From Synechococcus sp. J7-Johnson (GTDB lineage: Bacteria; Cyanobacteriota; Cyanobacteriia; PCC-6307; Cyanobiaceae): DNA of 36,646 bases. Positions 1 to 36,646 of the stretch are shown in pieces (the first letter of the stretch is position 1; each line of letters opens with the position of its first letter). The stretch is taken from NCBI RefSeq assembly GCF_024345795.1, contig NZ_JAGQBU010000026.1:1-36646 (forward strand). Reading direction: 5' to 3'. The position numbers and the translations under genes are program-made. The notes below the pieces were generated by a model. The model was given only the letters and a program-made list of their open reading frames with translations. It was not told the DNA's origin and did no database searches.

Positions 1-122
1 GCAGCGGCTGACTGAGGCCCATCGATGGGGCCCGGACAGCAGAAGAACGGAGTCTCAGCTGTTCAGCTCAGGGGTCGATCCGCTGTGGCCAGGGGTTCGC
101 TGCTCAATTGGCAACAAACTCC
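1..122. other. Unassigned left edge
   Basis: No gene can be assigned here. One plus-strand frame is open from base 2 to a TAG at 128-130, which lies inside the left inverted repeat of the adjacent element, so this could be the last 42 codons of an upstream gene cut by the element's insertion. The translation resembles no family I recognise, and a random open frame of this length is common in GC-rich DNA. Confidence 0.3.
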
Positions 123-124
123 TA

Positions 125-139
125 GTGTAGTGTCCTGCA
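125..139 (+). repeat. Left terminal inverted repeat of MITE
   Basis: GTGTAGTGTCCTGCA, preceded by TA; 14 of 15 bases match the inverted copy at 258-272. Confidence 0.7.
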
Positions 140-257
140 TGTGCCTCATATAAGCCCAGAGTCTTGTGGGGAGATGCAATCTCTTTACATTCCCAGTAAA
201 GCAGCGATGTGGTTCGAATCATCAAGAGTCTCGGCTCTAATAATTATCTTGGGGACT

Positions 258-272
258 TGCAGGACACCACAC
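258..272 (-). repeat. Right terminal inverted repeat of MITE
   Basis: TGCAGGACACCACAC, followed by TA; inverted partner of 125-139 with a single mismatch. Confidence 0.7.
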
Positions 273-291
273 TAGGGGTAACCGTAGGAGA

Positions 292-987
292 ATGGATCTG
301 ACCCTATTTCTGGCCAATGCTAATAACGGGATCCAGGAGGAGGGGCTTGATTCCATCAAAATTCCGGGTCGTGTCGCGGTAGCAGCAAAAGGACTCTTTC
401 TGCTGAGGGCCTTGTGCAGAAGCTTCGGGGAGTTTTCCCGCATCACCTGTGCCGCGACCGATCAGGAGACATGTCTGGACTACCTGGCTGAAGAAGCCGA
501 CGATCCCTATGAGCTACTTGTCTGCACCGATTACCTGGAAGCCGGCAACGGCTTTGATCTCGTATGTCAGGCACGCAAGCTCCATCCCAAACTGCATGCT
601 GTGATCCTCGCCTTGGGGGATGCGATTCCTGCCGAGTGCATAGACGCCCCGTGGTTGGAGGCCGTTGTGGCTGAAGCCGATTTTGTAGACGATCAGCAAC
701 CGCTGCAGGCTGCTGTGATGGCTGTTCTTGGCGGTCATTCTTACCGCAGCCCTTCCTTGCGAACGGGCGTCCTGCCTTACCTGAGCTGTCCTCGGCTCAC
801 CCCTCGCGAATATGAGGTTCTCGACCTGCTCGCCGCTGGACTGAGCGATCGCGAAATCGCCAAACGCCTGGTGGTGAGTGATGAAACCGCCCATACCTAC
901 ACCAAGCGACTACTCCAGACCCTTGACGTCCACAACCGGCTACAGGCAGTGCTGAAGGGAATGCGTTGTGGCATGGTTCGGATCTGA
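292..987 (+). CDS. LuxR/NarL-type response regulator
   Basis: A 231-residue DNA-binding response regulator. The N-terminal half resembles a receiver domain: a hydrophobic strand runs into Asp80 (LLVCTD), the place of the phospho-acceptor, followed by GNGFDLVCQARKLHP, the usual helix after it. The acidic pocket at the very N-terminus is not obvious, so phosphorylation is uncertain. Residues about 167-231 form a GerE/LuxR helix-turn-helix (LTPREYEVLDLLAAGLSDREIA, split by a HIP1 octamer at 845-852, then ETAHTYTKRLLQTL), the form common in picocyanobacteria. AGGAG at 286-290 ends one base before the ATG, closer than ideal. No sensor kinase adjoins it. Its upstream region is occupied by the MITE, so its expression may differ from that in relatives. 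Target genes are unknown. Confidence 0.85.
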   Translation: MDLTLFLANANNGIQEEGLDSIKIPGRVAVAAKGLFLLRALCRSFGEFSRITCAATDQETCLDYLAEEADDPYELLVCTDYLEAGNGFDLVCQARKLHPKLHAVILALGDAIPAECIDAPWLEAVVAEADFVDDQQPLQAAVMAVLGGHSYRSPSLRTGVLPYLSCPRLTPREYEVLDLLAAGLSDREIAKRLVVSDETAHTYTKRLLQTLDVHNRLQAVLKGMRCGMVRI

Positions 988-1219
988 CAGGCCCCTGTCA
1001 CGCCGAACGCGGGAAGCTGATCAGCCGCTGGCGGTGCGATGGCCATGAGGTTGTCTTCCTGGATCTGGAGCGCTTCCTCGACCCCGCCCAAGTCGAAGCA
1101 GTGATGGGAAGACCTGCGAAAGTCTGCGCCGCTGAGATGACGGAAAGCAGCACACAGTTACACCATTGGCGTTTGCAAACTCTCCCATTCCGCTACATTG
1201 GATATATTACTTTCCCACC

Positions 1220-1551
1220 TTGACTCCGTTCACCGGATCCGACCTGCTTGCCAAAGTCAAGGAGCTGGGAGATGCCTCCAAAGCCGATCTGGAGCGAGCC
1301 ACCGGTTACGTTAGCAGCGTGAAGAACGGCAGCATGAGACTGAACTTCACGGTCTTCTATGAGGCGCTACTGGAAGCCAAGGTGGCCATAGCCTGAGCTA
1401 CATCGCCAAGGTGCAGTTATTCGGCAAGCTGGTGGTAGGCATGGCACATACCAGCCCGCTGGGCCTCAAGCCGTGTGATGAGTTTGAGATCAAGATTGGC
1501 AAGAAGCAGATCCGGTCGATCCCGGTTGGCGCCAGCGACGAAGAGGATTGA
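1220..1551 (+). pseudogene. cyAbrB-like regulator, frameshifted
   Basis: This is the remnant of a cyanobacterial AbrB-type (cyAbrB/Cal) transcription regulator. The N-terminal half is read from a TTG at 1220 (MTPFTGSDLLAKVKELGDAS) to EALLEAK and a stop at 1394-1396. The C-terminal half continues in another frame from about 1385 (GHSLSYIAKVQ) through the family signature LKPCDEFEIKIGKKQIR to a TGA at 1549-1551. Intact relatives have a short linker between these halves; here it is shortened and the frame is lost. Part of the deletion lies in the linker, so most of both conserved blocks survive. Function as two peptides is unlikely. The decay looks recent, because both halves remain otherwise readable. 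A sequencing error is possible, but it would not restore the missing linker. Confidence 0.75.
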
Positions 1552-1575
1552 TCATTCCAGACTGGAGAACCACCC

Positions 1576-2217
1576 ATGGCAGTACGTACCGTCCTGCGGC
1601 TCGGTGATCCACGCCTCCGGCAGATGTCCCGACCCGTTACCAGGTTCGGGACAGCCGACCTGCGCGCCCTGATCACGGATCTCCGGGACACGATGGCAGC
1701 CCGCGATGGGGCGGGCCTCGCCGCTCCGCAGATCGCCGTTCCGCTGCGGGTAGTGATCTTTGGCATCACCCACAACCCGCGCTATCCGGAGGCGCCCCCG
1801 ATCCCTGAAACGGTGCTGATCAACCCGGAGATCACCCCGATCGGCGAGGCACGAGATTCAGGCTGGGAAGGCTGCCTCAGTGTGCCGGGGCTCCGAGGCC
1901 AGGTTGCCCGCTGGCGGGCAATTCACTACAGAGGCTTTGATGGTGAGGGACAGCCGATCAAGCGATCCGTGGATGGATTTCACGCCCGCGTCGTGCAGCA
2001 CGAATGCGACCATCTCGATGGCGTGATCTTTCCTGATCGGCTGGACACCACACGGAACTTTGGCTTCACAGAAGAGCTCGAGGCCAGTGGTCTGCTACCA
2101 GGCAACCAATCATTCGTGCCCGGCAAGCCGCTGGGCAGCCTCGATGCGATGCGTCGGCAGCTGCAGGAGCACTCATCCCTGGAGGATCTCGGCCCCCTGT
2201 TCAGCCCAAAGGCCTAA
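1576..2217 (+). CDS. def: Peptide deformylase
   Basis: Removes the formyl group from the initiator methionine of new proteins, in the cytoplasm at the ribosome exit. All three deformylase motifs are present in order: GAGLAAPQ (residues 45-52), EGCLS (98-102, with metal ligand Cys100) and HECDH (142-146, metal ligands His142 and His146 with catalytic Glu143). At 213 residues it is somewhat longer than the 170-190 usual for the E. coli type, because of a C-terminal extension of about 50 residues after the HExxH helix. GGAG nine bases upstream supports the ATG at 1576. It begins 24 bp after the AbrB remnant. Other def copies may exist in the genome, so it need not be the only enzyme. Confidence 0.95.
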   Translation: MAVRTVLRLGDPRLRQMSRPVTRFGTADLRALITDLRDTMAARDGAGLAAPQIAVPLRVVIFGITHNPRYPEAPPIPETVLINPEITPIGEARDSGWEGCLSVPGLRGQVARWRAIHYRGFDGEGQPIKRSVDGFHARVVQHECDHLDGVIFPDRLDTTRNFGFTEELEASGLLPGNQSFVPGKPLGSLDAMRRQLQEHSSLEDLGPLFSPKA

Positions 2218-2239
2218 GCACACCGGCCATGGCTGCCTG

Positions 2240-2500
2240 CTAAAGACCCGCCTTCCCTCGACCACGCCACATTCCCGCCGCGTAGCCGATCGCCGGCAGC
2301 AACAGGTCAGGCCGCAGGGGTAACTGCAGCACCAGGGCGATCCCAATAAGCCAGGGCAGGAGCAGCAGACTCCCATAGGCCAGCTGGGTGCCCCTGGAAC
2401 GGCGCGCCAGGGCGCCCGAGCGCTGCACCAAGCGCGGAACGCCTTTCCCCAGGCCGTACCCCAGCAGCACGGTGAGAACGGTGAGCAGAATCACGCCCAT
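2240..2500 (-). CDS. Small membrane protein, unknown
   Basis: An 86-residue protein with two predicted membrane segments (residues about 2-18 and 41-60) and a basic patch between them (RRSRGT). It also has a hydrophobic stretch near residues 68-76 and a basic C-terminus. No family is recognised. It lies convergent to def (22 bp between the stops) and divergent from the next small membrane protein (66 bp between starts). Support is the clean spacing and membrane-like composition; a non-coding frame cannot be excluded. Confidence 0.5.
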   Translation of the reverse strand: MGVILLTVLTVLLGYGLGKGVPRLVQRSGALARRSRGTQLAYGSLLLLPWLIGIALVLQLPLRPDLLLPAIGYAAGMWRGRGKAGL

Positions 2501-2566
2501 GTGTGGAAAGCAGCCGATCGGAGTCTGCTGCCTGAACAGTCAGAATCGATCCAAAGGACCTCCCCC

Positions 2567-2812
2567 ATGCTGCTGCCCAGCCCCTTCTGCCCCCTCACTG
2601 CCGCCAAGATCGCCGGGCTGCAGGCCACGGTGCTGCTTCTGCTCACCTGCCTGATCAAGGCCAGAATCCAGATCAAGGCCGCCTCGGCGCTGGGGCTGTT
2701 CCTGCTGGCACTGCAGACCTTTGTGTTCCTTGCCGCCAGTGGGGCCCTCGGCCTGGCAGCCCTCGCGGCCGGGGCCGTTGCCCTCAACCGCCGCCCAGCC
2801 CAGACAGCGTGA
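2567..2812 (+). CDS. Small membrane protein, unknown
   Basis: An 81-residue hydrophobic protein. The ATG at 2567 is chosen because AAAGGA (2553-2558) lies eight bases upstream; the frame stays open further 5' but that part lacks a ribosome site. Residues about 14-30 and 38-72 are almost wholly Leu/Ala/Gly/Val/Phe, suggesting two or three membrane helices, followed by a short basic tail (NRRPAQTA). No family is recognised. It ends 15 bp before the convergent stop of the serine hydrolase gene. Confidence 0.55.
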   Translation: MLLPSPFCPLTAAKIAGLQATVLLLLTCLIKARIQIKAASALGLFLLALQTFVFLAASGALGLAALAAGAVALNRRPAQTA

Positions 2813-2827
2813 CGACCCAGCCTCCAT

Positions 2828-4489
2828 TCATGGGGCGACCTGTGGGTTCTGGCGTTGGAACACGCCTTGGCCGTCGAGGTTCAGATTGTCGATCTGGACA
2901 CGGCTGGCGGGGCCATTGCCGCCGACGCTGAAGGCGACGGCACTCGGTCCGGCGGCATTTTCGCCGCTGGGTTGATAGCGAAAGGTGTCACCGCTGACGT
3001 GGGTGAGGGGGTAAGCCCTGCGCTGAGGGCCAAGATCCAGTACTAGGCCACTGCCCTGGGGCTTCACGGCGATCACTCCCACGAAGCCATTGCTGTAGGT
3101 GCCGCTGTAGGCCGCCAACGGCCGCGCCGGGCCGGGGTTCGCTGGCTGGGGCACCCGCGGATACTCCTGGCTGGCGATCTGGGCGAAGATTCCACCCAGG
3201 GGTTTGAGGTAGTCGAGCTCGACCTTGCCGAAGCGGGCCAGATCGAGAAAACTCAGCGCCACCGTTTCAGGCACCCCGATCGGCTGGCCGTTGGTGAGGA
3301 CAACGATGCCGAGCGATTCGCCCGGCAGCAGATACGCCGCCGTGGCGGCACCGAGCTCGAAGCCACCTGAGTGGCTGAGCTGCACGGCGCCCTGGTCGGT
3401 GCTGCTCACGTTCCAGCCCAGGCCGTAGAAGCCGGTGCGGTATACGGCTGGATCCCGCGATGGTGCGCTGGCGATCAGCGGGCGGTGGGTTTCGGCCAGA
3501 GCGGCTGGGGCCACGATCTGACGGCCGCCGGCCGCGGCTCCCAGGCGCCCTCCCGCCAGCTGCAGCCGCAGCCACTGGGAGAGGTCGCGCGCTGTGGAAC
3601 TCACCCCACCGGCAGGCGACTGGGCATCAGGGTCCCGCTGGTAGCGGGCCACCCAGCGGCGGCTGGCCACTCCCTTTGGGGTCTCCTGGACATGCAGGAC
3701 GGCGCGGTTGGGGACATCGATCAGATCGGCGTAGCTGGAGCTGGTACGGGCCATGCCCAGCGGGCGATAGAGCCGTTCTCTGGAGAGCTCCTCCCAGCCC
3801 TGGCCGCTGGCGTTCGCCGCCGCGATAGCGCCGGCAGTGAAGCCGAAGTTGGTGTAGTTGAAGACGGCCCTGAAGCGATTCCCCAATGGCAGCACCCCCA
3901 GTCGCTGGAAGATGGTGGCGCGATCAAAGCCGATGTCCTCCAGCAGGTCGCCGGCATGGTCGGGCAGGCCACTGCGGTGCGAAAGCAGATCCCGCAGGCT
4001 CACTTCCTCGGCGATGGCGGCCGGGCCGAGGCGAAAGCCGGGGAGATCGCCGATCACCGGATCGTCCCAGCGCACCCGCCCATCCCCCACCAGGGCTGCC
4101 ACCACCGTGCTGGCGATCGGTTTCGAGAGCGAGGCCAGCTGAAAGACCGTGTCGGGATCCACTGCCCCGGGCTTGCCCACCTCCTGCAGCCCGTAGCCCT
4201 TGAGGAACACCACCCGGTCGTCGTGGACGACCGCAATGGCCATGCCCGGCACCCCCGTCTGCCGCAGGATCTGCGTTGCGAAGGCGTCCAGCCTGGGCAG
4301 CGCTGCCGACACCTTGGCCGTGGTCACCAGTTTCGGCGGCGGCGGCGGACCGCCGGCGGCGGTGGCGGTGGCCATCAACAAAGGTGCCGGACCGATCACG
4401 CCAACACCGAGCACCAGGCCCACCAATCGGGGCACCAATCGGTGCCACAGCAGCATCCGAGTGGCAGTCGGGAGTGGTTGACGCTGCAT
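2828..4489 (-). CDS. Secreted beta-lactamase-family serine hydrolase
   Basis: A class C beta-lactamase/DD-peptidase fold hydrolase of 553 residues, probably periplasmic. A signal segment (RLVGLVLGVGVIGPAPLLMA, residues 21-40) ends at TATAAG. The active-site set is complete: SLSK with nucleophile Ser120 and Lys123, YTN at 212-214, and HSGG at 373-376 in place of KTG, as in many esterase/peptidase members. The last 150 residues form a beta-rich C-terminal domain like those of DUF3471-type serine hydrolases. The frame is open up to 4645, but that extension runs into the next gene's 3' end (stop at 4615), so the ATG at 4489 directly before the signal peptide is preferred. The substrate cannot be read from sequence; the HSGG variant argues against a true beta-lactamase. 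Confidence 0.88.
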   Translation of the reverse strand: MQRQPLPTATRMLLWHRLVPRLVGLVLGVGVIGPAPLLMATATAAGGPPPPPKLVTTAKVSAALPRLDAFATQILRQTGVPGMAIAVVHDDRVVFLKGYGLQEVGKPGAVDPDTVFQLASLSKPIASTVVAALVGDGRVRWDDPVIGDLPGFRLGPAAIAEEVSLRDLLSHRSGLPDHAGDLLEDIGFDRATIFQRLGVLPLGNRFRAVFNYTNFGFTAGAIAAANASGQGWEELSRERLYRPLGMARTSSSYADLIDVPNRAVLHVQETPKGVASRRWVARYQRDPDAQSPAGGVSSTARDLSQWLRLQLAGGRLGAAAGGRQIVAPAALAETHRPLIASAPSRDPAVYRTGFYGLGWNVSSTDQGAVQLSHSGGFELGAATAAYLLPGESLGIVVLTNGQPIGVPETVALSFLDLARFGKVELDYLKPLGGIFAQIASQEYPRVPQPANPGPARPLAAYSGTYSNGFVGVIAVKPQGSGLVLDLGPQRRAYPLTHVSGDTFRYQPSGENAAGPSAVAFSVGGNGPASRVQIDNLNLDGQGVFQRQNPQVAP

Positions 4490-4614
4490 CACCGAGAACA
4501 CGGCAAGGACCTCTGCAAGCAGGAAACTTGGTCGGTGACCCGAAAATCCGCAAGGCCCGGGGCCCAAGTGAGGGGAAACGGTGAGAGCAGATTCAGCTGG
4601 CCATAGTCCGGCTC

Positions 4615-5955
4615 CTACCTCTCCAGCAGTTGCCAGAAGCTCCACTTCGTCGCGAAGGCCTCCCGCAAACGACCCGTGAAACTCTCGTGGCTCTCAACCC
4701 CTTGCCACTCATCAATTCTGGCGGACAGCTGCTCGCAGGTGCGCAGATGTTCGGCGGCGTAGCGGTAGCGCTTGGCCCGACCGATCGACAGGGCGAACAC
4801 CACCATCGCCCGCAGCAACACCGTGGCAGCCAGTGGTTGGTCGGCGCTGAGACGTTCGGCGGCGGGGCTGCAGATCTCGTAGGCCTCCCCGTCCCATTCC
4901 GCCCGATGCTCGATCACGTAGCGGGCAGCCCGGGGCAGGGCGGGCCAGGCCACCAGGAACTGCAGGGCCAGCAGCGGCAGCGCGTGCCCTTCCGCCAGCT
5001 GGAAAGCGCGCTCCTCGGCCTCCACGTCCTCGAAGGCCTCGAGCCGCTTGAGGTACTCGCGCAGGTGGGGGATCGACAGGGTTTTGCTGAAGCTGTGCCA
5101 GCGCAGCTGCTGGGCTTCTGCCCCCCGCCCGAGTGCTTCCATCGCAGCGATGCGTGCATCGTCCCAGTCGGGGGAATGCCATGTGTTCGCGCCCTTGGCG
5201 GCGCCATCCAGCACGGCCAGGGCCTGCTCCGGCCGGCCCGCCGCCAGCAGATGACGTGCAACGTCGGCGGCGGTGTTCGGCCAGCTGAGCTGGCCGGCGT
5301 TGAACTGAGCCAGGTAAGCCTCGACATCACCGCTGCACTCGGCGATCTGCAGCAGGGCGGCATTGCCATCACGGGCGCCGCGGTCGAGGCAGCTTCTGCC
5401 CAGCAGCCGCAGCCCCTGCTCGCCCAGGGTCTCGGCCAGCGCTGGAATCAGCTGATCGAACTGGCCGTAACCGTCGTCGGCCAGCAGGTCGGCCACCTGT
5501 TCCGCCAGCGTTTCAGACTCCACCTCGGCGGCGGTGGCGATCGGTCCCAGCTCGGCGACCGCCTGCCGGAACACTCCGATCACGGTGCCGGTGCTGTCGG
5601 AGCAGCGGTCGATCACCCCATCGGCCAGCTGCAGGAAGCGCACCAGCAGATCAAAGGCCAGCGGCGGATCCGCCTTGGCGATCGGCCCGCTGATCGCCTG
5701 GCGCTGGGCCTCCAGCTCCGCCACCAGGGCCTTGCGTTTGCGGGAATCCACGTAGGTGGTGGAGCGGGCAATGGCCGCGAGACGCTTGCGCACTTCCTGG
5801 GCGGCTTCGCTGGCCCCCTCAGCGACGGCCAGGGCCAGGCGCAGCCGCCGCTGGACCACGGCATTGCCACTGCTCAGCTCCATCAGCAGCTCGGAGAGGG
5901 CAGCCGCCCCGAGGGTTTCCAGGTTTCCGGCGTTGAGGGTGCGCTTGCCGGCCAT
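4615..5955 (-). CDS. DUF6880 family protein
   Basis: A 446-residue soluble, mostly helical protein. It fits the DUF6880 family: an N-terminal helix with LSELLMELSSGNAVVQRRLR, followed by repeated alpha-helical hairpins rich in Ala/Leu/Arg that read like TPR-type repeats (for example HLLAAGRPEQALAVLDGA and DARIAAMEALGRGAEAQQLR). There is no signal peptide or membrane segment. The family has no experimentally known role that I can state; a scaffold or protein-binding function is inference. It lies 125 bp upstream of the serine hydrolase on the same strand and could be co-transcribed. It is divergent from the lipase-like gene, with 128 bp between starts. Confidence 0.75.
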   Translation of the reverse strand: MAGKRTLNAGNLETLGAAALSELLMELSSGNAVVQRRLRLALAVAEGASEAAQEVRKRLAAIARSTTYVDSRKRKALVAELEAQRQAISGPIAKADPPLAFDLLVRFLQLADGVIDRCSDSTGTVIGVFRQAVAELGPIATAAEVESETLAEQVADLLADDGYGQFDQLIPALAETLGEQGLRLLGRSCLDRGARDGNAALLQIAECSGDVEAYLAQFNAGQLSWPNTAADVARHLLAAGRPEQALAVLDGAAKGANTWHSPDWDDARIAAMEALGRGAEAQQLRWHSFSKTLSIPHLREYLKRLEAFEDVEAEERAFQLAEGHALPLLALQFLVAWPALPRAARYVIEHRAEWDGEAYEICSPAAERLSADQPLAATVLLRAMVVFALSIGRAKRYRYAAEHLRTCEQLSARIDEWQGVESHESFTGRLREAFATKWSFWQLLER

Positions 5956-6083
5956 GGCATCAGGGGAGCGCAGGGAGCAGGTCGAGCGCTGCCTCGACCC
6001 GACATGATCTGCCCATTGAAGCTGGCTCCAGGGTGAGCCGACCAGGCCATGGTGGGAGACCGTTTCCCAGGCGACACCAAGCG

Positions 6084-6812
6084 ATGCCCATGCCCCGCCA
6101 ACCGATCGTGATCCTCGGTGGCTTCCTGATCAGCCCGGAGGCCTATGCCCCGATGGTCGCCAGGCTCCAGCAGCTGAGCGGCCAACCGGTGCGGCTGGTG
6201 GCCGTGGGCAAAGCCGAATGGCTGCTCACTGTTTTTGCCTTCGCCTGGGCGCGGATCCTGGATCGGGTCGCGGCAACTGCGGCCGAGCTGGCCCGGCAGT
6301 CCCCCAGCGGCAGGGTGACGCTGATCGGCCACAGCTCAGGGGGAATCATGCTGCGGCTCTACCTGGATGATGCACCGTTCCAGGGCCGCAGCTACGACGG
6401 CAAGGCCCTGGCCGACACGCTGGTGATGCTGGGCAGCCCCCACACAGCGCTCAAGGCCACGGTGCTGCGCCAGATGGTGCAGCGTCGCCTGCCGGGATCG
6501 CCCTTCGCTGATCATGTGAGGTACCTCTCAGTGGCGGGGGATCTGGATCTGGAGAGCGCCAGCCCCATGGCCCGGCGCCTGGCGCCGACGGCTTACCGCA
6601 ACAGCAGCGGCGATGCCCACGACCGTGGCGACGGTCTGGTGCCGGTGGCCTCGGCATTGCTGGAGGGCTCCACCCAGCTGGTGCTGCCCGGCGTGGCCCA
6701 TGGCGGCGCCTTCGGGGCCTGCTGGTACGGCAGCCCGGAAGTGGTGGAGAACTGGTGGGCCCTGGCTCAGGAATCCGGATCGAGTCGTGCTCCCAGCAGC
6801 ACAGATCAGTAG
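6084..6812 (+). CDS. Lipase-like alpha/beta hydrolase
   Basis: A 242-residue alpha/beta hydrolase, probably an esterase or lipase acting in the cytoplasm or at the membrane. The oxyanion segment is near IVILGGFLISPEAY. The nucleophile elbow GHSSGG puts Ser84 at the centre. Asp in RGDGLVPVAS and His in PGVAHGG complete the triad in the usual order. Proteins of this kind are widespread in cyanobacteria and resemble plant chloroplast lipases; the substrate is unknown. The frame is open from 6033, but ATG 6084 starts just before the first beta strand and gives no odd basic extension. A hydrolase-subtilase fusion follows 116 bp downstream on the same strand. Confidence 0.85.
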   Translation: MPMPRQPIVILGGFLISPEAYAPMVARLQQLSGQPVRLVAVGKAEWLLTVFAFAWARILDRVAATAAELARQSPSGRVTLIGHSSGGIMLRLYLDDAPFQGRSYDGKALADTLVMLGSPHTALKATVLRQMVQRRLPGSPFADHVRYLSVAGDLDLESASPMARRLAPTAYRNSSGDAHDRGDGLVPVASALLEGSTQLVLPGVAHGGAFGACWYGSPEVVENWWALAQESGSSRAPSSTDQ

Positions 6813-6928
6813 CCGCGCCTGGGGTCCAGGCTGCGGCCGCCCAGAACGTCAGGGGATTGCTCAAGAACGATGACACCGCCAGCGGGCCATGGTCCGCAAC
6901 GGGCTGGTCTGGCTAGGGCTGTGAAGGC

Positions 6929-9349
6929 ATGAACGCCCAGAAGGGTCCTTTCTCTGCCTGTGATGCCATGACCGCCCCGAAGAAGCCATCGGCCCGGACC
7001 CGCGCCAGCAAGGCCACTGGCGCAGCGGGGACCGCCGCCGCCCGCACGGTGATCTATTGCCATGGCATCTCCAACATGCCCCCCGAGGGGGTGCTGCGCT
7101 CGGAGTGGGACCGCGCCCTGTTCGGGACTGATCAGGGGGAGCGCACTCGCATGGCCTACTGGGTGGACCGGGAGCGCTATCCGGAGGCCGCGGGCTTCTC
7201 CGCCAGGGCCATCGGGGACGACCGGGCCACGTTGCAGGCGCAGTCGGCAGAGCTGTTGGCCGCCTCGATTCAAGAAAGTGACTGCACGGACGAGTCAGCG
7301 GCCTTTGTGGCGTCGGTGACGAAGCAACTGACAGAAGCCGCCCAGACAGTGGCCAGGGAGGGGGCGCCGATGGGAGGGGCCGCAGCGAAGTCAGTGGAGG
7401 CCAAGGGGCTGTGGAGCCCGGTGACAGCCCTGTTCACCCAGGCCTTCCTTGCCGATGTGAACGATTTCCTCTTCAACAAGGCCAAGCGCGAGCGCATGGT
7501 GCAGACGGTGAAGGACCGGGCAACCACAGGCGGCGGCCCCTTCGTGGTGATCGGCCACAGCCAGGGGAGCATGGTCACGTATCAGGCGCTGATGGAACTG
7601 GGCGCAGAGTTGACGGTGGATCTCTTTCTCACCATCGGCTCACCCCTGGGGCTGCCTCAGGTCACCGACGTGCTGCACAAGTGGCATGGCAGGAAGCTGC
7701 CGATCCCCGCTGGCGTCAAGCGCTGGGTGAACATCGCCCAGGACGGCGACATTGTCTGCCTGGACCAGATCCTGGCCAATGACTACAGCGCCCCCGGCAA
7801 GCCCGCCGTGGTCGATCAGCGGGTGGAAGGCATCGTCTGGCCACCCAGCAAGGCCCACTCTGCGAGCCGGTATCTCTCGCGCCGATTCACCCAGGACACG
7901 GTGATGGAGGCGTTGGACCGCTCCCGTTTCCAGCCGGTGAGCCCGATCACGGTGGCGCGCAATCTGGCCGATTCCCTCGATGCGGACGCAACGGCGCGGG
8001 TGCCGGTTCTGATCGAGCTGGTCGACCGCTCCAGCCTGGCCGACAGCTCGGCAGCGACTGAGGAGAACCCGACAGGGTCCATCGAGAGTGCCCGGACCGC
8101 GGTGCTGGCCTGGATCAGCGAGAACGTGCTGAAGGAACCGATCACGGCAGACACGATCCACCTAGAAGACCAGCTGGAGCGCTACGTGTCAGTGAATCTG
8201 ACCCGCGCCGAGGTGGAAACCCTGGCCACCGCAATGGGCCAGCACTATGGCGCCACCTCTCCGGCGGTGTACCGGATGTTCAGCAACAGCAAGAAGACGG
8301 CCCTGATCCGCGAGTCGATCCATACGGTGCAGGCCCGCACCGCCCAGCTGGGGTACAACGCCTACGGCCAGGGAATCACCTGGGCCGTGCTCGACACAGG
8401 CATCGACCGCCACCATCCCCATTTCCACAATCCGGTCTTCGCCCCAGAGGGAACGATTGCCGCCGAGTGGGACTGCACGTCCCGGGGGCCGGCGCTGCCC
8501 GGCAGCGGCAACGACTCCAACGGCCATGGCACCCACGTGGCCGGGGTCATCGCCGGGGGACTGCAGGCGGTGGGAGGCACGATGGGGCCGGACATGCTGG
8601 CGATGGCGCCGAAGGCCCGCCTGGTGATCTACAAGGTGTTGGCCGACAACGGCAGAGGGTATGACGCCTGGATCATCAAGGCGATCGACCACATCTGGAA
8701 ACAGAACCAGCTCGGCCGCCGCCTGGCGATTCAGGGGGTGAATCTGAGCCTGGGGGGCGCCTTTGATCCGGCCAGCTTCGGCTGCGGCGATTCACCGCTG
8801 TGTGCCTCCCTGCTGCGGCTGGTGCGCCAGGGGGTGCTGGTGGTGCTGGCGGCTGGCAATGAAGGCAGCGGCGACATCGTGGTGGACGGCTCCAGCTCCA
8901 CCCGTTCCTTCGACCTCTCGATCGGCGACCCCGCCAACCTGGAGGAAGCGATCGCCGTGGGATCGGTGCATCCCACCCTGCCTCACCGCTACGGCACCTC
9001 CTACTTCTCCTCGCGGGGCCCCACGGCCGACGGACGTCTGAAGCCCGACGTGGTAGGCCCAGGAGAGCGGATTCTGTCGTGCCGAAGCAGCAGCGATCCC
9101 AACCGCAGTGTCGAGCGCGACCAGGGCAAAGGTCTCGATGAGCTCTACATCGCTCTGTCCGGCACGAGCATGGCGGCGCCCCACATCTCGGGGCTGTTAG
9201 CCGCCTTCCTCTCGGTACGCAGCGAGTTCATCGGCTATCCCGAGCGGGTGAAGCAGATCCTCCTGGACCACTGCACCGACCTCAAACGCGACCGCTATCA
9301 CCAGGGGGCAGGCCTGCCAAACCTCTCAAAGATGTTGCTGGAGACGTAA
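6929..9349 (+). CDS. Alpha/beta hydrolase-subtilase fusion
   Basis: An 806-residue two-enzyme protein. Residues about 35-330 form an alpha/beta hydrolase domain (VIYCHGISNMPPEG near the start; nucleophile elbow GHSQG with Ser211; then LFLTIGSPLGLP). Residues about 350-475 contain an I9-propeptide-like segment (RYVSVNLTRAEVETLAT, then SIHTVQA). Residues about 480-806 are a complete S8 subtilase with Asp489 (VLDTGID), His533 (NGHGTHVAG) and Ser747 (SGTSMAAPHISG). There is no signal peptide, so it appears cytoplasmic. The propeptide-like part sits between the two enzymes, suggesting that autoprocessing could release the hydrolase. A second ATG at 6968 is also possible. The hydrolase's acid and His residues are not certain. 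Function is unknown; a stress- or invasion-triggered protease is only a hypothesis. Confidence 0.85.
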   Translation: MNAQKGPFSACDAMTAPKKPSARTRASKATGAAGTAAARTVIYCHGISNMPPEGVLRSEWDRALFGTDQGERTRMAYWVDRERYPEAAGFSARAIGDDRATLQAQSAELLAASIQESDCTDESAAFVASVTKQLTEAAQTVAREGAPMGGAAAKSVEAKGLWSPVTALFTQAFLADVNDFLFNKAKRERMVQTVKDRATTGGGPFVVIGHSQGSMVTYQALMELGAELTVDLFLTIGSPLGLPQVTDVLHKWHGRKLPIPAGVKRWVNIAQDGDIVCLDQILANDYSAPGKPAVVDQRVEGIVWPPSKAHSASRYLSRRFTQDTVMEALDRSRFQPVSPITVARNLADSLDADATARVPVLIELVDRSSLADSSAATEENPTGSIESARTAVLAWISENVLKEPITADTIHLEDQLERYVSVNLTRAEVETLATAMGQHYGATSPAVYRMFSNSKKTALIRESIHTVQARTAQLGYNAYGQGITWAVLDTGIDRHHPHFHNPVFAPEGTIAAEWDCTSRGPALPGSGNDSNGHGTHVAGVIAGGLQAVGGTMGPDMLAMAPKARLVIYKVLADNGRGYDAWIIKAIDHIWKQNQLGRRLAIQGVNLSLGGAFDPASFGCGDSPLCASLLRLVRQGVLVVLAAGNEGSGDIVVDGSSSTRSFDLSIGDPANLEEAIAVGSVHPTLPHRYGTSYFSSRGPTADGRLKPDVVGPGERILSCRSSSDPNRSVERDQGKGLDELYIALSGTSMAAPHISGLLAAFLSVRSEFIGYPERVKQILLDHCTDLKRDRYHQGAGLPNLSKMLLET

Positions 9350-9525
9350 AGGAGAGCTGGCGGCCGGCTTCACCCTCAAGTCCGAACAAATGATCTGGTG
9401 AGTTGACGGATCTGGGGCTGCTTGGTCTGGTGTTTCACGCCGAGAGTCTCAGATCATCGCCAGGCAGAAAGTCTGGTCTTCACATGCCTGGAACATTTCT
9501 AACTTCTATCAGCTCACTGCTCAGT

Positions 9526-9551
9526 GCTCATGGCTCATGGCTCATGGCTCA
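9526..9551 (+). repeat. Tandem 7-bp repeat GCTCATG
   Basis: Three exact head-to-tail copies of GCTCATG (9526-9546) followed by a partial copy GCTCA. Non-coding; a simple slippage tract. Confidence 0.8.
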
Positions 9552-9619
9552 CTGCCGGGCAACAGGAGCTCGTCAGCAGAAAGCTCGACTGTGAACGTCA
9601 AGGTTTATACACCTGACAG

Positions 9620-9637
9620 ATAAGTAGTCATAAGTAG
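9620..9637 (+). repeat. Phased direct repeat ATAAGTAG
   Basis: ATAAGTAG occurs at 9620-9627 and again at 9630-9637, starts exactly 10 bp apart, so both would face the same side of the helix. This is typical of a dimeric activator site, but no regulator can be named. Confidence 0.4.
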
Positions 9638-9752
9638 AAGGTGATCAAGGCGCTTCATCAGCACAAGATCACCAGCATCATGACCCGCAAAGCAATAGCT
9701 TCAGCATCTTACAGGCTGATCTTTGCTTGTTCTGGGGCCCGCTGTCCTAGGA

Positions 9753-9765
9753 TTAATTTGATTAA
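9753..9765. promoter_or_regulatory. AT-rich palindrome upstream of baeRF-like gene
   Basis: TTAAT-TTG-ATTAA, a 5-bp inverted repeat 25 bp before the ATG at 9790, within an AT-rich patch in otherwise GC-rich DNA. It could be an operator or overlap the -10 region. Evidence is position and symmetry only. Confidence 0.35.
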
Positions 9766-9789
9766 CCAAACTCCTGGCGCTTCCCCTTC

Positions 9790-10902
9790 ATGCTGCACGT
9801 TGACATCCCCACCCGCGGAGAGATCGAAGCGCTGATGCTCAATCACGGCCCGGCACGGGTCAGCCTGGTCCTGCCGACCACGCCACTGACCCAGGAGGCC
9901 CAGGCCGACCGCATCGCCCTGAAAAACCTTGCTGGCGAGGCCATCGAGCAGCTCGCCGCCCACGACAAGCGCGAGGTTCTGGCGATTGAGGAGCTGCTGC
10001 ACGACCTCATTGACGACGATGACTTCTGGGAGGTCCAGGCCAACAGCCTCGCCGTCTTCGTTTCGCCGGAAGGCCTGCGCAGCTTCCGTCTGCCAAACCA
10101 CCTCAAGCCAGCCGTGGAGGTCAGCGACCGCTTCCACATACAGCCGCTGCTGCGAACGGTCACCGTGCCCCAGTCGGCCTATGTGCTCGCCCTGACTCAG
10201 AACTCGGTGAGGCTGGTAGGGGTCTCTTCCGACCTGCCGGCCGTCGAGCTCAGTTTGAACGGCATGCCGAAGGATGTGTCCAGCTCTGCAGGGAAGGCTT
10301 CAATCAAGGACCGCTCGCCGAGCGGGCGCCTCCAGGGCTCCGAGGGCATGAAAGTGCACCAGGCCCAGTACGCCCGCAAGATCGACAATGCCCTGCGGGC
10401 GCTGCTGACGGGCCGGGAAACCCCGCTGATCCTGGCTGCAACAGAACCGATGCTCTCGATCTACCGCGAGATTCAGTCGTATCCCCACCTCACGCGCGCA
10501 GCAATCCCCCACAACCCTGAGACGCAGAGCGATGACGATCTGGCGGCAAGCGCGCGCGCCATCCTTGATGAGCTTTTCAGGGATGAGCTGGCAGACATCC
10601 AGTCGCTCTACACGCTGCGGGCCAGTCAGGATCGGGCCACATCCGATGTCGCGAAGGCGGCGCGCGCGGCGACCTACGGCGCGGTTCAACTGCTGCTGAT
10701 CGACATCGACGATGTGACCCCCGGCACGATCGACGACGAAGGGGCTGTGACCTTCGCCGGCAGTCCCAGCGCCAAGAGCTACGGCATCATCGATGAAGTC
10801 GCCAGCCGTGCCCTGGTCACCGGTGCCAAGGTGATGGGTGTGCGCAAGGGCGACATCCCTGGTGAGGCCAGCCTGGCAGCGATCCTGCGCTATCCGCTCT
10901 GA
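9790..10902 (+). CDS. baeRF-type (eRF1-like) protein
   Basis: A 370-residue soluble protein resembling the bacterial archaeo-eukaryotic release factor (baeRF) families. The N-terminus shows the typical SLVLPTTPLTQEAQADRIAL followed by a long helix (KNLAGEAIEQLA). A central domain contains FVSPEGLRSFRLPN, and the C-terminal part ends in an L7Ae/eRF1 domain-3-like pattern (AARAATYGAVQLLLIDIDD, then ALVTGAKVMGVRKGDIPG). baeRF proteins are proposed, from comparative genomics, to act on stalled ribosomes or in translation-linked conflict; no experimental role is established for this subtype. The GGQ loop of true release factors is not visible. It is convergent with cbpM, with only four bases between the stops. 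Which baeRF subfamily it belongs to is uncertain. Confidence 0.75.
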   Translation: MLHVDIPTRGEIEALMLNHGPARVSLVLPTTPLTQEAQADRIALKNLAGEAIEQLAAHDKREVLAIEELLHDLIDDDDFWEVQANSLAVFVSPEGLRSFRLPNHLKPAVEVSDRFHIQPLLRTVTVPQSAYVLALTQNSVRLVGVSSDLPAVELSLNGMPKDVSSSAGKASIKDRSPSGRLQGSEGMKVHQAQYARKIDNALRALLTGRETPLILAATEPMLSIYREIQSYPHLTRAAIPHNPETQSDDDLAASARAILDELFRDELADIQSLYTLRASQDRATSDVAKAARAATYGAVQLLLIDIDDVTPGTIDDEGAVTFAGSPSAKSYGIIDEVASRALVTGAKVMGVRKGDIPGEASLAAILRYPL

Positions 10903-10906
10903 GGCA

Positions 10907-11215
10907 TCAACGGGGCAGCAGACACTCCAGTTCCCGCAACCGATGCTCCAGTGCCTCGATCTTCTCGAGGTAAGTGAGAGCCAGGGCCATGCCAGGAGGG
11001 TTGAGCCCGAAGGAATCCCGAAGCTTCACCATCCGCCGCGCCTGGTGGACCGCCCGGGACTGGAAACACCAGCCCGTGGCGGTCTCCCTGATCTCGAACA
11101 GGCCGAACTCCACCAGCTCCACCAGCTCGTCGTGGGCCAGGCCCGAGGCCGCCAGCAGCTCCGCCGACTCCACCAGACTGTCGGAGTCCACAGGGATCAG
11201 GAGATCGTCAGCCAT
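10907..11215 (-). CDS. cbpM: Chaperone modulator CbpM
   Basis: A 102-residue MerR-fold modulator that binds the J domain of CbpA and inhibits it. After a short N-terminal region, the helix-turn-helix-like part (HDELVELVEFGLFEIRET) and the typical ending (NPPGMALALTYLEKIEALEHRL) are present. The frame is open to 11299, but ATG 11215 is preferred: it overlaps the cbpA stop (11208-11210) by a few bases, the classical translational coupling of this pair, and gives the normal family length. It is transcribed after cbpA on the minus strand. Confidence 0.88.
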   Translation of the reverse strand: MADDLLIPVDSDSLVESAELLAASGLAHDELVELVEFGLFEIRETATGWCFQSRAVHQARRMVKLRDSFGLNPPGMALALTYLEKIEALEHRLRELECLLPR

Positions 11216-12122
11216 CGGTCGACTCTCCAGTGTATTGAGGACGGGGTTGGAAGGATGACGCCTTCGCCAGCTCACGATAGAGCTCCTGTTCACGTTCACT
11301 GATCTCCGTGGGCATCACGATCTGCAGCACCCCATAGAGATCGCCGGCTCCCTCGCCCCGCTTCGGCAGCCCCTTACCGGCCAGCCGCAGTTTCTGGCCA
11401 GCCTGCGCGCCTGGTTTCACCGTCACCCGCACGCGGCCATCGAGGCTGGGCAGCTCGATCTGAGCGCCGAGGGCCGCCTCCCAGGGGGTCACAGGCAACT
11501 CCAGGTAGAGGTCATGGCCCACCGGCCGGAACAGCTTGTGCGGCAGCACCTGGATCTGCACATACACATCGCCATCGGGGCCTCCACCGCTGCCGGGGCC
11601 GCCGCGCCCCGGAATGCGCAGCCGCTCCCCGTCGGTCACGCCCATGGGAACACGGATGCGCACGCTGCCGCCGGGCCGCTCCAGGGTCACCTGGGTGCCG
11701 CGTGAGACCTCCTCGAGCGTCAGCCGGGCCACGGCCTCCACGTCCTGACCTCGGATCGGGAAGTCCATGCCCCGGGCCTGGCGCCGCTGCTGGGAGGCGC
11801 GGAATCCCATCTGCTCGAAAAGCTCGGAGAGATCCACCTCCTGGTGGGCCTGGCCCTGCCAGAAGCGGGTGTCCCAGTCCGGAGGCGGCTGGAAGTCCTC
11901 GCCGGGGTCATGGCGGCCGAGTTCGTCATAGGCCTGGCGCTTCTCCGGATCGAAGAGGGTCTGGTAGGCCTCGCTGATCTGCTTGAAGCGCTCCTCGGCG
12001 CCCGCTTCCTTCGAGATGTCGGGGTGGTACTGACGGGCCAGGCGCCGGTAGGCCTTCTTGATCTCCTCCTCACTCGCTCCCCGCTCGATGCCGAGGGTCT
12101 CGTAGTAGTCCTTGAACTTCAT
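11208..12122 (-). CDS. cbpA: Co-chaperone CbpA (DnaJ family)
   Basis: A 304-residue type II DnaJ protein that stimulates the ATPase of DnaK; CbpA of E. coli also binds curved DNA. Residues 1-70 are the J domain with HPD at 33-35 (YHPDIS). A Gly/Arg/Gln-containing linker with a DWDTRFW-like segment follows, then two beta-sandwich substrate domains (VTLERPGGSVRIRVPMGV, and later VTPWEAALGAQIELPSLDG) and a C-terminal dimerisation helix. The Cys-rich zinc domain of DnaJ is absent. ATG 12122 directly precedes the J domain; the frame's earlier extension is not needed. The gene overlaps cbpM by eight bases and is divergent from the DNA ligase gene, with 119 bp between starts. Confidence 0.92.
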   Translation of the reverse strand: MKFKDYYETLGIERGASEEEIKKAYRRLARQYHPDISKEAGAEERFKQISEAYQTLFDPEKRQAYDELGRHDPGEDFQPPPDWDTRFWQGQAHQEVDLSELFEQMGFRASQQRRQARGMDFPIRGQDVEAVARLTLEEVSRGTQVTLERPGGSVRIRVPMGVTDGERLRIPGRGGPGSGGGPDGDVYVQIQVLPHKLFRPVGHDLYLELPVTPWEAALGAQIELPSLDGRVRVTVKPGAQAGQKLRLAGKGLPKRGEGAGDLYGVLQIVMPTEISEREQELYRELAKASSFQPRPQYTGESTDG

Positions 12123-12241
12123 CGGCCTGTCGCACCGGGTGGCCGCTGGGGCCTGGCCCCCATCCTCCCGCGAGCCGCAGGGCGGGAGCAATCAACCGCG
12201 GGGCTTGCCAGGGTGGGGGCGAATCGCTCGAGCCGCTGCCC

Positions 12242-13948
12242 ATGCACGACTTCTGCGCCCTCTACGAGCAGCTCGACCGCAACCCCGGCACCACTGCCAG
12301 GGTGGCGGCTCTTGGGGCCTATCTGGCGACAGTGGATCCTGCCGATGGGGCCTGGGCCGTGACCCTTCTGCTCGGCAAGCGGCGCAAGCGGCTGATCACC
12401 GGCCGGCGGCTGCGGGAGATCGCACTGGCCGCCTCGGCCCTGCCCGAATGGCTTTTCGACGACTGCCACGCCCAGGTGGGCGACAGCGCCGAGACGATCG
12501 CCCTGCTGCTGCCGCAGCTGCAGTTGCCCGAGGCCGAGCCGATCGAGCGGCCCCTGGCGGTCTGGATGGGGGAGCGGCTGCCGGCGATCGCGTCGCTAGA
12601 GCCCGCTGCCCAGGCAGAGGCAGTGCTCAGCACCTGGGCCAGCCTGCCAGCTGGCCAGGCCTTCCTGTTCAACAAGCTGCTCACCGGCGGGCTGAGGGTG
12701 GGGGTGTCCACGGGCCTGGTGACCCGGGCCCTGGCTCGGGTGGCCGAGCTGGAGGAAGCCGAGATCGCCCAGCGCCTGATGGGGGGCCTTGAGCCCAGCG
12801 CCGAATCATTCACCTCCCTGCTCGCCCCGGCCCTGGAGGGGGAGGCGGTGCCGGCCAGCCGCCCCTTTCCCTTCTTCCTGGCCAGCCCCCTCGATCCGGC
12901 CCAGCTGGCGAGCTGGGATCCCAGCCAATGGCGGGCGGAGTGGAAGTGGGATGGCATCCGCGGCCAGCTGATCCGCCGCTCCGGCAGCAGCTTTCTCTGG
13001 AGCCGGGGCGAGGAGCTGGTGAACGAGAGCTTCCCCGAGCTGGTGAGCCTGGGGGAAGTTCTGCCGGAGGGCACGGTGCTGGATGGCGAAGTGATCGTCT
13101 GGCACCCCGGCGAGGAGCGGCCCCAGGGCTTCGCCGCCCTGCAGCGGCGGCTGGGGCGCAGGAGCGTGGGAGCGAGCCTGCGCCGCCAGTGCCCCATGGC
13201 CTTCGTGGCCTACGACCTGCTGGAATCAGCCGGCGCCGACCGGCGCGACGAACCGCTGCGGCAGCGCCTGGAGAGGCTGGAGGAGCTGCGCAGCGTCCTG
13301 GCCGACAGCGATCACCCAGAGCGGGGGCGCCTGCGCGGCTCAGCAGCCGTACCCCTCGGCAGCTGGGAGGAGCTGGAGCAGCAGCGCGGCCGCGCCCGCT
13401 TGGTGGGAGCCGAGGGGCTGATGCTCAAGCGGCTGGAGTCGCCCTACCGGTCCGGCCGTCGCCGCGGCGACTGGTGGAAGCACAAGCTCGAGCCGCTCCA
13501 CCTCGATGCGGTGCTGCTCTATGCCCAGGCTGGCAGCGGCCGCCGAGCCAACCTCTACACCGACTACACCTTCGGCCTCTGGAGCCACCCGCCGGGGGAT
13601 GCCGACACGACCGGCGACACAGCCGGCGATCCGAACGCTGAGGGGAGCGAGCCCCAGCTGATGACCTTCGCCAAGGCCTACTCGGGTCTCGACGATGCCG
13701 AGATCGCGGAGCTCGACCGCTGGATCCGCCGTCACACCACCGAGCGCTTCGGGCCGGTGCGGGCGGTGGAGCCCCTGCAGGTGTTCGAGCTGGCCTTTGA
13801 GGGGCTGCAGCCCTCGAATCGTCACAAGAGCGGCCTGGCGGTGAGGTTCCCGCGCATCAGCCGCTGGCGCCGCGACAAACCGGCGGCGGAAGCCGACAGC
13901 CTCGCCACGGCCCTCAACCTGCTGGAGGGCATCAACCACCAGGGCTGA
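12242..13948 (+). CDS. ATP-dependent DNA ligase
   Basis: A 568-residue ligase sealing DNA nicks with ATP; the bacterial main ligase uses NAD, so this is a repair enzyme. Residues 1-210 form the N-terminal DNA-binding domain (FLFNKLLTGGLRVGVSTGLV). The adenylation domain carries KWDGIRG with Lys235 as the AMP-accepting residue, VLDGEVI (motif III) and EGLMLKR (motif IV), then WWKHKLE (motif V). The OB-fold domain occupies the end. It belongs to the type in the ligase-associated DNA damage response set together with the DEXH helicase at 17.7 kb and PdeM at 25.2 kb. The usual partner exonuclease is not adjacent. The 3' end overlaps the convergent DUF4178 gene by 17 bases. Confidence 0.95.
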   Translation: MHDFCALYEQLDRNPGTTARVAALGAYLATVDPADGAWAVTLLLGKRRKRLITGRRLREIALAASALPEWLFDDCHAQVGDSAETIALLLPQLQLPEAEPIERPLAVWMGERLPAIASLEPAAQAEAVLSTWASLPAGQAFLFNKLLTGGLRVGVSTGLVTRALARVAELEEAEIAQRLMGGLEPSAESFTSLLAPALEGEAVPASRPFPFFLASPLDPAQLASWDPSQWRAEWKWDGIRGQLIRRSGSSFLWSRGEELVNESFPELVSLGEVLPEGTVLDGEVIVWHPGEERPQGFAALQRRLGRRSVGASLRRQCPMAFVAYDLLESAGADRRDEPLRQRLERLEELRSVLADSDHPERGRLRGSAAVPLGSWEELEQQRGRARLVGAEGLMLKRLESPYRSGRRRGDWWKHKLEPLHLDAVLLYAQAGSGRRANLYTDYTFGLWSHPPGDADTTGDTAGDPNAEGSEPQLMTFAKAYSGLDDAEIAELDRWIRRHTTERFGPVRAVEPLQVFELAFEGLQPSNRHKSGLAVRFPRISRWRRDKPAAEADSLATALNLLEGINHQG

Positions 13949-14603
13949 TTGGCCGGTACACCGAGCGCCCATCCCCCGGCAGCAGCACCAGCGAGGCGGG
14001 ATCCAGCAGGCGGCCGAGGGTCACCTCCGCCTCGACCGGACCGGGCTCGGAGCCAGGGGCCGGCGGGCGGCTGCCGGGGCTGCCACCGTCCCAGCGTTCG
14101 AGGGACAACACCTGGCCATCAGGGGCCTCGTAATCGCCGTAGCGGCAGCCGCTCAGCCTCCGGTTCATCGTCCGGGAACTGGAGCTCACAGCAGCGCGGC
14201 CCTGCTCCTTGAGCTGGTAGGTCACTCCCTCCCACGTGATCTGGGCGGGGAAGGGCAGGGGCTGACGATCCAGTTCCAGAGCCAGTTCAGCCGGCCCCCG
14301 CTCCAGCCAGCTCACCTCCAGCCAGTCGTCTTCGCAGACGCTGAGCCAGCGACCCTCGCTGCCGTCGCGCAGGAGATACTCCAGCCACTGAAAACCCTCC
14401 TCGTCGTAGAGCAGGCGGTCTTCCACCATCCAGTCGCGGCCGCCCGTCTGCACGATGTCGCCGGTGCGCAGATCGAAGAGGGTGCGCTCCAGTGACTCCT
14501 GGAGCCGGTTCGCCCCCGACCGCTGGCGTTGCTTCTGCAGCTGGCGAAGGCCCCACGCCGCCACCAGCAGCAGCACCAGCAGAACCCAGACGCCCATGGG
14601 CAT
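13932..14603 (-). CDS. DUF4178 protein, membrane-anchored
   Basis: A 223-residue protein with an N-terminal membrane anchor (WVLLVLLLVAAWGL, residues about 6-19), a basic linker, then a DUF4178 domain recognisable by LRTGDIVQTGGRDWMVED, GFQWLEYLLRDG and WLSVCEDDWLEVS. The C-terminal third is Pro/Gly/Ser-rich and less ordered. DUF4178 proteins often sit beside spermidine synthase and DUF350 genes, as here, and are suspected of envelope or membrane-stress roles; the biochemical function is unknown. It is the last gene of a minus-strand run following speE (62 bp gap). Start at 14603; a second ATG two codons later is equally possible. Confidence 0.82.
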   Translation of the reverse strand: MPMGVWVLLVLLLVAAWGLRQLQKQRQRSGANRLQESLERTLFDLRTGDIVQTGGRDWMVEDRLLYDEEGFQWLEYLLRDGSEGRWLSVCEDDWLEVSWLERGPAELALELDRQPLPFPAQITWEGVTYQLKEQGRAAVSSSSRTMNRRLSGCRYGDYEAPDGQVLSLERWDGGSPGSRPPAPGSEPGPVEAEVTLGRLLDPASLVLLPGDGRSVYRPISPGG

Positions 14604-14665
14604 GGCCTCGGCCCGGAGCCTGACGTCCGGAGAAGCTCAGCCTATCGATCACCGCCCGAAGGGGA

Positions 14666-16198
14666 TCAGTCCTGCCGCCAGAGGGGCTGGCGCTGATATC
14701 GATCCAGCACCGGCCGAGTCAGTCGGTTCGGCAGCACTTCCGCACCCTCCGGGGGTCGCAGATCCCTGGGCAGCACGAACAGCCTCTCCAGCTGGGCGCG
14801 ATCGAACCAGCGCCCCTCAAACGGAGGAGTTACCGGCTGCAGGCTCCGGCCGGGGCGATGGGCCAGCACGAAACCCCACGGCCCGAAACTGGGCACATCG
14901 ACGCTGTACGGGCGCGTAATCAGATTCAGCTCGGCCATGGTGGCCTGAATCGAGGCCATCACCTTCGGCGTGAAGAACGGGGTGGAGGCCTGGGTCACCA
15001 GCAAGCCGCCGGGCGCCAGCCGCTCCAGCAGGCGCCCATAGAACGTGACGCTGTAGAGCCGCGCCACGGCAGGGCTGTCGGGGTCGGGGAAGTCGGCTAT
15101 CACCACGTCGTAGGGGGCCTTCAGGCGTCGCACCAGCTCGAACGCATCACCCACGTACGTGTGCACCCGCGGGTCTTCAAGGCTCGCCTGGTTGAGGCGG
15201 CGCAGGAAGGGATGGGCCCGTGCCAGCTGCAGCATCTGCGGATCCAGTTCCACCAGATCGAGCCGGCGCATCCCCGGCCAGCGCAGGATCTCCCGGGCCG
15301 CCAGCCCATCGCCGGCCCCCAGCAGCAGCACCCGCTCAGGCTGGCCGTGCAGCGCCAGGGCTGGATGCACCAGTGCCTCGTGATAGCGGTATTCATCCAG
15401 GCTGGAGAACTGCAGGTTCCCGTCGAGAAACAGGCGCAGATCACCGCGACGGCTGGTGAGCACGATGCGCTGATGGCGCGACTGAACCCGCCCCACCACC
15501 GGGTCGTCATAGAGGCCGTCCTCGATCCGGTTGCCAAGGGGCACCAGCGCCCAGGCAGCCAGGGCGGCCAAGGGCAGGGCACCGCTGAGCGGCCAGCGCC
15601 AGCGACGGCAACTCGGGAACACCCAGCACAGCACCGCACTGCTGATCAGGGGCACCATCGCCAGCAGTCCCGCGGTGGGCAGCAGGCCGAAGACCGGCAG
15701 CAACAGCAGCGGAAAGAGCAGGGAGCCCAGCAGGGCGCCGAGGTAATCAAGGGCCAGCACCCTGGCCAGGGCCGTGCGCAGGTGCTGCTGGCTCTCCAGC
15801 AGCCGGGTGAGCAGAGGCACCTCCATGCCCCCCAGCACCCCCACCATCACCGTAACAACCACCAGGACAAGCCAGAGCGGGCCATCGACGCTGAACACAG
15901 CGAACAGCGCCAGCGGGCCCAGCAGGGAGAGCGGCGAGAGGCAGATCTCCACCAGCAGGAACGCGCCCAGAAGTCGCTGCATGGGCCGCTCGCCGCCGTC
16001 CACGAACTGGCTCAGCCAGGCCCCCAGCCCCATGGCCGCCAGGAAGGTGCCGATCACCACACCCGTGGCCAGGGCCGCATCGCCGAGCAGATAGCTGGCC
16101 TGGGTGACCAGCATCAGCTCCAGCACCAGACCCACACTGGAGGAGAGCGCCGCGGTGACCAGCAGCACCCGCACCTGCAGCGCTGAAAACGGCGGCAC
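14666..16198 (-). CDS. speE: Membrane-bound polyamine aminopropyltransferase
   Basis: A spermidine-synthase-type enzyme of about 511 residues fused to a membrane domain. The N-terminal 200 residues hold six to seven hydrophobic helices (LLVTAALSSSVGLVLELML onward). The catalytic domain has the Rossmann SAM-binding pattern VLLLGAGDGLAAREIL, the acidic strand end LDLVELDPQML, DDAFEL-like GDAFELVRR and VIADFPDPDSP. It would transfer an aminopropyl group from decarboxylated SAM, but no SAM decarboxylase is nearby, so substrate and product are unproven. The open frame reaches 16270 (GTG); GTG 16198 is preferred because it starts two bases after the stop of the preceding 76-residue gene instead of overlapping it. 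It is co-oriented with DUF4178 downstream. Confidence 0.82.
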   Translation of the reverse strand: MPPFSALQVRVLLVTAALSSSVGLVLELMLVTQASYLLGDAALATGVVIGTFLAAMGLGAWLSQFVDGGERPMQRLLGAFLLVEICLSPLSLLGPLALFAVFSVDGPLWLVLVVVTVMVGVLGGMEVPLLTRLLESQQHLRTALARVLALDYLGALLGSLLFPLLLLPVFGLLPTAGLLAMVPLISSAVLCWVFPSCRRWRWPLSGALPLAALAAWALVPLGNRIEDGLYDDPVVGRVQSRHQRIVLTSRRGDLRLFLDGNLQFSSLDEYRYHEALVHPALALHGQPERVLLLGAGDGLAAREILRWPGMRRLDLVELDPQMLQLARAHPFLRRLNQASLEDPRVHTYVGDAFELVRRLKAPYDVVIADFPDPDSPAVARLYSVTFYGRLLERLAPGGLLVTQASTPFFTPKVMASIQATMAELNLITRPYSVDVPSFGPWGFVLAHRPGRSLQPVTPPFEGRWFDRAQLERLFVLPRDLRPPEGAEVLPNRLTRPVLDRYQRQPLWRQD

Positions 16199-16200
16199 GC

Positions 16201-16431
16201 CTACTTGGCCGTCCCGGGGCCCCGCCCCTGGAACCCAGGCCAGCTGGAGCGACCACTGCGTGGAACCCACAAGCCGCCCCGGTAGCTGCCGCGGTAGCTG
16301 ACGCCAGTGGATCCAGGCGGTACCCCCTCCTGGCCCAGCTGGAACAGGAACGGCCGGCGGACCGCACTGACCGTGCCCACCGTCACCGCCGAGATCGTGA
16401 GCAGGAGGATCAAGGTGCGTTCAGGCGCCAT
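16201..16431 (-). CDS. Small exported or anchored protein, unknown
   Basis: A 76-residue protein with a hydrophobic N-terminal segment (LILLLTISAVTVGTVSA, residues about 7-23) that could be a signal peptide or anchor, followed by a Gly/Ser/Arg-rich tail (SYRGSYRGGLW, then GFQGRGPGTAK). The start overlaps the upstream gene's stop by 11 bases and the stop lies two bases before the proposed speE start, so it sits inside an operon. Small Ser/Gly/Arg-tailed proteins occur in similar DUF350/speE clusters (DUF4247-like); the assignment here is tentative. Confidence 0.6.
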   Translation of the reverse strand: MAPERTLILLLTISAVTVGTVSAVRRPFLFQLGQEGVPPGSTGVSYRGSYRGGLWVPRSGRSSWPGFQGRGPGTAK

Positions 16432-17479
16432 CTCCGGCCTCCAGCGTCAGCACGGCCACCGGGTGTGAGCTGAGCACGCCGTCTTCCAGCACCAGCCGCA
16501 ACCACTCGATCTCCCAGGGCTCTCCGCCATCGTCGATGGTTTCAGGCAGCTTCAGCCGCAGCCCCAGGCTGGCTCGCTCAATCAGCTTGAGATGGAGCAC
16601 CTCCTCCACGGTCAGCCAGTGGTCACCGTCGCTGGAGTGGGCCGTCACCGGCAGGCTGCGCTGAAAGCTCAGGCGAGAGCGGCCGAGGGCATCGCTCACC
16701 TCCAGCTCCAGCGCCGCCTTGAGTTGGGAGGCGAGGGGGCCGGCATCGCTGCTGGGCCGTTCGTAGCGGGCACGCACCGCCACTCGCACCAGGCCGGTTC
16801 CCCCCAGGCGGCTGCGCAGCAGCACGCGACTGTCCTCCACCCGCAGCACCTTGCGCAGGCGCCAGTTGCGGTAGGTGGCCCTCATGGCGATTCCCGCCAT
16901 CAGCTGCGTAACCAGCGCGGTGAACCAGAGCAACGGAGCATTGACGCTGTGGTTACGCACCTCCACCCGCACTAGCAGGGGGCTCTCCAGAGGACGGCCG
17001 GCTGTGTCGAGCAGATCCTCGAGCGTGAGCCGCAGGCGGTAGTCCCCCGATCGCGGCGGTCGCAACGACAGAACCACGCCGTTGTCGCTCTCGTCCCAGC
17101 TGCCGCTCTCGCCCCCCTCCGACCAGCTGCCGGTTTCGCGCCAGCCATCCTTAGCCAGCTCGAGCACGGTGGCCCCGCCGGCATCAAGCAGCTCCACTCC
17201 AAGGCCCATCGAGGTGTTCACAGGCAGCTCGGCCCGCAGCTTGATCAATGGACTGCCGATCCAGCCTGACTCCAGGGGCAGGGAATCACTGGTGCCCGGC
17301 TGCTCCGGTGCCACCGCGATCTGCTGGCGCTGGGGCTGCTCCAGCCACGACAGCAGCAGCACCAGCAGGGGGATCAGGGGCAGCAGCCCCAGCAGCAGCG
17401 GCCAACGCCGCACATCCGCCTGGCCACTGCGTGATCCGGGCCGGTCCTTAGCCTGTAAGGCGCTTTGGGATGCCGCCAT
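16421..17479 (-). CDS. Two-helix membrane protein, unknown
   Basis: A protein of 352 residues from ATG 17479. A membrane helix at residues 27-45 (LLLGLLPLIPLLVLLLSWLE) is followed by a beta-rich region (to about 180) that would be outside the cytoplasm, a second helix at 183-199 (LLWFTALVTQLMAGIAM), then a beta-rich cytoplasmic C-terminal domain. No family is recognised. It is the first gene of the minus-strand run leading to speE and DUF4178. Its ATG overlaps the ATG of the divergent DUF350 gene (CATG at 17477-17480), leaving no intergenic promoter space. The frame remains open to 17542, so an upstream start inside DUF350 is possible. Confidence 0.7.
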   Translation of the reverse strand: MAASQSALQAKDRPGSRSGQADVRRWPLLLGLLPLIPLLVLLLSWLEQPQRQQIAVAPEQPGTSDSLPLESGWIGSPLIKLRAELPVNTSMGLGVELLDAGGATVLELAKDGWRETGSWSEGGESGSWDESDNGVVLSLRPPRSGDYRLRLTLEDLLDTAGRPLESPLLVRVEVRNHSVNAPLLWFTALVTQLMAGIAMRATYRNWRLRKVLRVEDSRVLLRSRLGGTGLVRVAVRARYERPSSDAGPLASQLKAALELEVSDALGRSRLSFQRSLPVTAHSSDGDHWLTVEEVLHLKLIERASLGLRLKLPETIDDGGEPWEIEWLRLVLEDGVLSSHPVAVLTLEAGDGA

Positions 17480-17687
17480 GGTCAAACCCCTGCTCCAGCT
17501 CCTGCTGACGGTCGGGTGGACCGTTGTCGGAGTCATCCTCATCTACGGGGGCCTGTTGCTGTTCGACAAGCTCTCCCCGATCGACTACCGCGCCGAGATC
17601 CGCAAGGGCAACGTGGCCGCCGGCGTGGTGCAGGGGGCTGTGATCCTGGCCATCGCCGCAGTGGTGGTGGGCATCCTCACCACCTGA
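17478..17687 (+). CDS. DUF350 (YjfL-type) membrane protein
   Basis: A 69-residue protein with two membrane helices (residues about 5-25, LLLTVGWTVVGVILIYGG, and 48-66, VQGAVILAIAAVVVGILT) joined by a short loop with the family pattern LSPIDYRAEIRKGNVAAG. This is one DUF350 repeat; YjfL-type proteins usually have two or more, so it probably works as an oligomer. The family is linked with envelope stress clusters and polyamine synthase genes, but its activity is unknown. The helicase starts 15 bp downstream, so both are probably co-transcribed. The start ATG overlaps that of the divergent membrane protein gene. Confidence 0.85.
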   Translation: MVKPLLQLLLTVGWTVVGVILIYGGLLLFDKLSPIDYRAEIRKGNVAAGVVQGAVILAIAAVVVGILTT

Positions 17688-17702
17688 TACGGCACCTCTG
17701 CC

Positions 17703-20234
17703 TTGGTCTCCCAGAGCGCCGCGCTTGAGCCGATCGAGGCCTGGTTCCGCCACAAGGGCTGGCGGCCCCTTCCCTTTCAGCGCCAGTGCTGGAAGGCGTA
17801 CCTGCGCGGACAGAACGGTCTGATCCAGGTGCCCACCGGCGCCGGCAAAACCTATGCGGCGGTGATGGGACCGATCGCCGCGATGCTCGCGAACCCGGGT
17901 GCCGGCCTGCGCCTGCTCTATCTCACGCCCCTGCGGGCTCTCAGCCGCGATCTGGCCCTGGCGATCCGAGAGCCGATCGAGGCCATGGGCTGGCCGCTGA
18001 CGCTGGGCATCCGCAACGGCGACACCGCCAGCGGTGAACGCAGCCGTCAGCTCAGGCAGCCGCCCCAGATCCTGATCACCACGCCGGAATCACTCTCGGT
18101 GCTGCTGGCGAACCGGGCGGCACTGCAACTGTTCGCAGGCCTCGAGGCGGTGGTGCTGGATGAATGGCACGAGCTGATGGGCAGCAAACGCGGCAGCCAG
18201 ACGGAGCTGGCCCTGAGCTGGCTGCGAGGGCAGCGCCCGGGACTGCGGACCTGGGCGATCAGCGCCACCATCGGCAACCTGGAGGAGGCCGCCCGTGCAG
18301 CGGTGGGAGTTGGCGCAGGCGAAGACCCCCTGCTGGTGTGTGCGCGGATCAAGCGGCACACCGAGATCCGCAGTCTGCTGCCCGAATCGATCGATGGCTT
18401 CCCCTGGGGGGGACACCTGGGCCTGCGCATGTACGAGGAACTGGTAGCGGCCCTCGATCCAGCCATCTCCACGCTTCTGTTCACCAACACGCGCAATCAG
18501 TCGGAGCGCTGGCACCAATGTCTGCGCTACGCCTGCCCGGAGATGGAGGGGGCGCTGGCCCTGCACCACGGCTCGATCGACCGGGCCGAGCGGGAGGCGA
18601 TCGAGGCGGGGGTCAAGTCTGGGGCGGTGCGCTGGGTGGTCTGCACCAGCTCTCTCGATCTGGGGGTCGACTTCCAGCCGGTGGAGCGCGTGGTGCAGAT
18701 CGGCAGTGCCAAGAACCTGGCGCGGCTGCTGCAGCGGGCCGGCCGCTCAGCCCACAATCCCGGCGGCACCTCCCAGGTGCTGTTCATGCCCACCAACGCC
18801 CTCGAGCTGTTGGAGGTGTCGGCGATGCGGCGGGGGCTGGCGGAAGGGCTGGTGGAAACCCGGCGGCCGCCGGTGGCGCCGCTGGATGTGCTGCTGCAGC
18901 ACCTCACCAGCCTGGCTTGCGGGCCGGGCTTCGAGCCGGAGCGGGAGTTGGAGCGGGTGCGCAGCAGCTGGAGCTACCGCCACCTCGATGGGGCCAGCTG
19001 GCAGTGGTGCCTGCGCTTCCTGGAGCACGGCGGCGACTGCCTCGGCGCCTATCCCCGCTACCGCAAGCTGGAGCGGGAGGAGCCCCCTGGTGCCGTCCCA
19101 GCCACGGGCGCGCCCGTTCTGTTCCGGGTCAAGGATCCCGTCATCGCCCGCCTGCACCGGCTGGGGATCGGCACGATCACCTCCAGCAGCTCGATCAACG
19201 TCAAGGTGGTGCGCGGCGCCACCCTCGGTCATGTGGAGGAGGGCTTCGTATCGCGCCTGAAGCCGGGCGATGTGTTCTTTTTTGCCGGGCGGCAGCTGGA
19301 GTTCGTGCGGCTGCGTGACATGACCGCCCTGGTGAAGGCCAGCACCCGCAAGAGCCGCACAGTGCCTGCCTGGGCCGGGGGCCAGATGGCCCTCTCCGAC
19401 CTGCTCAGCGTTCACCTGCGCCGGGAAGTGCACCGCTGTGCCGGCGCCATCCAGGCCACCGATCCGGCGGCAACCAGCGGCGAAGGCCATCGGCTCGACA
19501 CTGCCGAACTGCGGGCCCTGGAGCCGCTGCTGCGCCGTCAGGCCGACCTCTCTCGCCTGCCGCGTGAGGATCAGTTTCTGGTGGAGGTGACCCGCAGCCG
19601 CGAGGGCAGCCATCTGTTCGCTTACCCCTTCGAGGGGCGCTTCGTGCATGAGGGTCTGGGCTTCCTCTGGGCCGGGCGGCTGACCCGGATCCAGTCGGCC
19701 ACGATCACGGTGTCGGTGAACGACTACGGCTTCGAGCTGCTGGCTCCCCGCGGCTACCCCTTCGAAGCGCTCTACGAGGACTGGAGCGATGCCCTGCTCG
19801 ATCAGGCGGGGCTCGAAGCGGATCTGGAGGCTTCGATCAACCTCTCCGAGCTCTGCCGCCGCCGCTTCCGCTCCATCGCTCAGATCGCCGGACTGGTGGT
19901 GAACGGCTTCCCGGGGCAGAAAAAAAGCGGCGGCCAGCTGCAGATCAGCGCTGCCCTGCTCTTCGATGTCTTCAGCCGGCATGAACCCGGCAACCTCCTG
20001 CTGGAGCAGGCCCGCCGCGAAGTGATGGACGAGCAGCTGGAACTGGGGCGCCTGCGCCAGGCCCTTGAGCGCATCAGCAGCGCTCAGCGCTTGCTGGTGC
20101 GCACCCCGCGGCCAGGGCCCTTCGCCTTCCCTCTGCTCGTGGAGCGCCTCAACAACCGCATGAGCAGCGAGTCGGTGCTGGAGCGGGTGCAGCGGCTGGT
20201 GGCCGAAGCCAGTAAGGCGGAAGACGACGGCTGA
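17703..20234 (+). CDS. Ligase-associated DEXH helicase (Lhr-like)
   Basis: An 843-residue ATP-driven helicase of the Lhr branch of superfamily 2. Walker A PTGAGKT (Lys49), DEWH Walker B (residues 153-156), SAT motif (AISATIGN), and in the second RecA domain CTSSLDLGVDF and QRAGRS are all present. A long C-terminal region with winged-helix and beta-rich parts follows (LKPGDVFFFAGRQLEFVRLRDM), as in proteins named ligase-associated DNA damage response helicase. The start is TTG at 17703, 15 bp after DUF350; no ATG lies nearby in frame. It should act with the ligase at 12.2 kb and PdeM at 25.2 kb in DNA repair. A run of seven A at 19920-19926 lies within the coding frame. Confidence 0.93.
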   Translation: MVSQSAALEPIEAWFRHKGWRPLPFQRQCWKAYLRGQNGLIQVPTGAGKTYAAVMGPIAAMLANPGAGLRLLYLTPLRALSRDLALAIREPIEAMGWPLTLGIRNGDTASGERSRQLRQPPQILITTPESLSVLLANRAALQLFAGLEAVVLDEWHELMGSKRGSQTELALSWLRGQRPGLRTWAISATIGNLEEAARAAVGVGAGEDPLLVCARIKRHTEIRSLLPESIDGFPWGGHLGLRMYEELVAALDPAISTLLFTNTRNQSERWHQCLRYACPEMEGALALHHGSIDRAEREAIEAGVKSGAVRWVVCTSSLDLGVDFQPVERVVQIGSAKNLARLLQRAGRSAHNPGGTSQVLFMPTNALELLEVSAMRRGLAEGLVETRRPPVAPLDVLLQHLTSLACGPGFEPERELERVRSSWSYRHLDGASWQWCLRFLEHGGDCLGAYPRYRKLEREEPPGAVPATGAPVLFRVKDPVIARLHRLGIGTITSSSSINVKVVRGATLGHVEEGFVSRLKPGDVFFFAGRQLEFVRLRDMTALVKASTRKSRTVPAWAGGQMALSDLLSVHLRREVHRCAGAIQATDPAATSGEGHRLDTAELRALEPLLRRQADLSRLPREDQFLVEVTRSREGSHLFAYPFEGRFVHEGLGFLWAGRLTRIQSATITVSVNDYGFELLAPRGYPFEALYEDWSDALLDQAGLEADLEASINLSELCRRRFRSIAQIAGLVVNGFPGQKKSGGQLQISAALLFDVFSRHEPGNLLLEQARREVMDEQLELGRLRQALERISSAQRLLVRTPRPGPFAFPLLVERLNNRMSSESVLERVQRLVAEASKAEDDG

Positions 20235-20267
20235 ACGACGAGAGTGGGCGCCGCTGGGCTGGGCTCC

Positions 20268-21524
20268 ATGACCATGGCGATCACAATCCAGCTGCTGCTG
20301 GTGGCTGGCTGGCTGGCGGCCTTCGGGCTGCTGGTGCTGCTGCTGGCCCTGGAGCTCACCATGGGGCGCGCCCCGCGCCTGGGGGCCACGGAAACCAGCC
20401 CCGCTGGAGCTTCCACGGGTGCAGCTGAGGCCAGCGGTCGCGACTTCCTGAGCGTGATCGTGCCCGCTTACAACGAGGCCTCCAGGATCGAGAGCTGCGT
20501 GGGCGCCCTGCTCGCAAGCGAGCTGCAGGGGCTGGGCTGGCGGCTGATTGTGGCCGTCGACGACTCCAGCGACGGCACAGCCGAAGGGCTGGAGGCGCTG
20601 ATCGAGGCCGGCACCTTCCCATCACCGCCCCTGCAGGTGCTGCGCTGCGGGCCCCGCCCAGTCAGCGAACGCTGGAGCGGCAAGAACTGGCCCTGCAGCG
20701 AAGCTGTACGGCTGCTGAGCCAGCACCCCACTCCCGAAGCTGGCCCGCCCCCGACGGAGTGGCTGCTGTTCGTTGATGCCGATGTGACCGTGGCGCCGGC
20801 GGCTCTGGCCAGCGCCGTGGCCGAGGCGCGCCGCAGCGGTGCCGATCTGCTCACTCTCGCCCCGCGAATCCGCTGCGGCTGCCTGGCCGAATGGGTGGTG
20901 CAACCGATCGTGGTGGCGCTGCTGGGACTGGGCTTTCCGATCGCCCGCGCCAACGATCCCGGCGACCCCACCGCCTTCGCCGCGGGGCCGTTCATGCTCT
21001 TCCGCCGCTCCAGCTACGAGGCCATCGGCGGGCATCGTGCCCTGGCGGCGGAAGTGGTGGAAGATCTCGCCCTGGCGCGGGCCATCAAGGAGCGGGGCCT
21101 CACCCTGCGCTATCTGCTCGGCGTCGACCTGCTGGAGCTGCGCATGTACCCAGATTTCAGTGCGCTCTGGGAGGGCTGGACCAAGAACTGGCATCTCGGC
21201 CTGAACCGCAACCCCCTGCTCACCCTGGCAAGCGGTGGTGTGGTGCTTAGCCAGTTCAGCGGCCCCTGGCTGCTGCTGCTGCTGGCGGGGCTGCAGGCGA
21301 TCCGGCAACCCTTGGCCTGGCCGTCGCTGCTCTCGCCGGCACTGGCAGGGGTGGGCCTGCAACTTGCGCTACGGCTCTGGAGCCGCTGGCGCTTCAGGCT
21401 CGACCTGCGTTACTGGTGGCTGAGCTGGCTGGGGGGTTTGGTGATTGGCGCAATCGCTCCAGTCTCGATCTGGAAGGTCAGCACAGGACAGGGCTGGACC
21501 TGGCGAGGACGTTCGCTGGCCTGA
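20268..21524 (+). CDS. Glycosyltransferase family 2, HpnB-like
   Basis: A 418-residue membrane glycosyltransferase. One N-terminal helix (LLLVAGWLAAFGLLVLLLAL) is followed by a GT-A domain with VIVPAYNEASRI, VDDSSDGTA, the metal-binding VDADVT motif, and the acceptor/catalytic region (VVEDLALARAIKERG). Two to three C-terminal helices follow (PWLLLLLAGL; WLSWLGGLVIGAIAPVSIW). The ensemble resembles HpnB, a transferase associated with hopanoid clusters, but no hopanoid gene is in the window, so the acceptor (lipid or carotenoid) is unknown. GTG 20244 is a possible alternative start; ATG 20268 leads straight into the membrane helix. It follows the helicase by 33 bp. Confidence 0.85.
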   Translation: MTMAITIQLLLVAGWLAAFGLLVLLLALELTMGRAPRLGATETSPAGASTGAAEASGRDFLSVIVPAYNEASRIESCVGALLASELQGLGWRLIVAVDDSSDGTAEGLEALIEAGTFPSPPLQVLRCGPRPVSERWSGKNWPCSEAVRLLSQHPTPEAGPPPTEWLLFVDADVTVAPAALASAVAEARRSGADLLTLAPRIRCGCLAEWVVQPIVVALLGLGFPIARANDPGDPTAFAAGPFMLFRRSSYEAIGGHRALAAEVVEDLALARAIKERGLTLRYLLGVDLLELRMYPDFSALWEGWTKNWHLGLNRNPLLTLASGGVVLSQFSGPWLLLLLAGLQAIRQPLAWPSLLSPALAGVGLQLALRLWSRWRFRLDLRYWWLSWLGGLVIGAIAPVSIWKVSTGQGWTWRGRSLA

Positions 21525-21558
21525 AGCTGCAGCAGCTGGCGGGTTGCTCAGGCCTGGA

Positions 21559-21639
21559 TCAGGCCTTGCTGAGCTTCTTGACGATCCAGCTCATCAGCAC
21601 CAGGGAGCCCACCAGGGCAATCAGCAGGGCGATGGTCAT
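21559..21639 (-). CDS. Very small membrane peptide, 26 aa
   Basis: A 26-residue frame reading MTIALLIALVGSLVLMSWIV then KKLSKA: a single hydrophobic helix with a basic cytoplasmic tail, the design of single-span small cyanobacterial membrane proteins. It lies 22 bp after the stop of the 82-residue gene on the same strand, which would allow co-transcription. No Shine-Dalgarno is visible (a C-rich run precedes the ATG). It does not match the photosystem or cytochrome b6f small subunits I know. Frames this short occur by chance, so support is the amphipathic-free, clearly transmembrane composition and position. Confidence 0.45.
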   Translation of the reverse strand: MTIALLIALVGSLVLMSWIVKKLSKA

Positions 21640-21661
21640 GGGGGGAGGCCGGCTGGCGTGA

Positions 21662-21910
21662 TTATGTCGGGTCGCAGAGAAGCGAATCCACCAATACGGT
21701 TCGATCCCGCAGCAGCCGAGCCACCGTGAGGTTGCTTACGGGTTGATCGTGGCCGGCTTCCAGCAGCCACTCGGCCATTTCCATCCGCAGGGCATAGGCC
21801 TCTTCGAATTCATCTCGGCTCTCGAGGGCGTGCAGGCGGCACTCAAGCCAGTGGAGGGTTTCGCCCGGAAGCTGGCGCTGGAGGCGTCGTCTGGTCACAG
21901 GGCTCTCCAT
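21662..21910 (-). CDS. Small soluble protein, unknown
   Basis: An 82-residue charged, mostly helical protein (LPGETLHWLECRLHALESRDEF, shortened here to its start: TRRRLQRQLPGETL, then RDEFEEAYALRMEMAEWL). The pattern suggests a helical hairpin followed by a short C-terminal segment, and there is no membrane region. No family is recognised. The start lies 80 bp from the divergent secreted-protein gene, so the gap probably holds two promoters. Confidence 0.55.
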   Translation of the reverse strand: MESPVTRRRLQRQLPGETLHWLECRLHALESRDEFEEAYALRMEMAEWLLEAGHDQPVSNLTVARLLRDRTVLVDSLLCDPT

Positions 21911-21990
21911 CTCTTGCTGAATCCTGGCGGAGCGCGGCAGCTTTGGTGTAGCAGCTGGAACACATCTGGTTGGACACTGGACACCGCTGG

Positions 21991-22269
21991 ATGTCGTCGA
22001 TGCGCCACCGTTGCCTCGGGCCTGCCCTGTTGATCGCCACGCTGCTGGCTGGCCCCAACTGGGTTTGGGCGACTGGCGTCAGCAACGACACCCGCCACGA
22101 CTGCCGGCTGTGGCGGAACAGCCGCGGCCTTGAGCGGGTGGAGATCGCCAACCGCCTCGGGGCCGCCAACCTGCTCACAAAAGAGCACAACTTCGCCGTG
22201 CTCACACCCGGAGCAACGCGAAGCCTCTACAGCAGCTCCGACATCCGACGGCTCTGCGCGCTGCTGTGA
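21991..22269 (+). CDS. Small secreted protein, unknown
   Basis: A 92-residue protein with a signal peptide (MRHRCLGPALLIATLLAG, cleavage likely after VWA) and a mature part of about 68 residues containing two Cys (HDCRLW and RRLCALL), which could form a disulphide. There is no recognised family. ATG 21991 and 22000 are both possible starts; the earlier ATG at 21970 adds residues before the signal peptide. Convergent with the AAA-ferredoxin gene (59 bp between stops). Confidence 0.6.
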   Translation: MSSMRHRCLGPALLIATLLAGPNWVWATGVSNDTRHDCRLWRNSRGLERVEIANRLGAANLLTKEHNFAVLTPGATRSLYSSSDIRRLCALL

Positions 22270-22328
22270 GGCCCTGACAGATACCGCCGCCAGCATGGAA
22301 ACGGAGCCTGCGGCCTTGGCGAGCCCGC

Positions 22329-24467
22329 CTAACCCGCCACCAGCCAGCGCCCCCCAGCCCCGAGGGCCAGGGCCGCGGCGCTGCCCCACCACAGAGCCGC
22401 CCGGCTGTTCAGCAGCAGGCGGCGCAGCAACACCAGCGACCCGCCGACCCCCAGCAGCAGCACCAGGCTCTGGCAGAAGGCAATCACGTGATGATCGGCG
22501 CTCCAGCTGGGCAGCGGCTGCTGGAAGCTGACCGGCAGCAACCGGCCCGCTTCCGCCATCCCCACCGGCAGGTGCCGCGCCAGCAACTGCGCCCAGAGCA
22601 GGGGCAGCAGGCCATAGAGCCCGAGGCGCAGACGCCGGGCAGCCCGCTCCGGCGGTGTCAACCAGCTCCCGATCCGAAGCGCAAGCAGGGCCAGGGCAGA
22701 AGGCAGCGCCAGAGCCAGGACGGCAAAGGCCAGGCGCGGCAGCAAGGGGCCCGCCTGCAGGCTGTCGGGGGCCAGGGGCAGCCCCCCCAGCAGCCGATCC
22801 CAGAACTTCAGGCAGACGCCGCCGGCGAGCACCAGGATCAGACCAGCCTCCCCGTCGGGTGGAGCCATCTCCCGCTGCAGATCGGCAGCGGGTGGCCGCA
22901 GGCTCAGTTGCACTGAGCGGTGCGGGCAGGCCTGGGCGCAGGTGAGGCAGAGCACGCAGTTGCGGTTGTCGTCGAGGTGAGCCGGGTGGGTGCCGAGCGG
23001 GCAGCCGGCTGTGGCCAGCCCTTCCCCATCGGCGGGACCGCCCTTGAAGCAGGCATAGGTGCTGCAGCTGCCGCTGCAGGTGCCCTGCTGGGCGCGCAAC
23101 TCCAGGATCGAGAGCTTGGCGAACAGGCCGTTCATTCCCCCCACCGGGCAGAGATAACGGCACCAGAAGCGCTTCTCGAACAGCAGCGAGCCGATCACCG
23201 CGCCCGCCGTGATCAGCAACAGCAGGGCGCTGCTCAGCCAGGCGCTGTTCTCCAGATCGGCCAGCTCCTCCCAGAGCAGAATCGCGGCGAAACCGGCCGC
23301 CAGGGCCGGCGCTGCCCAGGCGTCGGTGTTGCCCCGGGGCCAGCTGGCCGGTTGCCAGCCAAGCGCCCGTGCCAGCCGCTGGACGATCTCACCCCAGACC
23401 ATGAACGGGCAGAACGAGCACCACAGGCGGCCCACAAGGGGATAGCCAAGGAGGATCAGCGGCCACCACCAGGCCCAGAACATGTTGAGCCCGCCGTTGT
23501 GGTCCCGGTCCTGCGGCCCAAGCCAAAGCCAGAGGTTGACCAGCACGAACACCCAGCTGACCAGACCGAACAGCAGGCTGTTCCAGAGCCGTGGCGAACG
23601 CATCCACTGACGCAGCGGCGGCTTCCAGCGCCAGAGGTCGAATCGCAGCCGCTGGGGCCGCGGCGTCTGCCAGAACACCTCTTCTGGAAGCTGCAGCGGA
23701 GGGTTCCGCTCGGCGGCAGGCAGGCTTGGGACCGGCACCTGCCGCAGCGCCCGGTCGACCAGGCCTTCGAGTTCCCGCACGTTGCCGGGGAAATCGCGGA
23801 TCTGCAGACGTCGGATCACCTCCTCACCCACGATCGGCGGCACCGTCCAGGCCAACTCCCTGCTGCGCAGCCGCAGCAGATAGCGCAGCCACTCGCCCAG
23901 GTCCTGGCGCCGCACCCTCAGCGGAGGCACCCGGATCAGGGAGCAGCACCGATCGAAGCTGGGCAGGGCTGTCTCGGTGGTGAAGAACAACCGGCCGCCA
24001 AAGCGGCGGGGCGTCGAGCCGGTACCGGGGGCGCACCAGTCGCCTCTGCGGGCCAGCGTCAGCAGCGCCGGCAGCAGGGCGGGATCGACCCGGTCGAGCT
24101 TGTTGATCAGCAAGCTGCCGTCGCCGATGTCATCAAGCAGCGAGCCGGCGCCATCGCTGCTGACACTGCCGAACAGCTCCGCCCCATCGCCCCGCAGCAG
24201 GGCTCCATCCAGCTGCACCATCAAGCGACGACGGGTGGTGGAGCCGAAGTGGATCAGGGCGGCCACGTCATCCTTCTCCAGCCCGGGCTCGCCGACGATC
24301 AGCACCGGCCGCCGCTCCGGATCGGCGGCGGCCTGCCGCACCCGATCCCTCAGCGTCACGGCATAGCGGCTGCTGCCGACGATTCCCCGCCGGGCCCGGC
24401 CCACCAGATAGGGGGCCAGGCGCTGGAAACGCTCGGGGACGTGGATCTGCTCGGATTCATTCACCAT
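22329..24467 (-). CDS. Degenerate NtrC-type AAA+ fused to NapH-like ferredoxin
   Basis: A 712-residue fusion. Residues 28-245 resemble a sigma-54 activator AAA+ domain, but its ATPase parts are damaged: Walker A is GEPGLEKD (59-66, Glu for the last Gly), Walker B is LLINKLD (Asn122, Lys123 for Asp-Glu), and the GAFTGA loop is missing after AELFG; sensor II FPGNVRELE (227-234) remains. Residues 290-712 form a membrane domain with WCSFCP (350, 353), CRYLCP (436, 440), Cys464/468/473/489 and CVLCLTCAQACP (504-514), the layout of NapH/NosR-type electron-transfer proteins with two 4Fe-4S clusters. Cyanobacteria lack sigma-54, so it is not a classical activator; redox sensing or electron transfer is inferred. 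AGGAG lies two bases before the ATG; GTG 24464 is an alternative. Confidence 0.85.
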   Translation of the reverse strand: MVNESEQIHVPERFQRLAPYLVGRARRGIVGSSRYAVTLRDRVRQAAADPERRPVLIVGEPGLEKDDVAALIHFGSTTRRRLMVQLDGALLRGDGAELFGSVSSDGAGSLLDDIGDGSLLINKLDRVDPALLPALLTLARRGDWCAPGTGSTPRRFGGRLFFTTETALPSFDRCCSLIRVPPLRVRRQDLGEWLRYLLRLRSRELAWTVPPIVGEEVIRRLQIRDFPGNVRELEGLVDRALRQVPVPSLPAAERNPPLQLPEEVFWQTPRPQRLRFDLWRWKPPLRQWMRSPRLWNSLLFGLVSWVFVLVNLWLWLGPQDRDHNGGLNMFWAWWWPLILLGYPLVGRLWCSFCPFMVWGEIVQRLARALGWQPASWPRGNTDAWAAPALAAGFAAILLWEELADLENSAWLSSALLLLITAGAVIGSLLFEKRFWCRYLCPVGGMNGLFAKLSILELRAQQGTCSGSCSTYACFKGGPADGEGLATAGCPLGTHPAHLDDNRNCVLCLTCAQACPHRSVQLSLRPPAADLQREMAPPDGEAGLILVLAGGVCLKFWDRLLGGLPLAPDSLQAGPLLPRLAFAVLALALPSALALLALRIGSWLTPPERAARRLRLGLYGLLPLLWAQLLARHLPVGMAEAGRLLPVSFQQPLPSWSADHHVIAFCQSLVLLLGVGGSLVLLRRLLLNSRAALWWGSAAALALGAGGRWLVAG

Positions 24468-24554
24468 CTCTCCTGCGAAGTGTCTCGTTCAGGATCGACA
24501 GCGGCATCTGGGTCCCTTTACCAGTTTGAGGCCGGTCTGCAAGATGATGGTTCG

Positions 24555-25139
24555 ATGACCTTGACTCTTTACGGCGGTCTCCGCTCCAGGGCGTCCATGC
24601 CCCGCTGGTATCTGGCCGAGAAGGGGATTCCCTACAACTGGCGCCTGCTCGACATGCAGGCCGGAGAGCACCGGCAGGAGGCCTTCCTCGCCATCAATCC
24701 CTTCGGCAAAGTGCCGGCACTGGAGGACACCGGCGCCCAGGACCCGCTCGGAAAACCCCTGCACCTGTTCGAGAGCGGCGCGATCCTGCTCTACCTCGCT
24801 GATCGCTATGGCGAGGAATTCACCAGCCCCGAGCAGCGGGCCCTGGCCGAGCAGTGGGTGCTGTTCGCCAATGCCACCCTGGCCACTGCCCTGTTCGTGG
24901 AATCGGCCCGGGAGCGGGAGTTTCCGCGGCTGATGGCCGCTCTCGACCAACGCCTGGCCGATGGCCACCCCCTGATCGGTGCGGCCTGGGGTGTGGCCGA
25001 CTGCGCCGTGAATGCCCATCTGGCCTACCTGCCCGTCTTTTTCCCCCAGCTCGATCTGAGCCCCTACCCGGCGGTTCAGGCCACGATCGAGGCCACCCGC
25101 GCCCGGCCCGCCTATCAGGCGGCGATGGCCACCGACTGA
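24555..25139 (+). CDS. Glutathione S-transferase
   Basis: A 194-residue GST. The thioredoxin-fold N-terminus has TLYGGLRSRASMPRWYLAEKGIPY, FGKVPALED (cis-Pro) and FESGAILLYLADRYG (the Glu-Ser glutathione-binding pair); the helical C-terminal domain has WGVADCAVNAHLAYL. It conjugates or reduces substrates with glutathione in the cytoplasm; the substrate is unknown. The frame continues open far upstream on the plus strand, antisense to the AAA-ferredoxin gene, but ATG 24555 begins exactly at the first beta strand. pdeM starts 12 bp downstream, so the two are probably co-transcribed. Confidence 0.9.
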   Translation: MTLTLYGGLRSRASMPRWYLAEKGIPYNWRLLDMQAGEHRQEAFLAINPFGKVPALEDTGAQDPLGKPLHLFESGAILLYLADRYGEEFTSPEQRALAEQWVLFANATLATALFVESAREREFPRLMAALDQRLADGHPLIGAAWGVADCAVNAHLAYLPVFFPQLDLSPYPAVQATIEATRARPAYQAAMATD

Positions 25140-25151
25140 GCGGGCGGCGCG

Positions 25152-25859
25152 ATGGTGGATCACCCTCTCGATCGGGCCCCCTTCCACTGGCGGGGGCAGC
25201 GGCTGGAGCTGCTGGCGGCCAAGGCGCTCTGGGATCCCGAGCAAAAGCTGCTGCTGGTGGCCGATCTGCACCTGGGCAAGGCCGAGACCTTCCAGAGCCA
25301 GGGCATCGCCCTGCCCAGCGACGGGGATGCGGGCACCCTCAACGCCCTGCTCACCCTGGCCCACGTCTGGCGCCCGCAGGAAGTGGTGGTGCTGGGCGAC
25401 CTGATCCACAGCCGGCTGGGCCTCACCGCCGAGCTGCGCCAGAAACTCAGGGCCCTGCCCCAGCTGCTGGGCTGCCGGCTGCGGCTGATCGGCGGCAACC
25501 ACGAACGGGGCAGCTGGATCGAGGGGCTGCCCCAGGAAGCGGCCATGGCCCGGGGAAGCCTCTGGCTGAGCCATGGTCCCGAAGATCAGCCCCCACCCGG
25601 GTCAACCGATCGTCTGCACGTCTGCGGCCACCTGCACCCTGTGGCGCTGATCGGTGACCGCAGCGATCGCCTGCGCCTGCCCTGCTTCAGCTACGACGAA
25701 GGGGTACGGCGCCTGGTGCTGCCCTCTTTCGGGCAGCTCACAGGGGGACACCCCTGCGATCCTGGCGAGCAGATCTGGCTGGTGGCTGACGGGGCGATCG
25801 TGCCCTGGCAGGCGCTCAGCCCTCAGCCGCCAGGGCGCGCACCACATCGCCGCGGGTGA
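25152..25859 (+). CDS. pdeM: Ligase-associated phosphoesterase PdeM
   Basis: A 235-residue calcineurin-type metallophosphoesterase of the ligase-associated DNA damage response. Metal-binding motifs appear in order: DLH (Asp38, His40), GDLIHSR (Asp83), GNHERG (Asn116, His117), SHGP (His141) and GHLHP (His160, His162). It probably cleaves nucleic acid ends or strands during repair with the ligase (12.2 kb) and helicase (17.7 kb). The closing part is CFSYDEGVRRLVLPSFGQLTGG, followed by a tail that overlaps the convergent CBS gene by 44 bases. Confidence 0.92.
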   Translation: MVDHPLDRAPFHWRGQRLELLAAKALWDPEQKLLLVADLHLGKAETFQSQGIALPSDGDAGTLNALLTLAHVWRPQEVVVLGDLIHSRLGLTAELRQKLRALPQLLGCRLRLIGGNHERGSWIEGLPQEAAMARGSLWLSHGPEDQPPPGSTDRLHVCGHLHPVALIGDRSDRLRLPCFSYDEGVRRLVLPSFGQLTGGHPCDPGEQIWLVADGAIVPWQALSPQPPGRAPHRRG

Positions 25860-26292
25860 GCACCCCCACCACGGCCTCGCCCTCACGCACGAACAGCCGC
25901 TGGGTGGAGCGGTCGTGCAGCAGCTTGGCGGCCGCGGCCAGCGACACCTCAGCGTTGCAGGTATGGGGGTGGCGGTTCATCACATCAGCCACCGTGTTGC
26001 CCAGCACCTGATGCACCTGCTTGTCCCAGTCGAGGGGGTTGCGCAGATAGATCACGGCGTCGAGCAGCATCACGTATGGGCCGGCATCAAAGCCGCTTTC
26101 GCGCACCATCAGGTCCTGCTCGCTCAACTCGCCGATCAGGGCCCCGTGCTCGTCAAGCACGGGCAGGCCGCTGATGTGGTGATCACTCATCAGCTTCACC
26201 GCCTCCTGCAGCAGCGTGGTCGGTTTCACCGACAGCACGGGTGTGGACATCGCGTCGGCCACCCGTACGGTTCCTGGGGTGTCGGGAGTCAT
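25816..26292 (-). CDS. CBS-domain protein
   Basis: A 158-residue protein made of two CBS domains (VADAMSTPVLSVKPTTLLQEA ... VLDEHGALIGELSEQDL; and VADVMNRHPHTCNAEVSLAAA ... VREGEAVVGVLTRGDVV). Paired CBS domains bind adenine nucleotides and control partner proteins; in cyanobacteria and plastids stand-alone pairs (CBSX type) regulate redox enzymes. No partner is evident. Its last 44 bases overlap the convergent pdeM gene. Its start is 61 bp from the divergent pgsA-like gene. Confidence 0.9.
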   Translation of the reverse strand: MTPDTPGTVRVADAMSTPVLSVKPTTLLQEAVKLMSDHHISGLPVLDEHGALIGELSEQDLMVRESGFDAGPYVMLLDAVIYLRNPLDWDKQVHQVLGNTVADVMNRHPHTCNAEVSLAAAAKLLHDRSTQRLFVREGEAVVGVLTRGDVVRALAAEG

Positions 26293-26353
26293 CGGTGCAG
26301 AGCGTCTGCAAGGGTTCTAGGCCAGCGTGGGGGCACGCCCAGGCACGGCCGCG

Positions 26354-26941
26354 ATGACCCCTTTCGCACCTGAATCCGATGGCGGGCAGCCCGCATCGCC
26401 CCTGGCTCGCCGCCTGGCCGACGCCCTCACCGTGGCCAGGGCCTTCCTGGGGCTGCCGATCCTGTTGGCCCTCGGCGCCGGCCAGACGAGTCTGGGCTGG
26501 GCCTTGCTGCTGCTGGGCGGGTTCAGCGACTGGGCCGACGGCTGGCTGGCCCGGCGCTCTGGCGGCGGCTCGGTCTGGGGAGCACGGCTCGACCCCCTCA
26601 CCGACAAGATCCTGATCAGCGCTCCCCTGCTCTGGCTGGCCAGGGAGGGGACTCTGCCTCTATGGGCGGTGTGGCTGCTGCTGGCGAGGGAGCTGCTGAT
26701 CTCCGGCTGGCGGGCCGGCCAGGACAGTGGCGGGCCGGCCTCGAGTGCTGGCAAGGCCAAGACCGTGCTCCAGTTCGCCTCCCTGCTGCTGCTGCTATGG
26801 CCCCAGGCCTGGCCCCTGGCCAGCGGTCTGCGCGGCCTGGGCTGGTGGTTGTTCTGGCCGTCGCTGCTGCTGGCGCTCAGCTCCGGCTTGGGCTACCTCG
26901 GTGTGGGCCTCAGCCGGCCAGCAGGGCCTCGTCGGAGCTGA
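26354..26941 (+). CDS. pgsA: CDP-alcohol phosphatidyltransferase (PgsA-like)
   Basis: A 195-residue membrane enzyme, probably making phosphatidylglycerol phosphate from CDP-diacylglycerol and glycerol 3-phosphate. The CDP-alcohol signature D-G-x2-A-R-x8-G-x3-D-x3-D is exact: Asp62, Gly63, Ala66, Arg67, Gly76, Asp80, Asp84, inside WADGWLARRS ... GARLDPLTDK. About five hydrophobic segments are present. ATG 26354 is preferred over GTG 26327. Phosphatidylglycerol is essential for thylakoids, so this is plausible as the main PgsA, but a second family member could exist elsewhere and the exact alcohol substrate is not proved. The last 32 bases overlap the convergent CSP41-like gene. Confidence 0.85.
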   Translation: MTPFAPESDGGQPASPLARRLADALTVARAFLGLPILLALGAGQTSLGWALLLLGGFSDWADGWLARRSGGGSVWGARLDPLTDKILISAPLLWLAREGTLPLWAVWLLLARELLISGWRAGQDSGGPASSAGKAKTVLQFASLLLLLWPQAWPLASGLRGLGWWLFWPSLLLALSSGLGYLGVGLSRPAGPRRS

Positions 26942-27830
26942 AGTCGGGGGTGGTGGGGCCGCGCAGGGCGTAATCGTTGCTGAAGCTGTCAGCCAGGCCG
27001 GCTTCGAGATCGAAGGCGGGCGACCAGGCCAGCTCCCGCTGCAACCTGTGGATGTCAGTGAGGAAATGGGCAAGGCGCAGGGGGAAGGCCTTGCGGGCTT
27101 TTTTGTCAAGCCCCGAGGGATCAAAACTGCGGATCTCCACCGCCGCCGGGTCGACGCCGCAGGCCCGCGCCGCCGCGGCCACCAGGCCCCGGAAAGTGAC
27201 GCCCTGGGCCCCGCTGCAGTTGTAGATGCGATTGGCCGCAGCCTCCACATCCAGGCAGCGGGCCATCGCCGTGGCCAGATCACTCACATGACCCAGTTGG
27301 GTGATGGTGGTGCCATCACCGGGCAGGGGCACAGGCCGGCCATGCACGATCCGATCGAAGAACCAGCTCTCGACCGGGTTGTAGTTGCCGGGTCCATAGA
27401 TGTAGGTGGGGCGGAAGCTGGTGAAGGGGATCGCCTGCTGCCGCAGCCACGTCTCGGTGTCGAGCTTGCCGGCATGGCGACTGGCCGGATCGGTGGCGGC
27501 CTGCTCATCGAGGGGCCAGAGCTCGCTGTCGGCATAGACCCCGGCGGAACTGACGTAGACGAATCGGTGGCTGGGTGCTCCGGTGCGCTCCACCACTGCC
27601 TCGCTGTCGACGCCGCTGCGACCGCTGCTGTCGATGATCACGTCGAAGCTGCGGCCCTGCAGCTGGGCGAGGTCCTCAGCGGAGGTTCGATCGCCGACCA
27701 GATGCTCCAGATCCGCCGGCACGGGATTGCGTCCGCGGGTGAACAGGGTGATGGCATGGCCGGCCTCCTGCAACTGGGCCACCAGGGGCTTGCCGATGAA
27801 ACGGGTGCCACCCATCACAAGGATCTTCAT
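26910..27830 (-). CDS. CSP41-like NAD-binding epimerase fold
   Basis: A 306-residue atypical short-chain dehydrogenase. The Rossmann fold is present with GGTRFIG (residues 7-13), FVYVSSAGVY and FRPTYIYGPGNYN. The catalytic Tyr of YxxxK is missing: the segment is SRHAGKLDTE with Lys122, as in chloroplast CSP41 proteins, which bind and cleave RNA rather than epimerise sugars. This makes it a CSP41b-type relative; RNA binding is inferred from the family. ATG 27830 opens directly on the first beta strand. The gene is divergent from the Coq4-like gene (91 bp) and its 3' end overlaps pgsA by 32 bases. Confidence 0.85.
   Translation of the reverse strand: MKILVMGGTRFIGKPLVAQLQEAGHAITLFTRGRNPVPADLEHLVGDRTSAEDLAQLQGRSFDVIIDSSGRSGVDSEAVVERTGAPSHRFVYVSSAGVYADSELWPLDEQAATDPASRHAGKLDTETWLRQQAIPFTSFRPTYIYGPGNYNPVESWFFDRIVHGRPVPLPGDGTTITQLGHVSDLATAMARCLDVEAAANRIYNCSGAQGVTFRGLVAAAARACGVDPAAVEIRSFDPSGLDKKARKAFPLRLAHFLTDIHRLQRELAWSPAFDLEAGLADSFSNDYALRGPTTPDFSSDEALLAG
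27070..27104 (+). terminator. Possible plus-strand terminator within CSP41-like gene
   Basis: GCAAGGC (27070-27076) pairs with GCCTTGC (27088-27094) over an 11-base loop; GGGC and six T (27099-27104) follow. It would end transcription of pgsA, about 130 bases past its stop. The GGGC between stem and T run weakens it, and it lies inside an opposite-strand gene. Confidence 0.25.
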
Positions 27831-27921
27831 TGGGCGCCTGGCCGTACTGGGGGCCATTCAAGCGAGCCATGGAGGCCCTACCCAAAAGAGCCACAGTGGA
27901 CGCGGTCCTGAGCGACATCTG

Positions 27922-28620
27922 ATGACGCGCTTCGCCGAACTGCTGCGTTCCCTGAACAACCTCAAGCTGCTGGCCGCCATCGGTCGCAGCGGAGGCGATC
28001 TGGGTTCGGTGGCGGATCTGGTCGACAACCTGATCGACAGCCCCCAGATGGCGGAATGCGTTCGGCGCTTCCGTGCTTTGCCCGGGGGCGCTGAGCTGAT
28101 GGATGGGCGCTACCCACCCCTCCAGCCCGATATCGACTCACTGATCCAGCTGCCTGAGGGCAGCCTCGGCCACAGCTACGCCCAACTGATCCGGCAGCTC
28201 AACTACGACCCCGAGTTCTTCCGGCCACGTCCGGTCGACACCGAGGCCCGCTGGCTGACTCAGCGCATCGCCACCACCCACGACATTCATCACGTGGTGA
28301 GCGGCTTCGGCACCGCGGCAGTGGGGGAGAGCGGCGTACTTGCGATCACCGCCTGCCAGATCGGCTTCCCGGCCTACGTGCTGCTCACCACCGCCGGCCA
28401 GCTGGCCAGCTTCCGGCTGCAGCTTGAGCGCTTCGAACTGCTCAGCCGCGCCGTTGCCCATGGAATGGCGATCGGCCACAGCGCTTCCTGCCTGGCGCTG
28501 GCCCGCTGGGAGGAAGGATGGGAGCGGCCCGTGGCCGACTGGCGACTGGAGCTGGGAATCACCGATCCTGCCGACCATGAGCCCTACGGGCTGGCGGTGG
28601 CCTCCAACCAGCCAGGATGA
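27922..28620 (+). CDS. Coq4-family protein
   Basis: A 232-residue protein of the Coq4 family. The zinc-type signature H-D-x2-H-x11-E is exact: His120, Asp121, His124 and Glu136, in ATTHDIHHVVSGFG. In eukaryotes and some proteobacteria Coq4 supports ubiquinone synthesis, recently as a C1 decarboxylase-hydroxylase. Cyanobacteria make plastoquinone instead, so the role here is unknown; a link to quinone or another prenyl lipid is inference. The GTG/ATG choice is simple: ATG 27922 gives the usual length. hisA begins 30 bp downstream in the same direction. Confidence 0.85.
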   Translation: MTRFAELLRSLNNLKLLAAIGRSGGDLGSVADLVDNLIDSPQMAECVRRFRALPGGAELMDGRYPPLQPDIDSLIQLPEGSLGHSYAQLIRQLNYDPEFFRPRPVDTEARWLTQRIATTHDIHHVVSGFGTAAVGESGVLAITACQIGFPAYVLLTTAGQLASFRLQLERFELLSRAVAHGMAIGHSASCLALARWEEGWERPVADWRLELGITDPADHEPYGLAVASNQPG

Positions 28621-28649
28621 GTCGCTACCACGGCTCAGTCCGCCCTGCC

Positions 28650-29411
28650 ATGCAGATCATTCCTGCCATCGACCTGCTCGACGGCCACTGCGTGCGCCTG
28701 CATCAGGGCGACTACGACCAGGTGACCCGCTTCAACGATGACCCCGTGGCCCAGGCGCTGGCCTGGCAAAGACAGGGCGCCGAGCGGCTGCATCTCGTCG
28801 ATCTCGATGGCGCCCGCAGTGGCCAGCCCGTCAACGATGCCGTGGTGCGCGCCATCACCGCCGCCCTTACGATTCCGGTGCAGCTGGGCGGCGGTGTGCG
28901 CACTGCAGAGCGAGCCGACGACCTGCTGGCCTGCGGACTCGATCGGGTCATCCTCGGCACCGTGGCGATCGAGCAGCCCGAGCTGGTGCGGGAACTGGCG
29001 GCCCGCCATCCCGGCCGCATCGTGGTGGGAATCGATGCCCGCAACGGCCTGGTGGCCACGCGGGGCTGGATCGAGGAGAGCCGCACCGTGGCCACCGAGC
29101 TGGCCGCCAGCTTCGAAGGCAGCGGCGTGGCGGCGATCATCAGCACCGACATCGCCACCGACGGCACTCTGGCCGGGCCGAACCTGGAGGCGTTGCGGGC
29201 CATGGCCAGCGCCAGTTCCGTGCCGGTGATCGCCTCGGGCGGCGTGGGCTCGGTCACCGACCTGCTGGCCCTGCTCAGCCTGGCCCCACTGGGGGTGGAA
29301 GGGGTGATCGTGGGCCGAGCGCTGTACGACGGCAGTTTCGACCTGGGCGAAGCCCTGCAAGCGGTGGGATCGTCGCGGTTGCAGGACCCAGTTGAAGCCT
29401 CGCACTGCTGA
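28650..29411 (+). CDS. hisA: HisA, ProFAR isomerase
   Basis: A 253-residue TIM-barrel enzyme of histidine synthesis, converting ProFAR to PRFAR. The catalytic Asp8 (IIPAIDLLDG) and Asp129 (VGIDARNG) are present, with phosphate-binding loops LGGGVRT and ASGGVGS. STDIATDGTLAGPN is typical of HisA. The frame is open from 28617, but ATG 28650 matches the family start exactly. Other his genes are not in the window, as is common in cyanobacteria where they are scattered. Confidence 0.95.
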   Translation: MQIIPAIDLLDGHCVRLHQGDYDQVTRFNDDPVAQALAWQRQGAERLHLVDLDGARSGQPVNDAVVRAITAALTIPVQLGGGVRTAERADDLLACGLDRVILGTVAIEQPELVRELAARHPGRIVVGIDARNGLVATRGWIEESRTVATELAASFEGSGVAAIISTDIATDGTLAGPNLEALRAMASASSVPVIASGGVGSVTDLLALLSLAPLGVEGVIVGRALYDGSFDLGEALQAVGSSRLQDPVEASHC

Positions 29412-29495
29412 TCGAAGCGAGCTCACCCCCAGGCGACACAAACCGATCGAGCGTGGCCCTTAACATAGAGATCACCTCGTGTTGACCTCCACTCC

Positions 29496-30026
29496 GTGTC
29501 TGTCGCCCTCACCACCACAACCGTGCCGGTGAGCTCCGGAGCGACCCGATCAGCCGGCGAAGGCTCAGCCTCAGCTAACGGCGAGAGTGCTCTGCAGGAA
29601 TCAGCCCCGGCCGACCTGCGCGTCACGGTGGCCCAGGCGTTCAGGCGCTGTCGTGATCTAGGCATGCGCCTTAGCCGCCAGCGGCGAATGGTGCTGGAAC
29701 TGCTCTGGAGCGATCGGCGTCACCTAAGTGCCCGTGACATCTTTGAGCGCCTCAATACCCAGGGCCGCAACATCGGCCACACCTCCGTCTACCAGAACCT
29801 CGAGGCCCTCCAGTCTGCTGGTGTGATCGAGTGCCTCGACCGCGCCAGCGGCAGGCTCTATGGCTACCGCAGCGATCCCCACAGCCACCTCACCTGCCTG
29901 AACAGCGGCGAGATCCAGGACCTCGATGTGGTGTTGCCCGAGGAGCTGGTGCAGCAGATCGAGGATCTCACCGGCTACAGCATCGAGTCGTACACCCTTC
30001 AGCTCTTCGGCCGCCGCAGGCCCTGA
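29496..30026 (+). CDS. Fur-family regulator, atypical metal site
   Basis: A 176-residue Fur-family repressor starting with GTG. An N-terminal Ser/Ala/Thr-rich extension of about 40 residues precedes the winged helix (MRLSRQRRMVLELLW, HLSARDIFERL, GHTSVYQNLEALQSAGVIE). The sensing region is HSHLTCLNSGEIQDLDV: His129, His131 and Cys134 remain, but the second Cys of CxxC is Ser137 and no C-terminal CxxC exists, so the structural zinc site of typical Fur/PerR/Zur is lost. It may sense another signal or metal differently. This subtype is found in picocyanobacteria. It follows hisA by 84 bp. Its targets are unknown. Confidence 0.85.
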   Translation: MSVALTTTTVPVSSGATRSAGEGSASANGESALQESAPADLRVTVAQAFRRCRDLGMRLSRQRRMVLELLWSDRRHLSARDIFERLNTQGRNIGHTSVYQNLEALQSAGVIECLDRASGRLYGYRSDPHSHLTCLNSGEIQDLDVVLPEELVQQIEDLTGYSIESYTLQLFGRRRP

Positions 30027-30092
30027 TCTGATCCAGACCCTGGAGTTTCCAGCCTGCGCTCGTTACCTTGAGTCGATGAACAGGAACGGCGC

Positions 30093-31787
30093 GTGATTGA
30101 GCCTGCGGCCGCCCATGAGGCTGCTGGGATCACCAGCGTCCAGGTGCTGCTGCTGGCTCAGCCGCTGCTGCGTCAGGGCCTGAGCCGCTTGCTCAAGGAA
30201 GCGAGCCCCCTGTGCCGGGTGGCGGGCGAACCCTCCGAACTCGAAGGCGCCCCCCAGCTGGTGATCTGGAGCCTGGAGGCCCCGATCCATCCCAGCAACC
30301 TGCTGCTGGAGCTGGAGCGGCTGGAGCAGCGCTGGTTACCGGCCCCCCTGCTGCTGCTGATCCCCGCCCAGCCCGGCTGCAGCAGTGACTGGCTCCTGCA
30401 GCTGCCGGCCGCCGGACTGCTGCAGGAGCCCGAACCGGAAGCCTTGCTGGAGGCGGTGGCCACCCTGCTGCAGGGCGGGCGGGTGGTGGCGCTGGACGGC
30501 GGCACCCGCTCCAGAGTCAATCCCCAGACCAGCGGCGTCTGGGGAGCTGGAACGATGGGGCTCGGCCAGTGGCTGCTGATCAGCGGCCTGCAGCAGATCG
30601 ATCAGGAGCTGCAACTCTGCAGCAAACTGCTCGATCCTCCCCCCTCCAACCTGCTGCTGCAGTTGATCCTGGAGGGGCGGCTGCGGGAATTGCGCTCCGC
30701 CCGGACCCTGCTGATCTGGCTGTGGGGGCCGGTGTCGATGGCCTGGAGTGCCACGGGACTGCCCCCTGAGCAGCAGAGCCCTGCCGACGAACCCCGCCCG
30801 CCCAGTGGGGGCAGCACCGCCATCACCCTGAGGCAGCGCACCGCCGTGGCGGTGTGGGAGACAATCCATCAACGGCTGAGCCAGGCCAGCCAGGGGCCGC
30901 TGCTGCGCCAGGGCAGTGCCGAGCTGTTCGCCCTGGAAGGACTGAGCCCGGAGCGGCGGCGCGATCTGTTCGTGGCCTTGCTGACCCAGCTGGATCAGCT
31001 GTTGCGCCAGCTGCGCCAGGAACGCCTGCGCGGCGACGACCTGCAGGGGCGCTGGCAGAGCCTGCAGCCTGAACTGCGTCGCCAGGCCCTGCGCCAGATG
31101 GCCGGCCCCTATGTACAACTGCCCCAGCAGGGAGCGCTGCTCCCCGTGGCCGACGCCCTCACCAGCCAGGGGAGCTTCGAGCTCGACGACCCTGAGCTTC
31201 CCCCCAGCCAGCCGATGCTGGCGGCCCTGCTCTCGGCGCAGCCGCTATTGGTGGACGGCCGCCTGCTGGCCCCTGACGAACCTCAGGCCCTGCTCTATCT
31301 GGAGTCTCTGGTGAGCAACTGGGTTATCCGCAGCGCCGAGCGCATCAGCGCCGATGTGCTCGCCAGTTGCGGCGACTGGCCGGAACTGCGCCGCTACCTG
31401 CTGGTAAAGGAGCTGATCGCCACCCGCAGCCTCGAGCGCCTGCGCAACCAGCTCAATGCCCAGCAGCGCTGGAGCGAGTGGTTCGAGAAGCCGATCCAGC
31501 TCTACGAAAGCCAGCGGCGCCTCTACCGCCTCGAGCAAGGGGGAACGATCTGCCCGCTGCTGCTCACCGAACCCCGCGACGAGGAACTGCGCCAACTGGG
31601 CTGGCTCCAGCAGAGCGTCACCCTGGCGCTGGAGGCCCGTGATGCTCTGGCACCGCAGCTGCGCACCCTGCTGCAGCGCGTCGGTGATCTGATCGTGGTG
31701 GTGCTGACCCAGGTGATCGGTCGTGCCATCGGCCTGGTGGGACGGGGGATCCTCCAGGGGCTGGGGCGAGGCATCAGCAGACCCTGA
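30093..31787 (+). CDS. DUF3685 (Ycf55-like) protein
   Basis: A 564-residue protein of the cyanobacterial DUF3685 family, related to red-algal plastid Ycf55. The first 130 residues have a receiver-like layout (VQVLLLAQPLLRQGLSRLLKEA, then LVIWSLEAPI and LLLLIPAQ) without the usual acidic pocket. The remainder is helical and Leu/Gln/Arg-rich, with an amphipathic-hydrophobic C-terminal stretch (VGDLIVVVLTQVIGRAIGLVGR) that could bind the membrane. Start GTG 30093. Function is unknown; family restriction to oxygenic phototrophs suggests a photosynthesis-related task. The photosystem I accumulation factor lies 34 bp downstream. Confidence 0.8.
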   Translation: MIEPAAAHEAAGITSVQVLLLAQPLLRQGLSRLLKEASPLCRVAGEPSELEGAPQLVIWSLEAPIHPSNLLLELERLEQRWLPAPLLLLIPAQPGCSSDWLLQLPAAGLLQEPEPEALLEAVATLLQGGRVVALDGGTRSRVNPQTSGVWGAGTMGLGQWLLISGLQQIDQELQLCSKLLDPPPSNLLLQLILEGRLRELRSARTLLIWLWGPVSMAWSATGLPPEQQSPADEPRPPSGGSTAITLRQRTAVAVWETIHQRLSQASQGPLLRQGSAELFALEGLSPERRRDLFVALLTQLDQLLRQLRQERLRGDDLQGRWQSLQPELRRQALRQMAGPYVQLPQQGALLPVADALTSQGSFELDDPELPPSQPMLAALLSAQPLLVDGRLLAPDEPQALLYLESLVSNWVIRSAERISADVLASCGDWPELRRYLLVKELIATRSLERLRNQLNAQQRWSEWFEKPIQLYESQRRLYRLEQGGTICPLLLTEPRDEELRQLGWLQQSVTLALEARDALAPQLRTLLQRVGDLIVVVLTQVIGRAIGLVGRGILQGLGRGISRP

Positions 31788-31821
31788 GAGTCACAATGGC
31801 CCAAGCCCATCTGGTGTTCGG

Positions 31822-32415
31822 TTGCGCCTTCCTGCCCGCCTCGGCTTCCAAGCCGGCCCCTTCCAGCCCCTCAGAGCCTGTCTTCTCAGCCTGATCCTCG
31901 GCATCTGGCTGCTGCTGGCCCCGGCGTCTCCAGCGGCGGCTGCCCTCACCACCAACAGCTACGACGGCAACATCTATTCGCTCTATGCCGGCAATGGCTC
32001 GCTGGTGCCACCCCGGAGCAGCCTGGCCCAGGCCATGGCCGATCACCGTCCAGTGGTGCTGATCTTCTATCTCGATGACAGTGCCGACAGCAAGCAGTTC
32101 GCCCCCGTGGTCTCGGAGCTGCAGCGGCTGTGGGGCTCGCGGGTCGAGATCATTCCACTCACCACCGATCAGGTCCAGAACCGACCCGATCAAGGCACCA
32201 GCGACCCCGCCCACTACTGGAAAGGGCTGATTCCCCAGGTGGTGGTGCTCGATGCCGCCGGCCGTGTGGTGTTCGACGGCAAGGGCCAGGTGAGCAGCGA
32301 GACCATCAGCGCGGCCCTGAGCAAGGCCACCGGGCTTAATCCAGCCGGCAGCTCCGGTACCAGCGCAACCCGAAGCTTCAATGAGCTGAACAGCGAAGTG
32401 GTGCCCGCAGGCTGA
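31822..32415 (+). CDS. Thylakoid photosystem I accumulation factor
   Basis: A 197-residue exported or thylakoid-lumen protein with a thioredoxin fold. A signal segment ([20 protein letters not shown]) ends before [20 protein letters not shown], the family's conserved mature start. [20 protein letters not shown] occupies the thioredoxin active-site position, but the mature protein has no Cys at all, so it cannot be a redox disulphide enzyme. [19 protein letters not shown] and [10 protein letters not shown] are further family marks. It is proposed to help assemble or stabilise photosystem I. TTG 31822 is chosen as start because it precedes the signal peptide; the frame's earlier part overlaps the DUF3685 gene. 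Its TGA overlaps the fumC ATG by one base. Confidence 0.8.
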
Positions 32416-33809
32416 TGACGATCCAGCCGGATGCCAGCACGCGCCGCGAAACGGACAGCCTCGGTGCCGTCGAGGTGCCCGCTCACCGCTACTGGGGCGC
32501 CCAGACCCAGCGCTCGATCAGCAACTTCCCCTTTGGAGCGGTGATGCCACTGGCGGTGGTGCATGCCTTCGGCCAGCTCAAGGCCGCCTGCGCCGAAGTG
32601 AACCAGGCCGAAGGAAAGCTCGCACCGGAGCTGACTGCTCTGATCGTGGCAGCCGCCGAAGAAGTGGCGAGCGGGGCGCTGGATGAGGAATTTCCGCTGA
32701 AGGTGTGGCAGACGGGCTCCGGCACCCAGACGAACATGAATGTGAACGAGGTGATCGCCAACCGGGCGATCGAGGCGGCGGGCGGTGTGCTGGGCAGCAA
32801 GAGCCCGGTGCACCCGAATGATCATGTGAACCTGAGCCAGTCGAGCAACGACACCTTCCCTGCAGCGCTGCATGTGGCGGTGGCGATCGAACTGGAGCGG
32901 AGGCTGATTCCATCGGTGGAGGCGCTGATCGAAGCCCTGCGCAGCAAGGCAGAGGCGTTCGCGGCGATCATCAAGATCGGCCGCACCCATCTGCAGGACG
33001 CGGTGCCCCTGAGCCTGGGCCAGGAATTCAGCGGCTACGTGGCCCAGCTGGAGCTGGGGCTTGAGACCCTGCGCCACGCCGAGCCCAAGGTGCGCCAACT
33101 GGCGATCGGCGGCACAGCGGTGGGTACCGGTCTCAATGCACCCTCGGGCTTCGGCGAGGAGGTGGCGGAGCGGCTGAGCGAGAGGACCGGCATGCCGTTC
33201 ACCGCTGCACCGAACAAGTTCCAGGCACTGGCAGGCCATGAACCCCTGGCAGCGGCCCATGGCGCGCTCACGGTGCTGGCCGGCAGCCTGTTGAAGATCG
33301 CCAACGACATCCGCTGGCTCGGCAGCGGCCCCCGCTGCGGACTGGGGGAGCTGATCCTGCCGGAGAACGAACCGGGCTCCTCGATCATGCCGGGCAAGGT
33401 GAATCCCACCCAGTGCGAGAGCCTCACGATGGTGGCGGTGCAGGTGATGGGCAACAACACGGCCGTGCAGATGGCGGCCAGCCAGGGCAATTTTGAACTG
33501 AACGTGTTCAAGCCCCTGATCGCCCACAATGTGCTCGAAAGCATTGATCTGCTCGCGGGAGCCTGCGGCAGCTTCCGCACACTCTGCATCGATGGATTGG
33601 TGGCCAACGAAAGCCGCATCGGTGATCTGCTCGATCAGAGCCTGATGCTGGTCACCGCCCTCACACCGGCGATCGGCTACGACCGTGCCTGCGCCATCGC
33701 CAAACATGCCCACGAACACCGGCTGAGCCTCAGGGAAGCGTCCCTGGTGCTCGGTGAGATCAGCGCCGAAGAGTTCGATCGGTGGGTGAAACCGGAAGCG
33801 ATGGTATGA
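32415..33809 (+). CDS. fumC: Fumarase class II
   Basis: A 464-residue fumarate hydratase interconverting fumarate and malate. The superfamily signature [11 protein letters not shown] sits at residues 321-331, with Ser323 as catalytic base region. Other marks are [13 protein letters not shown] (substrate site), [14 protein letters not shown] and [16 protein letters not shown]. It is translationally coupled to the preceding gene (TGATG, one-base overlap). The cyanobacterial enzyme takes part in the open TCA branch and in nitrogen/purine recycling of fumarate. Confidence 0.96.
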
Positions 33810-33875
33810 GCGAGCCCCATGGCGGAGGCAGGCCGGTGAAGTAGCTGGATCGGTGTGAGCGATCCGGCAGTTTGA

Positions 33876-34495
33876 TTGCGAAAGCGTTGTAGGTGGGAAT
33901 CCTCCGATAGCGGCGAACTCCCCCGACCCATCACCAGCCCTTCTCGCCCACCGGGCCTGATCCAGCGGTATCGGGAGGAATTACAGGTGCGCCACCCTCG
34001 GGAGATGGGAAGCGCCTCAACCCAGAACCAGGCGCTGGTGGTGGGGCTGCTCTACGGCAGTGGGTTGCGACTGATGGAAGCGCTGCGCCTGCGGGTCAAG
34101 GAGTTGGATTTTTAGCGGCGGGAGCTGACAGTGCGCGATGGCAAGGGCGGCAAGGATCGACGGACTCTGCTGCCCCAGAGCCTGGTGGCTGGGCTGCACG
34201 AGCATCTGCTGAAGGTGCGCCAGCTACATCAGCTGATCTAGCGGCAGGATGGGGTCGGATGCTGATGCCCTATGCGTTGGCGGTGAAGCGGGTTGTTGCT
34301 GAGTCTGGGGTGACCAAAGCAGCCAGTTGCCATACGTTCCGGCACTCCATTGCTACCCACCGGTTGGAGAGGGGCCAGGCCATCCGCACGATCCAGGAAC
34401 TGATGGGTCATCAGGTTGTGAGCACCACCATGATCTATACCCATGTGCTCAACCGCGGGCCTCTCGGGGTATGCAGCCCAGCAGACGTGGTGTAG
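33876..34495 (+). pseudogene. Integron-type tyrosine recombinase, decayed
   Basis: Remnant of an IntI-like site-specific recombinase. A first fragment to a TAG at 34113-34115 contains [17 protein letters not shown] and [20 protein letters not shown] (catalytic Arg). The same frame continues [20 protein letters not shown] (catalytic Lys) to a TAG at 34239-34241. A third fragment in another frame, about 34259-34495, has SCHTFRHS (HxxR), [14 protein letters not shown] (His and Tyr) and ends like integron integrases ([14 protein letters not shown]). Compared with intact IntI proteins, segments are missing after HPREMG, after STQNQAL and after PYALA. All five catalytic residues survive, but deletions, two stops and a frameshift make it non-functional. 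No attC site was found nearby. Confidence 0.8.
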
Positions 34496-34507
34496 CCGTT
34501 CGAACAA

Positions 34508-34531
34508 GTGGTTCACGGACCCGTGAACCAC
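34508..34531. promoter_or_regulatory. 24-bp perfect palindrome, operator candidate
   Basis: GTGGTTCACGG-AC-CCGTGAACCAC: 11-base arms with a two-base centre. Its half site recurs at 34608 and 34638 before hsdM. No T run follows, so an operator is likelier than a terminator. Confidence 0.55.
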
Positions 34532-34607
34532 GACTGAGTTTGCCGGGCAGGGGTACAGACCCGAAGCTCCCGTAGGATTTTGAGCCGGATGTCGAAGAGC
34601 GACCGCC

Positions 34608-34616
34608 GTGGTTCAC
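34608..34616 (+). promoter_or_regulatory. Half site GTGGTTCAC
   Basis: Direct copy of the palindrome's left arm, exactly 100 bases after it and 30 bases before the next copy. Confidence 0.5.
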
Positions 34617-34637
34617 AGAAAGGAGGTGCTTCGGGAT

Positions 34638-34648
34638 GTGGTTCACGG
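34638..34648 (+). promoter_or_regulatory. Half site GTGGTTCACGG
   Basis: Full 11-base arm copy, 30 bases after the previous one and about 20 bases upstream of the -10-like TATACT. Confidence 0.5.
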
Positions 34649-34667
34649 AAACCATCCAATAACAAGT

Positions 34668-34673
34668 TATACT
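34668..34673 (+). promoter_or_regulatory. Possible -10 box of hsdM
   Basis: TATACT in an AT-rich patch, 72 bases before the hsdM ATG. No good -35 hexamer is seen at the right distance; the GTGGTTCACGG copy lies there instead, suggesting activator- or repressor-controlled transcription. Confidence 0.35.
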
Positions 34674-34745
34674 CACAAACAAAAACAGTGAAGCCGCTCA
34701 AGGCCAATCCTCTGAGATGCACACGAATCTCAAAAAGATAGATAA

Positions 34746-36593
34746 ATGAACTCTCAGTTGCACGACCAGCTGAAAAGCCACATCTGGGAAATCGCGAACC
34801 GTCTCCGAGGACCATATCGGCCCCCTCAGTACCGCCTGGTCATGCTGCCGATACTCGTGTTGCGGCGATTGGATTGTGCCCTTGAGGCAACCAAGGATGA
34901 CGTGATGGAGCAGTATCAAAAGCTGTCGGCTCAGGGTATGCCGGAAAATGCCATGGAGAAGCTACTAGGCAAGGCTGCCGATCCTGAGCGAACTCATCCG
35001 CTTTATAACACCAGTCCGTTCACATTCAGGCGTCTGCTTGGTGACGCAGAGAACATCGCGCCCAACCTCGTCGCCTACATCAATGGTTTCTCGCCATCCG
35101 CTCGCAGTATCTTCGAGCGATTCAAATTCACCGACCAGATCGAAAAGCTCGATGCGAGCAACCGGTTATTCACCATCGTGAAGGAGATGGCTGGCGTCGA
35201 CCTGCACCCAGCCCGCATCGACAACCTGCAGATGGGCTACCTGTTCGAACATCTTGTGATGCGCTTTAACGAGCAGGCCAACGAGGAGGCCGGTGATCAC
35301 TTCACACCGCGCGAAGTCATCAGATTGATGGCGAACCTGATCTATACCGGAGAGCAGGACGTCTACACTCCTGGGATCTACCGCACGATCTATGACCCTG
35401 CCTGCGGTACGGGCGGGATGCTGTCAGAGTCCGAAAAATTCATCCTCGCGCAAAACGAAAGCGCCAACCTCGCGCTTTTTGGTCAAGAGTACAACGACGA
35501 GTCCTGGGCGATCTGCTGCTCGGACATGCTCATCAAGGACGAAGAGACTAGCAACATCGTCCTTGGCGACACGCTGGGCGATGGCAAGACCCGCGACGGC
35601 TTCGAGGGGGAGCGTTTTCACTACATGCTGGCGAACCCGCCTTTCGGCGTGGAGTGGAAGGATCAGAAATCCGTCGTCGAGAAGGAGCATGAGCTCCACG
35701 GCTTCTCCGGTCGCTTCGGCGCCGGGCTGCCCGCGATCAACGACGGCTCATTCCTGTTCCTCCAGCATATGTTGTCGAAGATGCACCCAGCGCCCCAGGT
35801 CGGCGGCGAGGGGTCAAAGATCGCCATCGTGTTCAACGGCTCGCCGCTTTTCTCGGGCGACGCCGGGTCCGGGCCATCGAACATCCGCCGCTGGATCATC
35901 GAGAACGACTTTCTCGACGCCATCGTCGCACTCCCCGATCAGCTTTTCTACAACACCGGCATCTTCACCTACGTCTGGCTCGTCAGCAACCGCAAGGCGC
36001 CTGAGCGGCGCGGCAAGGTGCAGCTGATCGACGGCACACGCTTTTTTGAGCGGATGAAGAAGAGCCTAAACAACAAGCGCAATGAGATCAACGAGGACCA
36101 GATTCGTCATCTCACCCGCCTGTATGGCGCCTTTCGTGACGGCGAGACGGCAGAGGTCGTTATTGATCAGAAGACGGGCGAGACCGAGTCGCGCACTGTC
36201 TCTCGTGTATTCGAAAACCGGGAGTTCGGATTTCTCAAGGTGACGGTCGAGAGGCCCTTGCGCATGAACTTCGAGGCGACCCCAGAACGAGTAGAGAAGT
36301 TGAACGACCAGACCGCCTTCACCAATCTCGCCACCTCAAAGAAACGCAAGGACGAAGCTGCGGCCGCGCGCGAGATTGCAGAAGGCCGCAAACTGCAGGA
36401 CTTGATCCGAGCGGTGCTCGCTTCGCTGGAGGAGCAAGGACGTTATTTGGACCGCACTGAGCTAGAAGCCGACCTAACTGCCGTCGCGAGGCTAAACGGC
36501 GTGAAGATACCCGCGCCGACAGGGCTGCCTAAAAGTGTGATCAAGCCGTGCCTGGGGCCAGGCTGCCCTCTCCCAGCGCCAGCATCCGGCTGA
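34746..36593 (+). CDS. hsdM: Type I restriction-modification M subunit, 3' altered
   Basis: A 615-residue adenine-N6 methyltransferase subunit of a type I restriction-modification system. The N-terminal helical domain (IWEIANRLRGPYRPPQYRLVML) precedes the catalytic domain with SAM motif DPACGTGGM (217-225) and NPPF (297-300). HFTPREVIRLM and LPDQLFYNTGIFTYVW are also typical. The C-terminus looks replaced: homology appears to fade after GVKIPAPTGLPK, and the last residues (SVIKPCLGPGCPLPAPASG) resemble no HsdM tail, where about 100 more residues would be expected. This suggests an insertion near 36530. hsdS and hsdR are not in the window. Codon use is less GC-biased than in neighbours, pointing to transfer. 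Confidence 0.9.
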   Translation: MNSQLHDQLKSHIWEIANRLRGPYRPPQYRLVMLPILVLRRLDCALEATKDDVMEQYQKLSAQGMPENAMEKLLGKAADPERTHPLYNTSPFTFRRLLGDAENIAPNLVAYINGFSPSARSIFERFKFTDQIEKLDASNRLFTIVKEMAGVDLHPARIDNLQMGYLFEHLVMRFNEQANEEAGDHFTPREVIRLMANLIYTGEQDVYTPGIYRTIYDPACGTGGMLSESEKFILAQNESANLALFGQEYNDESWAICCSDMLIKDEETSNIVLGDTLGDGKTRDGFEGERFHYMLANPPFGVEWKDQKSVVEKEHELHGFSGRFGAGLPAINDGSFLFLQHMLSKMHPAPQVGGEGSKIAIVFNGSPLFSGDAGSGPSNIRRWIIENDFLDAIVALPDQLFYNTGIFTYVWLVSNRKAPERRGKVQLIDGTRFFERMKKSLNNKRNEINEDQIRHLTRLYGAFRDGETAEVVIDQKTGETESRTVSRVFENREFGFLKVTVERPLRMNFEATPERVEKLNDQTAFTNLATSKKRKDEAAAAREIAEGRKLQDLIRAVLASLEEQGRYLDRTELEADLTAVARLNGVKIPAPTGLPKSVIKPCLGPGCPLPAPASG

Positions 36594-36646
36594 TGTCATG
36601 GGCCACCTCCTGCTGGCCGGCATGGATCGATCGAAAACCGCTCCGG
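36541..36646 (-). CDS. C-terminal end of a gene running off the window
   Basis: A minus-strand frame enters from the right edge and ends at TGA (36541-36543), giving 34 residues: RSGFRSIHAGQQEVAHDISR then MLALGEGSLAPGTA. The helix-like, Ala/Glu-containing tail reads like a real protein end. It overlaps the altered 3' end of hsdM, consistent with the tail of a transposase in an insertion sequence, but I cannot identify the family from so little. Confidence 0.4.
   Translation of the reverse strand, partial: RSGFRSIHAGQQEVAHDISRMLALGEGSLAPGTA

Follow-up and report, generated by a model that had tools for sequence, protein, structure and literature searches.

Proteins of the NapH/MauN type are ferredoxin-like membrane proteins in which a CxxCP/CxxxCP pair is followed by two sets of 4Fe-4S cysteines. 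NosR has an N-terminal FMN-binding domain. Activators of sigma-54 (bEBPs, such as FleQ, NtrC1, PspF, and NtrX) share an AAA+ fold with AAA_lid_14, a Walker A lysine, and a sensor II region. TyrR, DhaR, and VpsR are soluble DNA-binding regulators. A 2011 survey describes these three as having a sigma-54-activator AAA domain with a defective GAFTGA motif, and it reports sigma-54 and its activators to be absent from all 29 cyanobacteria sequenced by then, with candidates filtered on GAFTGA (PMC3162934).

Here, we describe a gene that joins elements of both protein types, found in a window of 36,646 nucleotides (positions 1 to 36,646 of contig NZ_JAGQBU010000026.1) of Synechococcus sp. J7-Johnson. 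Its product combines a head resembling the sigma-54 activators with a NapH-like membrane module (Table 1). Unlike the bEBPs, it has no GAFTGA motif, no Walker B glutamate, and no detected helix-turn-helix (HTH), its genome has no detectable sigma-54, and it is fused to a membrane iron-sulfur module. It differs from TyrR, DhaR, and VpsR in being a membrane protein with iron-sulfur cysteines. The family is widespread in cyanobacteria and probably represents a device for redox sensing or electron passing that has not been described before. No AAA/NapH-like fusion was found in print in the literature searched, and an earlier mention is possible.

Table 1. Positions of the fusion gene and its parts within the window.
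Feature	Position	Strand	Evidence
Complete gene (712 aa) for a pseudo-AAA+ head joined to a NapH-like membrane 4Fe-4S module	22329..24467	-	ATG start, Pfam/profile matches, homologues
Sigma-54-activator-type AAA+ domain and lid (residues 24-245)	23733..24398	-	Pfam, phmmer, predicted structure, fold search
Modified Walker A GEPGLEKD (residues 59-66); Lys65 kept, Gly replaced by Glu64	24270..24293	-	139-sequence alignment
Site where the GAFTGA loop (L1) is missing (residues 98-117)	24117..24176	-	139-sequence alignment
Modified Walker B strand (residues 118-123; Asn122, Lys123; catalytic Glu absent)	24099..24116	-	139-sequence alignment
Glu165, position taken for sensor I (our reading of the alignment)	23973..23975	-	139-sequence alignment
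Sensor II region FPGNVREL (residues 226-233; assignment is our reading of the alignment)	23769..23792	-	139-sequence alignment
NapH-like membrane and iron-sulfur module (residues 293-526), 12 invariant Cys	22890..23591	-	Pfam, TIGR02163, alignment
C-terminal part beyond the NapH-like part, predicted helices (residues 527-712)	22332..22889	-	predicted secondary structure

The fusion is a real gene

Homologues up to 91% identical to the protein occur among 55 loci in genome contigs, so the open reading frame is real. The same fusion recurs across the class, which rules out a mis-assembly.

The head has the fold of a sigma-54 activator in a class without detectable sigma-54

An earlier note, made from the sequence alone, proposed that the AAA+ scaffold and the sensor II stretch FPGNVRELE had been kept, and named structure prediction as a check. 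FPGNVRELE lies where that note placed it, and the predicted model of the head (residues 21 to 240, pLDDT mostly >85) matches sigma-54 activators best among solved structures: FleQ (6jdi; Z = 22.4, 227 aligned residues, rmsd 2.5 Å), 1ny5_B (Z = 22.0, 228 aligned, rmsd 2.6 Å), and PspF (Z of about 20 to 21). Sequence searches with phmmer point to the same relatives, matching the head to NifA (E = 1.3e-10) and PspF (E = 1.4e-8). In a Pfam scan of the protein, AAA_lid_14 scored 27.9 bits against a cut-off of 27, and both sigma-54 activator models fell slightly below theirs (23.5 against 25 and 18.9 against 20.2); PF00158 was slightly above cut-off in the profile search of the genome (22.2). Six of seven scanned relatives exceeded the PF00158 cut-off, L042 being the exception.

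The membrane module occupies the place of the C-terminal HTH of bEBPs. Pfam scans found no C-terminal DNA-binding HTH in the window protein (E up to 1) or in the seven relatives (E up to 0.1). We also rejected identification as an RtcR-type defense regulator (PADLOC): the matches cover only the AAA part and its flank, with no HTH by Pfam.

The window's genome (99.96% complete) has no match to Sigma54_DBD. Among 291 genomes of the class, no whole domain was found; fragments of 33 to 41 profile positions were present in four genomes, one of them above cut-off. No convincing sigma-54 was thus found in the class, in keeping with what the earlier note supposed of this lineage.

The membrane module resembles NapH remotely

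Pfam places two Fer4_5 matches in the window protein. Its sequence has CxxCP and CxxxCP motifs, together with a domain of eight cysteines that would fit two 4Fe-4S clusters. All 12 cysteines of the module are conserved in each of 139 aligned sequences. The likeness to NapH is nevertheless remote, with TIGR02163 scoring 46.6 bits against a cut-off of 213 (residues 344 to 521 aligned) and PRK09477 scoring 39.4 against 234. In addition to falling far below the family cut-off, the window protein differs from NapH/MauN in its AAA head and in 186 extra C-terminal residues. No FMN-binding domain of the NosR type appears among its Pfam matches (E up to 1). Of the NapH/NosR likeness first proposed for this module, the NapH similarity is real though distant.

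Stand-alone 4Fe-4S binding proteins from Deinococcus ficus (plasmid pDFI1) and haloarchaea (Natrinema) resemble the membrane module over much of its length, the Deinococcus protein being 31% identical over 45% of L064, a homologue from outside the window's clade. These proteins differ in having no AAA or cNMP match (the Deinococcus protein was scanned with Pfam). Compared with solved structures, the module matched six sequences at E values of 0.18 to 0.47, in ferredoxin stretches only.

Catalytic residues are lost and the pocket is constrained

The alignment of 139 sequences comprises 49 from the window's family-level clade, 47 from a wider set (group 1), and 43 from a sister paralogue (group 2); the first two together form the window's type (n = 96). 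This census is a sample from one sequence set, smaller than the full homologue lists, and some of its rows are closely related. It omits partial or split copies (L020, L022, L059, L061, L062, L103, L104, L107, and L203 to L205) as well as duplicates and near relatives (L003, L021 to L030, L095, L098, L099, L102, L127, and L134).

We find the Walker A lysine in 139 of 139 sequences, and the catalytic Walker B glutamate (position 123) in none. A GAFTGA-like motif is likewise found in 0 of 139; the loop is missing, which is more than a point mutation. The glycine before the Walker A lysine is replaced in 84 of the 96 sequences of the window's type (residue 64 is E in 77, G in 12, D in 6, and Q in 1), the other 12 having an unaltered GLGK or equivalent. 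In group 2, GxGK is universal (43/43) and is followed by threonine in 42 of 43, with alanine as the first residue of the motif, in place of glycine, in 29 of 43. The earlier note had read Walker A, Walker B, and GAFTGA as all altered or lost. Glu64, Asn122, and Lys123 are indeed at the places it gave, and loss of the Walker B glutamate and of GAFTGA is universal in the census. Loss of Walker A, on the other hand, does not hold for the invariant lysine and is not universal for the glycine. Homologues with intact Walker motifs, which the note regarded as contrary evidence, therefore exist for Walker A and not for Walker B.

Other positions of the pocket are strongly conserved. Asp66, Glu165, and Arg184 are invariant in the window's type (96/96), and a glutamate at position 165, which we take for sensor I, is present in none of the 43 group 2 sequences. 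The sensor II arginine (Arg231) is found in 48 of 49 sequences of the window's clade, 23 of 47 in group 1, and 0 of 43 in group 2. Position 122 is variable (D, N, S, and others), with 14 changes on a tree of 84 rows; it is aspartate in 39 of 49 sequences of the window's clade.

Across 11 close pairs (Nei-Gojobori), dN/dS was 0.12 to 0.28 for the head, 0.02 to 0.12 for the NapH-like part, and 0.07 to 0.41 for the C-terminal part. Mean within-clade identity was 0.81 to 0.84 for the NapH-like part versus 0.57 to 0.58 for the AAA core.

From these residue patterns, ATP hydrolysis has very probably been lost throughout the family while the pocket stays constrained. Because the Walker A lysine is invariant while the Walker B glutamate and GAFTGA are uniformly absent, the head looks like a constrained pseudo-ATPase rather than a decaying one. 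Purifying selection on the head makes repurposing a better fit than decay, and the invariant residues likewise disfavor a decaying domain, despite two copies that are split over two overlapping frames: L020 in G342 and L022 in G257, the latter a single-contig genome. These splits could be frameshifts, sequencing errors, or real. Judged by its motifs, the group 2 head looks able to bind nucleotide; nucleotide binding by the window-type head is uncertain, and with acidic residues at positions 64 and 165, it may bind none. The earlier proposal of a former transcription activator turned module of a membrane redox protein thus gains from the fold, the loss of GAFTGA, the probable loss of hydrolysis, and the purifying selection, and loses the Walker A argument in the form originally given.

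Distribution and N-terminal domains

At least 171 of 386 genomes of the phylum match the window protein, at least 67 of them in other classes; among the matches listed, those other-class genomes match either the NapH-like part or the AAA part only. A group 2 query matches at least 261 of 388 genomes of the class at an E threshold of 1e-30. Group 2 itself (≥57% identity to L135) is present in at least 44 of the 388, the other listed matches being about 39 to 43% identical. As a sister paralogue, group 2 is 34 to 39% identical. Its P-loop is near-canonical and that of the other branch altered, and both branches sometimes occur in the same genome. A tree of the membrane module (84 rows) gives support of 100 to the window's clade, 100 to group 2, and 26 to group 1. 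Among plasmid records, at least 80% of the protein is present in two, both from cyanobacteria, and the Deinococcus and haloarchaeal records match the membrane module only.

Within the window's family, the window-type gene is carried by 30 of 91 genomes. Together with the split-frame copies in G342 and G257, this indicates that many lineages can do without the gene.

An N-terminal cNMP-type domain is present in most relatives outside the window's clade and missing from that clade itself. Pfam finds no cNMP_binding domain in the window protein, and finds it above cut-off in five of six scanned relatives outside the clade (L064, L071, L080, L085, and L135), Pseudanabaena L081 being without it. 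At the loci of the window's clade that were compared, the in-frame stretch upstream of the gene does not exceed 114 residues and so could not hold the extension of about 133 residues seen in group 1. The exception is L042, with an upstream in-frame stretch of 302 residues in which no cNMP domain was found on scanning.

Binders of cAMP have a phosphate-binding arginine. At the alignment column that we chose for this residue, arginine is present in 8 of 47 group 1 sequences and 0 of 43 in group 2 (with 5 and 1 gaps, respectively), so cAMP may not be the obvious ligand. Synechocystis slr0593, named as a "cAMP binding membrane protein", is a possible member of the family. A table in a study of iron deprivation lists slr0593 under that name with a lowered transcript (PMC3516471).

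Group 2 genes lie in sulfide and low-oxygen neighborhoods

We compared 47 group 2 loci with 47 group 1 loci (mean length 15.8 versus 16.3 kb). The count omits L075, L078, L095, L098, L099, L102, L103, L107, L127, and L134, and among the 44 group 2 genomes, G577 (no flanks) and G622 (too short) are outside the set. Neighboring genes were called by a longest-ORF rule that perhaps missed some, and were named by Pfam on one representative of most clusters; "SQR-like" stands for Pyr_redox_2 and "PDO-like" for Lactamase_B. The names of two genes, cydA and hemN, come from resemblance, with a PF01654 match in two genomes as further ground for cydA.

Of the 47 group 2 loci, 30 have a cysK gene in the neighborhood, versus 2 of the 47 group 1 loci (Fisher's test, P = 4.6e-10; because the group 2 loci are related, such P values overstate independence). 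In 29 of the 30, cysK follows the group 2 gene in the same orientation at a distance of no more than 1.2 kb, and in 18 of these the gap is -6 to 37 bases. Other genes are also more frequent in group 2 than in group 1 loci: rhodanese (12 versus 0), Rieske petC (10 versus 0), psbA (9 versus 1), SQR-like (6 versus 0), and TauE (6 versus 0). Persulfide-dioxygenase-like (PDO-like) genes (5 versus 0), heme oxygenase (5 versus 0), ArsR (5 versus 1), cydA (4 versus 0), and hemN (4 versus 0) follow the same direction, none being significant alone. When cysK, rhodanese, ArsR, TauE, PDO-like, and SQR-like genes are counted together, at least one occurs in 37 of 47 group 2 loci versus 3 of 47 group 1 loci, and two or more in 18 versus 0. 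At least one of psbA, petC, cydA, heme oxygenase, and hemN occurs in 21 of 47 versus 1 of 47. Six of the 47 group 2 loci have none of the 16 labeled neighbor genes.

These gene sets recall published responses. In Synechococcus 7002, polysulfide is reported to raise transcripts of pdo, rhod, tauE, and cysK2, with sqr going down (PMC12466478), and psbA variants and arsR are described near sqr in cyanobacteria (PMC5061849). One study describes control of chlA2-ho2-hemN by ChlR in low oxygen, and LdpA as reading the redox state of plastoquinone with a 4Fe-4S cluster (PMC13421787). Any likeness of our family to the cyanobacterial LdpA is a possible analogy of role, with no shared architecture claimed. 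The group 2 paralogue probably serves a (poly)sulfide or low-oxygen response.

For the window-type gene, no conserved neighbor was found outside its family, so the window's own protein is tied to sulfide only through its paralogue. In two genomes close to that of the window, G656 (of its own genus) and G688, a group 2 gene adjoins cysK and cydAB and is accompanied by PDO-like, rhodanese, and ArsR genes. In the window's own genome, neither a group 2 copy nor cydA was found. Across the 91 genomes of the family, cydA is present in 5, all among the 30 with the window-type gene, which is too few and is confounded with genome size; a NiFe hydrogenase was found in 0 of 91, which is uninformative.

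A sulfide/low-oxygen island recurs, sometimes on plasmids, at L207 (G688), L208 (G656), L134, L135, L189, L191, and L196. Its variable sets draw on the group 2 gene, cysK, cydAB, copies of petC and psbA, rhodanese, PDO-like, SQR-like, ArsR, TauE, heme oxygenase, and hemN. L211 (G270) has an island with cydAB, PDO-like, TauE, petC, and psbA genes and no group 2 gene, its cydA being in two separated pieces. In L100 (G262), genes named by eye as heterodisulfide-reductase-like subunits and an SQR-like flavoprotein lie upstream of the group 2 gene on the same strand.

Possible functions

We tentatively favor a membrane quinone/iron-sulfur carrier or redox sensor, in which the AAA head would be a non-hydrolyzing regulatory or assembly module. 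Most likely, the NapH-like module would shuttle electrons between the pool of plastoquinone and a carrier or partner in the cytoplasm, or would read the redox state of the pool. The head would most likely bind a nucleotide or other ligand without hydrolysis, or bring the protein together as a ring or dimer, and thereby gate the redox module. In most relatives outside the window's clade, the CRP/cNMP-type domain in front could add a further input, which the window's clade would be without. Through the group 2 branch, such a device is probably linked to (poly)sulfide handling, given that the paralogue lies in sulfide/low-oxygen neighborhoods, usually adjoining cysK. Points against this overall reading are the six group 2 loci without labeled neighbors, the fall of sqr under polysulfide, the missing group 2 copy and cydA in the window's genome, the acidic residues of the window-type pocket, and the dispensability of the gene. 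The new signaling or electron-transfer device suggested by the earlier note is therefore plausible, with indirect support from the neighborhood of the paralogue. A more specific version, which we regard as speculative and unlikely, proposes a new class of gated membrane redox device in which a sigma-54-activator AAA+ module without its motor function acts as a ligand-dependent, non-hydrolyzing gate on a quinone-linked iron-sulfur module, with group 2 passing electrons from plastoquinol to sulfane sulfur (or sensing it) and the resulting sulfide going to the neighboring cysteine synthase.

A possible but rather doubtful alternative is a membrane sensor and signal transducer, with the iron-sulfur module as detector of plastoquinone or sulfane sulfur and with the AAA and CRP-type domains relaying the signal to a partner (e.g., RNA polymerase with sigma-70, as in TyrR). 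Both cNMP-type and sigma-54-activator domains are typical of regulators, and the GAFTGA-less relatives TyrR, DhaR, and HupR are reported to act with sigma-70 (PMC3162934). The excess of ArsR genes near group 2 points the same way and is not significant (P = 0.2). Against this, neither the window protein nor the seven scanned relatives have a DNA-binding domain, and conservation is strongest in the electron-transfer part rather than in the head.

It is also unlikely, and somewhat more so, that the head is a structural leftover that merely stabilizes or oligomerizes the membrane protein, neither binding a ligand nor acting as a gate. Such a role would suit the missing cNMP domain of the window's clade, the variability of Walker B position 122, and the faster evolution of the AAA part relative to the NapH-like part. 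However, the invariance of Lys65, Asp66, Glu165, and Arg184 in 96 of 96 sequences, together with the dN/dS of the head, argues for a specific constraint on the pocket, as does the GxGK of group 2 with its nearly universal threonine. A normal sigma-54 activator or a mis-assembled fusion is very improbable: the annotation of one record does name a relative "nitrogen assimilation regulatory protein", but with no sigma-54 in the genome, no GAFTGA, no catalytic glutamate, no HTH, and a fusion that recurs across the class, a functional activator is ruled out.

The carrier or redox sensor that we favor would show a possible fate of sigma-54-activator ATPases where the sigma factor is missing from the lineage, and it offers a concrete candidate link between the plastoquinone pool and (poly)sulfide or low-oxygen metabolism in cyanobacteria. 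The existence of the two P-loop branches, at times within one genome, makes the role of the head open to experiment.

Genes flanking the fusion

A glutathione-S-transferase-like gene starts at 24555 on the forward strand, with 87 bases between its start codon and that of the fusion gene; since gene order is broadly conserved across the window's clade, this divergent neighbor is perhaps of little meaning. The fusion gene stands between genes for a ligase-associated DEXH helicase (17703-20234; TIGR04121, above cut-off) and the ligase-associated endonuclease PdeM (25152-25859; TIGR04123, above cut-off).
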